The notes beneath the pieces are model-generated. The model saw only the letters and a list, made by a program, of their open reading frames with translations, was not told the origin of the DNA and made no database searches. The position numbers and the translations under genes were made by a program. Positions 1 to 64,000 of a DNA stretch of 64,000 nucleotides are shown here, in pieces. The first letter of the stretch is position 1. Each line of letters begins with the position of its first letter. This DNA is from a virus. Location of the stretch: positions 62,001 through 126,000 of IMG/VR virus record IMGVR_UViG_3300034013_000869, one strand, 5' to 3'.

Positions 1-255
1 AGTGGTGTTATTGAATTTATTGATGATATCGTTGAGGTTTATCAAGGTCAATATGGTTTAATTGAAGGATATGATCAAATTGCTACAGATGAAACAAGAT
101 CTAAAGATAAATTGGATTACTTCAAAGAAGTTGTTGAATTTGTTAAATCAGAAAGAAGTTGCATTAAAGTAGAAGATACACACTTACATACTATAATAGA
201 TGAGGTTGTAGTTCTTATTTACAAAACAATCTACAAATTAACTTACAATAAATAA
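1..255 (+). CDS. Hypothetical protein, C-terminal part (5' end outside window)
   Basis: The frame is open from the first base and ends at TAA 253-255, giving 84 residues. The visible part is acidic and looks alpha-helical, with no motif I recognise. It ends one base before the ATG of the next gene, so the two are probably co-transcribed. The start lies outside the window. Confidence 0.6.
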   Translation, partial: SGVIEFIDDIVEVYQGQYGLIEGYDQIATDETRSKDKLDYFKEVVEFVKSERSCIKVEDTHLHTIIDEVVVLIYKTIYKLTYNK

Positions 256-256
256 A

Positions 257-805
257 ATGAAACACATTAAAAAACATCCTATTAATGATAAAGCTCAGAA
301 GCTTTCAAAGGATATAAAAAAACAAGATCATAGTAAACCAGCATCAAAAAAGAAATTAGACGCTGATAAATCTTTAAGTGATCCTGAGGTTTCAATGAAG
401 GTAACTAAACCATCAAATAAAAAATTAAATGGTGAAAAGTTTTTATCTAACCCTACAATCAATACTAAAAAGCCTAATAAACCTTCTAATAAAAATTTAG
501 ATGGTGAGAAGTTCTTAGCAGAAGGACTTAATCATTTAAAAAGATTCAATGAAGAATTCGATTCAAGTGGATATCAATCACACTGGACTAAATTTGCTCA
601 ATGGTTATGGGAAAAAGACTTTGAATTATATGGTGGTGGAGAAGACCTTCACAATAAATTTATGGAAGTATCTAATGATGATAACTTATCATCAGAAGAT
701 AAAGCTAGTCAAATTACAAATTATTTAGATGAAAAATGGGGAGTCTATGATGGATATATGTCAGTATATAATTATTTAGAATCTTTATTCATGGATGAAA
801 TTTAA
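257..805 (+). CDS. Hypothetical protein with lysine-rich repeat arm and internal capsid-targeting-like segment
   Basis: 182 residues. Residues 1-90 are very basic and hold three imperfect copies of a unit like K-(L)-(D/N)-G-(E/D)-K-(F/S)-L-S/A. The last copy ends in FLAEG, and then comes LNHLKRFNEEF (about residues 91-101), which resembles the N-terminal tag found on many other proteins here. The C-terminal half is acidic, rich in W/Y, and looks globular. LAE is a possible prohead-protease site, so the basic arm might be removed during capsid maturation (inference). A terminator hairpin follows directly. Function unknown. Confidence 0.75.
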   Translation: MKHIKKHPINDKAQKLSKDIKKQDHSKPASKKKLDADKSLSDPEVSMKVTKPSNKKLNGEKFLSNPTINTKKPNKPSNKNLDGEKFLAEGLNHLKRFNEEFDSSGYQSHWTKFAQWLWEKDFELYGGGEDLHNKFMEVSNDDNLSSEDKASQITNYLDEKWGVYDGYMSVYNYLESLFMDEI

Positions 806-807
806 CT

Positions 808-836
808 AAAATCCCACTTAATAAGTGGGATTTTTT
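808..836. terminator. Bidirectional rho-independent terminator
   Basis: Stem ATCCCACTT / AAGTGGGAT (811-819 with 823-831), loop of three bases, extended by A-T pairs and flanked by A and T runs. It sits between convergent genes and can serve both strands. Confidence 0.85.
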
Positions 837-1075
837 ATTTCTATAGTTCCGTAAAAGTTATTATTTATAATCTTTTTAGAGTATCTACTCATAATTGATT
901 TACTTGGTGAGAATTCATCTTTAACATCTAAACCTAAACCAAATATCTTATTAATCTTTCTTTTTCTACTTACATTCTTAGAAGTATATCCAGATATAAC
1001 AGAAGTGGTTGTCAATGGAATATAAGGAGCAAAAACATAACCTTGTTCTAAATTACTTTTCTTTCCTATTATCAT
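818..1075 (-). CDS. Fragment related to the C-terminus of a gp23-type capsid protein
   Basis: 85 residues. The N-terminal part reads GYVFAPYIPLTTTSVIS, matching the layout of PGIIFVPYL...SVIS in the major capsid protein at 54028-55779. Farther on, FSPSKSIMSRYS matches its FAPRMLLRSRYA. T4-type gp23 proteins carry a similar APY-P-L / K-x-RYG block near their C-terminus. Only this end is present. Two short overlapping frames lie upstream, so this may be the tail of a decayed capsid-protein paralogue or a translationally coupled mini-gene. The assignment rests on these short matches. Confidence 0.55.
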   Translation of the reverse strand: MIIGKKSNLEQGYVFAPYIPLTTTSVISGYTSKNVSRKRKINKIFGLGLDVKDEFSPSKSIMSRYSKKIINNNFYGTIEIKNPTY

Positions 1076-1211
1076 TGAATATTTTTTTAATTTTTTCTTT
1101 TCTTTTATCTTTTCTAAGAAAAGAACTTAAAAAGTTCATAGAAGAATAGTCATGTAATCTACTTCCAGGTCCACCTAGTACAACATTCCACTCATCTCTC
1201 GCTTTTATCAT
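1053..1211 (-). CDS. Small ORF overlapping the capsid-like fragment; possible piece of a broken gene
   Basis: 52 codons from ATG 1211 to TAA 1053. It contains EWNVVLGGPGSRLHDYSS followed by a lysine-rich tail. It overlaps its upstream neighbour by 20 nt and the downstream capsid-like fragment by 23 nt, each in a different frame. Either three coupled short genes or one gene broken by two frameshifts would give this pattern; I cannot tell which. Confidence 0.35.
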   Translation of the reverse strand: MIKARDEWNVVLGGPGSRLHDYSSMNFLSSFLRKDKRKEKIKKIFNDNRKEK

Positions 1212-1326
1212 ATAATCTTTTGATTTTATTTTTTCTCTTTTCAGATCTTTCTTTTTTAGACCATCTGAAAATTGAATCTGTTATAGACTCTTGAAACTCT
1301 TTTGATTGATTTTCCCAAATTGACAT
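1192..1326 (-). CDS. Small ORF at the head of the 0.8-1.3 kb minus-strand cluster
   Basis: 44 codons from ATG 1326 to TGA 1192. It starts MSIWENQSKEFQES and is charged and helical. It lies at the 5' end of the three-frame cascade described for 1053-1211 and could be the N-terminus of the same broken gene. No family recognised. Confidence 0.35.
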   Translation of the reverse strand: MSIWENQSKEFQESITDSIFRWSKKERSEKRKNKIKRLYDKSER

Positions 1327-1348
1327 AAATATTATACAATAAAATTAA

Positions 1349-1666
1349 CTACTTGTTTTCTGTGTACATATACTTTCTACCAGTATCATTATAATCCATT
1401 AGATTATTAACAACGGTATCAATCTTATCTTTAGAATCATCAACATCTTTTTTGATAACTTGAAGCGCAGCAATTGAATCATCTATCTGATCATTTCCTT
1501 TTTTAGAATCACTTTTGAAATTATTTAATTCATTTAGTAATGATTCTACTGATTTTGATTTATCATCCATGATAGAAGCAAAGTCTTTTAACTCCTCAAT
1601 AATTTCTGCTACTCTTTCTGATGAAATATCTACTTGTTCATCTTCATTGAATCTTCTAATTTTCAT
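1349..1666 (-). CDS. Small coiled-coil protein with capsid-targeting-like N-terminus
   Basis: 105 residues starting MKIRRFNEDEQ, one of the recurrent N-terminal tags of this genome. The rest is almost entirely charged heptad-like helix (leucine/isoleucine spacing with K, D, E, S, N). The start lies 35 nt from the divergent gene at 1702, and the gap is nearly pure A/T with TTTAATATATA. Likely a packaged internal or structural helper protein (inference). Confidence 0.7.
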   Translation of the reverse strand: MKIRRFNEDEQVDISSERVAEIIEELKDFASIMDDKSKSVESLLNELNNFKSDSKKGNDQIDDSIAALQVIKKDVDDSKDKIDTVVNNLMDYNDTGRKYMYTENK

Positions 1667-1682
1667 ATTAATAGTTTAATAT

Positions 1683-1693
1683 TTTAATATATA
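1683..1693 (+). promoter_or_regulatory. TTTAATATATA promoter-like element
   Basis: Exact copy of the recurrent element, ending 8 nt before the ATG of the gene at 1702. Confidence 0.5.
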
Positions 1694-1701
1694 TATTAAT
1701 T

Positions 1702-2385
1702 ATGAAACGTAAGAATAAGCTTATATTAGAATTCACAGAATTTAACATGCAAAGAATGAACCCTGATTCAGCGGCTCAAACAGTTGGAGGTGTAGATGAT
1801 CCGTCATTATCAACAAATGCCTTTGATAAACACTCAGACGCTATTAGACAAGCGATGGGTAGAATTAATGACATCCTTTATAATCTTAGTGGTACAAGTG
1901 CTTATAAAAATCTTAGAAGTAGATTAGCATTAGAACATCAAGATATTCAAAGTATTAAAATTCTAAGAATTGTTAAGAATGAAATTTACTATGATGCTTA
2001 TATCACGTTCAAAATTGATGATTATGAATACTGGGGAGTTATTGAAAATGTAATGAACGCAAATCCAGAATTAACATCAGAAGTATTCAAAGATTATGAC
2101 CTTTATCAAAGTAAAGAATGGGTTATTAAAATAAAAGGATTAGTAGTTAAGACTATTAAAACTTGGTTAAAACCAGAGCCAGGAATATACAGATTATTAA
2201 ATGATGAAATCATTTGTTACTCTACTGAAACCGGCAAACAACTTAAAATGGATAAAGGAATCGAAATCGAGTTAATAAGATCACATAGTGATAAAATTAT
2301 CATTAAACACGAATCAGATTATTACAACTTAGTTGGTGATAATTATGTTTACTTTAACTGGTGGTTTGAGAAAATTGAAGATTAA
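1702..2385 (+). CDS. Hypothetical, probably virion-associated protein
   Basis: 227 residues. The start MKRKNKLILEFTEFNMQRMNPD has the capsid-targeting look and contains ILE and FTE tripeptides. The middle (about 75-170) is a mixed alpha/beta region with many aromatics. The C-terminal 60 residues alternate charged and hydrophobic residues like a small beta-barrel. I do not recognise the family. The gene faces the tail-fibre block and overlaps the end of its convergent neighbour by 4 nt. A neck or head-completion role is possible but unsupported. Confidence 0.7.
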   Translation: MKRKNKLILEFTEFNMQRMNPDSAAQTVGGVDDPSLSTNAFDKHSDAIRQAMGRINDILYNLSGTSAYKNLRSRLALEHQDIQSIKILRIVKNEIYYDAYITFKIDDYEYWGVIENVMNANPELTSEVFKDYDLYQSKEWVIKIKGLVVKTIKTWLKPEPGIYRLLNDEIICYSTETGKQLKMDKGIEIELIRSHSDKIIIKHESDYYNLVGDNYVYFNWWFEKIED

Positions 2386-4484
2386 ATATCTTTTGGTTTC
2401 TTCAATGGTTCAACAATAACTCTACCATTATCATCAGTCCATTCCGTATCATACATATGTTTATCATGTCTTTCTCCGATTACCATCCAACTAATCTCAT
2501 CAGAAGAAGTATTTGACTCGGATATTATCTCAAGTATATTTCCAGTAACTTTTCCTTTAACAGGTGTCCATCCTGTTTCATTTGTTGTAAAACATTGAAC
2601 ATCTCTATTTAATAAAACAAAAGTGCCTTCAGTCATATTTGAAGATTCATCTAAATTAATTTCAGATTTACCATTAACTAAGGATACTTTTCCTCTATAG
2701 ATCAAATCAGCTTTAGGACCTTCAATGAAGGAGTGTACTAATTCATATTTATCTTTCATAGATTCAATTGGATGATCAATTCTAAAAGATCCACTACCCT
2801 TACTTAAACTACCAGTAACAGATGCATTTGAACTAATGAAGAAATTTTGTTGACCTGTCCAATCTATTGAACATAACGCATTTGAAGAAATAACCGTATA
2901 ACCATTACCAAGAGATAAGTCATATTTGTTTATAGTCAATGTGGCGTTATTTAATGGTGAGTGTATGATAATATCAGTAGCACCTCCTTGTTTTATCTCC
3001 AATTTTTTAGTACCACTTGTGCTAAAAGCAATAACATTAGCACTTGGCATATACATACCACTTTGAGTATATCCATACCATGTGTAATCAGGAGCCGCTG
3101 CCGTTGAAAAAGAAGTACTGACAGCACCTACCTGTATATAAGGAGATTTAGTTGTAGTACCTGTACCTAAACTAGTAGCTGTTGTAAATACAACACCACC
3201 ATTTCCAGCATTTGTTCCTTTAATATGCATTCTAGGTGTTCCATTTGTAGTAAATGCTATTTGATTAGTAGTAGGTCTATAAATACCAGTATCAATATCA
3301 CCAGTAAATGTAATAGATGGAGCTGTTGGAGTACCATTACTATACCTTATTGGTGAAGTACTAAGAGAATATGTAGCATACAATCTAAATGGAACAGATC
3401 CACTTACTGAAAATCCAATAAATGGAGCTGTGTAAACTATTGGAGAAGTACCCGGAATTGCTGTATCAACACCAGCTCCAAATATACCAGAATCATTACC
3501 AAAAGCAATAGGTGGATTATCAGGTCCATTAAGTTCAGCACTACCAAACATAAGACCTGTAAGGTAATAGGTAGGTAATAACATTTGAGCAGTAACTGAA
3601 TTAAATGCGAACCCAGTCCCTCTAGAATTATTGTAATAAGTACTAACACTAGCACCATTCACATTAGAAGCCGTAGATGAAAACATCATATATTTTAATC
3701 CACTCGAAGAAGGTGAGACTTGTGAATTATAAACAGTAACGGTGGAAGCTGTTTTAGATCTATCAGAAATTATATTAGTAATCTGACTACCATCTCCTTT
3801 AAAGAAACCACTTGTTTTTATATTTCCAGTAACATCTAAAATCTCTGCAGGTAAAACAGTAGAGCTCCAATTTGAACCAATACCAACTTTATTATTATTT
3901 GAAAGATAAATGGTTTGAACAGGAGCTCCTGAACCACCTGGTCTATTTGATATAGATAAATCTCCTTGGTCATTACCAAAGCTAATCAATGAAGAACCCT
4001 TAGATGAGTTAAAATAACCATTACCACCGACAAAACCAGTATAATACCAATTAGAACCAATAATGGTTGTTCCACCTTTATGTATAACCAATGGAGGTGC
4101 TTGACCCGCAACATAATTAGGATCTTCAGCAAGACTCATTCCACCAAACTGCATATAGGTATTATTACCAGTTGGATTATTAGTACCAACACCAATTCTT
4201 TTTTCAGTACCTGTGCTAACCTGGAAAACTCCACTATTTCCTATATAATTTTGAGATGTAAATAAAGGAACATATCCAGCTACCCCATTAACTTGGTCAG
4301 TTATTTCGGCACTGAAGGTAGTGCCATTATAATAGTATGATCTATTATCAGATGTATCAAAAACTCTTAGACCAGTATATTTATATGGTATTGAATTTCT
4401 AGCAGCAGCACCAGATGCGACTATTCTATTATCCAATGGAGTTGAATTATTTACGGTGAATCCTGTTATTATTTGTATTGACAT
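2382..4484 (-). CDS. Tail fibre / adhesin-like structural protein
   Basis: 700 residues, rich in G, S, T and N, with many short repeats of the type IAFxxxGTxRMHIKG and APxxTWYGYTQSG typical of trimeric beta-structured fibres. The C-terminal part (about residues 560-700) has SGSFRIDHP...YELVHSFIEGP-ADLIYRG, a signature I remember from virion structural/fibre proteins of marine T4-like phages. It probably forms the distal fibre tip or a baseplate-attached fibre that contacts the host. It is the last gene of a three-gene minus-strand block. Confidence 0.75.
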   Translation of the reverse strand: MSIQIITGFTVNNSTPLDNRIVASGAAARNSIPYKYTGLRVFDTSDNRSYYYNGTTFSAEITDQVNGVAGYVPLFTSQNYIGNSGVFQVSTGTEKRIGVGTNNPTGNNTYMQFGGMSLAEDPNYVAGQAPPLVIHKGGTTIIGSNWYYTGFVGGNGYFNSSKGSSLISFGNDQGDLSISNRPGGSGAPVQTIYLSNNNKVGIGSNWSSTVLPAEILDVTGNIKTSGFFKGDGSQITNIISDRSKTASTVTVYNSQVSPSSSGLKYMMFSSTASNVNGASVSTYYNNSRGTGFAFNSVTAQMLLPTYYLTGLMFGSAELNGPDNPPIAFGNDSGIFGAGVDTAIPGTSPIVYTAPFIGFSVSGSVPFRLYATYSLSTSPIRYSNGTPTAPSITFTGDIDTGIYRPTTNQIAFTTNGTPRMHIKGTNAGNGGVVFTTATSLGTGTTTKSPYIQVGAVSTSFSTAAAPDYTWYGYTQSGMYMPSANVIAFSTSGTKKLEIKQGGATDIIIHSPLNNATLTINKYDLSLGNGYTVISSNALCSIDWTGQQNFFISSNASVTGSLSKGSGSFRIDHPIESMKDKYELVHSFIEGPKADLIYRGKVSLVNGKSEINLDESSNMTEGTFVLLNRDVQCFTTNETGWTPVKGKVTGNILEIISESNTSSDEISWMVIGERHDKHMYDTEWTDDNGRVIVEPLKKPKDI

Positions 4485-4502
4485 ATCATATATATAAATT
4501 TT

Positions 4503-6023
4503 TTAATACTTGAATTGATAATTTACAGAAGGTGGACCAACTTGTGGTATACCCGTCCATTTGTAAACTTTGAATTGTTTTGAAGCCCAAAGACCACTTG
4601 GTGATGATAGTATTGTTAAAGTCGGTATTGAAAAAGAGTTTCCAATAATTACTGAAATATTATCAATAACCTCATCTAAATCTGGATAAGTACTATCATA
4701 AATAAAATATAAATTACCACTACCAGTTATATCAATTGTCTTATCTCCTAAAGGTTCAACTAATTTAGTAAGACCAGAAAGACCAGCTGTATTCATAGCA
4801 GAAAGGGCACTAAATCCATAAAAATATGGATATATTCCACTAATACTAGCAGTTGATGTATTTGATTGAGTTCCATCTCCAACGGTAGCAGCAAAGTAAG
4901 TAGTTGTATTAGAAACTGGTGATATAACTATACCAGATGCTGTTCCAGATACGACAGTTGTTCCAGCAGTTGATATAGGAGGATATGAACTTGGAACCAT
5001 ATTTGACAAAGATGTTATGTTTGTTGGATAAGTTCTTTTTGTTATTGTATAATTTAATTTAATCAATGGTGAAGTACCAACTTCAACATATCCTGAAGAA
5101 TATGGAGGTAAAACAGATACCGAACATGTTGGAGGTAAGTAGGAATAAACTATTCTTCTTAACATCTCAGACATCTCAACTAAACTAAAAGTCTCTCCCA
5201 TCTGTATATCACCAATAGAAACTAAACAAGGTCTACTATCTGTAAATTCAATTGGATATCCATTAACATTAATAGGACCACCATTTATATTTATAGGTGA
5301 ACCAGTTACACCAATACTACTCATACTAGGTAATGTTATGTTATCCCAAACATAGTTACCATTATTCCAAACCAATATTCTCCCATCAGAGGCTCCTGTC
5401 AAACCAGGAGTTAGATTAGCCGAGTCCGATATAGTTGGAAAAACTATATTATTAACAGAAACTGAACCATAATCACTAGTCAAATTTATATTACCACCCG
5501 TATTACTTGGATTAACTATATCAAATGATAATGAACTTGTAGATGCTATAGTCTGTACTTGTAAATAAGGAGCGACACTATATAAAGAAGATTTTGTTCC
5601 TGATAAAATAGAAACTCTTGTCCTTCCGTTGGAAATAGTATCTCTTTTAGTATTGAATAAAAATATATCAACATCGCTATTCAACAAAGATGTTGACATT
5701 ATATCTTGATAAGGTGAATATGATGAATATGTTCCTGAAAAAGATCTTTTACCAAAGTAAATTTTATTTTTCAAATCACCATCTAATGGATCAGATGTAT
5801 CAATTCCTATGTAAGAATCATTTGAAACTTTTGTTTGAGTAAATATAGAATTAGCAGCAGTTGTTAAAAAAACATCTCTTAAATCCTTAGGATTAATTTG
5901 TTTACTAGTATTATCCTCTAAAACCGTTAAAACCTGACTTAAATCAACGCCAGTGGCTCCAATTAAATCATAAGTGGTTGCTTCTGTTGATAGTCCTATA
6001 TTTACACTAAATGTTGCTGCCAT
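4503..6023 (-). CDS. Fibre/baseplate-associated structural protein, paralogue of the next gene upstream
   Basis: 506 residues. The first 130 residues (SxGLxTEA; NPKDLRDVFLTTAAN; YIGIDT; KIYFGKRSF) align position by position with the protein at 6026-7684. Later shared pieces include RILVWNNGNYVWDN-like and NVNGYPIEF segments. After residue 270 the sequence becomes S/T/G/Y-rich and diverges, as in exchangeable receptor-binding tips. Its start is separated by only 2 nt from its paralogue's stop. Likely tail fibre or collar whisker; exact role unknown. Confidence 0.65.
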   Translation of the reverse strand: MAATFSVNIGLSTEATTYDLIGATGVDLSQVLTVLEDNTSKQINPKDLRDVFLTTAANSIFTQTKVSNDSYIGIDTSDPLDGDLKNKIYFGKRSFSGTYSSYSPYQDIMSTSLLNSDVDIFLFNTKRDTISNGRTRVSILSGTKSSLYSVAPYLQVQTIASTSSLSFDIVNPSNTGGNINLTSDYGSVSVNNIVFPTISDSANLTPGLTGASDGRILVWNNGNYVWDNITLPSMSSIGVTGSPININGGPINVNGYPIEFTDSRPCLVSIGDIQMGETFSLVEMSEMLRRIVYSYLPPTCSVSVLPPYSSGYVEVGTSPLIKLNYTITKRTYPTNITSLSNMVPSSYPPISTAGTTVVSGTASGIVISPVSNTTTYFAATVGDGTQSNTSTASISGIYPYFYGFSALSAMNTAGLSGLTKLVEPLGDKTIDITGSGNLYFIYDSTYPDLDEVIDNISVIIGNSFSIPTLTILSSPSGLWASKQFKVYKWTGIPQVGPPSVNYQFKY

Positions 6024-6025
6024 AA

Positions 6026-7684
6026 TTAAAAAATAAATTCAAATTCACCACTACCACTATAACTACAAGTTCCTATTGTTCTATAAACTCTGTAATTACC
6101 ATAATTGATTTCAGTTCCTGAAAGTGCCGGTGTTACTGAACCAGAATAAGTAAATGAACTAGTCAATGGATAAGCTGCATCATATACAATATAACCGTTA
6201 GGATCTTTTATCATTGATAACTCACCATAATTATAATCTATTGAGTAAGGAACTAAAAAGTACAAATACCCTGATCCACTACAATTAAATGATACTGATT
6301 GAGAGTTTCCAGGATATGGTGTAATATGTTTATTAGATATATTCATAATAAGTCTAGTTCTACTACCATTTATAAAGAATGTCGAAGATCCGGTATTGAT
6401 AGTACTATTGAATATTGTAAAAAATGGACTTAAAAATGTCAAAGAAGCCGTAGCAAAATGATTGATTAATGTATAACCCAGTGAGTCTAATGAATCAGAT
6501 GCTTGTATTGCATAATCATTTGTTACAGGTGTAGAAACATAATCTCTTTTAACACTGTAAGTAAAAGTAACAATAGTTTGATCACCTGGTAGGGCACTTG
6601 AGAAAGACAAACCAGAGTATGTACCAACAGCACCAACGGTATAAGGTGATGTATTAGATGGACCATATATCTGATAAGTATCAATATTTTCGGAATACTT
6701 TGTTACTGAGTATGTAAAACTAATAGATGATGTAACTCCTATCTCAGCATAATTATCACCAGTAGCTAAATTAGACAATTGTATTGTAAGACCTGGAGGA
6801 GAATATGGATATAAAAGTTTTCTTATAACCTCAACCATTGGCCAGTTTTGATAGTTACCAGTTACCAATGTAGCATCATATCCAAAAGAAGGAAATGAAC
6901 TTCCAGCTTGAATACCACCAATGGTTTGAGTAGTCAATGTAGGATCGACAAATTCTAATGAATAACCATTAACATTACTTGGACTACCATAAATATTAGT
7001 AGGAGTCCCAGGAACTCCAATACTTGAAATCGATATTGTTGGATCATCCCATCTTAAAGAACCATTCGGCCAAGTTCCTGAATACTTTAATATTCTACCA
7101 TTTGAAGCAGACGCTGATGTTTCAGCAGCTGTTGGAAAAACTATACCATTTATAGCAACTCTACCAGTATTACTATAAATATTTATTGGACCACTATAAA
7201 TAGATGGATTAACGATATCTAAATTTATAGCAGTTCCTGTTGAATTAGATTCGGCTTGTATATAAGGAGCACTCGTATATAAACTTGAATTAGTTCCAGC
7301 TAAAATAGCAATTCTTGTTTGACTTTGAGTTACTGTATCTGGTTTTGTGTTAAAGAAATAAATATCAGTAGGGTTTGTATAAGAAAGTAAAGCATTATTC
7401 ATTATATCAACGCCTGTATAATTTCTTTTACCAATAAATATCTTTTGTTTTATATCTCTATTTTCTGGATTACCAGAGTCAATACCAATATACTCTAAAG
7501 AAGACAAACCTATAGTTTGTTTAAAAGCAGCATTTGCCCAAGTTGATAAAAAGGCATCTCTAACATCTTTTGGTGATATTAATTTTTGTGTATTATCAGG
7601 TATATCCAATAAGACACTATTAATGTCTTGCTTTCTAAGGGCTTCAGTTGGCAATCCAACACTTATACTATATGTAGCTGGCAT
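6026..7684 (-). CDS. Fibre/baseplate-associated structural protein, paralogue of 4503-6023
   Basis: 552 residues with the same N-terminal module as its downstream neighbour (SVGLPTEA, SPKDVRDAFLSTWAN, EYIGIDSG, KIFIGKRNY) and a divergent C-terminal half rich in S, T, Y and P. The pattern of conserved N-terminal anchor and variable C-terminal half is usual for host-recognition fibres. A TTTAATATATA element lies 19 nt upstream of the ATG, so transcription of the fibre block probably begins here. Confidence 0.65.
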   Translation of the reverse strand: MPATYSISVGLPTEALRKQDINSVLLDIPDNTQKLISPKDVRDAFLSTWANAAFKQTIGLSSLEYIGIDSGNPENRDIKQKIFIGKRNYTGVDIMNNALLSYTNPTDIYFFNTKPDTVTQSQTRIAILAGTNSSLYTSAPYIQAESNSTGTAINLDIVNPSIYSGPINIYSNTGRVAINGIVFPTAAETSASASNGRILKYSGTWPNGSLRWDDPTISISSIGVPGTPTNIYGSPSNVNGYSLEFVDPTLTTQTIGGIQAGSSFPSFGYDATLVTGNYQNWPMVEVIRKLLYPYSPPGLTIQLSNLATGDNYAEIGVTSSISFTYSVTKYSENIDTYQIYGPSNTSPYTVGAVGTYSGLSFSSALPGDQTIVTFTYSVKRDYVSTPVTNDYAIQASDSLDSLGYTLINHFATASLTFLSPFFTIFNSTINTGSSTFFINGSRTRLIMNISNKHITPYPGNSQSVSFNCSGSGYLYFLVPYSIDYNYGELSMIKDPNGYIVYDAAYPLTSSFTYSGSVTPALSGTEINYGNYRVYRTIGTCSYSGSGEFEFIF

Positions 7685-7703
7685 TAGTCTTAATCTTTTT
7701 TTG

Positions 7704-7714
7704 TATATATTAAA
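7704..7714 (-). promoter_or_regulatory. TTTAATATATA promoter-like element
   Basis: Minus-strand copy 19 nt upstream of the fibre gene starting at 7684. Confidence 0.5.
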
Positions 7715-7735
7715 AATCGAAGTCCAACTATTAAC

Positions 7736-7769
7736 AAAAAAGTCTGATAATTACTTATCAGACTTTTTA
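7736..7769 (-). terminator. Rho-independent terminator
   Basis: Stem AGTCTGATAA / TTATCAGACT (7741-7750 with 7755-7764), four-base loop, with A-run and T-run flanks. On the minus strand it overlaps the stop of the 33-residue gene and separates it from the fibre block. Confidence 0.85.
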
Positions 7770-7852
7770 GAGAATATCTTTTCAATTGATTTCTTTCTTC
7801 TATTTTTTCTTTGAATAGAATTTGAAATGTAGGGATAGTGTGGTAACGGCAT
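7751..7852 (-). CDS. Very small basic protein
   Basis: 33 codons from ATG 7852 to TAA 7751, starting MPLPHYPYISNS and ending in an R/K-rich helix. The ATG lies 2 nt after the stop of the upstream gene (7855), and its stop lies inside the terminator, which is how a genuine last gene of an operon would look. No family recognised. Confidence 0.55.
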   Translation of the reverse strand: MPLPHYPYISNSIQRKNRRKKSIEKIFSKKSDK

Positions 7853-7854
7853 AA

Positions 7855-8256
7855 TTAATTAAATAAAAATTCTAATTTAATCAAATCCTTAACTTTAGCA
7901 GTTTGTAAATTTAAGTCATCAAAGTTTATCTTATCATAAGGAACTTCATTTTCAATTTCCATTAAATCTGACATCTCTCTTGAAAAATCATCCATATTTG
8001 TTATATTAACAGAACCAGGAATAATATTTCCTTGTTCATCTTTAGGTTGAACAATTGTTCCATTTTCATCTTTTTCTGAAAACTTTTCTAATATTCTTCT
8101 TTCCATTTTAACTTTATCATCAACTATAGAAGAAACTTCTTTGATAATTCTAGTTAATCTAAAAGCAACTGAAGCATTGATATCTAAATCAATAAGTTTG
8201 TTAAGAGCCTCTATGGTTTCACTACTAAGTTGTGAGTTTTTAATTCTAATTGGCAT
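7855..8256 (-). CDS. Hypothetical protein, possibly DUF1617-like
   Basis: 133 residues. The layout is IKNSQLxxETIEALNKLIDLDINASVAFRLTR, then a helix with MERRILEKFSEKDENG, then a short acidic C-terminal domain. This resembles my memory of phage DUF1617 proteins (helical hairpin ending in KYGEKDENG), which occur among structural genes; the match is tentative. It lies between a DNA methylase and the 33-residue gene. Confidence 0.6.
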   Translation of the reverse strand: MPIRIKNSQLSSETIEALNKLIDLDINASVAFRLTRIIKEVSSIVDDKVKMERRILEKFSEKDENGTIVQPKDEQGNIIPGSVNITNMDDFSREMSDLMEIENEVPYDKINFDDLNLQTAKVKDLIKLEFLFN

Positions 8257-8276
8257 AATTATGTTTAATATTTATT

Positions 8277-9008
8277 TTATATATCATCAATATTCAACTT
8301 TGTTGATAATTTTTCTATTCTATTTTTGATAATATCAATATATTTTTCTTCTCTTTCAATTAAAATATATTTTCTATTAAGTAATATAGAAGCATGTCCT
8401 GTTGTTCCTGTTCCAGCAAAAGTATCTAAAACAACATCACCTTCATTTGAATGTTTTTTTATTAAATCAGATATTAGTAAAATTGGTTTCTGAGTAGGAT
8501 GTTCATATCTTTCTTTTCCGTGACAGATAGGGTATTTATAAATACCATTATCATACTCCGAATTAAATGTTGGACTCTTTACTTTAACAAAAGTAAAAAA
8601 GTATTCTACAGCATTTGAAAGATAATTAATCTTTGAGTTAATAGGAACTGGATTTGTTTTTACCCAACTACAAACTCTTGGTTGTTTGAATTTATATTTA
8701 TCAGCAATTTGTTTAATTGTATTTGACTTCCAGATATCATAAAAGAAAATTAAAGTTCCACCATCTTTTAAAACTCGATGATATTCTTTAAATAATAAAT
8801 CCCAATCTATTTCTTCTTTATCCCAATCACCAAAGTCAATTGATATACCACCATATTTAGTAATAATATCTTTTGATGCTGATTTAGAATACTTTTTGAA
8901 ATTTGAACTTTTTGAAATTTGATAAGGTGGGTCAACAAGTATTAGATCAATTGATTTATTATCAATTTTCTTCATTAGTTCAAAACAATCACCTTCTAAA
9001 ATCATCAC
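8277..9008 (-). CDS. DNA methyltransferase, beta class (N6-adenine or N4-cytosine)
   Basis: 243 residues. The catalytic DPPY motif is at 26-29 near the N-terminus and the SAM-binding motif DTFAGTGTTG at about 195-204 near the C-terminus. This order defines the beta class. HPTQKP precedes the SAM motif, as in many of these enzymes. It is complete and solitary, with no restriction partner beside it, so protecting phage DNA from host nucleases is the likely role. The recognition sequence cannot be read from the protein. Confidence 0.9.
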   Translation of the reverse strand: MMILEGDCFELMKKIDNKSIDLILVDPPYQISKSSNFKKYSKSASKDIITKYGGISIDFGDWDKEEIDWDLLFKEYHRVLKDGGTLIFFYDIWKSNTIKQIADKYKFKQPRVCSWVKTNPVPINSKINYLSNAVEYFFTFVKVKSPTFNSEYDNGIYKYPICHGKERYEHPTQKPILLISDLIKKHSNEGDVVLDTFAGTGTTGHASILLNRKYILIEREEKYIDIIKNRIEKLSTKLNIDDI

Positions 9009-9071
9009 AATATATATTAAGGCGTTACAAGCCCCATAAAATAATATATAGATAAAAGATTATATTTAAAA

Positions 9072-9842
9072 ATGAACTTAATCAATTTATTTAAGAACCT
9101 TTTAAGAACTCAAAAGAAATTGGATATTGATAAACTACCATCACTAGGTCTCTTTTATAAAGATGACTTTAAGATTCATATTAAAAAAGTTGATGTTCAA
9201 GATATTATTGAATATGAACATAACTATAATAGTGATGACTTAGGATCTGTGATTAATAAACTCAAATCTATAGTAGAGAAAAATACTATTTTTTCTAAAG
9301 GATATAATTTTAAAGATATTAAAAGTATAGATGTTGTTTTTATATTCTTAGAAATCGTAAGATTATCAAAAGGAAAAGCTATAAAACTCAATTATATAGA
9401 TGATGAATATGGAACTGAAGAAGATGTTGAATTTAATTCTATTTACTTTAATTATTTTGAGTTAAGTGAAGATTTGAAAAAACTATATGATAAAGAGAAT
9501 AGACAATTTATAATAAATGATTACAAGTATACCTTACCATCAATTGGTATAGAGAATTGTCTAACCAATTATTTAATATCTAAGTCAGATGATCCAAATG
9601 CTGTAAGATTTAATAAGTATAACTACGATTTTACTTTCTTTTTAGGTGATAAAAAATCTATAAGTTTTAAAGAAATTGATAACCTAATACAGATTTTTAA
9701 CTTTGATATGGAAGATAGTGAGATAAAAAAAGTTAGAAATATTACAAAAATGTTTCAACCTATACAAAGATATTCACTCATAAAAGATAATAAAATAATT
9801 GAAATCAATTCAAGAATTGATTTAGAAAAAATATGGAAGTAA
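9072..9842 (+). CDS. Putative baseplate hub-type protein (T4 gp26/gp51-like)
   Basis: 256 residues. The segment LPSLGLFYKDDFKIHIKKV near the N-terminus, followed by helices with regularly spaced I/V and a C-terminal domain with NLIQIFNF, recalls the T4 baseplate hub assembly family (LPSKGxxYP start, then I-rich helical repeats). Those proteins help assemble the baseplate hub. No active-site motif is visible. It is transcribed away from the methylase with an A/T-rich leader. The assignment rests on the N-terminal signature only. Confidence 0.5.
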   Translation: MNLINLFKNLLRTQKKLDIDKLPSLGLFYKDDFKIHIKKVDVQDIIEYEHNYNSDDLGSVINKLKSIVEKNTIFSKGYNFKDIKSIDVVFIFLEIVRLSKGKAIKLNYIDDEYGTEEDVEFNSIYFNYFELSEDLKKLYDKENRQFIINDYKYTLPSIGIENCLTNYLISKSDDPNAVRFNKYNYDFTFFLGDKKSISFKEIDNLIQIFNFDMEDSEIKKVRNITKMFQPIQRYSLIKDNKIIEINSRIDLEKIWK

Positions 9843-9853
9843 TTTAATATATA
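9843..9853 (+). promoter_or_regulatory. TTTAATATATA promoter-like element
   Basis: Exact copy ending 4 nt before ATG 9858; a -10-like element here would give an almost leaderless message. Confidence 0.45.
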
Positions 9854-9857
9854 GTCT

Positions 9858-10694
9858 ATGAAAATACTTAACTGGAAATTATTCTTAGAAGAATTAGTTG
9901 GTGAAAAACCAATAGCTGACTTTGATGACTATATCGAAGGAATGAAAATGTCTATGGAGGATAAATTATTTTTTGTAAACAAATTAGACTTTGATGTTAT
10001 AGTTGATTTTGGATGTGCTAACGGAACGTTTCTTTCACTTGTTCAAAATATGAAACCTAATGTTAAGCTAATTGGATATGATTTAGACGATACAATGCTT
10101 TCAAAAGCAGAATCTATATTAGGAGAAGAATCATTACTAACAAGTAGTTGGGAACAAGTGGTTTTAGAATTATCTAAATATGAAAAACCTTTACTTAATT
10201 TAAGTTCTGTTATACACGAAGTTTATTCTTATTCACATTCAAGTGTTATTAAAAAATTCTGGGAACAACAAGTATTTGGAGGAAAATTCAAATGGATAAC
10301 TATTAGAGATATGATACCTTCAGTTGAAATACACAAAAGTGAATTAAAATCATTTGAAGAAGATGTTAAAAAAATTAGAGAGTTGGCTGACCCTTACTAC
10401 TTAAAATCATTTGAAGATAAGTGGAGTCCAATCGATAATAATTATAGAACTCTTGTTCATTTCTTATTAAAGTATAGATATACTGACAATTGGGATAGAG
10501 AATTAAATGAAAACTACTTACCCGTATCATTAGAAACTGTTAAAAAGAAAATACCTTCTTCTTATAAAATAGTATTTGAAGAAGACTTTATAGTTCCTTT
10601 TATCAAGGATAAAGTTATGGAAGACTTTGGAATTACTATTAAACACTCTACTCATACTAAAATGATAATAAAAAATGATAGTTTTAAAAGATGA
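9858..10694 (+). CDS. Class I SAM-dependent methyltransferase with capsid-targeting-like N-terminus
   Basis: 278 residues. The Rossmann motif VDFGCANGTFLSL is at about 49-61 and the acidic loop IGYDLDDTML at about 73-82. The start MKILNWKLFLEELVGE fits the recurrent tag and contains LEE. The substrate is unknown; the C-terminal half (FxWITIRDM...) looks like a small-molecule or nucleotide methyltransferase rather than a DNA methylase. It overlaps the next gene by 4 nt. If the tag is real, the enzyme would be carried in the virion and act early in infection. Confidence 0.7.
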   Translation: MKILNWKLFLEELVGEKPIADFDDYIEGMKMSMEDKLFFVNKLDFDVIVDFGCANGTFLSLVQNMKPNVKLIGYDLDDTMLSKAESILGEESLLTSSWEQVVLELSKYEKPLLNLSSVIHEVYSYSHSSVIKKFWEQQVFGGKFKWITIRDMIPSVEIHKSELKSFEEDVKKIRELADPYYLKSFEDKWSPIDNNYRTLVHFLLKYRYTDNWDRELNENYLPVSLETVKKKIPSSYKIVFEEDFIVPFIKDKVMEDFGITIKHSTHTKMIIKNDSFKR

Positions 10695-11422
10695 AATTAA
10701 AAAAGTATAATGACTTTATTAAAGAATCTTTTGGAACGTCAGCGGAGTATAATAATTTCTTAAAATCAAAATCTATAGACTTAGATTTATTTGATGATAG
10801 TTTATTTGATGTTAAACAATTTGCTAAAGTTAATACTTATAGATATTTAATTGATTCAAAAGGAAATACTATTAATACGGAAGTTGATGATAACGAAAAG
10901 TATAAAATACTTTACACTTGTCAAATTCAATACAATTTAAATTCCGGTAAAAATGATTTTAATAAAGTTATTGATAATTTAAATACTATTAAGATTTCTT
11001 TAGAAGAAATGATAGATAGAATTGAATCACAAGGATTAAAACTTGACAAAAATGAGTATTGGTCAGATAAAATTCTTATGAATGTGGATAAAATTACTCA
11101 CACATTTTCTATATCATTCAAAAGTGATGAGATAGATACAAAAGAGTTGAAAGATAAATTTGATATCTATAACACAACACAAGATGACGAATACTTAGAA
11201 GGGTTAAAAAAACTTAGAAATATCTATAGAGCAGAAGATATAGATTTCGACAGATATATGGACACCACCGACCAAGATGAGTTTATTTTAATAGGAATGT
11301 TTATAGGTGATGATTTATATGGAGTAGGCATATATAATTCAGAAACTAAAGAGTTCACTATTGATAGACAAGAAATTGGAGCTTCGGTAGATGCTTATAA
11401 CGAACTAGAAGATAATGAATAA
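10691..11422 (+). CDS. Hypothetical protein with capsid-targeting-like N-terminus
   Basis: 243 residues starting MKLKKYNDFIKESFG, a clear tag with IKE as possible cut site. The rest is acidic alpha/beta, with a C-terminal segment (EFILIGMFIGDDLYGVGIYN) resembling a beta-hairpin domain. It is coupled to the methyltransferase by an ATGA overlap and followed at once by a terminator. Function unknown; internal head protein proposed. Confidence 0.7.
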   Translation: MKLKKYNDFIKESFGTSAEYNNFLKSKSIDLDLFDDSLFDVKQFAKVNTYRYLIDSKGNTINTEVDDNEKYKILYTCQIQYNLNSGKNDFNKVIDNLNTIKISLEEMIDRIESQGLKLDKNEYWSDKILMNVDKITHTFSISFKSDEIDTKELKDKFDIYNTTQDDEYLEGLKKLRNIYRAEDIDFDRYMDTTDQDEFILIGMFIGDDLYGVGIYNSETKEFTIDRQEIGASVDAYNELEDNE

Positions 11423-11452
11423 AAAAACCCACTCATTTGAGTGGGTTTTTTT
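11421..11452. terminator. Bidirectional rho-independent terminator
   Basis: CCCACTCA/TGAGTGGG stem (11428-11435 with 11438-11445) with A and T runs, between the convergent genes ending at 11422 and 11455. Confidence 0.9.
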
Positions 11453-11454
11453 AA

Positions 11455-12906
11455 TTAAAGTTGGATAGCTTTAATCTCATTAAATAAAGCCTTCTTATCT
11501 AACTCCATCATTTTCATGATGTCAAAAACTTTATCGCTGAAGCCAGCCAAAGCAAAAACGTTTTGTTCTGGAAATTGAAGTGTAGAGTAACCAGCCAAAT
11601 CCCAAGAATAAACATATGGATTAGCTCCAAACTTTTTCTTGTATTGACTGAACTCAGAAGCGGGTGTTGTATAACCCATCCAACCTTGCATATCTGACAA
11701 GATGATAACTCTGTCATACTTCTTATTAGCCTTTTGGAAGATAGAACGGAAGTTCGTACCACCACCAGAGAATCTAAAAGAGTTTCTAATAGTCATTACA
11801 GAATCCATTGGATTGTAAGACATATAATTAGCGTTAGTAGAGAAAGTCATAACATCACAGTTATTAACTTTAGCTAAAATAGCTCCAAATAAAGAAGCAA
11901 TTTCAGATGGTTTACCACTCATAGAACCAGAGACATCCATAACAACAAGTGTTTCGCCATCAAATACTGGTACGTTAGCAACAGAGATATCAAGTGCTTG
12001 GTTGATTGCCATAAGAACTTCTCTTACTTCTTTAGAAGAACCAACCTTACTGATTTCTTCATAAGCAGTTGAGAAACGGAATGGAAGAACTCTAGAGTTC
12101 TTAATCAACTTTTCATCAACTAACATTTCACAAGCTGCTGAAATAGAATCAGGAGATTGGGATATAATATTTCTTAGGTTTTTAAGAAGTGCAAAATATC
12201 CCAATTTTCTTGTAGAAATTAATTCAGACCAAGCATCAGACTTTAATTTAGTTAAATCTTCTTCAGACTCAGCCATTTGACCAGCTAGTGATAACTTAGA
12301 TTCCCAAGTTTGTGTGTTTTTCAACTCACCTTTAATAAGTAACTCTAAAGCTTCTTTATTTCTCATAGTAGGAACTGGGTGGACAATGTTAACTAAGTCA
12401 ACAAGTTTTACATCTTTGTTATCACCTTTATATTTGGCCAATTGGTAACCATCAAACTTATCAAAAGCCTTAGCAAATCCTTTCTTCAAAGCATTTGGGA
12501 ACTTAGGACTATCCTTAGAAGTCTTATAAGCTAGATAGTAAGACATGATTTCAGTCATATCATCAACACGAACAACTACTTTATCGTAGAAGTTTTTACC
12601 CCACTCAGCACCTTCCAATTGTGAAGTTAATTCACCAGCAAGTGCGTGAGTAATACTTCTCATACCGAAACGGTCACGAGCAAAAATAGCTGCCTTAGCA
12701 ATAAATTCTTTATCTTTCACTTTAGTAGAAAGTTTTCTCAATTCATCTAAAGATGTTTGAGCATTTCTATAAAACTGATCATTAACAAATGATGTTAATA
12801 ATAAAGATACTAATGCTAATTCATTAGATTGTGAATAAGCTTGACCACCTGCTAGGTTTTCAGTTAAAGTTTTTGCCTTTGGCATTGTTGTGTTAAATTT
12901 TGACAT
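11455..12906 (-). CDS. TROVE-domain Ro60-like RNA-binding protein
   Basis: 483 residues. Residues 15-310 form a helical HEAT-like TROVE region; residues about 318-480 form a von Willebrand A domain with the MIDAS motif DVSGSMS (324-330). Bacterial Ro60 orthologues bind Y RNAs and misfolded RNAs and gate exonucleases such as PNPase. Length is near that of bacterial Ro proteins. A structured non-coding RNA region and its terminator lie directly upstream on the same strand, the arrangement expected for a Ro/Y-RNA pair. Phage Ro proteins are known from mycobacteriophages. Likely role: RNA quality control or stabilising a phage RNA. Confidence 0.9.
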   Translation of the reverse strand: MSKFNTTMPKAKTLTENLAGGQAYSQSNELALVSLLLTSFVNDQFYRNAQTSLDELRKLSTKVKDKEFIAKAAIFARDRFGMRSITHALAGELTSQLEGAEWGKNFYDKVVVRVDDMTEIMSYYLAYKTSKDSPKFPNALKKGFAKAFDKFDGYQLAKYKGDNKDVKLVDLVNIVHPVPTMRNKEALELLIKGELKNTQTWESKLSLAGQMAESEEDLTKLKSDAWSELISTRKLGYFALLKNLRNIISQSPDSISAACEMLVDEKLIKNSRVLPFRFSTAYEEISKVGSSKEVREVLMAINQALDISVANVPVFDGETLVVMDVSGSMSGKPSEIASLFGAILAKVNNCDVMTFSTNANYMSYNPMDSVMTIRNSFRFSGGGTNFRSIFQKANKKYDRVIILSDMQGWMGYTTPASEFSQYKKKFGANPYVYSWDLAGYSTLQFPEQNVFALAGFSDKVFDIMKMMELDKKALFNEIKAIQL

Positions 12907-12940
12907 AATTTTATTTTTAATTTTAATTTATTTTTAAACA

Positions 12941-12980
12941 AAAAAGACCAGATAAAACATTTCTGTTAAATCTGGTCTTT
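12941..12980 (-). terminator. Rho-independent terminator of the upstream non-coding RNA
   Basis: Stem AAAGACCAGAT / ATCTGGTCTTT (12943-12953 with 12970-12980), further closed by AACA/TGTT. Read on the minus strand it ends in a T run, so it terminates a transcript arriving from 13.4 kb before the Ro60 gene. Confidence 0.8.
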
Positions 12981-12983
12981 ATA

Positions 12984-13478
12984 ATTTGCGCAAACAAGTA
13001 AATTTAGCCTAAGGCGTTACAAAGAATTCTCCCGAAACTCTGCCTGTGTATTATCGTGTCCATCATACGAGTTTTTTTATTTAAAGGAAGTAAACTTTTT
13101 CCTTGACTTAGCCCTTAAAAAGGATTTACAGGAGTCACCCGGACTTTTTCACTTTAATTCAGTATGTCCTTTCGGCTTCATCTGAATTCAGTAGCCTTGC
13201 TGTCGCTTAGCACTTTTTCGATCATAGTTTATATTTGAATTTATCGAAGTATCTCAAACTATCGCTATGTCTGCGTTTTAATTATATTGACCAGAGAAAA
13301 TTACTAAAGAGTGTTTTTTAGAATAAATGTTTCGAAGTAACTCTTTAATTTACTACTGGAATTTTTTAATTGTCTTTCTTTTATATCTGAAAATCAAAAA
13401 GTTTTAATTTTCTTCAAAAAAAGTTTTTTTAATTTGTTTAGTATATATCAACCTCTAAAATTTCACTTTTTTCAAAGG
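12984..13478 (-). ncRNA. Candidate large structured non-coding RNA upstream of Ro60
   Basis: No convincing reading frame covers this stretch, it is less AT-rich than its surroundings, and it ends in a strong terminator. On the minus strand I find compensating stems: AAAGAG/CTCTTT, ATAGTTT/AAACTAT interleaved with TTCGAT/ATCGAA (an H-type pseudoknot at about 13215-13260), AATTCAG/CTGAATT capped by a GCCGAAAGG hairpin (13155-13195), a TGACT/AGTCA helix crossing GTAAA..CTTTTT/AAAAAG-TTTAC (13085-13138), and GAGTT/AATTC with a 7-base loop (13025-13041). It could be a Ro60-bound Y-type RNA or another large ornate phage RNA. The 5' end is not defined. Confidence 0.55.
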
Positions 13479-13494
13479 TGGATTGTTTACAGAT
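13479..13494 (-). promoter_or_regulatory. TCTGTAAACAATCCAC promoter-like element
   Basis: Variant of the minus-strand element also seen before the protease-scaffold and capsid genes. It lies at the 5' side of the non-coding RNA candidate, just downstream of the gene at 13507. Confidence 0.45.
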
Positions 13495-13506
13495 AAGTTA
13501 TATACC

Positions 13507-14148
13507 TTACTTACCAATATGTTTAGAGATTTCATAAATTAATTCCTCTAACTCTTCTTCTGACATTTTATCAGTTACCTTCAAATCATCGGTATTTACA
13601 AGGTCTCCAGGCATTTCTTGTTGAACTGGAGTGATTATATAATCAGAAAATTCTTCTTTCTCTTCATCAGTAAAACATTTAACCATTGATAAATAAGACC
13701 AATCTAATTTATCTTTCCATTGTCTAATAAAATCAATTGATAAGTCATTAGCACTAATAACAGACCATAAATTTTTATCTTCAATAACTTTAGTATGATT
13801 GTCAAATGAATCAGATTGAGTAGAGATATAAAGTATCATTCTATCCCAATTAATATTTTCTTTATACTTAGTGATAAAATCATCAGATAGATTAGAATAT
13901 GTTGTCATACTTAATTCTGTAATATCTTCGATATTTAAATACTCCATTTCAATAGCTTTAATAATAAACTCTTCTGAAAAATTCAAACCTTGAATAAGAA
14001 CTTCTTTATCTAAAAGGTCTGTACATTCTAAAATAGTATCTTCGGATAATTCATAATTTCTAACAATATCATATGTTTCATATCCACTTGATAATAATTC
14101 AATTACCCAACTTCTATCTAGTTTTCCTTCTATTTCAATTTTTTCCAT
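13507..14148 (-). CDS. Hypothetical helical-repeat protein
   Basis: 213 residues built from degenerate repeats of the form (L/S)-S-x-(D/E)-F-I-x-K/Q-(Y/W)-K-(D/E)-x-(I/L)-(N/D)-W-(D/S), visible around DDFITKYKENINWD and DFIRQWKDKLDWS. Such repeats occur in proteins of large phages and giant viruses and probably form an alpha-solenoid. No enzyme motif. It lies between ribonucleotide reductase and the non-coding RNA, with a terminator on its upstream side. Function unknown. Confidence 0.7.
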   Translation of the reverse strand: MEKIEIEGKLDRSWVIELLSSGYETYDIVRNYELSEDTILECTDLLDKEVLIQGLNFSEEFIIKAIEMEYLNIEDITELSMTTYSNLSDDFITKYKENINWDRMILYISTQSDSFDNHTKVIEDKNLWSVISANDLSIDFIRQWKDKLDWSYLSMVKCFTDEEKEEFSDYIITPVQQEMPGDLVNTDDLKVTDKMSEEELEELIYEISKHIGK

Positions 14149-14175
14149 AAAAATAATTTCTTTTTATTTATATAA

Positions 14176-14208
14176 TAAAAAAAGGGATTGTTGTCACAAC
14201 CCCTTTTT
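14176..14208 (-). terminator. Rho-independent terminator after ribonucleotide reductase
   Basis: A-run, AAAGGG-ATTGT / ACAAC-CCCTTT stem, T-run, 20 nt downstream of the nrdA stop on the minus strand. Confidence 0.8.
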
Positions 14209-14226
14209 CAATTTTATCTATTTTGA

Positions 14227-16773
14227 TTAAGATCCACAAGCTAAACAATCATCTGGATTATCAAGTGAACAACTGATTTCAGCCATTTGTTCCTCAACAG
14301 ATTTATTATCTTCTTGAACGGTGAACTTAACAGCATCTGAAGCTGATTTGTTTCTTAGATAATAGATACCTGTTTTCAAAGCAGATTTCTTATCTCTATA
14401 ACATCTAGCTTTTCCTTCTGAATCATATATGATTTCAATAGATTCACCTTGAGGAATAATTGGAGTACCATCAGCATTCATAATAAAGTTTCTTCTTCCC
14501 CAACCATAAAAGTGCATTGAAGTCAACTTCGCAAAGTTTGGAGAATCCATAAAGATATTCATTGATTGTGTTTGGTCGATGAAAGCTCCTCTATCAGCAG
14601 CCATGTCAATAACATCTTTTTGTTTAATTTCATAAACCGTTTTATAAACTTCTTTTATGTTCGTAGGAACTTGTGGTATATTTTGAATAGAACCATTTTC
14701 TCCAATAATTCTTTTTCTTATATCATCATTCCATAATCCTAATTTAACCAATTCTTTTACAAGATATTTATTAACTAAGATAAATGTTCCAGAGAGTACA
14801 CTTCTTGTATACATATTTGAAGTTTGTGCTTCACAAGATGCTTCATTACCTAAGATAGATGCTGTAGAAGCAGTTGGCATAATACAAGTAGTTAAAGAAT
14901 TTCTAACACCATGTTTTTTAATTTCTTCTCTTAGTTTATCCCAATCCCATCTTTTTGTAGGTTTAGCACCCCATAAGTCAAATTGAAATTTACCTTGTGA
15001 AATAGGAGAACCTTCATATGTTACATAAGGACCTTGTTCTTTAGCTAAGTCACAAGAAGCTTTAATTGAAGCGTAATAAATAGTTTCAAAAATTTCTTTG
15101 TTTATTGATTTAGCTTCTTCTGATTCATAAGGTAATCCTAACATAAAGAATACATCAGCTAATCCTTGAACACCCAATCCAATTGGTCTATGTAATAGGT
15201 TAGAGAATTTAGCGGCCGGTGATGGATAAAAGTTAACATCAATTACATTATTCAAGTTAATTGTAGCTTGATAAGCAACATCATACAATTTATTGAAGTT
15301 ATAAGTTTTGTTTTTATTAACAAACTTAGGTAAAGCGATAGAAGCCAAGTTGCAAACAGCAGTTTCATTCACAGATTCTTCACCAAAAAACTCACCTAAT
15401 CCAATTCTTTCCAATAACTCTTTATTTTGTAGTATCTCAGCTTGTGTTTTAGTAATTCCAGTTGCTTCAACAATTTCAGCACAAAGGTTAGAACTTCTAA
15501 TCACACCAATATTAGATTGATTTGATTTCTCATTAATAGAATCTTTATAAAGAATGTAAGGAGTTCCTGTTTCAATTTGAGATTCAAGAATTTTATTCCA
15601 AACCTCTCTTGCTTTAAGAGTTCTTTTAGCTTTACCTTGTTGTTCATAGCTTGTGTAAAGTTCTCTGAATTCTTTACCATAAGTTTCTGTTAAACCAGAA
15701 CATTCGTGAGGACACATCAAAGACCAATCTTCATCAAGTTCAACTCTCTCCATAAATAAGTCATTCATCCACATAGCCAAGAATAAATCTCTAGCTCTAA
15801 TTTCATCTTTACCTTGATTCTTACGAAGGTCTAAGAACTCCATAATATCAGAATGCCAAGGTTCCATATAAATAGCAATTGAACCTTTTCTTTTACCACC
15901 ACCTTGGTCAACAGCTCTTGCTGTCTCATTAAAAATCTTCAAGAAAGGAATAATACCATTTGAGGTACCATTAGTACCAGCAATATAAGTTCCTTTAGAT
16001 CTAACTTTAGTGAAAGAAATACCGATACCTCCAGCGTTTTTAGAGATTTGAGCAGATTCTTTAAGAGTGTTAAAGATGCCTTCAATTGAATCATTCTCAA
16101 CATCTAATAAGAAACAAGATGATAATTGTGGTCTACCCGTACCAGAGTTAAATAAGGTTGGAGTAGCGTGTGTATAATAACCTTCTGAAAGTGTATTATA
16201 AGTTTCGATAACTTTTTCCAAGTTCTCACCCCATACTTGAAGAGCTGTTCTCATATACATATACTGAGGTCTTTCAGCTACTTTACCATTCAATTTCAAT
16301 AGATAAGACTTCTCTAATGTTTTGAATCCAAAGTAATCAAAATTGTGGTCTCTTGAATGCACAATAGCTGAATCAAGTTCACCAGCATGTTCTTTTACAA
16401 TTTTATAAAAGCTTTCAGAAACAATTGGAGAATGTTTACCTGTTTTAGGATCGATGTACTTATAAAGATCTTCAGCAGTTTCAGAAAAACTCTTTTTTGT
16501 TTCTTTATGCAAATTTGTAATTGCCAATCTAGCCGCTAAGATAGAATAATCAGGATGTTTAGTAGCTAAAGACGCAGCTGTCTCCATAGCTAATTGATCT
16601 AAAGTATAAGTTTTAATATCCGGTGTTATTCCTTCAATTACCTTTTGAGCAACTTCAAAAGGAATTATAAGTTTCTGATCTAACCCATAAGTTTGTTGTT
16701 TAATTCTGTCTAAAATTTTGTCCAGCATAACTGGCTCTTTCTTCCCATTTCTTTTTATTACTTTTATATTCAT
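14227..16773 (-). CDS. nrdA: Ribonucleoside-diphosphate reductase class I, large subunit
   Basis: 848 residues. An ATP-cone starts the protein (MNIKVIKRNGKKEPV). Catalytic features are visible: the substrate-proximal cysteine in QLSSCFLLD, NLCAEIVE with the Asn/Cys/Glu triad, the partner cysteine in AVCNLASIALP, and the C-terminal shuttle pair CLAC just before the end. It reduces NDPs to dNDPs for phage DNA synthesis. The small subunit is not in this window, so NrdB must be encoded elsewhere in the phage or supplied by the host. It lies upstream in the same direction as the repeat protein and Ro60. Confidence 0.95.
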   Translation of the reverse strand: MNIKVIKRNGKKEPVMLDKILDRIKQQTYGLDQKLIIPFEVAQKVIEGITPDIKTYTLDQLAMETAASLATKHPDYSILAARLAITNLHKETKKSFSETAEDLYKYIDPKTGKHSPIVSESFYKIVKEHAGELDSAIVHSRDHNFDYFGFKTLEKSYLLKLNGKVAERPQYMYMRTALQVWGENLEKVIETYNTLSEGYYTHATPTLFNSGTGRPQLSSCFLLDVENDSIEGIFNTLKESAQISKNAGGIGISFTKVRSKGTYIAGTNGTSNGIIPFLKIFNETARAVDQGGGKRKGSIAIYMEPWHSDIMEFLDLRKNQGKDEIRARDLFLAMWMNDLFMERVELDEDWSLMCPHECSGLTETYGKEFRELYTSYEQQGKAKRTLKAREVWNKILESQIETGTPYILYKDSINEKSNQSNIGVIRSSNLCAEIVEATGITKTQAEILQNKELLERIGLGEFFGEESVNETAVCNLASIALPKFVNKNKTYNFNKLYDVAYQATINLNNVIDVNFYPSPAAKFSNLLHRPIGLGVQGLADVFFMLGLPYESEEAKSINKEIFETIYYASIKASCDLAKEQGPYVTYEGSPISQGKFQFDLWGAKPTKRWDWDKLREEIKKHGVRNSLTTCIMPTASTASILGNEASCEAQTSNMYTRSVLSGTFILVNKYLVKELVKLGLWNDDIRKRIIGENGSIQNIPQVPTNIKEVYKTVYEIKQKDVIDMAADRGAFIDQTQSMNIFMDSPNFAKLTSMHFYGWGRRNFIMNADGTPIIPQGESIEIIYDSEGKARCYRDKKSALKTGIYYLRNKSASDAVKFTVQEDNKSVEEQMAEISCSLDNPDDCLACGS

Positions 16774-16889
16774 GTTTTTAATTTTTTTTGTCTTTTATAT
16801 ATCTGTGTTAAAATCCAATTAAAAATGTCAATTATTCATTTTTTTTTGGTTTTTTATAATAGCCTTTTTAATTATTTTTTTATAGTTTA

Positions 16890-17843
16890 TTACAAAAAGT
16901 CTATATTGTTTAATTTATTTAGGTTATACTTAAATTTAGTATTATTTAAAATTTTAGTAATTTTTCCAAGTTCTACATTATATAAATTTTCATAAGAGTC
17001 AACTTTAAAAGTTGATTCAATGTAGTCAGTTTCGATAACAACACCGGTTATTATTTTACTTTCCTCTAAAATCTCATCAAACCATTCGAATTCAATTTCA
17101 GTTCCCTCATAAATATTTCTATTTGTGATTTCTTTAGCATTTACGTTTTTACCAATGTGATCTTGTAGTTCATTTATTATTAAATTCCTCCACTTTTTAT
17201 CCAATAGTTTGAACATATTGAAAAGATTATCTGAAAAATAAACAGCCAACTCATTAAACAATTCAATGTTTGTAAAACTCTCACTAGTAAGATTTGTTTT
17301 CAATAGTGAATAATACTGATTGAAATCCGACCTAGATGGTTTTCTACGATTATTTAAAAAGTTAATACTAGTATTTTCAGTTAGAATAGCATAAACTCTT
17401 TCTTTAACTAATTTAGACCTAATGTATTTTTCATTATCAATAGATTCAAAGTAGTAGTTAGATGATTTATCGACTTCAATAGTATCTTTATGATACATAC
17501 CAAATCCACCCATATCTTCATCCTCGTCTAAAGGATCTTCTTTTTTACCTTTGAAAATTGAATCATATTTTAATGAGTGTTTTCCTTCTACCTTATGTTT
17601 AGATAGAACAACATCATCAGTTTCAGTTTCTTCAGGTTTCACATCGGTGATATTAAGATCTTCATCATCTATTTCGATAATGATGTCTAAATTATCTTCA
17701 TCATCATCAATCATATACCCATCACCATCGTCACTATCGTCATCTTCATCAGACTCTTGTTCTGGTTCAATAACCTCATTTTGAGTATCATCATCTAATT
17801 CTTCATCAAAATCATCTTCATCGTCTCTAACTTTTTTAGCCAT
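16890..17843 (-). CDS. Acidic hypothetical protein next to the replicative helicase
   Basis: 317 residues. Residues 1-115 are an extremely acidic, probably disordered arm (long D/E runs); residues 130-317 look folded, with helices followed by a beta-rich end (TGVVIETDYIESTFKVDSYENL). It is transcribed after the DnaB-type helicase with a 17-nt gap, so a replication accessory role, perhaps helicase loading or ssDNA-protein interaction, is possible by position. No homologue recognised. Confidence 0.7.
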   Translation of the reverse strand: MAKKVRDDEDDFDEELDDDTQNEVIEPEQESDEDDDSDDGDGYMIDDDEDNLDIIIEIDDEDLNITDVKPEETETDDVVLSKHKVEGKHSLKYDSIFKGKKEDPLDEDEDMGGFGMYHKDTIEVDKSSNYYFESIDNEKYIRSKLVKERVYAILTENTSINFLNNRRKPSRSDFNQYYSLLKTNLTSESFTNIELFNELAVYFSDNLFNMFKLLDKKWRNLIINELQDHIGKNVNAKEITNRNIYEGTEIEFEWFDEILEESKIITGVVIETDYIESTFKVDSYENLYNVELGKITKILNNTKFKYNLNKLNNIDFL

Positions 17844-17860
17844 GTTTTATTTTATTTTTA

Positions 17861-19189
17861 TTATTGATCTAAAAATTGATCATTTTCAAGAGTCAAATAT
17901 GTAGAGTTCAAATTAAGTCGAATCTGTGACTTTAAGAAATCACCATCTCTTTGTTTTAATAACTTGAATCTATACAGATTTTGTCTTTTCATTTCTTCAG
18001 TTCTTATTATAGCAAAAAATGTGTCTGCTGTTTCAGCAATCGCCTTAGATTCAGGTACACTTTCTAATGTAATATCAGCTGAGTTCCAAGCGTCCTTAGC
18101 GACTTGAACACCAGTTATGACTGGACACTTGTATTTAGCACCAACTGCTCTTAAAGCTTCTGCAAGAGTCTTACCTTTAGTATAAAGGTTATCAGCCATT
18201 GCTCCTTTATTAGTTGCTACTAATGTGATATAATCCACGATAATTAAATCGATTTTTATATCTTTCTTTTCTTTTAACTTTTGAATGTAATTATCAAAAT
18301 CAGTAACCGTGGCAGTACCAGCCGCCCAGAACTTGGTAAAGATTTTACCAACTTTCTTATCAAAAAGATCCCCACTATCAGCAGTTTTACTAAGATTAGC
18401 GATTTTCTTTTTAATCATTTCGGTATCTTTTGAAAGAACATCATATTCATTGATAGGAATTTTTAATCTCATTGCTCCAATTCTTTTCATAACTTTTCTT
18501 TCACTCATCTCAAGTGTTATGTAAAGAACATTATGACCCATATCAGCGGCTTTGAAAGCAAAGTTCTGCATCCAAAGAGACTTACCATTGTTAGTCTCAG
18601 CCATAATAACATTAAGAGTTGAAATATCCCAACCACCACCTAACATATGGTCAATTGATTCAAATCCACACTTAACTTTAAATTTAGAAGAATCTTGAAC
18701 GTGGTTTTCAGGGTCATCAAAGTCTGAACCTAAGTCATCATCTTGAATAAAGTTTGTTGATGACATTTCATTGACAATAGATTTAATTCTATCAGCCGCT
18801 TCTACAGCTTTTTCAAAGTCAGAAATAGAATCAAGATTTCTTGTTTCGTCAATAATATCTACGGTACCGGTTTTTAACCTATTTCCTAGAATCCAAGCGT
18901 TAAATTTAGGTTCAATGAAGTTCTTCTCATCATATTCTTTTAAATCTACTTGTAAAATTGATTTTAATATTTCTTTAGTTATAACTCCTTCTTTATCTTC
19001 TAAAGAAACCATATCTAATATTTGTCTAGGAGTAGGAACCTGAGTATCAGCTTTAATCATATACTCTCTAATCACACCATAAACAAATTGAATTTCGGAG
19101 TTTCTAAAGAAATAAGGTTTAACAATATCAAAGTATTTCTTGTTCTTAAGTATAAAGCTGAAAAATACTTTCTCTAATTGTGGAGTCAT
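17861..19189 (-). CDS. Replicative DNA helicase, DnaB/T4 gp41 family
   Basis: 442 residues. A helical N-terminal domain (1-150) is followed by a RecA-type core. Walker A is AETNNGKS (197-204), as in gp41 where the first glycine is replaced. Walker B is in LIIVDYITL (about 305). A GVQVAKDAW motif corresponds to the sensor/arginine region and the fold ends with FKLLKQRDGD. It unwinds DNA 5' to 3' at the phage fork and recruits primase. The primase and loader are not visible in the window. Confidence 0.9.
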   Translation of the reverse strand: MTPQLEKVFFSFILKNKKYFDIVKPYFFRNSEIQFVYGVIREYMIKADTQVPTPRQILDMVSLEDKEGVITKEILKSILQVDLKEYDEKNFIEPKFNAWILGNRLKTGTVDIIDETRNLDSISDFEKAVEAADRIKSIVNEMSSTNFIQDDDLGSDFDDPENHVQDSSKFKVKCGFESIDHMLGGGWDISTLNVIMAETNNGKSLWMQNFAFKAADMGHNVLYITLEMSERKVMKRIGAMRLKIPINEYDVLSKDTEMIKKKIANLSKTADSGDLFDKKVGKIFTKFWAAGTATVTDFDNYIQKLKEKKDIKIDLIIVDYITLVATNKGAMADNLYTKGKTLAEALRAVGAKYKCPVITGVQVAKDAWNSADITLESVPESKAIAETADTFFAIIRTEEMKRQNLYRFKLLKQRDGDFLKSQIRLNLNSTYLTLENDQFLDQ

Positions 19190-19248
19190 TTAAATAATTT
19201 CATTTTTATATTATATAAAATGCTATTACTAAGTTTGCTATAAATGTG

Positions 19249-20034
19249 TTATTGCTCTTTAATTAGATCGATGTTTGAGTCTTTCTCAGTATCAGTAAAT
19301 GTAGAAAACTTTTGAATAGATGGGGTTTCTATATCAGCTAAAACTTCTTTTTGATTAATAGGGAATTTACTTTTAATTTTATTCAAAATACTAACTATAC
19401 CATGTTTTGCAATTATAGTACCTATACCAATTGCTAAACCTAAAAAGTTCTGACAAAGTGTTTCTAAATTCAATTCATATTTACCTATTATTGATAAAAC
19501 ACCATTCATGACAGGTATCAATAAAGATGTATAAGCAAACATATCAATTATTCCATCAGCGATAGTACCTAGATGTTTACCTATAACTGAGAATATATTT
19601 TTTATTGATTCTAAACTCTTTATCATTTTTTTAACAAGGCCGTTTCCAATTCCCATCATTTTTAATTCTTCCAACATAGATTGAGAATCTTTTGTAAGTA
19701 AGGCTTCTTCTTCTGGTGTTTTGAATCTTTTTTCTTCTAAATATGCTATTGTTACAGAAGAAATTGTTAATAAAACAACAGATTCTGGAGTTATTTCGAT
19801 TGAGGATATACCCATATTTCTTATAAGACTATCAACTATAGGATAAAGAGCTCCGATACCAGCTCCAAATGTAGCGATTAATCTAGTATTTAATTTTAAG
19901 TCAGCAACTACTTTCCTTTGCACTTTTTTATAGTTGGTCTCATCAGACTCTAATAACATTTTATCAAAAGAATTAATAAAATTAAAAGCCATCGATTCAG
20001 TTGAATCATACTCTTCAAATCTTTGAATTTTCAT
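19249..20034 (-). CDS. Hydrophobic protein with capsid-targeting-like N-terminus
   Basis: 261 residues starting MKIQRFEEYDSTES. At least four hydrophobic segments (about 52-72, 84-100, 165-190, 192-215) are separated by amphipathic helices, so it should insert in membranes. No transporter or holin family recognised. It belongs to a group here that pairs the N-terminal tag with membrane segments (25412, 26473, 30362, 32001). If packaged, it could be ejected with the DNA and help genome entry (inference). Confidence 0.7.
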   Translation of the reverse strand: MKIQRFEEYDSTESMAFNFINSFDKMLLESDETNYKKVQRKVVADLKLNTRLIATFGAGIGALYPIVDSLIRNMGISSIEITPESVVLLTISSVTIAYLEEKRFKTPEEEALLTKDSQSMLEELKMMGIGNGLVKKMIKSLESIKNIFSVIGKHLGTIADGIIDMFAYTSLLIPVMNGVLSIIGKYELNLETLCQNFLGLAIGIGTIIAKHGIVSILNKIKSKFPINQKEVLADIETPSIQKFSTFTDTEKDSNIDLIKEQ

Positions 20035-20156
20035 AAAGTATATATTATTTATTAATCCTCATTTTTCATAACAAAGGTTCTCTTTTAGTGTTAGATTCTA
20101 AAATAATTTAGAATTTTCATAACTATATCTAAAAAGCATAAAAATGAGTTTATTTA

Positions 20157-20167
20157 TTTAATATATA
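20157..20167 (+). promoter_or_regulatory. TTTAATATATA promoter-like element
   Basis: Exact copy 22 nt upstream of ATG 20190. Confidence 0.5.
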
Positions 20168-20189
20168 AAACATAAAAATAATATTTAAA

Positions 20190-20678
20190 ATGAGATATCT
20201 AAAAACTTTTGAAAACTTTGATCTAGGACCTAGATTCACTGATGATAGCGTTGAAACCGACGAACAAGATTGGTTGACAAGAGCTAAACAAATAGAAAAT
20301 GAAGAAGAGTCTGAAGAAGAGTCCGAAGAAGATTATGAAGATTGTGAAGAATGCGATGATGAAGAGACAAATTCATTGGAATCTAAACCTAGAGTTTGGG
20401 GTGATGAAGTTGTTGAAAAGAAAAAGGTAAATGCTGGATTTCAAGCTTATTTAGATAAACAAAAAGCTAAAAAAGGAGATAAAAAAGAAGAAAAAGGTGG
20501 TAAAAAAGCTAAACCTGATTTTTTAGATTTAGATAAAGATGGTGATAAAAAAGAACCAATGAAGAAAGCGGCTAAAGATGCTAAAGAAGATGACAAAGGT
20601 GGTAAAAAAGGTTTAACGGCTGGACAAAAGAAATTACCAGAAGCAATGCAAAAAGCTATTTTGAAAAAACAAAAATAA
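20190..20678 (+). CDS. Charged internal-protein candidate (acidic then lysine-rich)
   Basis: 162 residues starting MRYLKTFENFDLG. Residues 35-65 are mostly D/E with two cysteines; residues 75-162 are lysine-rich and low in complexity. A calcium-loop-like segment DFLDLDKDGDKKEPM lies at about 110-124. The combination of tag, acidic stretch and basic tail suggests an internal head protein that binds packaged DNA (inference). Own promoter-like element and own terminator. Confidence 0.7.
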   Translation: MRYLKTFENFDLGPRFTDDSVETDEQDWLTRAKQIENEEESEEESEEDYEDCEECDDEETNSLESKPRVWGDEVVEKKKVNAGFQAYLDKQKAKKGDKKEEKGGKKAKPDFLDLDKDGDKKEPMKKAAKDAKEDDKGGKKGLTAGQKKLPEAMQKAILKKQK

Positions 20679-20695
20679 TTAAAAAGCTATATAAC

Positions 20696-20726
20696 AAAAA
20701 ACCCACTCAATTGAGTGGGTTTTTTT
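20696..20726. terminator. Bidirectional rho-independent terminator
   Basis: CCCACTCAATTGAGTGGG stem flanked by A and T runs, nearly the same sequence as the hairpin at 11421-11452, between convergent genes. Confidence 0.9.
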
Positions 20727-22392
20727 ATGCTTCTATTTTAATATTTATTCTCTTAATAGCATCTTGAATCCAATCCGGTAAAAAGTGCGAACTATGTTTA
20801 ATAACATCACCAAATGAACCATCAATTATAATAGTATCTGCATAATCTAAACTTGAACGAACAGGTCTACCAGTCATCTGAACTATACCAGAAACCGTTT
20901 TCCAAGAATACCATTCAGGATTATTCTTTTGTCTCAATTTATTCTTTTGAGAACCTAAACTAGGATATGGAACTTTAGCAATTATTTGAAATCTAGCATC
21001 ATCATTATCAAATGAAACACCAGTATCCATTGAAGGACTAACAATAACCGTTGGTTTATCAGACTCTTTGTGCATTTTTAAGACTTCATCTTTGTTAGTT
21101 GAATCATGAAAAATTAATCTTGGATCTTTTATCGATTGTTCAATCCATTTAGCTAATTCAAATGAGTTAGTATGTATGATACCTTTTTTATTCTTATACT
21201 TATCTAATAGTTTCTTTATATAAGGAATGTATCTTTTAAATGTTTCTTCTTTAGATTTATAAGACATCTTACCAATAGGCATATAATAAATAGGTCTATT
21301 CTTAACATTGAAAGGAGAAGCAATTGAATAATATACCGCTTTAGTAACATCTAATCCATTTAATTGGCAAAATAAATTCTTATCTAAAATAGTACCAGAC
21401 ATAAGAATAACCATATCATAATTAGCAAAGACATATTTATCTAAATAGTCATAAGCCCAAATAGGTTCTAATGATAATTCTTTTTGTTTTAACTTTTCAT
21501 TATAATATGTTTCTAATACCCAATTATTAGGATTATCTTTATACTCTTTCAGGAAGATTTCTATTTTCAATTGTAGTTGTCTAAGATCAGTAGCGAGTTG
21601 CATAGTCTTAACATCTGAATTTTTACCACCAATAACTTTATTGATTTTCAAATCTCTTTTATCTTGTCTAACATTTCTCGGAGCAGAAGACATACCCTTC
21701 TCCATTGATTCAATAGTTGTTAAAACCTCTCCGTTTAGATATCTTAGAAAGTCAACATACTGAGAAATAGAAGTAACTCCTTTGAGTTGTTTCATTATTG
21801 AATACTCATCACTAAACTTAAATCTTTTAATCATATTCTCAGTTATCTTAATAGTAATGAAGTCAGACATCACATCATCAAAGTCATGACACTCATCAAC
21901 TATCAAAACTCTAGCATCTCTATTCTCCATCAATTTAGGATTATAGATAGAATAAAGAATGTATAAATAGAAATTAGTAAGAGAAATACCACCACTTATA
22001 AAAGACTCTCTTGAATAAGAATAAGGACAAGATTCACAAGTTGTTTTATTTAATCTATTGAACTCAGCACCTTGAGAACAAGAACAAGAATATTGCTCAC
22101 ACTCATAGTTTTCTTTACCTTTTAAGTCCGAGATAGACTCATATTCATTTGAGTATTGATCTTGTAGAATTTTACTATTAGTTATGATATCAACTTTAGC
22201 AGTTCTATTAACATTTTTTTTATACCAATCGGCAACCATAAGAGCTAAATGTGACTTTCCACTTCCAACTGGAAGATTAAGTAGAAAAAACTTATTAAGT
22301 TTATTTTTATTATACTCGGTTTCGATGAAATTAAGAGCTTCTTTTTGCTCTTTTCTGGGCTTATATTTAGCCAAATCGTTTTTTAGTGACAT
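20725..22392 (-). CDS. DinG/XPD-like superfamily 2 helicase with Fe-S cysteines
   Basis: 555 residues. Walker A VGSGKSH (42-48), a cysteine group at 98, 103, 105, 119 and 122 that would ligate a 4Fe-4S cluster, the DECH box at 166-169, and motif VI in QMTGRPVRS near the C-terminus. This order matches DinG/XPD 5'-3' helicases, which open D-loops, R-loops or other structures during repair and replication. Shorter than E. coli DinG (about 716). Single gene facing the divergent 22502 gene. Confidence 0.85.
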   Translation of the reverse strand: MSLKNDLAKYKPRKEQKEALNFIETEYNKNKLNKFFLLNLPVGSGKSHLALMVADWYKKNVNRTAKVDIITNSKILQDQYSNEYESISDLKGKENYECEQYSCSCSQGAEFNRLNKTTCESCPYSYSRESFISGGISLTNFYLYILYSIYNPKLMENRDARVLIVDECHDFDDVMSDFITIKITENMIKRFKFSDEYSIMKQLKGVTSISQYVDFLRYLNGEVLTTIESMEKGMSSAPRNVRQDKRDLKINKVIGGKNSDVKTMQLATDLRQLQLKIEIFLKEYKDNPNNWVLETYYNEKLKQKELSLEPIWAYDYLDKYVFANYDMVILMSGTILDKNLFCQLNGLDVTKAVYYSIASPFNVKNRPIYYMPIGKMSYKSKEETFKRYIPYIKKLLDKYKNKKGIIHTNSFELAKWIEQSIKDPRLIFHDSTNKDEVLKMHKESDKPTVIVSPSMDTGVSFDNDDARFQIIAKVPYPSLGSQKNKLRQKNNPEWYSWKTVSGIVQMTGRPVRSSLDYADTIIIDGSFGDVIKHSSHFLPDWIQDAIKRINIKIEA

Positions 22393-22501
22393 GAAAATTA
22401 GAAAATTTATAAAAATTATATCATTTTTTTCTATTTAGTTTAAGAAATAGGTTTTTTTGAGGTTTTTTATAAATATATAAGAAAAATACACCTCTTTTAT
22501 T

Positions 22502-22684
22502 ATGCTTTACATGGATTACGATGAGTTTAATATCTATACCACAATTGAAGATGTCGAAAGCTATGTAGAAATTCTTTTTTCTCAAGGATTTGAGTTGAAA
22601 GATGAGATATATAGTAAGTGTTTAAGTTACTTTGGAAATGACTTCAAACATTTAATAGACAGATTCTTTTATGACGAAGATTAA
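22502..22684 (+). CDS. Small acidic hypothetical protein
   Basis: 60 residues, rich in Y, F, D and E. It overlaps the start of the HAD gene by 14 nt, so the two are translationally coupled. No recognisable motif. Confidence 0.55.
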   Translation: MLYMDYDEFNIYTTIEDVESYVEILFSQGFELKDEIYSKCLSYFGNDFKHLIDRFFYDED

Positions 22685-23318
22685 AAACTACAATGAATAT
22701 ATAAATCAAAATGTTCTTTACATATTTGATTTTGACGACACGCTTGTTAATACACCAAGCTACGAGGAACTCGCTATCCAATTTTTAAAAGAAGACGTAA
22801 CAATAAAAGATTTATTAAATCAATCGGTTAATAGAATAGGCGTTACATTAAATGATCTAAAGTGGCAAGACGGAAGAATCTATGTAATGGATATCAATAA
22901 ACAACTAAAAGAATTTGGCAACTGGGTAAGAAAAGGTGACAGAATGTATATGTTGTCTCCAAATTTATTTCACACATCTGATATAAGTCTACCAAGTACA
23001 TTAAAAAGTCTTTCCAATCTATACAAATCAGTTGATAATAAGTGTATAGTAACAGCTAGAGAGGAATCCATAAGAGATAAAATAACAAATAAATTATTAG
23101 AACTTGGACTAGAAATTCCTAAATATGGTTTACATATGGCACCAGTTGGTACTAAAAATGCAGGACATTGGAAAGGTGAGAAGATAGTTGAAATACTAAA
23201 AGAAACAGGATTCCAAAAAGCTATCTTCTATGATGATAATTCTAAATATATTAGAAAAGCAACTAAAGTAGTAAGAGAAAAGATGCCAAATATACAATTT
23301 GAACCAGTTAAGGTTTAA
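22671..23318 (+). CDS. HAD-superfamily phosphatase/hydrolase with capsid-targeting-like N-terminus
   Basis: 215 residues. The nucleophile motif DFDDT (20-24) is followed by a threonine-containing motif II (CIVTAREES) and a C-terminal FYDDN acidic motif III, so all HAD catalytic motifs are present. It is similar in layout to small phage HADs linked to nucleic-acid end repair. The first residues MTKIKNYNEYINQN fit the recurrent tag, placed directly before the catalytic domain. Its stop overlaps the convergent polymerase gene by 4 nt. The substrate is not evident. Confidence 0.75.
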   Translation: MTKIKNYNEYINQNVLYIFDFDDTLVNTPSYEELAIQFLKEDVTIKDLLNQSVNRIGVTLNDLKWQDGRIYVMDINKQLKEFGNWVRKGDRMYMLSPNLFHTSDISLPSTLKSLSNLYKSVDNKCIVTAREESIRDKITNKLLELGLEIPKYGLHMAPVGTKNAGHWKGEKIVEILKETGFQKAIFYDDNSKYIRKATKVVREKMPNIQFEPVKV

Positions 23319-24844
23319 TATACTTCAGCTTCTAATCTTTTAATTTCATCCATTACTTCTTTTAACTCTTCTTTCTTATCCATCATCACTTTCTTAGCTT
23401 TCTTTCTATCAGCATAAACATCTTCCAACATAATCAACGTAGGTGACTTTCTTTTCTCAAATACAACACCATTGACACATAAAACATGTTGAGATAAATC
23501 TATAGGTCTTCCATTCGTACATTTAGATTTATCTTTCTCATCTTGAACTCCGACAAATGTTTCAGGAGCAATAAAGAATTGTCTTTGAGTAGTCGGATAA
23601 AGAGAAGCAAAGTCATAAGTAACACACCACTGATTCATACCAACCACCGGATCCTTAACCCAACCACCAGCAATTGTAGATTCAGCATCTCCTTTCTCAT
23701 CTCTAAAAAGAACAATGTTTTCCATATCACGGAATTTGTTTCTTAAAACTCCTTCTGTAATAGCCAATGAGCCTAAAGCGTTATTCATTTGAGAGACAAC
23801 ATCAACAATTCTAATTTGAGCTAATGAAGAAATCGCATAAATAATTGAAATATAGTTACGAGCGTCGTGTATCTTCTGAACTAGAACACTATCGACAGCG
23901 TTATAATACATAAAGGTTTCAAAGTCATCTTCATATAACTTTTGTAATGAACCGTTATACTTAATCTTTTCAACCCCAACTAACTTATTAGAAACGAAAT
24001 CTAAAGATGATGATTCTTTTACTTTAATAGAAGTATCACAAATTTCATATAATTGCATATAATCGAAAATCATTCTATGAGCTGGTACCTCAAACTCAGT
24101 AGACCAAATCTTATTCATCTTTTTAGTTAAAGAAGAAACAGCTGGATCAATTTTATATTCTTTACCATTTACCCATTTAGAAATCTTTCTTGATCGGTTT
24201 ACTAAATACAACCAGTCATATTGAAGGAAGTTCCATCCTGTTAGAATAGGCATCTTAGGAATCATCTTATAGAAGAAAGCATATAACATATCAAATTCAT
24301 CTTCATATTTGATATACTTGAATTTATAATCAGCTCCGAATTTTTCAAAATACTTGTTAGTATTATCCTTGATTCGTTGTTGCATATCTTCTGGCATTTC
24401 TTTAAGACCTAAAAGAATAATTTTGTCGTCATAAACAATAGATATAGATAGAACTTGAGTTGAAGCTCCTTCTTTTGTTACATTACCATTAACGTCTTTA
24501 ATATCAGCCGCTTCTGGGAAACCGTCAACGATTTCTGTTTCAATATCTATAAAGTAAATATTAGGTAAGTTAAACTCAAATATCTCATTCTTCTCAGATT
24601 CTGGAAGTGAGTCTAGGAACTCATAAATAGCATATCTATCTGGATGATTTACTTCTATCTGTTTAACGGATTTACCATCCCAAGATTTGAATTCTGGATG
24701 TTTTTGAGGATCGTTATCTTCACAAGCCACATATTTCATTGGATCTTCCCAATTGTAATATTTTAGTTTTATATCACCAGACTTATCAACATAACTTACT
24801 ACTAGTTTTTTACTATTTGTTAGGTATTGTGTTTCTACGAGCAT
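23315..24844 (-). CDS. Family B DNA polymerase, N-terminal half (exonuclease and palm motif A)
   Basis: 509 residues of a T4 gp43-type polymerase (gp43 is about 900). Exo I D100-I-E102, exo II NFLQYD (204-209), exo III YNAVD (313-317) and palm motif A DFASLYP (410-416) are intact. It stops in the fingers helices (KKVMMDKKEELKE...). Motif B (KxxxNSxYG) and the DTDS motif C are absent here and nowhere else in the window. It is either a split polymerase with a separate second half elsewhere, as in T4-like phages with 43A/43B, or a truncated gene. The intact 3' end and tight gene packing favour a split. Confidence 0.9.
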   Translation of the reverse strand: MLVETQYLTNSKKLVVSYVDKSGDIKLKYYNWEDPMKYVACEDNDPQKHPEFKSWDGKSVKQIEVNHPDRYAIYEFLDSLPESEKNEIFEFNLPNIYFIDIETEIVDGFPEAADIKDVNGNVTKEGASTQVLSISIVYDDKIILLGLKEMPEDMQQRIKDNTNKYFEKFGADYKFKYIKYEDEFDMLYAFFYKMIPKMPILTGWNFLQYDWLYLVNRSRKISKWVNGKEYKIDPAVSSLTKKMNKIWSTEFEVPAHRMIFDYMQLYEICDTSIKVKESSSLDFVSNKLVGVEKIKYNGSLQKLYEDDFETFMYYNAVDSVLVQKIHDARNYISIIYAISSLAQIRIVDVVSQMNNALGSLAITEGVLRNKFRDMENIVLFRDEKGDAESTIAGGWVKDPVVGMNQWCVTYDFASLYPTTQRQFFIAPETFVGVQDEKDKSKCTNGRPIDLSQHVLCVNGVVFEKRKSPTLIMLEDVYADRKKAKKVMMDKKEELKEVMDEIKRLEAEVY

Positions 24845-24914
24845 TTTTTAATTTCGATTTATATTTATAGACAAAAAAATAAAAAAGTTATTTTATAAAA
24901 ATTATTTAATAATA

Positions 24915-24946
24915 TTTGGAGAATTATAAAAGTTGCACTATATTTG
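24915..24946 (+). promoter_or_regulatory. Bacteroidota-type promoter (TTTG-N20-TATATTTG)
   Basis: TTTG at 24915-24918, exactly 20 nt, then TATATTTG at 24939-24946, matching the -33/-7 consensus of the Bacteroidota primary sigma factor. Transcription should start near 24953, about 28 nt before ATG 24981. Confidence 0.75.
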
Positions 24947-24980
24947 TATTATATAACAAACATATAAAGCCACTACAAAT

Positions 24981-25361
24981 ATGAAAACTGTAATACTTAA
25001 AGGACAAGAAATTAAAATCGGATCTGAAGTTCGTTTTATTGACGATAGAAATCTTTATTCAGATGTTAAAAATATCATCAAACCTGTTTTAGGAAATGTA
25101 TATGTTGTTAGAGGATTCTCTAAAAACGGTGGATTTCTTTTAGAAGGAATTGAAAACCAAATTCACACATTTGCTGATATGAATGGTACAATCTTCGATA
25201 CTTGTGAACCAGGTTTTGGAGTTAACCGATTCGAACCAGCTACACCTCTTAAAAAGAGAAAAATTGTAAGAATTGAAATTCTACCTATGGTAGAAGAAAG
25301 ACTTTATGTTCCAACTAAGAAAAAAACTAAAGTCAAAGAAGAAGAATTGGAATTGGCATAA
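24981..25361 (+). CDS. Small hypothetical protein under a host-type promoter
   Basis: 126 residues. The N-terminal 80 residues look like a small beta-barrel (EVRFIDD, VYVVRGFSKNGGFLLEGI); the C-terminus is a charged K/E tail. It is monocistronic, with its own host-like promoter and terminator, which suggests early expression in infection. No family or function recognised; a host takeover role is conceivable from its expression signals only. Confidence 0.7.
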   Translation: MKTVILKGQEIKIGSEVRFIDDRNLYSDVKNIIKPVLGNVYVVRGFSKNGGFLLEGIENQIHTFADMNGTIFDTCEPGFGVNRFEPATPLKKRKIVRIEILPMVEERLYVPTKKKTKVKEEELELA

Positions 25362-25391
25362 AAAAAGGGAAGTTTTTACTTCCCTTTTTTT
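25361..25391. terminator. Bidirectional rho-independent terminator
   Basis: AAAAAAGGGAAGT / ACTTCCCTTTTTT stem with a TTTT loop directly after the stop codon of the 24981 gene and before the convergent stop at 25412. Confidence 0.9.
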
Positions 25392-25411
25392 ATTTTTATA
25401 TCTTTTTTAAT

Positions 25412-26422
25412 TTATTTCTTAAAATTTCTCATTTTTTTAGAAGAAACACTTTCTACTGTAGATTTTGTTTGAGTAACATTACCAGAAACCTCAGCCATAT
25501 TTGTGTTAAGAACTGCATGTAAGTCAGATGCGTTTATAAGATCTGTAATACTCATATTAAGTGGCTCTAAATAAGCTTTTAACACAGAGGCTAATCTACT
25601 GATACAATTATCAATTGCCTCAGCTTTAGCACCAGTATAACTAGTACTTCCTAAACCAATAGCACCTAATGCAACTAATGAACCACCAGCAGCAACTTCG
25701 TATCCTCCTCTTGGAGCTACAATGTCCCAACTAAAAGATCCGTGACTATATCCACCACCACCGGTAGATAGCCATTTATCAGGAGATTCTGCTTGAAATC
25801 TCATCATTCCAAACATTGCTAAACCAAAACCTAAAAGTAAAAGAGTTGGACCAGCAACAGTTACAGTTTTATCAACAAAATTTAACCATTTTGATTTTTT
25901 TGCTAAATCTTCAAAAATATGCTTAACATGAGCAATTTCTTCAGCAGTTGGTTTATAATCTATATAAGCTTCTTTATATTTACCAGTTCTATCTTTATAA
26001 GTAACACCATAATAACCAATTGAGTATTCTTTAAAACTTTGAGCGACATACTCAGCACCAACTGGAATATCTCTCATACTACCTCTAAATTTAATTGAAC
26101 CCGCTGTTAAAATTGGAAGTCTAGCAATAGCACTTTTCATTATAGAATCCATAGCAGCTGGATTAATTAAATCCTTACCTGTATAATTTTCTCTAATTTT
26201 TTCCTCAGGAAGATTTTGTGTTTCGGATTGAGCTTGTGCAGCTTGAATCATTTTATCTGAGATGTCTGATTTATTAGGATCCATAAGTTCAGCAGCATCA
26301 GCAGCAACGTCTTCAAGAGGCATTTCTTTTCTAGCTATATTTATTAGTTCCTCGGAGGAAACATTAGTTTCATTTTCGTAAACTTTTGAGAATCCCTTAA
26401 AATTGTTAATTATTCTACTCAT
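25412..26422 (-). CDS. Hydrophobic protein with capsid-targeting-like N-terminus
   Basis: 336 residues beginning MSRIINNFKGFSKVYENE, a looser version of the tag. A long charged region (20-110) precedes two membrane segments (about 195-215 and 245-262) separated by a glycine-rich loop (STGGGGYSHGSF). The C-terminus is helical and polar. The folded middle has IGYYGVTYKDRTGKYKEAYIDY. No family recognised. It precedes 26473, which shares the tag-plus-hydrophobic design. Confidence 0.65.
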   Translation of the reverse strand: MSRIINNFKGFSKVYENETNVSSEELINIARKEMPLEDVAADAAELMDPNKSDISDKMIQAAQAQSETQNLPEEKIRENYTGKDLINPAAMDSIMKSAIARLPILTAGSIKFRGSMRDIPVGAEYVAQSFKEYSIGYYGVTYKDRTGKYKEAYIDYKPTAEEIAHVKHIFEDLAKKSKWLNFVDKTVTVAGPTLLLLGFGLAMFGMMRFQAESPDKWLSTGGGGYSHGSFSWDIVAPRGGYEVAAGGSLVALGAIGLGSTSYTGAKAEAIDNCISRLASVLKAYLEPLNMSITDLINASDLHAVLNTNMAEVSGNVTQTKSTVESVSSKKMRNFKK

Positions 26423-26472
26423 TTTTCTGGTTTATTTTTTATTATATATTTTATTTAAAAAGTCATTTTTTA

Positions 26473-27321
26473 TTAATTGAATGACAAATCTTCTTGTCTT
26501 ATTTTTTGACCTTGTTCTTTTAATTTTTGAAGATACATTTTCTGAAAAGGAGACTCACCTTGAGTAAAGTCTTGATAATCTTTAACTTTACTTTTTGTAA
26601 ACTCATCCCATCCTGTTATTTTACTGATAAAACTTTTTGGTTTATACCCTGGAACATCTCTAACATCTTTCATAACCTTTATCTCAAGATTAACTTTCTT
26701 CTTAGATGCCCATATAAAAACAATCAGTATAACAATACTACAAACAGCAGTAATAATAGGACCAGCTGTAACACCCAAAGCAACTAAAGCACTGGTGATT
26801 AGATTTGATAGGACTAATGAAATAGCTGATTTACCAGCAAGAGCTAAAATTTTATTAATACCAAACTTAAGTTTTAGACTTTTATCTTCTAATCCATCTT
26901 CTGATTTTAATTTTTCTTTATCATCAGAAAAAGACCAACTTTTATCTGTAACAAAGTCTTTTAAACCAACAGAAATTTTGGAATAAAGATTTTTAACACT
27001 CTTAGCGCTCAAGTCAGACCACTCTAAATCTGAGTAATCTTTACTAAAAAGTAAATTTATTATTCTATTTAATTGAATCTTTGACATCTCACCGATAGCT
27101 TCAAATAATTGAGCAAAATAATCTTTAAATTTTGATAATTTATTTTTTATCCAATCTATAAAAGAAGTAATTTTATCCCAAATAAATTCACCAGTATCTG
27201 ATATCCACTGACCAATATCAGAAATGACATCCTTCATACCTGGTATTGGATCTACCGGTAATGTAAACATATCCAATGTCTCATTTGTTGAGAAATCTTT
27301 ATATGTATTTAAATATTCCAT
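26473..27321 (-). CDS. Hydrophobic protein with NETxDMxTLPVDPIPG N-terminal module
   Basis: 282 residues. The start MEYLNTYKDFST is followed by NETLDMFTLPVDPIPG, nearly identical to the start of the protein at 32001 (NETMDMMTLPVDPIPG). Residues 30-100 are amphipathic helices rich in W and I; a strong membrane segment (about 165-210) follows, with a basic/charged C-terminus. The shared module right behind the tag suggests a common targeting or assembly role. A TTTAATATATA element ends 4 nt before the ATG. Confidence 0.7.
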   Translation of the reverse strand: MEYLNTYKDFSTNETLDMFTLPVDPIPGMKDVISDIGQWISDTGEFIWDKITSFIDWIKNKLSKFKDYFAQLFEAIGEMSKIQLNRIINLLFSKDYSDLEWSDLSAKSVKNLYSKISVGLKDFVTDKSWSFSDDKEKLKSEDGLEDKSLKLKFGINKILALAGKSAISLVLSNLITSALVALGVTAGPIITAVCSIVILIVFIWASKKKVNLEIKVMKDVRDVPGYKPKSFISKITGWDEFTKSKVKDYQDFTQGESPFQKMYLQKLKEQGQKIRQEDLSFN

Positions 27322-27325
27322 AGAT

Positions 27326-27336
27326 TATATATTAAA
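27326..27336 (-). promoter_or_regulatory. TTTAATATATA promoter-like element
   Basis: Minus-strand copy ending 4 nt before the start at 27321. Confidence 0.5.
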
Positions 27337-27364
27337 AAAAAAGAGGCTAAAAGCCTCTTTTTTT
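27334..27364 (-). terminator. Rho-independent terminator
   Basis: GAGGCT/AGCCTC stem with AAA loop and A/T runs, between the stop at 27363 and the next start at 27321. Confidence 0.8.
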
Positions 27365-27842
27365 AATAATCACAATCAAAATAATCAAGTATTTCGTTTG
27401 TTCTACTATTGATAAATATCAATTCATCTCTTTTAACTAACTGATATTCATAGTGATTACCACTTTTGAATAAAGTTCTGATAAATGGAATATCTGTATT
27501 TTTATTTACATGTTCTTGGTTAACCATTAAACAAAGAACTTTTTTATCATCTTCTGGATTAAAATTAGTAATCTTCTCTAAATCATCGTGGTCTTTAGAT
27601 AAACTTGTTTTATCATAACAAATAAACTTAGTTTCTAATTTCTCACCACTTGGCTTATAAGTCATAAATATATCATCACCTTCTTGAACATCACATTCTT
27701 CTTTTAGATAAAGTCTAATCCAAATATAAACTTTTTGTTCTTCAATCACTTTCATATCAGGATCAGTATTCTTATCCCAATCTTTAACCTCTTCAGTATC
27801 GATTGTTTTTATTTGTTCAACTAAATTGTCATATCTTCCCAT
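27363..27842 (-). CDS. Hypothetical protein
   Basis: 159 residues, acidic, mixed alpha/beta, with EEQKVYIWIRLYLKEE and TKFICYDKTSL segments suggesting a compact beta-rich domain. No tag and no motif recognised. Its stop overlaps the terminator. It follows a 69-residue gene and thymidylate synthase in the same direction. Confidence 0.65.
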   Translation of the reverse strand: MGRYDNLVEQIKTIDTEEVKDWDKNTDPDMKVIEEQKVYIWIRLYLKEECDVQEGDDIFMTYKPSGEKLETKFICYDKTSLSKDHDDLEKITNFNPEDDKKVLCLMVNQEHVNKNTDIPFIRTLFKSGNHYEYQLVKRDELIFINSRTNEILDYFDCDY

Positions 27843-27856
27843 TTTTATAATTTTTT

Positions 27857-28066
27857 TTAATTTTGTCCAATATTTTTTAGATATTCCAAATAATCTCTTT
27901 GAGTTGCCATTTTTGACATACTATCATGTAAAACTTTTATATACTTTTCAGTTGTAATTCTTTTCTTTTTATATAAAGAAGTGTGAAGTTCAATTGATTT
28001 AATAGATTCTCTGATAATTTTAACATTTACCGTTCCGGCTTCTTGCTTTTTACTTTTATTTTCCAT
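27857..28066 (-). CDS. Small basic hypothetical protein
   Basis: 69 residues, lysine-rich, probably one helical hairpin. It lies 15 nt after thymidylate synthase and 14 nt before the next gene, so operonic position supports it. No function inferred. Confidence 0.6.
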   Translation of the reverse strand: MENKSKKQEAGTVNVKIIRESIKSIELHTSLYKKKRITTEKYIKVLHDSMSKMATQRDYLEYLKNIGQN

Positions 28067-28081
28067 ATTATTATATATTTT

Positions 28082-28948
28082 TTATATACCTATTTCTAGT
28101 TTAGTTGATAATTTTTTTATACCATCGATATTAAATATCGAAAAGTCATCAATTGTTATATCATAGAAGTTTTTATTAGAAGTCAATTCTAATATTGGTT
28201 GAATCTCAATTGGATTTCTATTTAATATCTCAGCCAAACCATCAAAATGTCTATCATAGACATGAAGATTCTGAACAAAATGACAAAACTTACCTACTTT
28301 ATAACCTAAATGTGAAGCGACCATCATCTGCAAAGCCACATACTGAATCTTATTTATATATCCAGCCATAATGTAGTCATTACTTCTTTGATTCAAAGTC
28401 ATATCTAAATAAAAGAAATCACCTTCTTGGACATCACTAGTAGTTTTCTTACATCTACTTCTTCTTACAGACCAAATGGTTTCATAAGCACAAGGATGTA
28501 ATCCTTTAGTTTCAGCCATATCCGATTCTTGATACATATTCATTATATGTCTTCTTGAAAACGGATCCTCTTTCAAAGATTTTAATAACTTATTCATTAA
28601 ATCATATCTCTGAACAGTAGCTCCATATCTTTGACCAATAGTATCATCACCAACATTCCATTCATCCCACCAATTAATACCCATTTCTCTAGCAACTGCT
28701 AATGAGTTAGTTTGTTTTTGATAAATCCAAAGTATTTCTTTGATACCTGTTTTAATAGCTGTGTTTCTCAATGTAGTAATTGGAAATTCACCTTTTGATA
28801 AATCATATTCCTCAAATACTTGTGTTATAAATTTAGAATGTGCTTTTTCACCATCTGCATATTTAGGTCGAGGATCCTCATCCCAAGTACCATCACCTTG
28901 TGATATTCTATTTAAGTTATCTATGTAATATTTATCAGCCTTAATCAT
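28082..28948 (-). CDS. thyA: Thymidylate synthase
   Basis: 288 residues. IGQRYGATVQRYD (about 104-116) is the N-terminal folate/phosphate region, GLHPCAY has the catalytic cysteine C153, and LDMTLNQRSNDYIMAGYINKI holds the dUMP-binding QRS-D and substrate asparagine. HPC replaces the common PPC. Converts dUMP to dTMP with methylene-tetrahydrofolate for phage DNA synthesis. Its start overlaps the upstream ATPase gene by 8 nt. Confidence 0.9.
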   Translation of the reverse strand: MIKADKYYIDNLNRISQGDGTWDEDPRPKYADGEKAHSKFITQVFEEYDLSKGEFPITTLRNTAIKTGIKEILWIYQKQTNSLAVAREMGINWWDEWNVGDDTIGQRYGATVQRYDLMNKLLKSLKEDPFSRRHIMNMYQESDMAETKGLHPCAYETIWSVRRSRCKKTTSDVQEGDFFYLDMTLNQRSNDYIMAGYINKIQYVALQMMVASHLGYKVGKFCHFVQNLHVYDRHFDGLAEILNRNPIEIQPILELTSNKNFYDITIDDFSIFNIDGIKKLSTKLEIGI

Positions 28949-29459
28949 TTAATATTGAATTTATTTTTTGTTCTCTTATAATAATTTTTATAAAGTCATC
29001 ACTATTATAAGATTCTCCTTCTGTCTTTAATAAAACTTTTTTTCTTTTTTCCTCATCACTATATTCATTGGTGATTTCTAAAAATTTTGAATTTTCAGTA
29101 AATTTTAATTTATTAACATCTAAGCAAGTAAATATTTTTCTAACTTTTATATTCATAATATTATTAAATACCTCATCAGATATATAATCAGCATCATCAA
29201 CTATAAGTAAATTATAATCTTTAATATCAATTATTTCGGTAGCCTTTTCAATTATTTTTAAATTATTATACTCAGATGAATTTAGAAAATCAAAACTATC
29301 AAACTCTTTCATCACACTTCTTAATTCTGAAAACTCAGAAGTAGCACCAATAAAAAATACTTTTAACCCATATTCTTTCAAAGCGATTGAAATATCAATC
29401 AAAAACTGACTTCTACCCGAACCTCTTTCACCATATATAATATTTAATTCACCAGTCAT
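28941..29459 (-). CDS. Small P-loop ATPase
   Basis: 172 residues. Walker A GERGSGRS (10-17) and Walker B LLIVDDAD (about 83-90) are clear. It is short, a single RecA-like or AAA-like domain without a recognisable sensor or lid. It overlaps thymidylate synthase by 8 nt. Possible roles include a nucleotide-metabolism or DNA-transaction partner; no substrate motif visible. Confidence 0.7.
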   Translation of the reverse strand: MTGELNIIYGERGSGRSQFLIDISIALKEYGLKVFFIGATSEFSELRSVMKEFDSFDFLNSSEYNNLKIIEKATEIIDIKDYNLLIVDDADYISDEVFNNIMNIKVRKIFTCLDVNKLKFTENSKFLEITNEYSDEEKRKKVLLKTEGESYNSDDFIKIIIREQKINSILND

Positions 29460-29490
29460 ATCTTTTATATTATGAGTTAATTAAAATGTT

Positions 29491-30276
29491 TTAGTATGGA
29501 CAATTATCTTTCCACTTTTCAACATACCAGAAAGTTCTTCCGGTTTTGTCTTTACAAGATATTCCTTTTTGATAAAAAACCCACTTCCTAAACTCTTCAT
29601 AATCAGTATCAAATGGATTTTTCCAATCTTGTAACTGACCACCATTTAAATTATAAGCCATAATAGGAATGTCTCTACACATTGATAAAATTTTTGTATT
29701 ATCTTTAATGACTTTTCTGGCTTCTTCAAATGGATTAACATCTAAGTAATATAAAATAGTACTTCTTAAGTAATTACCAATTCCATTGAAATACTTTTGG
29801 TCGAGTAAAGCCTCACAGATAGGCTTATCAAATACTTTCTTATCTAAATTATCAATTACATTGTTATAAAAGTCAGTGAACTCTTTTGTTGGATCTGGTC
29901 CTCTTTTAACACCAGTAAATCCACCAATTCTATATTTAGGACCCATGTAAGAACCATAAAGAAGTAATGAATATCCATCAGTAGTATCTAATCTCATTCT
30001 AATAAACTTAGTATCACTCCAATTTTCGGTTGGAACCCACTTCCAGTTACCAGACATACCCATAAAAACCGATATTTTATGAATTTCAGAGCCATTATAA
30101 AATCTAATTATTAACTCTTTTCCAAAAGATTCAGCATCAACCTTAAACTCATTAAGAAGTTGAAATTGTTCAGGATTATTACCCTTTAATACATGAAATG
30201 ATTTATTGAAAGTTTTCTCTTTTACATTCTGATTAATATAATCAGACATAATCTTCAATTCTGCTAACTCTGGCAT
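29491..30276 (-). CDS. Fpg/Nei-family DNA glycosylase
   Basis: 261 residues. MPELAE supplies the N-terminal proline nucleophile and catalytic glutamate. The helix-two-turn-helix segment LLDQKYFNGIGNYLRS (about 163-178) carries the conserved IGN. The C-terminus has GRTFWY with only two cysteines (ISC... and NCPY), so a classical four-cysteine zinc finger is missing and a zincless or degenerate finger is likely. Removes oxidised bases and nicks the abasic site. Reads upstream of the ATPase/thyA operon. Confidence 0.85.
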   Translation of the reverse strand: MPELAELKIMSDYINQNVKEKTFNKSFHVLKGNNPEQFQLLNEFKVDAESFGKELIIRFYNGSEIHKISVFMGMSGNWKWVPTENWSDTKFIRMRLDTTDGYSLLLYGSYMGPKYRIGGFTGVKRGPDPTKEFTDFYNNVIDNLDKKVFDKPICEALLDQKYFNGIGNYLRSTILYYLDVNPFEEARKVIKDNTKILSMCRDIPIMAYNLNGGQLQDWKNPFDTDYEEFRKWVFYQKGISCKDKTGRTFWYVEKWKDNCPY

Positions 30277-30325
30277 AGATATAATTTTACTAAGGTTATA
30301 TAAATTGAAAAAAAAAGGTTTATAT

Positions 30326-30336
30326 TTTAATATATA
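30326..30336 (+). promoter_or_regulatory. TTTAATATATA promoter-like element
   Basis: Exact copy 25 nt upstream of ATG 30362. Confidence 0.5.
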
Positions 30337-30361
30337 ACTATATTAAAAAAATAATTATAGT

Positions 30362-31999
30362 ATGAAACTAAAGAATTATAATGATTTTACAAATAAATCA
30401 AAAAACACAAATGAAGGTAATTCATCTAATTATATGGCTAAATATAGTTTATCTGAATTTAGAAATATGATATCTGATAGTATACTTGAAAAAGATGAGT
30501 TTATAAAAGAAGAAAAAATTAATAGAATTCACGCATCATATGAATTAGAAATGTTATACGAGTCTAAATCTCATTGGGAAAAAACACCAGGTTCTATTTA
30601 TCATGTAGATTTTGGTGATCATATTTTCTTAGTTAAGAATTCTGAGGGTTTTATAATAGAGAAAAAAACATTTGAACTTACTAATAGTGGTGAGTTAGAA
30701 AACTCAGAAATTCTTGAAGAGTGGGGTTGGAGAGATCTTGTTCCTGACTTTATTGAAAAAAGAATTGATAAGGTTTCTGAAGGTGGTAAAAAAGTTTTAG
30801 AATGGGTTAAAAAGGCTAAGGCAGCTATTAAAGAGTTTGTTCATCATAATCATAAAGCAATAAGTATAATTTTAAGTATTCTAACTGCTGTATTTGGTAT
30901 CGCTGGTATAGTTGCTCCTGGTTTAAGTGTATTAGGTGGTATTTGTATGATGTTAAATGGTACTTTACACATTTCACACGGATGGAGTGATTTCAAAAAA
31001 GGAAAAGAAGTACTTGGTAAAGTATCACTTAAAGAATCTGGTAAAGCACTTTCATCTGGAATCATTAGTGGATTACCTGGTTTACTTTCAGGTAGTTTAA
31101 TGATGTGTATTGGACTTAATGATGTTTGGCATGGAGGTACTACAGCAATGACTCCAGCCGGAGCAGCTGCTGCGGTTCACTCTGAAGCAACTAAAAAAGG
31201 AGCTATGGCGACAGTAGAAAAAGTAGTTACTGGGGTAGGAGCTACAATAGAACATACAGTCGAAGCAGGAATTGAATGGTTTGCAGAGAATGTTGTTCCA
31301 AATGCTGTGAAATTTGCAGGTGAAACTTTATTACCAGAAGCAGCAAAAGGTTTAGCTGCTGGAGCACTTGGTATAGGTTCAATATACTTACATGTTGCAC
31401 TTAAAAAAATAATCGGATGGATTTATGATGCTATTCTAAAATCAATAGATGTAGTTGTATCAACACTTGATGGTGTTTCAAAAATACCTGGTAAAATAAG
31501 TGATTCGATATCTAAATTTACTGAGAGTGCTAAAGGTTTTGTATCAAAATTAGTTAGTAAAGGATTAAATAAATTAATTAAACCTATAACAGATTGTATA
31601 GCTGGATTCGTAGAAAAGTATATTACTCCAATCCTTAACGGAGTTAAAGGATTTGTTGCTGGTCAACAAATGGCTGTTAAAATTCTACAAGAAATGGAAA
31701 AAAGTAAACCGGAAACTGCACAAAAGATAGAAGGTATGCAAATCCAAGCAGTTCCTAAATCTGATCAAAAAATGTTCCCCAATACAGAACCTGTTAATAT
31801 TAGCGATGAGGATAAAAATCAAATAGAAGAAATCGCAGAAGAAGGTGAAGAAAAAAATGGAGGAGGAGAAGGTGATACAAAAAAAGAAGTGAATAAAGAG
31901 GAACAAGCTACACAATCCGAACAACCCGCTAAAGAAAAAGAATCTGTAGCTGAAAGTAAGAAATATCTTATTAAAGAATTTAATAAATTTAAATATTAA
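30362..31999 (+). CDS. Large hydrophobic protein tagged at both ends
   Basis: 545 residues. The start MKLKNYNDFTNKSKN is a recurrent tag. Residues 165-265 and 300-345 contain long A/G/I/L-rich membrane segments with glycine zippers (GIAGIVAPGLSVLGGIC, GLAAGALGIG), and 350-440 is amphipathic helix. Residues 465-530 are acidic and disordered. The last residues KKYLIKEFNKFKY look like a second copy of the tag at the C-terminus. The design recalls pore-forming or membrane-remodelling proteins. Proposed injected internal protein; two bases separate it from 32001. Confidence 0.7.
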   Translation: MKLKNYNDFTNKSKNTNEGNSSNYMAKYSLSEFRNMISDSILEKDEFIKEEKINRIHASYELEMLYESKSHWEKTPGSIYHVDFGDHIFLVKNSEGFIIEKKTFELTNSGELENSEILEEWGWRDLVPDFIEKRIDKVSEGGKKVLEWVKKAKAAIKEFVHHNHKAISIILSILTAVFGIAGIVAPGLSVLGGICMMLNGTLHISHGWSDFKKGKEVLGKVSLKESGKALSSGIISGLPGLLSGSLMMCIGLNDVWHGGTTAMTPAGAAAAVHSEATKKGAMATVEKVVTGVGATIEHTVEAGIEWFAENVVPNAVKFAGETLLPEAAKGLAAGALGIGSIYLHVALKKIIGWIYDAILKSIDVVVSTLDGVSKIPGKISDSISKFTESAKGFVSKLVSKGLNKLIKPITDCIAGFVEKYITPILNGVKGFVAGQQMAVKILQEMEKSKPETAQKIEGMQIQAVPKSDQKMFPNTEPVNISDEDKNQIEEIAEEGEEKNGGGEGDTKKEVNKEEQATQSEQPAKEKESVAESKKYLIKEFNKFKY

Positions 32000-32000
32000 T

Positions 32001-32573
32001 ATGAAACACTTAAAAACATTTGAATCGTTTTCAATCAATGAAACAATGGATATGATGACACTACCAGTTGATCCTATTCCAGGATCAGTAGATGTCTATA
32101 GTGAAGTATTCAAATCAATTGGTTATAAAATTAATGATATAGTTAATCCATTAAAAAGAGTAGCACTTCCAGATGTTGTTAAAATTAAAGGTTTCATGAT
32201 TAAAACATTTGGAACTACCTCTCCAGAATTGTCAAAAGAAAATGTTGAAAAACTAAATAAAGTTCTTGGATTAGATTATATTAATGAAAGTTCTTTTCAA
32301 GAAAATGAAAACTTAGCTATTAAATTGTGTGGTAGAATTAAACAATTATTAGGTGTTAATATTTATGCCAGTGCTGGTATTCCTTTGGCTACGGTTTTAG
32401 GATTAATATCTGGTTCAGTATTTATAGGATTTGTTACATTTTTAGCCGGATGGGCATTACTTTGGATTTTTTCAAAAATTATGCAAATCTTTGGATACGG
32501 AGATATGGACACTAATATTAGTGGTATTGGAACTTATGATCCAGATAATGACATCAGAAGAAGAGAGAACTAA
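32001..32573 (+). CDS. Hydrophobic protein with NETxDMxTLPVDPIPG N-terminal module
   Basis: 190 residues starting MKHLKTFESFSINETMDMM, the best-formed tag in the window, with INE as a possible cut site followed by TLPVDPIPG shared with 26473. A single long membrane segment (about 128-162, glycine-rich) and a polar tail follow. Tightly coupled to 30362. Likely the same functional class. Confidence 0.7.
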   Translation: MKHLKTFESFSINETMDMMTLPVDPIPGSVDVYSEVFKSIGYKINDIVNPLKRVALPDVVKIKGFMIKTFGTTSPELSKENVEKLNKVLGLDYINESSFQENENLAIKLCGRIKQLLGVNIYASAGIPLATVLGLISGSVFIGFVTFLAGWALLWIFSKIMQIFGYGDMDTNISGIGTYDPDNDIRRREN

Positions 32574-32587
32574 TAGAAAAGGTAATT

Positions 32588-32944
32588 TTAATCATTACAA
32601 GTTTTCTTTACCCATTTAACTAAAATATCACCGTGACAAGATTTACCACCACCTCCTAAATTTTTACACCAACATCCAAGTACCTTATCTTTTAATTCAT
32701 GTAAGTCATTCATTAGTTCTTCATTAGAAAGTAAATACTCTTCATAAGCATCTACGATTTTTTTTCTCGGAGTTCCCTCTGGAAAAGTATCACGCAATTC
32801 TTTAGGGTAAGACCACTTATTGTATTTACCATTTGGTAACCGACCAATATAAATGTCAAAAGGTTCTTTCTTAAAATGAACTACTCTTACTTTATGGTCA
32901 TATTTAGGCTTACCTTTAAAACTATCAAAAAAATCATCACTCAT
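32588..32944 (-). CDS. DUF4326-family protein
   Basis: 118 residues. VRVVHFKKEPFDIYIGRLPNG, a YEEYLL helix, and LGCWCKNLGGGGKSCHGDILVKW match the DUF4326 layout (VxKEPxDVYIGR, then GCWCxPxxCHGDVL). The two CxC/CHGD groups could bind a metal. Biochemical role unknown in the family. Stands alone between convergent and divergent neighbours. Confidence 0.8.
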   Translation of the reverse strand: MSDDFFDSFKGKPKYDHKVRVVHFKKEPFDIYIGRLPNGKYNKWSYPKELRDTFPEGTPRKKIVDAYEEYLLSNEELMNDLHELKDKVLGCWCKNLGGGGKSCHGDILVKWVKKTCND

Positions 32945-33020
32945 ATTGGTAGATTTACTTTACTCAATAATTGATTTGAAACGTGTGTATATATCTCAGT
33001 TATAAATAATAAAACTAAAA

Positions 33021-33173
33021 TTATGAATTGTTTAATTCGTTCAGTCTTATTTTCGCTGTTTCATAAGTATTCCACCTTTCATAAAATGATTCAAATAATC
33101 CAAACCATCTTACATATATCATGTGATAAACTTCACCACACATCAATTCTTGTTTAATAAAGTATTTTTTCAT
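33021..33173 (-). CDS. Small hypothetical protein
   Basis: 50 residues starting MKKYFIKQELMCGEVYHM. A longer reading from 33221 would begin inside the 48-bp repeat, so the internal ATG at 33173 is preferred. Aromatic-rich, one predicted helix. Belongs to a small-gene island with duplicated repeats. Confidence 0.45.
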   Translation of the reverse strand: MKKYFIKQELMCGEVYHMIYVRWFGLFESFYERWNTYETAKIRLNELNNS

Positions 33174-33198
33174 ATTGTATAATTTTAGTTTTACATAT

Positions 33199-33247
33199 TT
33201 ATAACAAAGTGTAAAAAACATTAAAACGATTTTTTACACTCAACCGT
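33199..33247. repeat. Direct repeat copy 1, with palindromic GTGTAAAAAA arms
   Basis: About 48 bp, ATAACAAA then a perfect 10-bp inverted repeat GTGTAAAAAA / TTTTTTACAC around an 11-base spacer, then TCAACCGTT. The second copy at 33739-33786 differs by one base. On the minus strand it includes TGTAAAAAATC, the promoter-like core found before head genes. Confidence 0.85.
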
Positions 33248-33411
33248 TGTTTTGGAAGAAGAGTGATTTTTATATCTTAACTTTTCTTCAAATATTTTAA
33301 GAATTTTCATATAGAATCATATATAAAATAAGTGATTTAGTTTAATTATAGATATATAATAGTTATGTTTAATTGTTCGTTCCTCACAACTACACTTCGT
33401 TAAACATAACA

Positions 33412-33621
33412 TCAGATAAACGAAATAAAATTAAAAATCAGCGATATTGCTAATACAATCACTATTCCAACTATCCATTTTCGTGCAAGAAAAAATCCTT
33501 GTACAAAACCATTTGAATATCCACTCGTATATGAATGTTTATCAATGTTTAGTTTTTTGTAATCAACCTTATCGTGTTTATTTAATTTTTGTAAAAGTAT
33601 TTTTTTAAGTATTCGTTCCAT
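33412..33621 (-). CDS. Small membrane protein
   Basis: 69 residues: a basic N-terminal helix, then FVQGFFLARKWIVGIVIVLAI, a single strong membrane segment ending near the C-terminus. The second 48-bp repeat lies about 120 nt upstream of its start. Function unknown; size and topology would allow a lysis or superinfection role but nothing proves it. Confidence 0.55.
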   Translation of the reverse strand: MERILKKILLQKLNKHDKVDYKKLNIDKHSYTSGYSNGFVQGFFLARKWIVGIVIVLAISLIFNFISFI

Positions 33622-33738
33622 ATTTTTTTAATTTTACATTCGTTTATCTGTAACCGTTATGTATAATAAAAACTTAATTATGAGTTTCTATTTTACAAAA
33701 ATATTTATCCAAGTGAATAATTAAGTTTTTACTAATAC

Positions 33739-33786
33739 ATAACAAAGTGTAAAAAACATTAAAACGATTTTTTACACTCAATCGTT
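33739..33786. repeat. Direct repeat copy 2, with palindromic GTGTAAAAAA arms
   Basis: Second copy of the element at 33199-33247, identical except C to T in the final CAATCGTT part. Lies between the minus-strand genes at 33803 and 33412. Confidence 0.85.
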
Positions 33787-33802
33787 AGTGATAATTAAAA
33801 AA

Positions 33803-34000
33803 TTATTTACTTTTTATAATATTTATTATTTTATCCTTATTCTTCTTCATATATACATCTATCGTTTTAATCTCCCAATTGATATATAAATCCTCGATTA
33901 TTTGAATAAGATTAGTAATTTTTTCACCATCACTAACATCAGATATATTCAAGTTTTCTTGATGTTCATTGAACTTTTGTATGTGTTTATTATTTTCCAT
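33803..34000 (-). CDS. Small protein with capsid-targeting-like N-terminus
   Basis: 65 residues starting MENNKHIQKFNEHQEN, a version of the tag displaced by four residues. The remainder is helical and charged. No function recognised; possible minor internal protein. Confidence 0.55.
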   Translation of the reverse strand: MENNKHIQKFNEHQENLNISDVSDGEKITNLIQIIEDLYINWEIKTIDVYMKKNKDKIINIIKSK

Positions 34001-34081
34001 CTTCGTATGTTATTTTAGTGTATATATTAAAAGAAAACCTAAATATATCTGAGTATCGTTATATTCAATTACTTTAAAATA

Positions 34082-34552
34082 CTACAGGTTGAATCTTATG
34101 CATTGTTCGGTTATGTATTTAGAGTGTTCTAATTGTAAGTGAGTAGCCAAACCAATAGTTAAGTGTAATCCAAAGTAAGGATCTGGAGTTAAACCCATAG
34201 CAGTTCTAATGTTTCTAGCATCATCACAATAAACTTTCAACCACCAGTGACCTTTATCGTTAGATCTAATTAAAGTTGGATCATATTGTAAAGTGATTTC
34301 TTTTCCGTGGAATATTTCTCTAGCTTGTGCGTAGATTTCATCATCACATCTATCATTGATAATAGTAACGTGAGTTCCTCTTAAAGGTTTGTTCAACTTC
34401 AAGTTGAATCTTTTTTCTAAGAACCAAGCGTAGTAAGCAAAAGTATCATCATCGAACTTCACCATAGCAGTTTTCTTCCAACTAGACTGAGCATTGTGCT
34501 TCTTAGTCACGTTAATTGGGTCAAACTCTATAATTCCTTTCAATTCAAACAT
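34082..34552 (-). CDS. 2H phosphoesterase-superfamily protein
   Basis: 156 residues with two HxT motifs, H61-V-T63-I and H130-L-T132-I, each preceded by hydrophobic beta strands, the defining pair of the 2H fold (LigT, CPDase, anti-CBASS Acb1). Such enzymes cleave or ligate 2',3'-cyclic or 3',5'-cyclic phosphodiesters. T4 Acb1 has the same motif pair and destroys cyclic oligonucleotide alarms, so an anti-defence role is one option; RNA-end repair is the other. No neighbouring RNA-repair gene directs the choice. Confidence 0.65.
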   Translation of the reverse strand: MFELKGIIEFDPINVTKKHNAQSSWKKTAMVKFDDDTFAYYAWFLEKRFNLKLNKPLRGTHVTIINDRCDDEIYAQAREIFHGKEITLQYDPTLIRSNDKGHWWLKVYCDDARNIRTAMGLTPDPYFGLHLTIGLATHLQLEHSKYITEQCIRFNL

Positions 34553-34573
34553 AGAACAAAGATACTTAGAAAT

Positions 34574-34584
34574 ATTAATATATA
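34574..34584 (+). promoter_or_regulatory. ATTAATATATA promoter-like element
   Basis: Near-exact copy 20 nt upstream of ATG 34605. Confidence 0.5.
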
Positions 34585-34604
34585 CAAAAAATATAAAATA
34601 TTAT

Positions 34605-35039
34605 ATGGTATTATCAACATTAATTATAATGAATTTCATTTGGATAGTTTATTCACTAACAGAAGGAATGAGAGAAGGTTTCTACTGGCACTATGAGAAT
34701 AGTTGTAAAAGAGTATGTGACTTTAATGTGAATCCAATATTTAATCTACAAAGAGCTCTAATTTTATTAATAACATCAATAGTTATGGTAGGTATAATCG
34801 GATGGTACTCCCTATTAAGTTCAATATGTATGATACTAATTTTTAGCTTCTTTCACAACGGAACCTACTATCATACTAGAAATAAATTAAGTAATGGAGA
34901 TTTATATCCTAAAGGATGGTGTGATGAATCTAGAACATTTCCACCATTTACACCACTAATAAAATATAATAAAAGAACTATAGCAATGGTAATAGGTGTT
35001 TTATCACAAGTATTCATCTATCTATTTCTACTAAATTAA
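34605..35039 (+). CDS. Membrane protein, about four transmembrane segments
   Basis: 144 residues. The frame is open farther upstream, but starting there would overlap the divergent gene; ATG 34605 follows an ATTAATATATA element and opens directly into a membrane segment. Four hydrophobic stretches are visible (1-20, 50-70, 72-90, 122-143) with a polar loop HNGTYYHTRNKLSNG between the third and fourth. No family recognised. Confidence 0.65.
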   Translation: MVLSTLIIMNFIWIVYSLTEGMREGFYWHYENSCKRVCDFNVNPIFNLQRALILLITSIVMVGIIGWYSLLSSICMILIFSFFHNGTYYHTRNKLSNGDLYPKGWCDESRTFPPFTPLIKYNKRTIAMVIGVLSQVFIYLFLLN

Positions 35040-35050
35040 AAATAAATATT

Positions 35051-35239
35051 ATGAAAAAAGAACCTGAAATGATTAAAAATCAATCAATGTCAAAAGAAGA
35101 AATCAACCTATTAAGAGAAAAATTTGTTAATGAATACTCTAAAAAGAAAGGTTGGAATTCAAAAGAATTATCAACACAACAAATGATGGAGATAGTTTCT
35201 CACAAACAATACAAATCACCTGGATTAATCTTAGGTTAA
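35051..35239 (+). CDS. Small charged hypothetical protein
   Basis: 62 residues, helical, K/E-rich, with MSKEEINLLREKFVNEYSKKKGW. It follows the membrane protein by 11 nt and is followed by a terminator. No function inferred. Confidence 0.6.
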   Translation: MKKEPEMIKNQSMSKEEINLLREKFVNEYSKKKGWNSKELSTQQMMEIVSHKQYKSPGLILG

Positions 35240-35242
35240 GAT

Positions 35243-35275
35243 AAAAATATCCTGATTACATCAGGATATTTTTTT
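35243..35275. terminator. Bidirectional rho-independent terminator
   Basis: AAATATCCTGA / TCAGGATATTT stem around a short loop; its minus-strand side overlaps the last codons of the 35256 gene. Confidence 0.85.
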
Positions 35276-36341
35276 GCTTTTTAATTCCATTTGGATTATC
35301 ACATAAATCACTTGTATAAACAGTACCAATCTCTGGTAACATTTCCATTATATCATATCTGTTTCCAACAAACTCTTGTTTACCTCTATGATTTTCAACA
35401 TATAAAGCGTGACCATTCCAATTAATACTTTTCATTTCTGTATATCCTTGTTCAAAAATCCATCTATAAAGTAAAGAAGTTTCTTCTTCTATTTTCTTTT
35501 TAGAGATATACATTTTTTTAGTTTTATCACCGAATTTAAAGTATGAGAAGTAATCAGCAGAATAAACTGAATTATCATCACTCTCACCGGTGTCAATATC
35601 ATCATAATTATACTGATTTCTTTTTACAGGTAATGTTTCCCAATCAATATTACAAACTGACTTACAAAGTTTAGATAAAAATTCAATATCTTGATGTTCA
35701 CTAGTTGTATGTTCTTTGTAATAACCTACAGATATGTTAGTACACTCAGGTACCAAGTCCATAAATTTAGCAGAATCTGTAAGAATACCTGTATCATCTG
35801 GTTCAAAACTTAAATTCTCACCAGCCACATTTAATCGAGTGGCCAATTCTTTTGCAAATTCATCAGAACAACATCTACCATACCATTGGTGTGTAATAAC
35901 AGAAGTAGTTCCTCTTCTATCAAAAGAAACAACCTTATTAATTGTTTTTGAAAATTCATTATTTTGCCAATCATTAGAGACTTTACCAGATCCTATACAA
36001 CCAACTTCTTCACCTAAGAAGAAATAGTAAAGTCCTGGAATTTTCTTTTCTATCATATACATCACAACAACCATACCTGCTTTATCATCAGCTCCTAAAA
36101 TGGTTTTACCATTAGTTCTAATAAATTTAGTATCTTGAACGTGTGTTACTTTTTGTTGTGTTGAACAAGCCGTGTCTAAGTGACAGGTAAACATTGTAGT
36201 TGGATTTTCACCAACAACATAATAAAAGTTACCAAACTTATCTTGTTTTGTTCCTTGTGGTAAATATGATTTTAAAAATCCCTCAGTTCCGTTCGGATAT
36301 GTGTAACTTGTAAGTTGTAAAAACTTCTTCCTAATTCTCAT
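35256..36341 (-). CDS. Zinc-dependent M20/M28/M42-type peptidase
   Basis: 361 residues. Metal ligands appear in order: H54-L-D56 (CHLDTA), D85/D86 (GADDKAG), E111/E112 (LGEEVG), D141 (SFDRRG) and a histidine in EHTTSEHQD. Such enzymes are exo-aminopeptidases or carboxypeptidases using two zinc ions. The last 100 residues are an extra domain. A second, related peptidase is encoded at 52167-53528. The role in phage biology is unclear; trimming of peptides or cell-wall stem peptides are options. Confidence 0.8.
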   Translation of the reverse strand: MRIRKKFLQLTSYTYPNGTEGFLKSYLPQGTKQDKFGNFYYVVGENPTTMFTCHLDTACSTQQKVTHVQDTKFIRTNGKTILGADDKAGMVVVMYMIEKKIPGLYYFFLGEEVGCIGSGKVSNDWQNNEFSKTINKVVSFDRRGTTSVITHQWYGRCCSDEFAKELATRLNVAGENLSFEPDDTGILTDSAKFMDLVPECTNISVGYYKEHTTSEHQDIEFLSKLCKSVCNIDWETLPVKRNQYNYDDIDTGESDDNSVYSADYFSYFKFGDKTKKMYISKKKIEEETSLLYRWIFEQGYTEMKSINWNGHALYVENHRGKQEFVGNRYDIMEMLPEIGTVYTSDLCDNPNGIKKQKNILM

Positions 36342-36388
36342 TTTATATAATTTAAGTAAATATAGTTAAAAATAAAGTAATATACAAA

Positions 36389-36922
36389 TTATTCTTTATC
36401 TTTATTAAAAATTTGATCAATCTTTTTATCTCTAATCCATGATTTGGATAATTCGGTTAAGTCTGAGGTCCAACCAGATATCTTATCAGTTATGTAATAG
36501 TTATTCTCTATATGATTATTTTTAATTTCATGTTTTACATGATAATCACCAACATCATCTGACATCTTATAGTGATATTCCTTAGCAACGATTATATAAT
36601 CAATATTCAATTTATCTATAATCTCTCTATACTCTATAATAGTCGAAACACTAAGACCCCAAAAGTCAAATATTAAAAGGTCGACTCTAAACAAATTAGA
36701 ACGATTTTCTAATATCATTTTAAATTCGGAAAAATTATTAAATTCTATTTTATTATCTATAAAATATATAAGTGATGTTTTAGCAGAACTTGAACTTCTG
36801 GGTCTACAAATTAACAAAGGTGTTCTACCATCAGTTTCCAAAAAAGATATTATACGACTCAATGCGTATGAGACATCACTTGGATTACCAGTAATATAAT
36901 TACTTCTTTTTATCGGTATCAT
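36389..36922 (-). CDS. Hypothetical protein
   Basis: 177 residues. The order of beta strands (TPLLICRPRSS, VDLLIFDFWGLS, IDYIIVAKEY) alternating with helices suggests a Rossmann-like or P-loop-like fold, but no Walker A motif is present. It overlaps the retropepsin-like gene by 23 nt. Not recognised. Confidence 0.6.
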   Translation of the reverse strand: MIPIKRSNYITGNPSDVSYALSRIISFLETDGRTPLLICRPRSSSSAKTSLIYFIDNKIEFNNFSEFKMILENRSNLFRVDLLIFDFWGLSVSTIIEYREIIDKLNIDYIIVAKEYHYKMSDDVGDYHVKHEIKNNHIENNYYITDKISGWTSDLTELSKSWIRDKKIDQIFNKDKE

Positions 36923-37316
36923 TTATATTCTTCATTCTAACATCAACTATATAGTTGAATTTATGTAAAAATCTCCTACCTATTAAGACAGGATATCTCA
37001 TATTTTTTCTATTTGCTAATGATATAAAAAACTTATATGTTGATTCTCCAATTTTTATTTTTGTAAAAACTAAAAATCTTTCTTGTTTTCTACCAAATGA
37101 ACTTTTAACTGAAACCTTCTTAAATTTCTCATAAACAAATTCATTGGAGTCTATTCTAAATTTCAATTTACCATCGACAATCTCAATATCATCGACATGT
37201 AAAGCTATACCATAAGCACCGGTATCTATTTTACCCTTTAACTTACCAATGTTCAACTCAGGGAAATAAACATTCTCATATCTCCCAACTTTCTTTTCCA
37301 CATTTTCACCACCCAT
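36900..37316 (-). CDS. Retropepsin-like aspartic protease (RimK-associated family type)
   Basis: 138 residues. GKIDTGAYGIALH (28-40) carries the catalytic D31-T-G. RYPVLIGRRFL followed by YIVDV closes the fold as in the ATP-dependent zinc/retropepsin-like family PF05618. The active enzyme would be a homodimer. An unusually good GAGGAG ribosome site precedes the start. Substrate unknown; modification or processing of a host protein is possible. Confidence 0.7.
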   Translation of the reverse strand: MGGENVEKKVGRYENVYFPELNIGKLKGKIDTGAYGIALHVDDIEIVDGKLKFRIDSNEFVYEKFKKVSVKSSFGRKQERFLVFTKIKIGESTYKFFISLANRKNMRYPVLIGRRFLHKFNYIVDVRMKNINDTDKKK

Positions 37317-37450
37317 CTCCTCTATAAAATAATTTTATTTTATATATAATTTATTATACCCATCCATAGGGACATCTTAATTAACAAATATAGTAATTTT
37401 TATTGAACAAATTGATAATAGTTTATATAAATAAAAAATAATATCATTTA

Positions 37451-38215
37451 ATGGCTCATAATTACGCTTTTACCTATGTAATAGGATACAGACACAGAAT
37501 AGACAGACTACAAAATTTAAGAAGAGTACTTGATTGGATCAATGGATTCTCAGGAGCAGAAGTAATAATAGTCGAGCAAGATAAACACTCAAAGATATCA
37601 CATCTAAATCTAAAAGCTAAACATATTTTTATAAAATCAAATCTACCATATAATAGATCTTGGTCATTTAATGTGGCTTTGAAAAGCTCAAATTCATCAG
37701 TAATAGTTTTTGGTGACTCTGATTTAATAATGGAACCTAATCAATTTATAGCTGGTTTACAAGCTCTTCAAACCTATGAAATGGTTAGTCCTTATCACAC
37801 AGTAGTTGATTTAACACCAAGTGAAACTGGATTACCAATGGAAGAAGTGGTGAAAATTGAAAGACCTGGAAGAGGAGAAACAGATAACCAAAAGATTAAT
37901 ATTTCAGGCGGAATATCAATGTTTAGAAAAGAGTCTATCTCAAAAATAGCTGGTTGGAATGAAGACTTTATTGGATGGGGTGGAGAAGATGATTATCAAA
38001 CATTAAAAGTTCATAACTTTTTATCTTGGACAGAACTCAGAGCTAAGTGTTACCATCTTTATCATGATAAAGAACAACCAGAAATGAAATGGTATCAAAG
38101 AAATTTAGATCTACTTAAAAAGACATCTCAAATGGATAAGTCTCAGTTACAAAAGGTTATCTTTAACCAATTGCCAAAAATTGGAATGAAGAATAAATAT
38201 GATAATTTCATCTAA
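37451..38215 (+). CDS. Family 2-type glycosyltransferase
   Basis: 254 residues. A GT-A fold is indicated by the nucleotide-sugar strand (AEVIIVEQD), the metal-binding GDSD (88-91), and GWNEDFIGWGGEDD (about 168-181), the acceptor/catalytic loop of galactosyltransferase-like enzymes. Probably modifies phage DNA, a virion protein or host surface glycan. It overlaps the next gene by 17 nt. Confidence 0.8.
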   Translation: MAHNYAFTYVIGYRHRIDRLQNLRRVLDWINGFSGAEVIIVEQDKHSKISHLNLKAKHIFIKSNLPYNRSWSFNVALKSSNSSVIVFGDSDLIMEPNQFIAGLQALQTYEMVSPYHTVVDLTPSETGLPMEEVVKIERPGRGETDNQKINISGGISMFRKESISKIAGWNEDFIGWGGEDDYQTLKVHNFLSWTELRAKCYHLYHDKEQPEMKWYQRNLDLLKKTSQMDKSQLQKVIFNQLPKIGMKNKYDNFI

Positions 38216-38975
38216 AGATTTAGAAAAAGTATGTAACTATGTAGAGTCTACAAAACCTTCTTTACCACAAGCATCAATGAACTTCATTGACTTTGAAGAA
38301 GAACCAAATGAAGAGTATCAAAGAGAAATTAAAAGAAAGAATAGAGAACTTGCTATTGATGCTATTATTGAAGATAAAGTAGAAGAGTTTAAAAACAGAG
38401 AATCATTTATTAATCCATTGGATAATGAAGGATATATACAAACTATATCTCCTAAACTTAAATCAATTAATGTTAAGGGTAAAACCTATTTAGATTTAAC
38501 AGATATTTACACAGATATAATGATGACATTAGAATCATTAACATCTTCACCTATGAGTACTCCTCAAAATTTGAATATAAATATTCAAAATGATCCTAGT
38601 TTAACAGACTTCGAAAATTTGATGGCTTTATCCAGAAGAGTTGTGTCTAAAATAATTTTATTAAGTAATTACATATCATCAACTGGTAGAACAGGTCCTG
38701 CTAATACTATTATAATTGGTTTAGATGCTTATAAGTATCTTCTTCTTTCCAATGGAATGATGGCTTCAAGTAACGATGGTGTTGTGACTGGGAATATTAA
38801 TGGAATGAATGTTATACCATCACCTTATATCAAATCAAATAAGATTATTATGATGAGAAATGTCCAGAAAACCGAGAATGGATTAAATGTAATAAATTGT
38901 ACAAATGATATGAGATACTTCTTAAAAGAGACTCCGAATTATTCTAAGATTATAAATTGGTTTGAAATTATATAG
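38199..38975 (+). CDS. Capsid-protein relative (gp23-type C-terminal core)
   Basis: 258 residues. The second half matches the major capsid protein: SKIILLSNYISSTGRTGPAN aligns with TKIAHASNYIATEGRVGPAQ, then a GxxxxPSPYIKSNKIIMMRN block aligns with ISIYVDPYMRYNDNRIVLGR. The N-terminal 110 residues are charged helices without a counterpart. It lacks the N-terminal domain of the full-length capsid protein. Possible vertex or minor capsid protein, or an assembly regulator. Confidence 0.6.
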   Translation: MIISSKDLEKVCNYVESTKPSLPQASMNFIDFEEEPNEEYQREIKRKNRELAIDAIIEDKVEEFKNRESFINPLDNEGYIQTISPKLKSINVKGKTYLDLTDIYTDIMMTLESLTSSPMSTPQNLNINIQNDPSLTDFENLMALSRRVVSKIILLSNYISSTGRTGPANTIIIGLDAYKYLLLSNGMMASSNDGVVTGNINGMNVIPSPYIKSNKIIMMRNVQKTENGLNVINCTNDMRYFLKETPNYSKIINWFEII

Positions 38976-39507
38976 AGGCAACTCTAACCTTATCATACTT
39001 TATTAGTAACTTATAAAGTTTTTCATATTCATCATTAGGATTCTCAACTTTTCGTTCATACCATTTATCCTTATTAAAATACTCAACTAACATACCAACT
39101 CTAAAATCTTCTTTTTTAGTTGGTTTCCAATATCTTTTTGATTCAACAAATGAGAATGATGTACCATTATGTAAATATGACATATTATCAGAATCAGTAT
39201 TATACATTACAATACCCATTGGTATCTCAGAACCATCTTTGAATATCTTCTTAGCATTAGTCTCACCTGTATATTTAATAATAGCACAATCTTCGTGAAA
39301 GTGATTAAGTAGGAAAATAACATCTTTCCTTAAGGTATCATTATCAACACGACCATAAGCCATAACAGAGTCTTCATATTGACCTTTGTAATAACCCTTA
39401 ATAGGTAAAACTTGATATTCTTTAGCATAAAGAATTGAAATCATATCCTCTATTCTAGGTGAGGAAAGTAAAATAAAAGAAGCGTCTCTGTGTTCTAGTC
39501 CGATCAT
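38968..39507 (-). CDS. Hypothetical protein
   Basis: 179 residues, mixed alpha/beta, with FILLSSPRIEDMISILYAKEY near the start and DGSEIPMGIVMYNTD in the middle. It ends inside the convergent capsid-like gene by 8 nt. A TTTAATATATA element ends 4 nt before its start. Family not recognised. Confidence 0.65.
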   Translation of the reverse strand: MIGLEHRDASFILLSSPRIEDMISILYAKEYQVLPIKGYYKGQYEDSVMAYGRVDNDTLRKDVIFLLNHFHEDCAIIKYTGETNAKKIFKDGSEIPMGIVMYNTDSDNMSYLHNGTSFSFVESKRYWKPTKKEDFRVGMLVEYFNKDKWYERKVENPNDEYEKLYKLLIKYDKVRVASI

Positions 39508-39511
39508 AAAG

Positions 39512-39522
39512 TATATATTAAA
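39512..39522 (-). promoter_or_regulatory. TTTAATATATA promoter-like element
   Basis: Minus-strand copy 4 nt before the start at 39507, just beyond the stop of the 51-residue gene. Confidence 0.5.
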
Positions 39523-39525
39523 TAT

Positions 39526-39681
39526 TTATACTTGATCTGTCACAGTATAGATATCAAGAATACTTTTTTTACTAAGCTTTTTTACTTTTGAAAAATAAAT
39601 AATCGCCTCTTCTAATGTTTCGAGCAAAACTCTCGAAATGACCTCTTTGGAGTTTTTTGGTTTTAGATAAAATGTTTTCAT
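39526..39681 (-). CDS. Small conserved-looking protein
   Basis: 51 codons from ATG 39681 to TAA 39526, starting MKTFYLKPKNSKEVISR and continuing LEEAIIYFSKVKKLSKKSILD. The beta-strand plus EEAIxxFxKxKKLS helix is a pattern I recall from short proteins of T4-like phages. A/T-rich leader, and it fills an otherwise empty 200-nt gap. Function unknown. Confidence 0.6.
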   Translation of the reverse strand: MKTFYLKPKNSKEVISRVLLETLEEAIIYFSKVKKLSKKSILDIYTVTDQV

Positions 39682-39705
39682 AGTTTATATATCATATATT
39701 TAATT

Positions 39706-40947
39706 TTAAATAATTCTAAATTCTTCTAATAATTTTGTCTGGAAAATTGCCCAAACGCAATCCCTGTATTTCTTTTGCATGATTATACTATCATGTACAG
39801 TAACAACTTTAATTTCAGGATAAAGTGTAATTATTTGTCTTATTATTTGATTGAAAATTAAATTACTCTCAGCCTTCTGTAAATCATATGCTAGTATTCG
39901 ATAATCACCATGTTCTTTTTTATACAATTTTATAAAATTATGAATAGTCGGGAAAAGATTTGAGAAGACTTTATCAGCCTTACTATTTGAACCATTTCTA
40001 CCAAAAAGAACTTTATAGGTCATTTCTTTTACATTATTTCTATCACTACTACCAATTGAATTCATAACATACTGGTAATAGTTGCCACTTATAGTTAACT
40101 CCTTAAATAATTGAAACTCTTCCTCTTTAACCCATTTACTTCCAATATCTTGAATCATCTTTGCTAAAAACAAAGGTTGACTATTTTTAATATCTATTTC
40201 AGAAGTTTCCTCACCATCTATCAATAAACAATTTTTTCTAATAAAGGATTTTAATATGGTAAAGTTTGTATGCATCCTACCATAATTATCAAAATGATAG
40301 AATATGTGTTTATCATTTATACACTCAACTGAATATCTATTACGATTATAAACATCAGTATCATCTTGTTTCAACGCATCAAGATAGAATATAGACCTAT
40401 CAAACTGCACTTGAACACTAAATAAATCATCTACAAGCTTAATCTTAATATCATTGTCAATTAATGACTTTTTATCATCTACATCATTCTCTTCTATTTG
40501 TGATATTTTGTTTTTATATTTTTTAAGAAGAACCTTATCACAATTATTATATCGTATAATTTTACCTCTTAAAATATATTCATTTATTGCGTAGATTCTA
40601 GAATTTTTACCTTTTTGATGTTTTGATAAAAGAACAATAACTCCCTTTTCAATGAGGAAGTCCATATAGTAATTATATAAATACCCATACTTCTCTTTGA
40701 GAATGGAAGCCATTAAACTAAATTTATTATTTTTTCTAAAATAATATTTAAGTATAAGGTTATGTAATATATCAACTATATACGCTGATTTTAATTTTTC
40801 ACCTTTGTATGTAAAGTTTTTTTGTTTTGATATCTCTTCTAAAGAGACTGGTAGGAATTGTAAGCTATGTTTTTTATTCTCTAAATTCTTCTTAATTGAC
40901 TGATATGATTCTATATCACTTAACTTAACTACACTTGAAACTGTCAT
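39706..40947 (-). CDS. Minimal family-A-polymerase-like (palm domain) protein
   Basis: 413 residues. The N-terminal 200 residues are helical, with winged-helix character. The second half has family-A polymerase/T7-RNA-polymerase palm motifs: motif A in EIDIKNSQP (D252), motif B R303-xxx-K307 ... FG (315-316), motif C VHDSI (H385-D386-S387). Exonuclease and a full thumb are absent, and the protein is far shorter than Pol I or T7-type enzymes. Similar short proteins occur in Bacteroidota mobile elements. It might be a repair, translesion or primer-making polymerase, or a non-catalytic replication factor. Confidence 0.65.
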   Translation of the reverse strand: MTVSSVVKLSDIESYQSIKKNLENKKHSLQFLPVSLEEISKQKNFTYKGEKLKSAYIVDILHNLILKYYFRKNNKFSLMASILKEKYGYLYNYYMDFLIEKGVIVLLSKHQKGKNSRIYAINEYILRGKIIRYNNCDKVLLKKYKNKISQIEENDVDDKKSLIDNDIKIKLVDDLFSVQVQFDRSIFYLDALKQDDTDVYNRNRYSVECINDKHIFYHFDNYGRMHTNFTILKSFIRKNCLLIDGEETSEIDIKNSQPLFLAKMIQDIGSKWVKEEEFQLFKELTISGNYYQYVMNSIGSSDRNNVKEMTYKVLFGRNGSNSKADKVFSNLFPTIHNFIKLYKKEHGDYRILAYDLQKAESNLIFNQIIRQIITLYPEIKVVTVHDSIIMQKKYRDCVWAIFQTKLLEEFRII

Positions 40948-40987
40948 AGATTTTATATAAAAAATCCTGGTTTATGTTTGTAATAAA

Positions 40988-41203
40988 CTAGATATTATTA
41001 AAAATTTTATTGATAGAATTTTTACGATTAGAAGCCCTTTCTTTAATAAGTTCAGCTCTTAAAAGATTCTCAAGATCTTTTTCAATATCAGTATTATGAT
41101 ATGAACTTATATCCTTAATCATTTCAGTGGTCCAAGTAGCTTTAATAGCTCTTGTTTCTGCTTTAACTTCAATAGAAGTCATATTAAGATTAATTGATTT
41201 CAT
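40988..41203 (-). CDS. Small hypothetical protein
   Basis: 71 residues, helical and charged, shares its first base with the last base of the upstream gene's stop region (41203), so the two are coupled. No motif recognised. Confidence 0.55.
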   Translation of the reverse strand: MKSINLNMTSIEVKAETRAIKATWTTEMIKDISSYHNTDIEKDLENLLRAELIKERASNRKNSINKIFNNI

Positions 41204-42546
41204 TATTTAGTTAAACTAGGTGGTTCCTTACTAGTTGATTCAGGAGTTATAGGTAATTTACCACCTTTACCTTTTTTCTTCTTTTCACCAGCTCCTTTTT
41301 CAAATTCTGAGTAAACATCAGGATAAACTTCACCTTCTCCATCTTTGTCATATTGAATATCAAAGAAGTCACCAAAATCAAGTAATCCAGATCTTGTTAA
41401 CTCAACCTCATGTAATTTATTAAGATATCTATCAATATATTTATCAATATCATCTACAAATCCATTAAATAAAATAACCGTATTATCAGTAAAAACACCA
41501 ATTGGCTTTTTTCTTTTTTTGTTAAATGAACCCAATATAGCTTTGAATATATACTCAAGTTTACCACTTTCTCTTATGTAATCTTTTGTTAATTTATTTG
41601 AAATAAGTTCAGTATTAATTTTAAATTTCTCTTTATCAAAGAATTCAGGAACTACAAATTCAAAATTTAATAAATCTTCTTTTACTTCAGAAACATAGAT
41701 ATTAAATAGTTTACATATTAAGTAAATGTAAACCTCATCTTTTTTATCACCTTTAAGTTTAATTTCATCTAAATTAAACGACTGACAAAAATTTAAAAAG
41801 TTAATTAAAATAAGTGTATAGATTTCAACAAATTCAGTTGAATTACTATCATTCATTCTTTTATATAAAGGGTTAAGTATTTCAAATGAAATATCCGTAT
41901 CTTTTGATCTAACTATTAATTTCTCTAAATTAGATTGATAATCTTCTTCATCCATTAGAAATGAATTAGTAGAACTTGGATTAAGTATTTTATAGAAAAA
42001 GAAAGCGAATGATTTCTCACCAAACACATACTCTAAATCATCCTCACTTGTATTAACAAAGTATTTAATAGCTTCTATAGCTCTTTCAGATATCTTCCCT
42101 TGGAAAACCACCGGTAGAACATCAACATCAAATAGTCTTGAATACTCATCTAACTCTTCTACTCCAAATTCATATTTACCACCTTTATTAATAGTGGTTA
42201 AAACTAAATGATTTTTAGGAACTCTTGAATATTGTATATTTGCTGGTTGACTATCTGGAAAATATTCAAAACAGAACCACCATTTTTTATTAAGTAATGA
42301 TTTAACTCTATTATCTAAACCATTAAGATAATTAATAGCAGGGTTGTAATAATTCTGCATAGCTAAATCAATTAAATTAATTGATTCACTACCGATGGAT
42401 TTAGGTCTTATGTTAAATTCCTTACCATCCCAGTTAACCCATATTTTTGAACCTTGTATATCTTCAAATACAATTATTTCATTTCCAAAAATTGAATCTA
42501 ATATTTCTTGGTCATTTTCACCATTTAATGTAACTAATCTACTCAT
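41203..42546 (-). CDS. Putative nucleotidyltransferase/RNA-ligase-like protein, probably degenerate
   Basis: 447 residues. VFEDIQGSKIWVNWDGKEF (about 26-44) has the layout of ligase motif I (EKxDGS followed by a strand), but the catalytic lysine position is an aspartate. WWFCFEYFPDSQP then YSRVPKNHLVLTTI resembles ligase motif III and its following strand. The last 50 residues are lysine/glycine/proline-rich. It may be a catalytically dead ligase fold or a different fold with chance similarity. It reads towards the polymerase-like gene. Confidence 0.4.
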   Translation of the reverse strand: MSRLVTLNGENDQEILDSIFGNEIIVFEDIQGSKIWVNWDGKEFNIRPKSIGSESINLIDLAMQNYYNPAINYLNGLDNRVKSLLNKKWWFCFEYFPDSQPANIQYSRVPKNHLVLTTINKGGKYEFGVEELDEYSRLFDVDVLPVVFQGKISERAIEAIKYFVNTSEDDLEYVFGEKSFAFFFYKILNPSSTNSFLMDEEDYQSNLEKLIVRSKDTDISFEILNPLYKRMNDSNSTEFVEIYTLILINFLNFCQSFNLDEIKLKGDKKDEVYIYLICKLFNIYVSEVKEDLLNFEFVVPEFFDKEKFKINTELISNKLTKDYIRESGKLEYIFKAILGSFNKKRKKPIGVFTDNTVILFNGFVDDIDKYIDRYLNKLHEVELTRSGLLDFGDFFDIQYDKDGEGEVYPDVYSEFEKGAGEKKKKGKGGKLPITPESTSKEPPSLTK

Positions 42547-42606
42547 TGTGCTTGATTTTTGTTTTTTATCAATAGGGTATATATAAAAATATATAACGTC
42601 TATAAT

Positions 42607-44442
42607 CTATCTATTATCTATGTAAATGATTACTTCACAGTAATATTCAATAAAGTGTTCATTCCACAAATCCCATTTGATATCAACACCATCAAATGAG
42701 TAAACTTGTATGTTATTAAATTTAGGAAGTATGTTTTTTCTAAACCATCTAAATTTACATTTATCAAATGTTTCATTATCTCTTAAATGGAATTCAGTAA
42801 CAATTTTTGGAATTGTTTTTAAGAATTCAATATTACTTGGTTGGAATACATCATATTCACCACCCTCACAATCACATTTTAAGAAATCAATTTTATCAAT
42901 TCCATTTTCATCTAAAAATTCTCTAAATGTAAATGTTGGAACACTTTCTGTAACATTATCCCAAGATATTTCAATTTTCTTTTTATCTGTAATTGCTCCC
43001 TGAATTATTTTCACATTATCTTTACCAACATTTTTATTTAATATATCAATTTGATGTGATAAAGGCTCAACAACATAACATTGTTTTGGATTTTTTGGTA
43101 GAATTTTATATGTGAATGGACCTATAGACGCTCCTAAATCCACAACAATATCACCTTCTTCTACTTCAAAAAATCTTTCATATGTATTATCCTCAAATAC
43201 TTCTTTGATTGCAGCATCTACATACTGATTATCTTTTTTACCCCAATCAAAATTTTGATAATCATTTTCTTCTACTTCACCGTTGATAATTTTATTGATT
43301 TGTTTAATCACCATATCAGAACCTATTTTTTTTGTACACTCAAACATACGTTCTGTATTTTTGTGTTTTGGACACCAATTCCAATCACCAGCATCTAATC
43401 TATCACTATTAAAACATCCATGACAAACTGACTTATTAATTACTCTATAAGTATTTAACAAAGTTTCAGCCCATTCTTCACTAAACCCAGATATTAAAAC
43501 AACAGGTAATCCGATTGACCAAGCTAACCAACTTAATCCAGATGCAAGTCCAATAAAAAACTCACAAGTTGACATATCACTTATAACATCTTTCATAGAA
43601 CCACCTGGGAATTTTTGTATTCCTTTTGGTTGAAAGTTACCCATATATCCATCATTCTCTCTGGAATAAAGAACAACTTCATATCCCTTTTTAATTAAGT
43701 AATTCACAACTTCTTGCCATCCTGTTGGATTATTCCAATATTTTGCTTGTGCGGTTGAGTGCATAGCAAATCCAACTCTTTTCTTTTTAGTTGTAGAGAT
43801 ATTAGGAAGATTAGCAGAAACTTCTTTATAATCAAGTCCTAATATATCACTTGCTGTTTGTTGAAGTGGTATTTTCTTAAAATCTTTTGGATTCAAATTT
43901 TGATTAAATAATCCATTGTTATAAAACCATCCGATTTTATAGTGAGCATAAATATTCTCAAATCCTTGCCCTGGGCTTACAAATTCTAAATCAGGATATT
44001 GGTCAATAAATAAATCGTTCATAAATGTAGATATTGCTACCTGACATGAATGTTTCTTTCTGAACTCTTCAGCATATGGGAACCAAGCAAGTGTATCTCC
44101 TAAGGCTTTTGACTCAAGTGAAATATAAACCTTTTTACCAGTAAAATCTATCTTTTGGTCATAAACAACCTGGTCTTTTTTAGTTATTCTAACTCTCCAA
44201 TCAGCATAATACTCCCTATTAACTTTGGTCCACATACCACATCTTATATTAGATGAGTGTACTAGCCTATCTCCATCAATAAATTCAACTAAAAAGTTAT
44301 CTTTAGAATTTCCTGATATCTCAACAGTAGGATTTCTTAAAAAAGAAACATTAAAGTTATACTTCTCTGGAATTTTATTTTCTGTAATAGAGGTACTATT
44401 ATAAGCGTTAATATATTTCTGTGTTGTTAAAAATGTACTCAT
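42607..44442 (-). CDS. TibC/Aah-type O-heptosyltransferase fused to FkbM-type methyltransferase
   Basis: 611 residues. Residues 1-390 match autotransporter heptosyltransferases: SKALGDTLAWFPYAEEF (about 113-129), HSTAQAKYWNNPTGWQ, FFIGLASGLSWLAWSIGLPV, and an iron-binding cysteine set (VCHGCFN, WCPKH, FECTKK). Residues 415-611 form an FkbM methyltransferase: VVDLGASIGPFTYK binds SAM and KIDFLKCDCEGGEYDVF is the conserved acidic motif. The TibC part adds heptose to serines of adhesins; the fused domain could methylate the sugar. Virion fibre decoration is a plausible target. It overlaps the next glycosyltransferase by 35 nt. Confidence 0.85.
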   Translation of the reverse strand: MSTFLTTQKYINAYNSTSITENKIPEKYNFNVSFLRNPTVEISGNSKDNFLVEFIDGDRLVHSSNIRCGMWTKVNREYYADWRVRITKKDQVVYDQKIDFTGKKVYISLESKALGDTLAWFPYAEEFRKKHSCQVAISTFMNDLFIDQYPDLEFVSPGQGFENIYAHYKIGWFYNNGLFNQNLNPKDFKKIPLQQTASDILGLDYKEVSANLPNISTTKKKRVGFAMHSTAQAKYWNNPTGWQEVVNYLIKKGYEVVLYSRENDGYMGNFQPKGIQKFPGGSMKDVISDMSTCEFFIGLASGLSWLAWSIGLPVVLISGFSEEWAETLLNTYRVINKSVCHGCFNSDRLDAGDWNWCPKHKNTERMFECTKKIGSDMVIKQINKIINGEVEENDYQNFDWGKKDNQYVDAAIKEVFEDNTYERFFEVEEGDIVVDLGASIGPFTYKILPKNPKQCYVVEPLSHQIDILNKNVGKDNVKIIQGAITDKKKIEISWDNVTESVPTFTFREFLDENGIDKIDFLKCDCEGGEYDVFQPSNIEFLKTIPKIVTEFHLRDNETFDKCKFRWFRKNILPKFNNIQVYSFDGVDIKWDLWNEHFIEYYCEVIIYIDNR

Positions 44443-45376
44443 CTTTGTTTAATGTTTTTTTTATTGCCTGTGTGTCAATTTCTGTATAACCACTAAGGAA
44501 TGTAATATTTTCATGACTACTATAAGAACCACAATATGTTTTTAAATCAAACATAAGTATTGGAATATCATAACATAAAACTTCTTTTATAACTAATGGG
44601 TTAAGTTCTAATGTAGAAGTAAATAAAAGCATATCAGAAGCCATTATGAAATCTTCAACATCCGATCTTTCTCCCCAGACTATACAATTCTCTGGTTTAT
44701 TATTCATTAATGGTTCCCAATAACTTCTGAAGTTTTCAGCTTGGTTTCCTAAAAAATGAAACTTTATCTTCTCATTCAATAATAATCTAGCGATATCAAA
44801 AATATAAGCTTGATTTTTACCAGGAGTGAATAATCCAATGTTTATAATATGTTTATATCCATCATCTAATCCTAATCGAGTCTTTGCTTCGGAATCTATC
44901 TCTTTTTTATCTATTGGATATTCAATAACAACAGAATCAACTCCAAAGTGACTATACATATTTTTAGACCACTCTGAAACAAAAATAAATTTATCTGGTA
45001 AGTTTACTTTTGAAATTGATTTATCATCAGACCCATGTGTTGTTTCTATTATTTTATATGTTCTATCTTCTTTAAAAATGAAATTACACACCTCTATATC
45101 CATAAAAGTTTCCGAGAATTCCTCAATGTGTATTATATCAGGTTTTATATTAGTCAATAAGTCAATTAACTTATTTTTATCTCCAAATATTGGAATAAAT
45201 CTATCACCAATCAAATCAATAACTTTATTTCTTTGAACAACGTATTGTGATGATAAAAAACTATATTCTATACAATAAATTTCATAGAACTCTCTTAACA
45301 TCTCAATTCTTTTTAGAACAAATTGAGGACACCCACCAGTTGACATATGGGGTGTTATAATAATTAGTTTTTCCAT
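44408..45376 (-). CDS. GT-B (family 4-like) glycosyltransferase
   Basis: 322 residues. The N-terminal Rossmann strand IIITPHMSTGGCPQFVLKR has the glycine-rich acceptor loop. The C-terminal half has HIINIGLFTPGKNQ, FHFLGN, and EDFIMASDMLLFTSTLELNPLVIKEVL, the standard donor-binding E-x7-E region of GT4 enzymes. It is upstream of and overlapping the heptosyltransferase fusion, so both probably build the same glycan. Confidence 0.8.
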   Translation of the reverse strand: MEKLIIITPHMSTGGCPQFVLKRIEMLREFYEIYCIEYSFLSSQYVVQRNKVIDLIGDRFIPIFGDKNKLIDLLTNIKPDIIHIEEFSETFMDIEVCNFIFKEDRTYKIIETTHGSDDKSISKVNLPDKFIFVSEWSKNMYSHFGVDSVVIEYPIDKKEIDSEAKTRLGLDDGYKHIINIGLFTPGKNQAYIFDIARLLLNEKIKFHFLGNQAENFRSYWEPLMNNKPENCIVWGERSDVEDFIMASDMLLFTSTLELNPLVIKEVLCYDIPILMFDLKTYCGSYSSHENITFLSGYTEIDTQAIKKTLNKDEYIFNNTEIY

Positions 45377-45415
45377 ACCCTCTTATATAAAAAATTAAAA
45401 TATAAGTTTCTATTT

Positions 45416-45426
45416 TTTAATATATA
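45416..45426 (+). promoter_or_regulatory. TTTAATATATA promoter-like element
   Basis: Exact copy ending 5 nt before ATG 45432. Confidence 0.5.
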
Positions 45427-45431
45427 CATTT

Positions 45432-46178
45432 ATGAAAGTTAATAAATATTTTGAATTTGTTCAGGCTGACTTAGAACCTATTAAGTCTTTTTATATTAAA
45501 GATGAGTTGAATCCTAAATTATGGGATAACTTTGAATTAGATGGAGAAGTCAGAGAACAATTGATTAAAATCGCTCAAGACTTTTACGAATCAACTGAGC
45601 TTAAAGCCGATGTTAAAGATATTATACTAACAGGGTCTTTAGCTAATTACAATTGGTCAGAAAAATACTCTGATTATGACTTACACATTCTAATTGATTT
45701 CGATGATGTTGATGATAATGTTGAGTTGGTTAAAAAGTTTGCTGATGCTGCTAAGAAAAACTGGAATGATGAACATGATATCAAAATAAAAGGATATGAA
45801 GTAGAAGTTTATATACAAGATATTGATGAACCACATAAATCAAGTGGTGTTTTCTCACTACTTAATGATAAATGGAATGTTAGACCAGAAAAGATAGAAT
45901 TTGAACCAGATGAAGAAGCTCTTAGAGAAAAGGCAAAATCAGTAATGATGTCTGTTGATGGATTAGAAGAAGAAGTAGATGAAGACAAATATGAAAAATT
46001 CCATGAAAAGTTAAATAAAGTATGGGATAAAATTAAAAACTACAGAAAAAGTGGATTAGAAGAAGAAGGTGGTGAATTATCACTTGGAAATCTTGTATTC
46101 AAACTACTTAGAAGAAATGGATACATTGAGAAGATTATGAAACTTAAAAGAAAGTCATATGATAAACAATTCAATTAA
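45432..46178 (+). CDS. Pol-beta-superfamily nucleotidyltransferase with capsid-targeting-like N-terminus
   Basis: 248 residues. TGSLANYNWSEKYSDYDLHI (67-86) is the GS...DxD signature with D81 and D83 as metal ligands, and a third acidic residue is offered by EVEVYIQD. The start MKVNKYFEFVQADLE fits the tag. The C-terminal 100 residues are helical and highly charged. Such enzymes transfer nucleotides to proteins, RNA or small molecules. If packaged, it could modify a host target early in infection (inference). Confidence 0.75.
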   Translation: MKVNKYFEFVQADLEPIKSFYIKDELNPKLWDNFELDGEVREQLIKIAQDFYESTELKADVKDIILTGSLANYNWSEKYSDYDLHILIDFDDVDDNVELVKKFADAAKKNWNDEHDIKIKGYEVEVYIQDIDEPHKSSGVFSLLNDKWNVRPEKIEFEPDEEALREKAKSVMMSVDGLEEEVDEDKYEKFHEKLNKVWDKIKNYRKSGLEEEGGELSLGNLVFKLLRRNGYIEKIMKLKRKSYDKQFN

Positions 46179-46180
46179 AT

Positions 46181-46873
46181 ATGGAAATTAAAATATCAGA
46201 AATAGAACAAATATTCAAAGATATCTTTGAAGAAGAAGGTGTCGTAAATACGGTAGAATCCGTATACGAAATGTCACCTGAGGAAGACTTCTATAAGTTA
46301 GTTATCTCAATTCATGGATTAGCGGTACAAGATGTATCAATAATACATACTAAATTTATATTCAAAGCTGATTTAGATAAGAGAAATATAATAGAAAATT
46401 CATTTATATATCTATATGATTTAAATTGTGTTTATCATAAAATTGAATTCTCTAATGTAGTCGATATGAAGAAGAAGATAGAGGATATAATAGAATCTAA
46501 TAACTTTGGAGAAGACTTACAAATTCTTTCAGATTTTATTGAAGCACCATCTATGTTCTTAAACTACTATATGAGAAGAGCAAAGATTACAGATTACTCA
46601 ATCTTTGACGTAGAGTATGAACCTAAGTTCAAAACAACTCCTTGTGATAAAACAACATTCGATTTTAAAATAAACATTAATAATAACTATAATATGGAGT
46701 TATCTATACAAAAAATAGATAGAACTGATAAAGAAGAATTAGATACTTATAAATTTCAATTCAAATTTATGGATGAAATAGAGACTATTGAAACAGACAC
46801 ATTAAAAAATGTTCACTTCTTTATAGGAGATAATATAGCTGCCATACTTGATAAAAAATTGAAAAATAAGTAG
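46181..46873 (+). CDS. Hypothetical protein
   Basis: 230 residues, acidic alpha/beta, two similar halves each ending in I-x-x-I-D-like strands. It starts 2 nt after the nucleotidyltransferase and its TAG overlaps the GTG of the next gene. No motif recognised. Confidence 0.65.
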   Translation: MEIKISEIEQIFKDIFEEEGVVNTVESVYEMSPEEDFYKLVISIHGLAVQDVSIIHTKFIFKADLDKRNIIENSFIYLYDLNCVYHKIEFSNVVDMKKKIEDIIESNNFGEDLQILSDFIEAPSMFLNYYMRRAKITDYSIFDVEYEPKFKTTPCDKTTFDFKININNNYNMELSIQKIDRTDKEELDTYKFQFKFMDEIETIETDTLKNVHFFIGDNIAAILDKKLKNK

Positions 46874-47538
46874 TGAGATATTTAGAAAAATTTGTAACAT
46901 ACTTAAATGAATCTTCTGAAGATATAACAGATTTATCTAAAGAAGATTTAGATGAGTTATTAATTCCTATTACTGACCTAGGAATTGAATATTCTTTTTC
47001 AGAACCGAGAACTATAACTGAAGGTGAATTTTCCGGATATAAATCTATTAATATAATATTTAGAAACTCTTTTAAATTAGGACCATCTGGTGGATACACT
47101 GAACAAATTATTGATGATAAGTTTTGGGAATTTTTAGATGAGTTAATAGCTCTTAAAAATCGTTTAGAAAGCTCTAGAGTTTCAATAAATCCACATATGA
47201 GACATCATATAATAGTTACTTTTATACAAAAAGCTAAAGTTGAAGGAAGTTTATTTTTAGTTCAACAACTTTTCAACGAGATGAGTAAAAGAACAAATGT
47301 TTCTAAAAGTGACTTTTCAAATAATATGACTAAAAGATTACATAAAGAAGACTTGAAAATTGTTGTTAATTGTAGTAATGGTTATAGAGAAGGTGCTTAT
47401 ACCGATAGAAAGTGGAATGGTCTTTTTAGAGGTATAGATTTTTCTAAATTTAATGTTGAAAAGGAAATTACTGAAGATAGTTATGGTGATAAAAGTGCTA
47501 TCATTACAATAACACTAAAACCCGAATTTAGAGATTAA
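46873..47538 (+). CDS. Hypothetical protein with GTG start and capsid-targeting-like N-terminus
   Basis: 221 residues. The start is GTG, sharing its G with the preceding TAG (tight translational coupling). It opens MRYLEKFVTYLNESSED, with LNE as a possible protease site. The rest is mixed alpha/beta with no enzyme motif. Third gene of the 45.4-48 kb plus-strand operon led by the nucleotidyltransferase. Confidence 0.65.
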   Translation: MRYLEKFVTYLNESSEDITDLSKEDLDELLIPITDLGIEYSFSEPRTITEGEFSGYKSINIIFRNSFKLGPSGGYTEQIIDDKFWEFLDELIALKNRLESSRVSINPHMRHHIIVTFIQKAKVEGSLFLVQQLFNEMSKRTNVSKSDFSNNMTKRLHKEDLKIVVNCSNGYREGAYTDRKWNGLFRGIDFSKFNVEKEITEDSYGDKSAIITITLKPEFRD

Positions 47539-47544
47539 TATATA
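47534..47544 (+). promoter_or_regulatory. ATTAATATATA promoter-like element
   Basis: Near-exact copy overlapping the preceding stop codon, 20 nt before ATG 47565. Confidence 0.5.
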
Positions 47545-47564
47545 CAAAAAAGTAATTCTATAAA

Positions 47565-47993
47565 ATGACTTATAAAGAAAATACACCTACATTCAATGTA
47601 AATAGAAAAGTAGTTAACTTTAAAGACTTCTTGTCCGATCCAAAAGGAGAAGAAACAGATTTAAAAAAAGTTAGAAGATCAACTAAGCCTAATTCTGAAG
47701 ACCAACAACACGTTGGGAACTCAAGATATAAATTCAATAAAACAACTCGTAAAATGGATGATTTAAGTCCTGCTGAAATAGATGATAGTATTGAAGCTAT
47801 TGAGGATTTCGAAGGAACTAATGAAAATGTTGATGTTGAGGATAAAAAAATAGAAATATGGAATAGTATAACAGACATGACTCAAGATAGACATGCTCCA
47901 AAACTTGATAAATGGATAAATAGTTTAAGTGAAGAAGAACTTAATATTATCTATAATAGTATTAAAAAAAACGATTTGTTATCTAAATTTTAA
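47565..47993 (+). CDS. Hypothetical acidic protein
   Basis: 142 residues. A charged, disordered N-terminal half is followed by a helical C-terminus (IWNSITDMTQDRHAPKLDKWINSLSEEELNI, read in two parts). VVNFKDFLSD near residue 16 weakly echoes the tag. No function recognised. A terminator follows. Confidence 0.6.
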   Translation: MTYKENTPTFNVNRKVVNFKDFLSDPKGEETDLKKVRRSTKPNSEDQQHVGNSRYKFNKTTRKMDDLSPAEIDDSIEAIEDFEGTNENVDVEDKKIEIWNSITDMTQDRHAPKLDKWINSLSEEELNIIYNSIKKNDLLSKF

Positions 47994-47994
47994 T

Positions 47995-48023
47995 AAAAAA
48001 CTCAGAGAAATCTGAGTTTTTTT
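47995..48023. terminator. Bidirectional rho-independent terminator
   Basis: CTCAGA/TCTGAG stem with GAAA loop (48001-48016) and A/T runs, between convergent stops at 47993 and 48022. Confidence 0.85.
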
Positions 48024-48246
48024 ATTTAAGTATTTTATTTAGTTTATATTCTCTTTTATCTTCTAATTCAAGTGGTTCAGCTATTAACTCACCATCCGAT
48101 ATTTTAATTTGCCATTTATTACCGGTCTTCTCATCTAATAGAACTAACTTACTAATAACTGTACAACCATCAACATCAACATTAATTGCGGTTGAGTTTG
48201 ATGAACTATTTATATTAAATACACTAGGATTACAAGCTCTTGCCAT
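48022..48246 (-). CDS. Small beta-rich hypothetical protein
   Basis: 74 residues. An S/N-rich start (SVFNINSSSNSTAINVDVDG) precedes VISKLVLLDEKTGNKWQIKISDGEL, a pattern like small virion decoration proteins. It overlaps the capsid-like gene upstream by 17 nt, which fits a structural partner. Speculative. Confidence 0.55.
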   Translation of the reverse strand: MARACNPSVFNINSSSNSTAINVDVDGCTVISKLVLLDEKTGNKWQIKISDGELIAEPLELEDKREYKLNKILK

Positions 48247-48979
48247 CTAAAATATTATCAATTTTTATATCTCTTTGTAAAGACGTATATTGTTTAAATG
48301 CCTCAGAAGTTTCATCTTCAATTACAAAAAATAATTTAGAGTCATTTACATTATAATCAATATCATATTCTATGACAATTCTCGGAGCGAATGATCCAGG
48401 ATAAGGTGTTTCATAAGCTTTCATTTCACCTACATTAAATTCAACTGCATTAAACAAACAAATTCTACCATCATTAAATTTCATATATGGATCACTATAA
48501 ACTTCAACACTACCTCCTAATTTACCATAACACTGAGGTTCACCTCCATTTTTCAAATCATGTGTTGTCATATAAGGTGAGAAAGCCGAACTATCTTGTA
48601 ATTCAGAGGCTATAAGTCCAGTAGTAATTAAGTTATTATAATTATCTCCAGTTAACAAACTTACTAATTGCTCAAGATATTTCCTACCATTCATTAATGA
48701 GCCATCAGGTCTTAAGTCTAAGTAATCAAATTTATGAGTAGTAAATAATCTCTTAGTGAGAGTTCTAATAATACTATTTGAAATTTCATTTTTAATAGCA
48801 TTAACTAGATGAGGTTCCATATCTATATTAAGATATTCATTTTTCATTTCTGATGTTAAAACGGGAACTGAAAACTTTTTAGTCTCAAAATTAGTAAGGT
48901 TTTTATTTTCGACCATCCAACGTTGAGAGGTAATAAAATCTCTTGTATTACTATTAAATAAATCTACTATGCTATTCAT
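48230..48979 (-). CDS. Capsid-protein relative (gp23-type C-terminal core)
   Basis: 249 residues. GGSVEVYSDPYMKFNDGRICL matches GDISIYVDPYMRYNDNRIVL of the major capsid protein, and APRIVIEYDIDYN corresponds to its APRMLLRSRYAV. The N-terminal 130 residues are helical with an NxxITTGLIASELQD segment matching the capsid QYLITNGGLAAALQD region. It lacks the N-terminal domain. Candidate vertex or minor capsid protein (T4 uses gp24 as a gp23 paralogue at vertices). Confidence 0.6.
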   Translation of the reverse strand: MNSIVDLFNSNTRDFITSQRWMVENKNLTNFETKKFSVPVLTSEMKNEYLNIDMEPHLVNAIKNEISNSIIRTLTKRLFTTHKFDYLDLRPDGSLMNGRKYLEQLVSLLTGDNYNNLITTGLIASELQDSSAFSPYMTTHDLKNGGEPQCYGKLGGSVEVYSDPYMKFNDGRICLFNAVEFNVGEMKAYETPYPGSFAPRIVIEYDIDYNVNDSKLFFVIEDETSEAFKQYTSLQRDIKIDNILDGKSL

Positions 48980-49176
48980 ATCAGTTGAAATCTTCTTTGT
49001 CCATCCTCAGAAGTTGAGTTCCAAATATCTAATGGTCTAACATAAATAGAACCAAAGTTGATAGATTTATAAACTACCAACTTTTCTCCTGTTTCTGTAT
49101 GAGTGGCTAAAGTAATTACTTCGTAAGTACCTCCTTTATAATGTTTATATCTCTGTCTCGGTAGTGGATACTCCAT
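48976..49176 (-). CDS. DUF1653-family protein
   Basis: 66 residues. YKHYKGGTYEVITLATHTETGEKLVVY then IYVRPLDIW and a final RRFQLI match the whole length of DUF1653. Biochemical role unknown. It overlaps the methylase by 32 nt and the capsid-like gene by 4 nt. Confidence 0.85.
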   Translation of the reverse strand: MEYPLPRQRYKHYKGGTYEVITLATHTETGEKLVVYKSINFGSIYVRPLDIWNSTSEDGQRRFQLI

Positions 49177-50128
49177 GATTGATGTTTAATTTTTTACCAG
49201 TAGTTGGGTCATAATTCATAATTAGTAACTCAACTCCTTTTTCTTGTTCTTTTTTAGTATCTGAGTTATTCCCACCTTGAGCAGAACTTCTAAATACTTC
49301 TTTCTCAGTCCAAATATATTGGTCTCTTGGTAACAATTCTTCTAATAAAGGAAAATAGTAATAAGATAATGACCAACGAGATTTTGAATTTTTAATTAGA
49401 TCCAATAGTCTTCTATGAGAAGCTGGTCCAAATACTCCTTCTTTATCAGCTCCATACCAAGATAATCTTTTAGCATCATCATCACCATTTACATCTGGTC
49501 TGTGATATGGTGGATCTAAATACAAGTAAGTATCTTCTGAGTCATATTTATTAATAAGTTCTTCAAAATCAACATTATTGAACTCTTTAATAGATTTTAA
49601 CTTTGCAGTGTATTTGTTCTTTTTTAATTTATCAATAAGAACTTCTAATTTCAAACGGTCTTTATCTTTTTTATAACCATTAAAACCAGCACCACGAGGA
49701 TAAACTGAGTTATGAGCTGAAGTGATTAAGAAAGCATAAATAGAAGCTTTTTTGAAGTCACCTATTTCAAAATCCATATTATCTAGGAATTCATTCTTAA
49801 TATATTTCTTATAAATTTCTTTATAGAAGTCCCATTTCTTTAATGGTTCTGTTTCATCTGTATGAAGTAAAGTTTTTTTCAAAGCCTCTAAATACTTAAC
49901 AAATGTTTCAGGCTCAGAACAACACTTATATAGATTCGCCTGGTGACGATTTTTATCATTATAGATAACTACATCAAACTTTAAGTTTGGGTCGTCCATA
50001 TATGTTCCCATGGCTCCAGAGAATGGTTCTAAATAGGTTTTTATACTTCCATCTTTAGGAATTTTTGAATTTATGAATTCAATGAAAACATTTGAGGATT
50101 TACCTCCAAAATAGCTTATTACACTCAT
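49145..50128 (-). CDS. Dam-type (D12 class) DNA N6-adenine methyltransferase
   Basis: 327 residues. The N-terminal SAM-binding SYFGGKSS and YLEPFSGAMG, followed by DPPYHRPD in the second half, define the alpha-class D12 order. The target domain between them has NGYKKDKDRL. Methylation could protect phage DNA or overwrite host epigenetic control. This is a second DNA methylase in addition to the beta-class enzyme at 8277. Confidence 0.88.
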   Translation of the reverse strand: MSVISYFGGKSSNVFIEFINSKIPKDGSIKTYLEPFSGAMGTYMDDPNLKFDVVIYNDKNRHQANLYKCCSEPETFVKYLEALKKTLLHTDETEPLKKWDFYKEIYKKYIKNEFLDNMDFEIGDFKKASIYAFLITSAHNSVYPRGAGFNGYKKDKDRLKLEVLIDKLKKNKYTAKLKSIKEFNNVDFEELINKYDSEDTYLYLDPPYHRPDVNGDDDAKRLSWYGADKEGVFGPASHRRLLDLIKNSKSRWSLSYYYFPLLEELLPRDQYIWTEKEVFRSSAQGGNNSDTKKEQEKGVELLIMNYDPTTGKKLNINHGVSTTETEI

Positions 50129-50130
50129 TA

Positions 50131-50634
50131 TTAATCTAATTTATTTTTATCTTTTATTATATCTTCGATTGAAGGTTTTTGATTTGCTAATTTTAATTCT
50201 TCTCTAACATCCATTAGAATTTTACCAAGATGATTTTCACCTTTACCATTACAAACTCCCCAGAAATAATCATGCCACCAGTTACCCTCAATAAGTTCAT
50301 GATCATCAGTATCAATTAATAATTGAGCCAATTCTTCATTTTTAAACTTCTCGCGAACACCCCAGTTCATTACTTCTAATTTCTTTTCATCCCAATTACT
50401 TCGTAGTTTTACTTTAGAACCTATTCTTTTAACTTCAGCAGGATTTGAAATTTTAGCAATCATTTCTCTGAAATCACCAGGAGTGAAATAAGTACCATTT
50501 ATTAATTGCTGATCATTAACTTTCATTGCGACATAAAAGTTTTCAACGGATGGGTATGTAATACCTTGGTGTTCTATCTTACAAGGATAGAAATTGGATA
50601 AGAATCTCCAACGACCTTCAAATTTATCAATCAT
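50131..50634 (-). CDS. NADAR-domain protein (ADP-ribose-guanine glycosidase-like)
   Basis: 167 residues. FLSNFYPCKIEHQGITYPSVENFY, MNWGVREKF, and LIEGNWWHDYFWGVCNG with GENHLGKILM cover the whole NADAR/YbiA domain including its conserved W, H, D and N residues. NADAR enzymes cleave N-glycosidic bonds; some remove ADP-ribose from guanine and act as antitoxin to DarT1, a DNA-ADP-ribosylating anti-phage toxin. A DarT counter-defence role is therefore plausible. Two nt from the Dam-type methylase. Confidence 0.88.
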   Translation of the reverse strand: MIDKFEGRWRFLSNFYPCKIEHQGITYPSVENFYVAMKVNDQQLINGTYFTPGDFREMIAKISNPAEVKRIGSKVKLRSNWDEKKLEVMNWGVREKFKNEELAQLLIDTDDHELIEGNWWHDYFWGVCNGKGENHLGKILMDVREELKLANQKPSIEDIIKDKNKLD

Positions 50635-50663
50635 AGATATTATATAATTAGATTAAACAAAGT

Positions 50664-50990
50664 TTACCAATACCAAGGTGCATCTTTGTAGTTATCTTCA
50701 AAGATATAATTCTCATCACCTTTCATGATTCTATGTACTACTTGTTTAGATTTGGCTCTTTGTGAACGATTAAGCATATTTCTATACCACCAAGGTGCGC
50801 TATTAAAATATCCATTATATTCATTATGGAATTTTTGACGAAGCCTTTCGTTAATTTCACAAAGACGTGAATTTTGAGGACGACTCCATTTAGGGTATCT
50901 TGGTGTAGAATCGTATATATAATCATGCTCTTTTTTAAGAGAAATATATTCTTTTTCTCTTAACCAGTGTTTGTTTGTGTGTTTTGACAT
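50664..50990 (-). CDS. Small basic hypothetical protein
   Basis: 108 residues, rich in R, W, Y and N, with APWWYRNMLNRSQRAKSKQ in the C-terminal half. Nucleic-acid binding is possible from composition. First protein gene downstream of the tmRNA terminator on the minus strand. Family not recognised. Confidence 0.6.
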   Translation of the reverse strand: MSKHTNKHWLREKEYISLKKEHDYIYDSTPRYPKWSRPQNSRLCEINERLRQKFHNEYNGYFNSAPWWYRNMLNRSQRAKSKQVVHRIMKGDENYIFEDNYKDAPWYW

Positions 50991-51043
50991 ATGTATAAGT
51001 TATTTTTTAAATACTTACATGTCAATTCTATCTCTTAATTTTT

Positions 51044-51109
51044 TCATATTCCTAATTTTGTAGACCCAGGTGACCAAGGCAAATGATATGTTCTGTTATA
51101 CTTACTCAT
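51044..51109 (-). pseudogene. Remnant of an RNA-ligase gene 5' end
   Basis: ATG 51109 opens a 21-codon frame, MSKYNRTYHLPWSPGSTKL, then stops. The RTYHLPWSPG-S-T block is, from memory, the characteristic start of a family of phage RNA ligases whose next residues are NDDRI and then the catalytic lysine region. Nothing of the ligase body follows in any frame. Either a decayed remnant or a coincidental leader peptide. Confidence 0.4.
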
Positions 51110-51138
51110 TTTACAAATATATATAATTTTCTCATAAT

Positions 51139-51178
51139 AAAAAAAGACCTCACTCCCATTTCAGGAAGTGAGGTCTAA
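51139..51178 (-). terminator. Rho-independent terminator of the tmRNA gene
   Basis: AGACCTCACT / AGTGAGGTCT stem (51145-51154 with 51167-51176), ending on the minus strand in a run of seven T. Lies 24 nt beyond the predicted 3' end of the tmRNA. Confidence 0.9.
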
Positions 51179-51201
51179 AAAATCGATATTACTATCGAAC
51201 T

Positions 51202-51585
51202 TGTGGAGATGACGTTGTACTGCCCAACGTGTCTTTTTCAGTTACTAATAATTACTCATTCACAGGCTTAGAAAGTTTTTCTTAACTTACAAACTATTTA
51301 CTTGATTTTGAAAGACTCTAACAAGTAAAAACAATAAATCTCACCTTTTTTAACCCCGTGTGAATCGGGATGGAGAATTTTTTGATAACAACTATTGTTT
51401 AGACAGTTGCTAGATCTTCTACAGAGATCATGTTGTTTTGTAGAGCCGCTACTAAATCTTCACGAGTTCCTACTTCATTTGTTTTGCCATTTACGACTTT
51501 GCCATCTAATTTATAAATCGGTCATTTGACAACCCGATACCTGCATAAATACCACCACTCTGCAAATCAATTCTAAAACATCCCC
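51202..51585 (-). ncRNA. ssrA: tmRNA (SsrA RNA)
   Basis: Seven-pair acceptor stem GGGGATG (51579-51585) with CATCTCC (51205-51211); the only wobble is G3-U70, the alanine-tRNA identity pair. Next comes pseudoknot 1 (ATCGG/CCGAT with TTGTC/GGCAA). Ten nt after it a GGC codon opens a 29-codon tag frame (51402-51488) beginning GKTNEVG and ending DLATV. Its TAA (51399-51401) lies in the loop of a CAACT/AGTTG hairpin, as in helix P5. Pseudoknots with CCCG/CGGG and ACTTG/CAAGT follow, then CTAAGCCTGTGAA, close to the conserved CTAAGCATGTAG. Odd points: the T-arm ACGTT/AACGT has loop GGGCAGTAC instead of TTCRANY, and the encoded end is ACA, not CCA. It rescues stalled ribosomes and tags their products. 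Confidence 0.9.
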
Positions 51586-51611
51586 AAGTGTGTATATTTG
51601 TTACTATTCTA

Positions 51612-51643
51612 CAAATGTATATATAATATTCTAAAATAACAAA
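51612..51643 (-). promoter_or_regulatory. Bacteroidota-type promoter of the tmRNA (TTTG-N20-TACATTTG)
   Basis: On the minus strand TTTG at 51640-51643, exactly 20 nt, then TACATTTG at 51612-51619. Expected start near 51606, giving a 5' leader of about 20 nt before the mature tmRNA. Confidence 0.75.
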
Positions 51644-51660
51644 AAGTTTAATAAATTTAA

Positions 51661-52167
51661 TTAAAAAGGTGTATTATCATCATCTAAACCATCACCATAA
51701 TAAAAATTAAAAGTCAACATTGGTCTACCATCTTTAGCATACCAAATTTCAAATTCAGAATCATATTGTGCTAAGGTATCTCTTTTAAGTTTTTTAGCAA
51801 CTTCAAATACTCTTATTACATCTCTTAATCTTTCCTTTTCATTCATAAAAGCAACAATAGAAATATCTAAATCATCATTTGTTATCTCAACTTCAACTCC
51901 AGTATTTTTGAACATTAATCTAAGAAGATATAGTAAATGACCAAACTGACCATCATCTTCTGAATCATCATCTTCATCGTCATCTTCATATGAATAGTCT
52001 TCTTCATCATCTGTTAGTTTCTTATAACCTTTATCATCATAAAATTCATCGTCATCATCATCGTCATCACCATCTGTACTTGGATAATTAGGTCTTCCAA
52101 AAAGAGAGTCATCATCATCATCCCAACGACCTTCATTTACTATTTGTGTATACTTTTTAATTTTCAT
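51661..52167 (-). CDS. Highly acidic protein with capsid-targeting-like N-terminus
   Basis: 168 residues. MKIKKYTQIVNEGRW contains a clear tag and a VNE possible cut site. Residues 16-72 are almost only D, E, G, Y and S. Residues 75-165 form a folded alpha/beta domain (LLYLLRLMFKNTGVEVEI ... MLTFNFYYGDG). It could be a DNA mimic or an internal head protein. Its start overlaps the peptidase stop by one base. Confidence 0.7.
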   Translation of the reverse strand: MKIKKYTQIVNEGRWDDDDDSLFGRPNYPSTDGDDDDDDDEFYDDKGYKKLTDDEEDYSYEDDDEDDDSEDDGQFGHLLYLLRLMFKNTGVEVEITNDDLDISIVAFMNEKERLRDVIRVFEVAKKLKRDTLAQYDSEFEIWYAKDGRPMLTFNFYYGDGLDDDNTPF

Positions 52168-53528
52168 TATTTTAGTTCTATTTTTAGGTAAGTTTCATCA
52201 AAGAAAGCAGTATCTTCTATCTTATATTTCTTTAATATAACAGATAAAGATGTTAATGAATCATAAATTTCTTCAATAGCACCATCTTCTAAATCACATT
52301 GTAAAGAAACACCACCACCATCTTCACGGACAACTTTAACATCTATAGCAAATGCTGACTTTTTAAGTTCTGATATTAAACTACCATGTTTTCTTAAAAC
52401 TTCTTCATCTAAACCAATTTTTCTAACAGTTGGAAGAGAATTCCAATCAACACCAATACTTGCCTTAGCAAGTTTTTCTAAATATGTAATATTTTGATAC
52501 TCATCTGCAGTGTGTTCATGCATATATCCAACAGAAACATTAGTACATTCTGATATTTCTTCTAAAAATGATGCTGAATCGGTATAAACACCTGTTGGAT
52601 CTAAAGATAAATCCATACCTTGTTTATTATACTCTTTACAAAGAGCTGTTCCAAAATCATTCGAACAACAAACTCTACCTAATTGAGATGTTATAACTGA
52701 GTGATAGTTTCTTCTATCAAAAGAAACACATCTCTTAATATCTTTAAGATAATCAACCTCATCATAAACTGATGAAAGTAATCCAGAACCGATTCCACCT
52801 CTTTCTTCACCAATAAAGAAATAATAAAGACCTGGTACATTATGAGCCATCATATATAACATAACAGCCACACCAGCTTTATCATCAGCTCCTAATATAG
52901 AATTACCATCGGTAATAATATATTCTTCACCTTTTTCTTCACTTGAATAAAGTTTTGTTATTTTTTGTTCTCTATCAGCAGTATCTAAGTGAGAAGTAAA
53001 CATAGTTTGTGGTTTTGAATCTCCTATTATTTTATAATAGTTACCAACGATATCTTCTTCTAATTTTGGAAGAAATTGTAAAACTTCTTTTTCATAACGA
53101 TTATCTGCAAAGTGAGGGTATGTTTTAGTAACTAATGAAAGGAAAGTGCTTCTTACATCTTTTGGATTGTATTTAAAATCTTCAACTTTAATTAAATTAC
53201 CATCAATTGGTTCACCAGCAGATAAAGAGTTATACATTCTAAGAAAATCATTAACATCGGAAGGACTTAATAGACTTCTAAAGTAATATTTAATAAAATT
53301 TGATATAGGCATTGGTGTCACTTTACCATCAATAGTAACATCAAATGAATTTTTCTTTTTAGAAACACTAACCGTTTCAATTCTTAATCCATTATGATAT
53401 TTAGCAGATATTTCACCTAGCCAAAGTAGCTCAAATGCTACATAATTATTTGCATCTTCCAGTTCTTTAAGAATACTTTCTAACTCTTTTGTATAAGTAA
53501 CTCTTACTGATTTTTTATCTTCTGCCAT
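52167..53528 (-). CDS. Zinc-dependent M20/M28/M42-type peptidase, second paralogue
   Basis: 453 residues. It has the same ligand order as 35256: SHLDTAD, GADDKAG, IGEERGG, SFDRRNYHS and EHTADEYQ, and the same IPGLYYFF/VPGLYYFF strand before the glutamate pair. An extra N-terminal domain of about 150 residues and a C-terminal beta domain distinguish it. Probably an exopeptidase; substrate unknown. An ATTAATATATA element lies 23 nt upstream. Confidence 0.8.
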   Translation of the reverse strand: MAEDKKSVRVTYTKELESILKELEDANNYVAFELLWLGEISAKYHNGLRIETVSVSKKKNSFDVTIDGKVTPMPISNFIKYYFRSLLSPSDVNDFLRMYNSLSAGEPIDGNLIKVEDFKYNPKDVRSTFLSLVTKTYPHFADNRYEKEVLQFLPKLEEDIVGNYYKIIGDSKPQTMFTSHLDTADREQKITKLYSSEEKGEEYIITDGNSILGADDKAGVAVMLYMMAHNVPGLYYFFIGEERGGIGSGLLSSVYDEVDYLKDIKRCVSFDRRNYHSVITSQLGRVCCSNDFGTALCKEYNKQGMDLSLDPTGVYTDSASFLEEISECTNVSVGYMHEHTADEYQNITYLEKLAKASIGVDWNSLPTVRKIGLDEEVLRKHGSLISELKKSAFAIDVKVVREDGGGVSLQCDLEDGAIEEIYDSLTSLSVILKKYKIEDTAFFDETYLKIELK

Positions 53529-53551
53529 TTATAAAAATATTTTTATTATGT

Positions 53552-53562
53552 TATATATTAAT
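53552..53562 (-). promoter_or_regulatory. ATTAATATATA promoter-like element
   Basis: Minus-strand copy 23 nt upstream of the peptidase start at 53528. Confidence 0.5.
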
Positions 53563-53564
53563 TA

Positions 53565-53954
53565 TTAAACTTGAATTTCATAAGAATTTGTATAATCAAC
53601 TTTAACTTGACCATCATTCATGTTTGGTTCTTTCTTAACAAACCTTCTTTGACAATAAACTACAGTAGCCTTACTATCTTTAGATGCTTTACTATTTTTC
53701 TTAGCCAATTCAGCTGCTTTTTTAATAACCGAATCAATAGGAAGATTTTCTCTAACTCTAATAACAACATGAGAACCCGGAACACCTTTAACGTGCATCC
53801 AAATATCTTCTTTATCAGCTATATTAAATGTTAAGTGGTCATTAGATTTAGCATCTTTACCTACATAGACAACAAATCCGTCTATATCTAATTTTTGTAT
53901 ATTAGGGAATTTATCTTTTTTACCCTCGAATAGTGAAAATTGTTTTATAATCAT
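53565..53954 (-). CDS. Standalone NFACT-R domain protein with capsid-targeting-like N-terminus
   Basis: 129 residues. YVGKDAKSNDHLTF, DIWMHVKGVPGSHVVIR, AAELAKKNSKA and VVYCQRRFVKK cover the entire NFACT-R (DUF814) domain, normally the C-terminal part of RqcH/Rqc2/FbpA proteins that bind the stalled 50S-peptidyl-tRNA complex or RNA. The NFACT-N and helical arms are missing. MIIKQFSLFEG at the start fits the tag with LFE as possible cut site. Possible interference with, or support for, ribosome rescue. Confidence 0.85.
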   Translation of the reverse strand: MIIKQFSLFEGKKDKFPNIQKLDIDGFVVYVGKDAKSNDHLTFNIADKEDIWMHVKGVPGSHVVIRVRENLPIDSVIKKAAELAKKNSKASKDSKATVVYCQRRFVKKEPNMNDGQVKVDYTNSYEIQV

Positions 53955-53980
53955 ATACTATATATAAACTATTTAAAACA

Positions 53981-54010
53981 AAAAAAGACCCAAGAAGGGT
54001 CTTTTTTTTA
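53981..54010 (-). terminator. Rho-independent terminator after the major capsid gene
   Basis: AGACCC/GGGTCT stem with short loop and long A and T runs, 18 nt beyond the capsid stop on the minus strand. Confidence 0.85.
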
Positions 54011-54027
54011 ATATTTCAATCAAACTA

Positions 54028-55779
54028 TTAGTTCAATAACTGAGCAGCGTCAGTAACTGTAATAGTCATAAATTGTTTTTGTGGATACCAACCAACTTCA
54101 GTTACTGCGTATCTTGAACGTAACAACATTCTTGGTGCGAATGTAGCTTCAGAGATTACAGAAATAGACTGAGCCATTAAGTAAGGTACGAAAATGATAC
54201 CTGGTTGGTCAGGGTTATTCTTACGACCTAATACGATTCTGTTATCGTTATATCTCATATATGGATCTACATAGATAGAGATGTCTCCGATTGAACCTAC
54301 AGGGTATAATTGACCTTGTCCGTTTAATTTAGATTTAACTGGGTTAATTGTGTAACCAGCGATATCTTGAAGAGCTGCAGCTAAACCTCCGTTTGTGATA
54401 AGGTATTGAGCAGGTCCTACACGACCTTCAGTCGCGATATAGTTCGAAGCGTGAGCAATCTTAGTGATTAACTTTCTTTGAACAGCGTGAGTTGTTTCAC
54501 CACCAACATAACCTGATGTTTGATTAGCATAAGCTGTATTCAAGTCAAAGATTGTTGTTCCTGTACCAACAGCACCACTAGATAATGGAGCACTAGCCGC
54601 GTTTAATGTACCCATTTCGAAGATTTTAGCAACGATTTGTTTAGAGATTGTTTGAGACAACTCATTAACAAGGATAGATTCCATTTTTTGAACGATATCC
54701 ATACCTGTATTAGCTTTGATATCTTCAATTTCAGTTCTTCTAAGAGCTGAAGATACTTCGATAGTACCAACTGCTACAGTTTTAGAAGAGATTTTTGGTC
54801 CGATAACACCAGCATATGAATCATCATCTGACTGACGAGACATTGGGTAAGAACCAGCAGCACCAGTACCAGCTGTCCAGTTTGCAGAGAAACCTGGGAT
54901 ATGGTCTTCTAAAGCAGATACCAATTCGATAGTTTTTGTTCCAGCAACAACATTACCCGTAATAGTAGAGTAAGTACCTACTTGAGTAATTTGGTCAATC
55001 ATAGATTGAGTTGGGTTAAAAGTGTTTCTTGCTTGGTCAAATGCCCAAAGTGTAGATGTTCCACTTGCTAAAGCTGTAGCAGTATGAGCTGTGTTAGCTT
55101 GTCTGTAAGCTCTGAAGATTGGGAAACCATCGATACGAGAGAAACCTAAGAACTCAGCAGTACCTCTTTTATCAGCATTTTCTTGACTAGTTACAGTAAC
55201 TGTACCAGCGATAGCTGAAGAAGCATTAAGAGATATCCAAACTCTACCGTTTGCTAAACCACCTGTAGTTTCATTGATTGAATTAGTAGCTAAGAAAGCT
55301 CTAATTGATCTTTGAATAGATGCGTTTTCTGGACAATTTAATTTGAAAACTTGTGGTCTTTCATCAGCACCATTAACTGAACGAACGTCATCATATTGAA
55401 AATCAATATAAAGTAAGTCGATTTTTGGACCTGGAGTTGGTTTAACAGCTACTAAATCTAAACCGATTGTTTGAGCTGCAATTTTCATTGCTACTGGTAA
55501 CAAGTTTTGACCTACGTCTCCTGAACCAAGTGATCCACCGTTTCCGTTTCCAGACCAGTTACTACCTAGTAAAGAACCAGCTAATGAAGATGGTTGAGCA
55601 GCTGTAACAGCTCCCATACCTGCAACGTTAGAAGCGTTAACATACGCATTCTCGTTGATTGAGTGATATTCAGCCATTTCTGACATCCATTCAACTCTTT
55701 CAGCAGATACACCCATGTTTTCCAATACTGGAGTCCACTTCTTAACTGCTTTTTGTTTGTCTATTCTAATGTGTGACAT
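54028..55779 (-). CDS. Major capsid protein, T4 gp23 type
   Basis: 583 residues. The N-terminal propeptide ends at INE (41-43) before NAYVNASNVAGMGAV, matching the gp21 cleavage rule of gp23-like proteins (about 43 residues instead of T4's 65). KMAAQTIGLDLVAVKPTPGP, ITKIAHASNYIATEGRVGP, DISIYVDPYMRYNDNRIVLG and GIIFVPYL...FAPRMLLRSRYAV are HK97-fold landmarks of gp23-like proteins. Codon composition is richer in G/C than neighbours, as expected for a highly expressed gene. Assembles the prohead shell around the scaffold, then is cleaved and expands. Confidence 0.93.
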   Translation of the reverse strand: MSHIRIDKQKAVKKWTPVLENMGVSAERVEWMSEMAEYHSINENAYVNASNVAGMGAVTAAQPSSLAGSLLGSNWSGNGNGGSLGSGDVGQNLLPVAMKIAAQTIGLDLVAVKPTPGPKIDLLYIDFQYDDVRSVNGADERPQVFKLNCPENASIQRSIRAFLATNSINETTGGLANGRVWISLNASSAIAGTVTVTSQENADKRGTAEFLGFSRIDGFPIFRAYRQANTAHTATALASGTSTLWAFDQARNTFNPTQSMIDQITQVGTYSTITGNVVAGTKTIELVSALEDHIPGFSANWTAGTGAAGSYPMSRQSDDDSYAGVIGPKISSKTVAVGTIEVSSALRRTEIEDIKANTGMDIVQKMESILVNELSQTISKQIVAKIFEMGTLNAASAPLSSGAVGTGTTIFDLNTAYANQTSGYVGGETTHAVQRKLITKIAHASNYIATEGRVGPAQYLITNGGLAAALQDIAGYTINPVKSKLNGQGQLYPVGSIGDISIYVDPYMRYNDNRIVLGRKNNPDQPGIIFVPYLMAQSISVISEATFAPRMLLRSRYAVTEVGWYPQKQFMTITVTDAAQLLN

Positions 55780-55843
55780 AATTTAATTTTTATTTTTTTT
55801 TGTTATCTATATATAACCCTTGTTTTATCTACTTTTCGGAGAT

Positions 55844-55859
55844 GTGGATTTTTTATAGA
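55844..55859 (-). promoter_or_regulatory. TCTATAAAAAATCCAC promoter-like element
   Basis: Minus-strand variant of the head-gene element, 65-80 nt upstream of the capsid start, abutting the protease-scaffold stop. Confidence 0.5.
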
Positions 55860-57977
55860 TTAGATGTTTTTGAATCTTTCCATAATAGCAGTAACATCAT
55901 TATCAGAAAGTTTATCTTCTTGTATAAGACTTTCGTGTGATACTAACTTTTTAGTTACAGATTCATTTGTTTTAAGCTTTCTAGTTGCCCAGAAGTGCTC
56001 AACTTGAGATTCGTTCATTAAAACTTCAGCTGGGTAAAGTCTAGCTTGTGATAAGATAGATTTTTTAGCAGATTCATTCATTTGACTCCAGATAGCCTTA
56101 GTGTTTTCAGGCATTAATCTGATTACTCTTTCTTCAAGTGTTTCATTCTTTGTTGATAATGCTTCAGCAATTAGACCTAATACATCTTTGGATGTGAAAT
56201 AACTTCTCTCGTTTATGTGAAGTTTAACAGATTCCTGTTCTTCGTCTGATAGTGCATAAAAGCTATCTACTTGTGACTTGTTTAAGAATTTTAAGAAATT
56301 CAAGTCTGTAGATTCAGAAACTTTACGTTTTTTAGCTTCTTCTATTAATTTATTAATTGATTCAGATAATTCAGAATCTTCATGTCCACCAACTTCATAG
56401 TTATGTGAATGAACTTCTTCTTCATTTTCTTCATTTTCATTTTCTTCTTCATTTTCCATATTGTAAGCCTCTTCTTCGTGAGCTGAAGGAACACCATTGT
56501 ATTCTTCTTCATCTTCTTCAGTAGCGTTAGGTCCACAATTTTCATCTTCTTCAGCATCTTCGAAACCAGCAGCTTGTAATGAAGGGAAAGCTTCTTCTTC
56601 ATTTGATTCAAATAATTTACCACCTTTAGAATTTAATTTTTCAACGATTAATCCTTGGTAAGAAATTGATTTGTCTAAGTTTTCAGCGATATATTCTGAA
56701 TAAGCGATATTATCATCTAAATGTTCAGCGATGTACTCAGAGTAAGCGATGTTACCTTCAACGTGTTCAGCTAAATATTCTGAATAAGCGATTGAATTAT
56801 CAACGTGTTCAGCGATGTACTCACCGTAAGCGATACTTTTATCTAAGTTTTCAGCGATGTACTCAGAGTAAGCGATGTTTTTGTCTAAGTTTTCAGCTAA
56901 ATATTCTGAATACTCAATGTTTTTATCCAAATTCTCAGCTAAATACTCAGAATAAGAAATGTTTTTATCCAAATTCTCAGCGATATACTCAGAATAAGAA
57001 ATATTTTTATCAAGATTTTCAGCTAAATATTCTGAATACTCGATATTTTTATCTAAGTTTTCAGCCAAATACTCAGAGTAGTTAACAGCCTTTTCAAGAT
57101 TTTCGGCTAAATAGTCATTATGTTTAATAAGTTTATTTGTAGTCTCTTTTAAAGACTTATTCTCATTAACCATAATTTGAACTTTCTCAGCCAAATAATC
57201 CAAGTACTTAACAACTTGAGAATTTGTGTTATTTAACTCATCGTAATACTCTAAAAGTTGTTCAAGTTTTTTAGGACTTAAGTTACCTTTAGAAATTGCA
57301 CCTTTAACTTCTTTCTTAGTAGAAGCTAATTCTTTAACTAAATATTGAGAATAGTCAGTTAACTGTTGTTTAGTAACAAATTCATTTTTGTTCATATCAA
57401 ATAGTTGATTTATTTTGGACTCATCGGACATTTCATATATCCTAAAGTTGGAGTTTTGATTATAACCCAAAGACTCGTTAAGAACCTTCACGCTCATCTT
57501 AGCCGATGCAAATCCTGGATCAGCTACTATATCATAAGTAAATAATTTCTTTAAGGAAACAGTACCATCTGATTCAGTAATACCAGCCGCTCTTGAAGAA
57601 ACAAAAACTGGACAACCATCATCAACTAATGCTTTAGCTTCTTTACCCCAATAGGTACTAAGAAGTCTAATTTCACCACTAACAAGGTTAGATTCTTTTA
57701 CATAATTTGCTTTTGTAATTATGTGAGAAGCTCTAGAAAGAGATGTATCAAAAACATCTGGGTGATCAAACTCACCATAAACAGCACCTAGACTGCTCAT
57801 TCTATCATTCATCTCATTTAAAGCAGGAAGAAATTTGTCAGCAGTATAAATTCTTTCATTACGATTTTTAACACCGAATTCCGTGAATGTACCACCAAGT
57901 ATATAATCTTTCTTACCATTGACACTTTCTCTTATAAGAGCATTTGTCGAATTTTCTACAATTAAAACTGGTTTCAT
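55860..57977 (-). CDS. Prohead protease (gp21-like) fused to scaffold core protein
   Basis: 705 residues. Residues 1-170 are a gp21-type serine protease: GGTFTEFGVKNRNERIY, YGEFDHP with catalytic H72, VSSRAAG with S127/S128, and the final strand FTYDIVADPGFASA. Residues 195-450 are coiled coil with eleven 14-residue repeats (289-442), residues 455-540 a long acidic linker, and 545-705 a helical C-terminal domain. Scaffold parts (T4 gp22 role) would fill the prohead and be digested. Each repeat has LAE or IAE, the protease consensus. T4 encodes protease and scaffold as separate proteins. Confidence 0.88.
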   Translation of the reverse strand: MKPVLIVENSTNALIRESVNGKKDYILGGTFTEFGVKNRNERIYTADKFLPALNEMNDRMSSLGAVYGEFDHPDVFDTSLSRASHIITKANYVKESNLVSGEIRLLSTYWGKEAKALVDDGCPVFVSSRAAGITESDGTVSLKKLFTYDIVADPGFASAKMSVKVLNESLGYNQNSNFRIYEMSDESKINQLFDMNKNEFVTKQQLTDYSQYLVKELASTKKEVKGAISKGNLSPKKLEQLLEYYDELNNTNSQVVKYLDYLAEKVQIMVNENKSLKETTNKLIKHNDYLAENLEKAVNYSEYLAENLDKNIEYSEYLAENLDKNISYSEYIAENLDKNISYSEYLAENLDKNIEYSEYLAENLDKNIAYSEYIAENLDKSIAYGEYIAEHVDNSIAYSEYLAEHVEGNIAYSEYIAEHLDDNIAYSEYIAENLDKSISYQGLIVEKLNSKGGKLFESNEEEAFPSLQAAGFEDAEEDENCGPNATEEDEEEYNGVPSAHEEEAYNMENEEENENEENEEEVHSHNYEVGGHEDSELSESINKLIEEAKKRKVSESTDLNFLKFLNKSQVDSFYALSDEEQESVKLHINERSYFTSKDVLGLIAEALSTKNETLEERVIRLMPENTKAIWSQMNESAKKSILSQARLYPAEVLMNESQVEHFWATRKLKTNESVTKKLVSHESLIQEDKLSDNDVTAIMERFKNI
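56652..57113 (-). repeat. Eleven tandem 42-bp units encoding the scaffold repeats
   Basis: Each 14-codon unit encodes a variant of Y-(L/I)-A-E-(N/H)-(L/V)-D-K-N-I-x-Y-S-E. Protein repeats are strongly conserved while third codon positions vary, so selection acts on the protein. Fourteen residues are two heptads, consistent with a coiled coil. Confidence 0.9.
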
Positions 57978-58041
57978 TTAAATAGTTATTTTTTAAAATA
58001 TAGAGTATATATTCACTTCAAAAAACCGTTAAAAATAAAGA

Positions 58042-58157
58042 GTGGATTTTTTACAGAACTTCTACAACAATTGACTTTGTTATACTAAGCAGGTTCAAAG
58101 TAATGTATTTATCGAAATAATGAATATGATTTCCTAAGTGAATGGATTTTTTACAGA
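58042..58157 (-). promoter_or_regulatory. Pair of TCTGTAAAAAATCCA(C/T) promoter-like elements
   Basis: Two nearly identical 16-mers on the minus strand, at 58042-58057 and 58142-58157, exactly 100 bp apart, in the only sizeable gap upstream of the protease-scaffold gene. The gap (57978-58210) otherwise holds nothing recognisable. Confidence 0.55.
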
Positions 58158-58210
58158 GGGGCAGTGATTAACTTAATAAATAATAGAAATTTTTGCAAAT
58201 TCGAGGATTT

Positions 58211-58597
58211 ATGATACTAACAAGAGTAATAGATATTAAAATAAATGAATCAAACTTTCAATACTATGAAGATTTGGGATATGATGTAACTATTGGGGAA
58301 AATATACAAATACCCATAGAGTTAATGTCAAAAGGATCACATTATAAAATAACTTGTAAATGTGATGGATGTGGTATAGAAAAGGATGTAATCTTTAAAA
58401 ACTATATTAAATATGATAATAAGTGGGGTGAATATTATTGTAGAAAATGTTCCGAAGTAAAAAGAAAGAAAACACTAAGAGAAAACTTCGGAGTTGACTA
58501 CCCAATACAAAATAAAAAGGTTCTTACTAAGATGAAAAAAACTCTAGTTGAGAAGTATGGTGTAGATAATATCTCAAAGAGAGATAAACAAAATTAA
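58211..58597 (+). CDS. Truncated homing-endonuclease-like DNA-binding protein
   Basis: 128 residues from ATG 58211, which has GAGG eight bases upstream; a start 18 nt earlier is possible but has no such site. A zinc-ribbon-like C-x-C-x2-C ... C-x2-C block (TCKCDGCG, YYCRKCSE) is followed by two repeats ending in NFGVDYPIQ and KYGVDNISK, typical DNA-binding modules of phage GIY-YIG/HNH-type homing endonucleases. No nuclease domain follows, so it is a remnant or an adapted DNA-binding protein. Confidence 0.6.
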   Translation: MILTRVIDIKINESNFQYYEDLGYDVTIGENIQIPIELMSKGSHYKITCKCDGCGIEKDVIFKNYIKYDNKWGEYYCRKCSEVKRKKTLRENFGVDYPIQNKKVLTKMKKTLVEKYGVDNISKRDKQN

Positions 58598-58618
58598 ATT
58601 CACTAATAGAATAAACAT

Positions 58619-60499
58619 ATGATAGAATTAAAAGAGGGAGATGTATTTGTAGGACAAATAGAATTTTCGACAAACGGAAACGCATCTCTAAAAATAGAAG
58701 AGAAAGAAGTATTCATTTATAAAAAGAATACACTTAACTCATTACACTTAGATAAAGTGAAAATTGAAATATTCAAAGCTGAGAAAAAGCTAGAAGGAAA
58801 AGTTACTGAAGTAGTTTCAAGATATAAGACAGAATTTGTTGGAAAAGTACAAATAGGTAAAAAATCAACATTTGTAATACCAGATAGTAATAGAATTCCA
58901 GTTGATTTCTATATCAAAGGTGGATTAGTAGCTGAAGATAATCAAAAGGTTATTGTTGAGTTAGTAAAGTGGACTGATAGTAAATCACCACAAGGTAAAA
59001 TAGTTAAAATATTAGGAGATTCTGGTGATAACAACGCTGAGATGAACTCAATTATGTATGAATATAATCTACCTGTTGATTTCCCACAAGATGTTATAAA
59101 TGAGGCTGAATTAGTACCAGAGATTATAACTGAAAAAGAAATTAAATCTCGAAGAGATATGAGAGGTATAACAACCTTAACTATTGACCCAGTTGATGCT
59201 AAAGACTTTGATGATGCTTTATCAGTTAATATAATAAGTGATAATAAAATTGAAGTAGGAGTACACATCGCAGATGTTGCTCATTATGTAAAACCTGAAA
59301 CTAAATTAGATGAAGAAGCTTTCAAAAGAGCTACCTCTGTTTATTTAGTGGATAGATGTGTTCCAATGTTACCAGAAAGATTAAGTAATGGGATATGTTC
59401 TCTAAAACCTCACGAAGATAGACTAGCATTCTCTGTTATATTCACATTAGACTATGATGGTAATATATTAGATACTTGGCAAGGAAAAACAATAATACAC
59501 TCTGATAGAAGATACTCATACGAAGAAGCTCAAGAGATAATTGAAGGTGTTGATGGTGATTATAATAAAGAGATAAGAATTTTAGATTCTATTGCTAGAA
59601 AAATCAGAAAGAAAAGAATTAAAGATGGTTCTATTGAAATGGGAGGCATTGAAGTTAAATTCAAATTAGCACCAGATAACAAGAAACCAATTGGTGTTTA
59701 TTTCAAAGAACAAAAAGAAGCTAATAAATTAATTGAAGAATTTATGTTATTAGCTAATAAATCTGTTGCTAAGACACTTTCAACAGCTGGATGGGCAAAT
59801 GTATATAGAGTTCACGATACACCTAATATCGATAAGTTAAATGAATTGGTTGGAATTTGCAACACATTTAAATACGAATTAGATGTAGATGTAGAGTCGA
59901 ATGACTTGAAGAAGTCACTTAACAATTTACTAGTTCAGATTAAAGGAACACCTGAAGAGAATATGATAGAAACATTAGTTACTAGATGTATGTCTAAGGC
60001 TACTTATACAATCAAGAACATAGGACACTATGGTTTAGGATTTACACACTATTCACACTTTACAAGTCCAATTAGAAGATATCCTGATTTAATCACACAT
60101 AGAATTTTATTTGATTTCTTAAATAAAGGAAAACAGGGAAACCCTGGTAAAGTTGAAGACCAAGCTAAATGGTGTTCATCCCGTGAATTGATTGCTGCTA
60201 AAGCTCAAAGAGATTCTATTAAATATAAACAAGCTGAATATCTTTTAGATAAAATCGGAAAAGTATTTGATGGAATCGTATCAGGAGTAAGTGATTGGGG
60301 TATGTATGTTGAATTAACCGAAAGTAAATGTGAAGGAATGGTTAGATATCAAACATTAGAAGGTAAATGGTCAGTTGATACAAATAACTATACTATAACT
60401 AATGAATTAGGTGATAAAATCAGATTAGGAGATCCTGTTAAAGTTGTAGTTAAATCAGTAGACTTAGAAAGAAAACAAATAGATTTCACAATATTTTAA
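58619..60499 (+). CDS. Exoribonuclease R/II family (RNB) protein
   Basis: 626 residues. N-terminal OB/cold-shock domains (1-150), RNB catalytic core with TIDPVDAKDFDDA (188-200; D190, D196, D198, D199 bind metal), VHIADVAHYV, HYGLGFTHYSHFTSPIRRYPD (typical RNB end), and a C-terminal S1 domain (DGIVSGVSDWGMYVEL). Shorter than E. coli RNase R (813) but with all catalytic motifs. It degrades structured RNA 3' to 5'. In bacteria RNase R works with tmRNA to remove non-stop mRNA, and tmRNA is encoded 7 kb away. Confidence 0.92.
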   Translation: MIELKEGDVFVGQIEFSTNGNASLKIEEKEVFIYKKNTLNSLHLDKVKIEIFKAEKKLEGKVTEVVSRYKTEFVGKVQIGKKSTFVIPDSNRIPVDFYIKGGLVAEDNQKVIVELVKWTDSKSPQGKIVKILGDSGDNNAEMNSIMYEYNLPVDFPQDVINEAELVPEIITEKEIKSRRDMRGITTLTIDPVDAKDFDDALSVNIISDNKIEVGVHIADVAHYVKPETKLDEEAFKRATSVYLVDRCVPMLPERLSNGICSLKPHEDRLAFSVIFTLDYDGNILDTWQGKTIIHSDRRYSYEEAQEIIEGVDGDYNKEIRILDSIARKIRKKRIKDGSIEMGGIEVKFKLAPDNKKPIGVYFKEQKEANKLIEEFMLLANKSVAKTLSTAGWANVYRVHDTPNIDKLNELVGICNTFKYELDVDVESNDLKKSLNNLLVQIKGTPEENMIETLVTRCMSKATYTIKNIGHYGLGFTHYSHFTSPIRRYPDLITHRILFDFLNKGKQGNPGKVEDQAKWCSSRELIAAKAQRDSIKYKQAEYLLDKIGKVFDGIVSGVSDWGMYVELTESKCEGMVRYQTLEGKWSVDTNNYTITNELGDKIRLGDPVKVVVKSVDLERKQIDFTIF

Positions 60500-60949
60500 A
60501 TGGATGGTTGGAGTGTAACAAAGTCTTTTAATATTAAATTAGATAATAATAATTTAGAACAATACGAGAAACTATTATCTAATTTTAGTAATTGGAAAGA
60601 ATATAAAAGAGATATTAAACTAAATTCAATTTTAGAAGATAAAAAGATTGAATTTACTTTAGATATATCCGCACATTCTCTTGGTGTTATGTATGTAAAT
60701 GTTGTAACAGATGATAATTATGACTATGATGTTCTTAAAAAATCATCATCTGCTATAAAGTTTATGAAATTTATACTCAAAGGTAATAATGTTTTAGAAT
60801 TAGAAATAACAATTAAAACAATGACTACTGAATGGGGTAAGATTATCAGAAACTTAATTGAATCAGGAGTTGAACTAGAACTCAGACAAAACATAGTAGA
60901 TAATCAAGTCAAATCTTTCTACTTTACATATCCAAAAATGACAGCATGA
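60500..60949 (+). CDS. Hypothetical protein
   Basis: 149 residues, alternating strands and helices (SVTKSFNIKLDNNNLEQYEKL, LGVMYVNVVTDD, LELEITIKTMTTEWGKIIRNL), a compact alpha/beta domain. Begins on the base after the RNase R stop and overlaps the next gene by 4 nt. No family recognised. Confidence 0.65.
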   Translation: MDGWSVTKSFNIKLDNNNLEQYEKLLSNFSNWKEYKRDIKLNSILEDKKIEFTLDISAHSLGVMYVNVVTDDNYDYDVLKKSSSAIKFMKFILKGNNVLELEITIKTMTTEWGKIIRNLIESGVELELRQNIVDNQVKSFYFTYPKMTA

Positions 60950-61383
60950 TGAAATTTATCAACATATTAACAGAAGCCAATCAGGACTATTTAAATGAAA
61001 TCATAGATAAAATGTCTATTTCTGAGATTGAATATATCGAATCTTTATATTCCAAATTTAGTGCAATTGAATACATAGATGATAATGATAATGAATGTAT
61101 GTTTGCTATATTAGATGATAACCTATTAGTAGACATATCAAATCTATATAAAAAATATGGAATAAAATTCAAAGTGGTGGATTTATCAACTGATATATTT
61201 TTCGACAACCACTTTGATGTTCTTTTTGAAAATAATATTGGACAAGATATGTCTAATATCATACTTAAATTAATATTAAGTTTCAAAGAAGATTTTACTA
61301 CAAAGGATATTGTTCTTGATAAAATATTAAGTAAAGGAATATCCAGTCTTACAAAATTTGATAAAGAGATTCTAGATAACTAG
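60946..61383 (+). CDS. Hypothetical protein with capsid-targeting-like N-terminus
   Basis: 145 residues starting MMKFINILTEANQDYLNE, with LTE as a good prohead-protease tripeptide. Remaining sequence is acidic and helical. Last gene of the RNase R operon; overlaps the convergent portal stop by 4 nt. Function unknown. Confidence 0.65.
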   Translation: MMKFINILTEANQDYLNEIIDKMSISEIEYIESLYSKFSAIEYIDDNDNECMFAILDDNLLVDISNLYKKYGIKFKVVDLSTDIFFDNHFDVLFENNIGQDMSNIILKLILSFKEDFTTKDIVLDKILSKGISSLTKFDKEILDN

Positions 61384-63095
61384 AATTCGAATTCCCCACC
61401 ACCTTCAGCAGGAGGAGTTTCTCCACCCTCAGCCGGAGCTTCTGGAGCGGCTTGAGCACCTTGAGCAGGAGCTTCACCTTCAGCAGGAGGCGTCTCACCA
61501 CCTTCAGCAGGAGCTTCACCACCTTCAGCAGGAGCACCACCGGCAGCGGCGGCAGCGGCGGCGACAGACGCAGCATCTTTAGCCCAGTATCTTTGATTTT
61601 CAGCAATTTCCTCTTGAGTAAGTTTAAATACATTGTCTATTAAGTAATCAACGTGGAAGTAAGGTTTCTCACCATTCATAATTCCAACTAATGTTCCAAA
61701 TATCTCAGCTTTCTTAGCTAAGTTTCCTAATTTCTTCCACTCTTCAAATACTTGATTTGAGTTAAAAGTAATATCCATTTGATTCATGATAACTTCATCA
61801 TCTTTCAACTCAGGGAACTCAATTAACATTTGTAATTTAAGAGGTTTAACAATTAATTCTTTAAAGTTAGCTCTTAATCTATTAACAAAGTTATAAAACT
61901 TAATCTCATCTCTTGTCATCTCAGAAGCATCTGAGAAAAGGTTACCACCACCATTTTCTTTATCGAATCTTTGGAAAGGAATTTTAGAAGCTCTTTTCAA
62001 AGCATTATAGAACCAAGTTAACATATCAGACTCATTCAAGTTATGTCCTTCTGGTGAAACTAATTCCATAGCTGGTGTACCAGCATCTCCTTCAGGAAAC
62101 CAAATTTGTTTATTATAAGGTAAGTGTTTAGCCCCATTGATACTTAAAGTACCTAATGTATCATCCCATTCTACTTCTTCAGAATAGTCATTAATTAATT
62201 GACCAATTTGTTCTTCAGCTCTTTGTCTTGATAAACCTTTAATTGGAATAGTAAATTTTTGATAAACGGTAGCATTAATAATGTTAAACATAACTCTTGT
62301 TTGTTCAAGAATCTTTAACTGATTATATGGTTTAATTAAACCTTCAACATAAGAAGTTTCTGAATAATCATTTTGAGTAGAGTAAGAAATATAAACTATT
62401 TGAGAATCTAAGAATATTCTTCTTAATTGAGGATCCTCTGGAAACTGAATCCATAAGTGACCTATTGTTGGTTCATAAGCTGGAACTAAAGTTTCTGGTC
62501 TTAATCTATTAAATCCAATGATATTTTTCTTTTTATCATCATAAATAATTTCAAGTGCTAAATAACCATCAACTAAAAAGTCTTTCATCATATTCCAAGC
62601 CGTGATACTATCACCGAATCCAAACTTATTATAAATTTTTTCAAAATACTCTTGATATTTATCTTTTACTTCTTGTGGATACTCATTAGATAATGTTTTT
62701 GGAGAACAAAAGTCTCTATCATCATTGTAAACGATACTCTCATCAGCTATCGAACTAACAAAGTCTCTAATCTCATCTTTAATAGAATACTCTCTTAGGA
62801 TTCTTCTTTTATCACCATATGCTTTATCTAAGTAAGGAATAGATTTTCTATTTAATACCGAAGCAACGGCTCTTTGAGAAAAGAAATCATACATTGAGTT
62901 ACCTCTAGCAGCGTATGGATCTTCGTTGATACCAATACCTACTTGATTTCTAACAATCATATCATCATAATTCATACCATATGATGATAAACTTCTTAAA
63001 ATTCTATTAAAAAGTCCTTTGTTTTCAACTGCACTATTTGTGTAAGCGAAATTCGAATTTGATGTATCTTGATTAGATTGATTATAAGAAGCCAT
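61380..63095 (-). CDS. Portal vertex protein, T4 gp20 type
   Basis: 571 residues. Landmarks of gp20-like portals are present: a basic N-terminus leading to MYDFFSQRAVASVLNRKSIPYLDKAYGD-type segment, DYSETSYVEGLIKPYNQLKILEQ, FTIPIKGLSRQRAEEQI, WFPEGDAGTPAMELVSPEG and the long MTRDEIKFYNFVNRLRANF helix. It forms the dodecameric DNA entry ring that nucleates scaffold and capsid. An alanine/proline/glycine-rich C-terminal tail is unusual. A TTTAATATATA element lies 24 nt upstream. Confidence 0.92.
   Translation of the reverse strand: MASYNQSNQDTSNSNFAYTNSAVENKGLFNRILRSLSSYGMNYDDMIVRNQVGIGINEDPYAARGNSMYDFFSQRAVASVLNRKSIPYLDKAYGDKRRILREYSIKDEIRDFVSSIADESIVYNDDRDFCSPKTLSNEYPQEVKDKYQEYFEKIYNKFGFGDSITAWNMMKDFLVDGYLALEIIYDDKKKNIIGFNRLRPETLVPAYEPTIGHLWIQFPEDPQLRRIFLDSQIVYISYSTQNDYSETSYVEGLIKPYNQLKILEQTRVMFNIINATVYQKFTIPIKGLSRQRAEEQIGQLINDYSEEVEWDDTLGTLSINGAKHLPYNKQIWFPEGDAGTPAMELVSPEGHNLNESDMLTWFYNALKRASKIPFQRFDKENGGGNLFSDASEMTRDEIKFYNFVNRLRANFKELIVKPLKLQMLIEFPELKDDEVIMNQMDITFNSNQVFEEWKKLGNLAKKAEIFGTLVGIMNGEKPYFHVDYLIDNVFKLTQEEIAENQRYWAKDAASVAAAAAAAGGAPAEGGEAPAEGGETPPAEGEAPAQGAQAAPEAPAEGGETPPAEGGGEFEF
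61383..61572 (-). repeat. GC-rich region encoding PAEGGE-type repeats at the portal C-terminus
   Basis: About 55 codons encode an alanine run followed by repeats of APAEGGE, TPPAEGE and similar. The DNA is markedly richer in G/C than anything around it. Repeats are imperfect. Confidence 0.85.
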
Positions 63096-63119
63096 TTATT
63101 GTTTTAATAAAATTTATAT

Positions 63120-63130
63120 TATATATTAAA
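63120..63130 (-). promoter_or_regulatory. TTTAATATATA promoter-like element
   Basis: Minus-strand copy 24 nt upstream of the portal start at 63095. Confidence 0.55.
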
Positions 63131-63166
63131 ATCAAAGAGTCCCTCCAAACAATTGATAATGTTGAA

Positions 63167-63643
63167 TTATACATAGAAAGTTCTAAAAACAACCTTCAAA
63201 TCTGTTGAAGTTAGCTTACTTTCAACGAAAAATGATTGAAAATCGTCTTGATTTTTAGAAATTGCATCTACTAATTTTTGAAATTTCATAGCTGATCTTT
63301 TCTCTAAAAATTTATTACCTTCACTCCAAGTAATATCACCTGTTTTAGGATCGATAACAGAGTCTATTCTATGTGTATTATTACCAGAGTTGAATATGGA
63401 TCTAAGTAAAAAAGACTCACCTGATCTAAATAAACTCATCTCTTGGAACTTAGCCTCAGGAAAAGGTCTAACACCACCAACTAAAATACCAAAAATCATC
63501 TCGTCAACTTCTCTTCTAGACATATTAACAGCGTGTGTTCTTAATTCTTTAGCTCTATCGATTTGCCCAAAATCTTCTAATTTATCAGCAGCACTGATAT
63601 ATGTTGAGTAATCCAATTCTTCAAATTTTCTGATGTGTTTCAT
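63167..63643 (-). CDS. Hypothetical protein with capsid-targeting-like N-terminus
   Basis: 158 residues starting MKHIRKFEELDYSTY. Helical first half (AADKLEDFGQIDRAKELRTHA) then an alpha/beta second half. Located directly upstream of the portal gene, where T4-like phages keep head-core or prohead genes (gp67/gp68), which in T4 are also small and protease-processed; position and tag are suggestive only. Confidence 0.65.
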   Translation of the reverse strand: MKHIRKFEELDYSTYISAADKLEDFGQIDRAKELRTHAVNMSRREVDEMIFGILVGGVRPFPEAKFQEMSLFRSGESFLLRSIFNSGNNTHRIDSVIDPKTGDITWSEGNKFLEKRSAMKFQKLVDAISKNQDDFQSFFVESKLTSTDLKVVFRTFYV

Positions 63644-63667
63644 AGTATTTTGTATATTTTATATGAT

Positions 63668-63678
63668 TATATATTAAT
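63668..63678 (-). promoter_or_regulatory. ATTAATATATA promoter-like element
   Basis: Minus-strand copy 24 nt upstream of the start at 63643, overlapping the stop of the upstream gene. Confidence 0.5.
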
Positions 63679-64000
63679 TATTTATTACCATATTTTTTTT
63701 GATTGCTTTGAATTCTTTGTATATGTTTTTTCAATACAACATATTTATCGGAAATTTCTCCTCGAACATCATAGAAGTCATCCATAGATGAGTTCATTAT
63801 TTCTTGATGTCTCTTATCCTTATCCTTTAACTTAACTTGCCATATATCAAATAACTTACCTGGATCATATTTATTTTTAGGGTGTCCAGATATTAAAAAT
63901 CTAGGAACTAAACTCATATCAATTCTATGAACTAATTTAACCAATCTAACATCATATTCAACGATAGAATATTCAAATCCAAACTTTATAAGTTCAGCAT
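63678..64000 (-). CDS. Hypothetical protein, C-terminal part (5' end outside window)
   Basis: The frame stays open to the end of the window, passing a possible internal TTG at 63944, and includes FEYSIVEYDVRLVKLVHRID before it, so the true start is probably outside. The visible part ends in a basic helix (KKHIQRIQSNQKKYG). VPRFLISGHPKNKYDPGKLFDIW is a distinctive segment I cannot assign. Upstream of the portal in the head block. Confidence 0.55.
   Translation of the reverse strand, partial: AELIKFGFEYSIVEYDVRLVKLVHRIDMSLVPRFLISGHPKNKYDPGKLFDIWQVKLKDKDKRHQEIMNSSMDDFYDVRGEISDKYVVLKKHIQRIQSNQKKYGNK

Follow-up and report, generated by a model that had tools for sequence, protein, structure and literature searches.

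The region directly upstream of the Ro60 gene in this viral DNA encodes, with a probability that we put at about 0.82, a phage Y RNA, i.e., a noncoding RNA of some 430 nt with two tandem putative Ro60-binding stems and a likely Y-type partner of Ro60, a protein of RNA quality control. Two features of Y RNAs are found here: the ends are paired into a stem interrupted by a bulge and an asymmetric loop, and the gene is located next to ro60. The RNA resembles a Y RNA and probably functions as one. A Y RNA within a longer precursor, which the first-pass annotation of this DNA had proposed next to a new large RNA class, came close; the stronger form reached here is that the whole RNA consists of two Y-type modules, with the extra length beyond that of a Y RNA being a pseudoknotted domain of ~240 nt inserted in the loop of module 2.

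The window, i.e., the whole stretch of 64,000 nt that was analyzed, belongs to a 175,660-base virus record. On its minus strand, the order is nrdA, an open reading frame (ORF) of 213 amino acids, the RNA region and Ro60, with the following features (window coordinates):

14227-16773, minus strand: nrdA (ribonucleotide reductase)
13507-14148, minus strand: ORF of 213 amino acids, without Pfam match
13378-13404, minus strand: candidate promoter AAACTTTTTGATTTTCAGATATAAAAG, conserved in relatives
12940-13370, minus strand: whole RNA, two tandem Y-type modules and an intrinsic terminator (5' end predicted)
13288-13362, minus strand: module 1 (hairpin A)
12990-13274, minus strand: module 2 (domain B), same stem plan, loop occupied by a large pseudoknotted insert
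12940-12977, minus strand: intrinsic terminator with U run
11455-12906, minus strand: Ro60 gene, TROVE and vWA domains

The Ro60 gene, which starts 33 nt past the terminator, was recognized by its Pfam domains (TROVE, 1.1e-17; vWA_Ro60, 1.2e-6) and by TROVE proteins in the PDB (E 6.5e-24); a literature search on the closest PDB entries, 9kop and 9l5y, returned nothing on either. Although 110 GenBank phage records matched this Ro60, none of the annotated phage regions examined had a Y RNA annotated beside the gene. Bacterial genome contigs yielded neither exact matches to the hairpin patterns described below nor close relatives of this Ro60. RtcB (PF01139) was not detected in the 175,660-base record or in those of eight relatives, all of which may be incomplete, and because it was not found there, we do not regard the locus as a bacterial-type RNA-repair operon. 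In three relatives (L017, L018 and L019), the Ro60 gene (~5001-7130) is broken after codon 160 by ~700 nt, and L017, L010 and L040 have an interrupted nrdA as well; these interruptions are possibly introns, and those in L017 and L010 gave no Rfam match.

Relatives of the locus were collected by a Ro60 search of viral contigs, which gave 20 loci, and by blastn, which added LR745206, a phage of 634,780 bases. In nearly all of them (~20 phage contigs), the region upstream of Ro60 could be aligned, with many indels, and three parts emerge from the alignment, namely a hairpin at 13362-13288, the terminator and, between them, a second closed domain at 13274-12990. That this is a structured, conserved RNA is near certain. 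The structured minus-strand RNA that had been predicted from the letters was borne out by folding: z was -4.1 for 12930-13480 and -3.6 for 12940-13370, values that none of 100 shuffles matched for either stretch, versus -2.4 for the plus strand. The region was also said to be less AT-rich than its surroundings, which is true of the directly adjoining stretches (G+C 0.21-0.27, against 0.365-0.375 at 13000-13299) but not of the Ro60 gene, whose G+C content is about equal. Whether gathering or E-value thresholds were applied, Rfam searches of the region produced no matches or just those attributable to chance, and no Rfam family, YrlA included, was found in the window at its cut-off. Likenesses to a group I intron, tmRNA and RNase P were weighed by eye and dropped, no support being found for them.

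Both ends of the RNA agree with the first-pass annotation, which had placed a terminator before Ro60 and a promoter-like element at the 5' side. The terminator (-16.5 kcal/mol, z -6.6) is kept in the clade alignment. The candidate promoter AAACTTTTTGATTTTCAGATATAAAAG occurs once in the window, against a chance expectation of 0.07, and the corresponding element, AAACTTTTT...ATAAAAG, precedes the RNA and is kept in the alignment of relatives. The RNA proper probably starts near 13370, leaving 13371-13494 as upstream region. A conserved element, AATCCACC...GAAAAA, was considered as a general phage promoter and rejected, having a single exact copy in the window. Upstream of the RNA, at 13443-13495, lies an inverted repeat, AATCCACCTTTGAAAAA...TTTTAGAGGTTGAT, that is likewise conserved; its left arm, too, has one exact copy in the window. 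Two relatives, L011 and L014, carry an extra hairpin-forming stretch between the terminator and the Ro60 start (GGACAAGCTCGTG...CACGAGCCTCTGTCC in L011), which the other relatives lack.

Both modules share one plan, consisting of P1, a single bulged U, AG/CU, an asymmetric loop, P2 and a conserved UACUUCG. Module 1 is a minimal Y hairpin, running from P1 through the bulged U, AG/CU, the asymmetric loop, P2, GUUACUUCG, a short loop, AAAAACAC, P2' and UUUUCUC to P1'. DNA patterns of the hairpin only (GUAGYNA, P2, GWUACUUCG, loop, AVAMAYAC) were scanned on viral contigs, and the matches were filtered by whether their arms can pair (stem-competent). A covariance model, R1, was built from 45 hairpin copies; it scores the window hairpin at 77.7 bits (E 4.6e-13), this hairpin being one of the 45. 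With an E limit of 1, R1 returned 110 matches from 65 sources. Compensatory changes are massive: over 90 distinct copies, 93.1% of cells are paired, versus 42-53% when the hairpin is slid, and 289 cells show double changes, versus 82 in shuffles, an effect far beyond the controls even if the alignment, being fitted to the model, leans towards structure. One further R1 match in the window (22605-22674, E 0.18) falls inside an ORF and was taken as chance.

As a module, the hairpin is mobile. At 7613-7760 of L038, a 33-kb contig of a different phage, hairpin A and the terminator occur by themselves; this contig has no TROVE match, and its ORFs appear, by eye, to be structural and methyltransferase-like. 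The huge phage LR745206, which has the same large RNA, carries three further Y-type modules, with tRNA genes adjoining:

342958-343029 of LR745206: extra Y-type module
369032-369173 of LR745206: extra Y-type module
388894-389001 of LR745206: extra Y-type module

Module 2 repeats the plan of hairpin A at both of its ends, reading GCAGACA-U-AG-CGA-UAGUUUGAG-A-UACUUCG at the 5' end and AACGC-CUUAGGCUA-AAUUUA-CU-U-GUUUGC at the 3' end, and comprises the following elements:

13265-13274, minus strand: 5' strand of P1 (GCAGACA, bulged U, AG)
12990-12998, minus strand: 3' strand of P1 (CUUGUUUGC)
13253-13261, minus strand: 5' strand of P2 (UAGUUUGAG)
13005-13013, minus strand: 3' strand of P2 (CUUAGGCUA)
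13014-13252, minus strand: pseudoknotted insert
13070-13104, minus strand: pseudoknot 1 (hairpin 13104-13099/13089-13084; loop 13096-13092 pairs with 13074-13070)
13041-13069, minus strand: pseudoknot 2 region, hairpin with CGU/ACG stem (helices 8 and 9)
13019-13043, minus strand: hairpin GCAGAG...CUUUGU beside the 3' strand of P2 (helix 10)

Compensatory changes are clear in the closing helices and pseudoknots of this module. With unpaired filler (N) placed by hand and the 3' strands kept in register, the closing helices of 17 sequences are 97.4% paired (22-57% when slid), and 10 pairs are changed on both sides, versus 3.9 in shuffles. The whole of module 2, with two pseudoknots, has 95.9% of its cells paired (31-45% when slid) and 16 double-change pairs, versus 8.3 in shuffles and 0-3 when slid. 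Within the insert, which is ~240 nt here and shorter in some relatives, all three tested loop-downstream pairs of pseudoknot 1 covary, with 100% pairing in the eight sequences without gaps at these positions; the helix 10 hairpin has three double-change pairs and 98.6% pairing. Support for pseudoknot 2 is weaker than that for pseudoknot 1: 86% of cells in helix 9 are paired, and its loop pairs downstream in most relatives but poorly in the window itself. The 5' strand of P2 can also pair locally with AAACUA; therefore, an alternative fold of module 2 is possible.

The long-range pairings that find support in relatives are P1/P2 of module 2 and the two loop-to-downstream pseudoknots, and not those of the first-pass annotation. 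The interleaved pairs originally pointed out, ATAGTTT/AAACTAT and TTCGAT/ATCGAA, do exist in the window and find no support in the relatives, where 72.7% of their cells are paired, versus 72.2% in shuffles, without an excess of double changes; the TTCGAT/ATCGAA pseudoknot is not conserved.

The connection to Ro60 was examined through the hairpin scan, which was run without Ro60 in the query. TROVE was encoded by 23 of 26 records with a stem-competent hairpin in the first set and by 9 of 10 in a further set (32 of 36 in total), versus 0 of 12 records in which the pattern match failed to form the stem (false positives). The four hairpin records without TROVE are short (7.6-33 kb). A hypergeometric probability of ~3e-8, calculated by hand, is indicative only, since several contigs among the 36 records are near-duplicates. 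In all 22 loci that contain both, hairpin and TROVE are encoded on the same strand; in 18 of these, they lie at most 1 kb apart, with the hairpin upstream in 14 and downstream in 4. No R1 match was found near the gene in the Ro60 phages of Vibrio, Streptomyces (BRock) and Thermus (phiLo).

Bacterial YrlA consists of a stem of paired ends and a domain resembling the D, T and acceptor arms of tRNA (PMC8394870). In other phages, the stem described here encloses just such tRNA-like inserts, mostly in permuted order (T arm, capped acceptor, D arm):

L055 1358-1232 and L080 4110-3987: tRNA-like inserts, normal order
L080, L064, L074, L088 and L122: permuted tRNA-like inserts in Y stems

At L080 4743-4582, 7848-7691 and 3705-3561 and at L056 6866-6705, the permuted inserts include an anticodon arm and, at the end of the acceptor, an encoded CCA; because these are kept, such inserts look like near-complete permuted tRNAs rather than worn mimics. 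The YrlA model RF02553 matched phage elements over its full length (E 7e-10 in G018, 2e-9 in G017 and 4e-8 in G021), all below its cut-off of 69 bits, the best score among other phage copies being 43.6 bits; the elements of G017 and G021 were matched by R1, too. As the model also gave E ~1e-6 on adjacent normal tRNA pairs (G051), its sub-threshold E-values overstate the likeness, and we treat these scores as supporting but not decisive. Sub-threshold matches in G051, W01 and G006 proved, on inspection, to be adjacent normal tRNAs. In the record of the window, RF02553 had no match even at E 1, and no tRNA-like domain (D, T and acceptor arms) was found in the RNA; having tested the RNA for both and found neither, we do not file it under RF02553. 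On another viral contig (L066, 278,785 bases), a bacterial-type RNase P RNA (1111-1452, 268 bits) is located close to a Y hairpin and a tRNA array.

Two bacterial plasmid loci allow the layout to be compared directly. A Rhizobium plasmid (L104) has an Rfam YrlA at 3706-3818, between ro60 and rtcB, and a Pseudomonas plasmid (L105) has six tandem minimal Y-type hairpins after ro60 (3640-4140), none matching Rfam YrlA at its cut-off. Their Y RNAs fold into P1, a loop of ~5 nt versus ~8 nt, P2 and CUACAUC, the same layout as that of the phage module with its UACUUCG. R1 misses both the YrlA of L104 and the hairpins of L105; since no single profile matches phage and bacterial RNAs, the homology of the stem rests on this layout and on the phage intermediates. 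The pseudoknotted domain of module 2 sits where YrlA and many phage copies carry the tRNA-like domain.

The alternative to be taken most seriously, although we consider it unlikely, is that the RNA is a cis-acting leader of the Ro60 mRNA that controls termination before Ro60, e.g., through autoregulation, with Ro60 on hairpin A deciding whether the terminator forms. In its favor, the terminator ends 33 nt before the start of Ro60, for which we recognized no separate promoter, and there is complementarity between the hairpin A 3' arm (CUCUGGUC) and the 5' arm of the terminator (GACCAGA), the two arms changing together in L014 and L024/L070. However, L017 and L065 retain this complementarity only in part, the local terminator is very stable, the L038 contig has hairpin A and terminator with no Ro60 nearby, and several phages have hairpins downstream of Ro60 and also inside tRNA arrays. 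A leader is, moreover, compatible with a Y RNA and not exclusive of it; as hairpin A and the terminator are complementary, the RNA could regulate in cis as well.

Considerably less probable is a new class of large phage RNAs akin to GOLLD/ROOL, found beside Ro60 only because both occur in huge phages. Such a class would suit an RNA that is large, pseudoknotted, phage encoded and without Rfam match, and whose module occurs among tRNA arrays, but the linkage to TROVE (32/36 vs. 0/12, same strand, usually <1 kb) and the occurrence of tRNA-like inserts within this stem make it more than a chance neighborhood. The many copies between tRNA genes could also suggest a hairpin that serves phage tRNA arrays as a spacer or in processing and has nothing to do with Ro60; against this, which we hold to be more improbable still, stand the same linkage to TROVE and the fact that ARAGORN detected tRNAs neither in the window nor at the loci of three relatives, where the module is nevertheless kept beside Ro60. 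As for a degenerate or overlooked protein-coding region, conservation across phages is all that speaks for it, and we give it next to no credence: the roughly 500 nt described earlier as lacking a credible gene indeed hold no ORF of at least 40 amino acids on the minus strand (12907-13506 in the ORF list, between the 213-amino-acid ORF and the Ro60 gene), relatives differ by indels of many lengths, and base-paired columns vary in a compensatory way. It is this covariation that refutes a coding region; between codon-type conservation and covarying stems, the outcome in relatives favors an RNA.

For the Y RNA that we prefer, we infer the following course of events. The RNA would be transcribed from the promoter near 13390 and end at 12940, with the Ro60 gene directly downstream being expressed via read-through of the terminator or from another start. 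Phage Ro60 would bind the P1/bulge/P2 stems; if it binds those of both modules, one RNA could therefore hold two Ro60 rings. Rsr-Y RNA complexes have a stem that holds Ro60 and a tRNA-like domain by which PNPase is tethered (PMC8394870, PMC4726728), the latter being the part of YrlA that binds PNPase in RYPER (PMC8394870); by analogy, the pseudoknotted domain may gate access or bring in a partner. A more specific reading, which we offer tentatively and at somewhat less than even odds, is that this domain represents a new kind of Y RNA effector, in which a domain for recruiting or blocking another target has taken the place of the PNPase-tethering tRNA mimic. If so, phages would possess a Ro60 machine of their own, in which one RNA provides two Ro60 stems. 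More broadly, phage Ro60 proteins gain a recognizable partner with a searchable model, and the Y RNA appears as modular, the same stem carrying a loop that is short, tRNA-like (normal or permuted) or pseudoknotted, so that the role of the loop domain becomes a testable question. In the literature searched, whose coverage did not extend to key Y RNA papers, we found neither a divergent Ro60-linked phage Y family nor the pseudoknotted form; one YrlA has been noted in a Mycolicibacterium prophage (PMC8190616).

Among known systems, GOLLD and ROOL resemble the phage RNA in being large and ornate and in having been reported in phages or near tRNAs; unlike them, the RNA described here is built on a Ro60-linked stem, and it has no Rfam match to either. 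The vertebrate Ro60 site comprises a 7-bp helix, a bulged C and a 3-nt bulge on the opposite strand (PMC4726728), and the phage stem has the outline of the lower stem of vertebrate Y RNAs, with a helix, a single bulged pyrimidine, two pairs and an asymmetric loop. This likeness is one of outline only; the sequence is not common to the two, and we do not claim homology. The closest counterpart is YrlA (RF02553) of the rsr-yrl-rtcBA operons. From this, the phage RNA differs in being too divergent for the RF02553 cut-off, in having UACUUCG instead of CUACAUC, in holding a pseudoknotted insert rather than a tRNA-like domain in module 2, in comprising two modules and ~430 nt, compared to the 90-150 nt quoted for YrlA (PMC8394870), and in a locus where no RtcB was found (phage record and eight relatives). 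In common with YrlA, however, its ends form a stem that contains an asymmetric internal loop, the 5' strand of P2 is followed by a UACWUC run, the gene lies beside ro60 and occurs in tandem copies, and its counterparts in other phages have tRNA-like inserts in the loop, often in the permuted order of T arm, acceptor and D arm.
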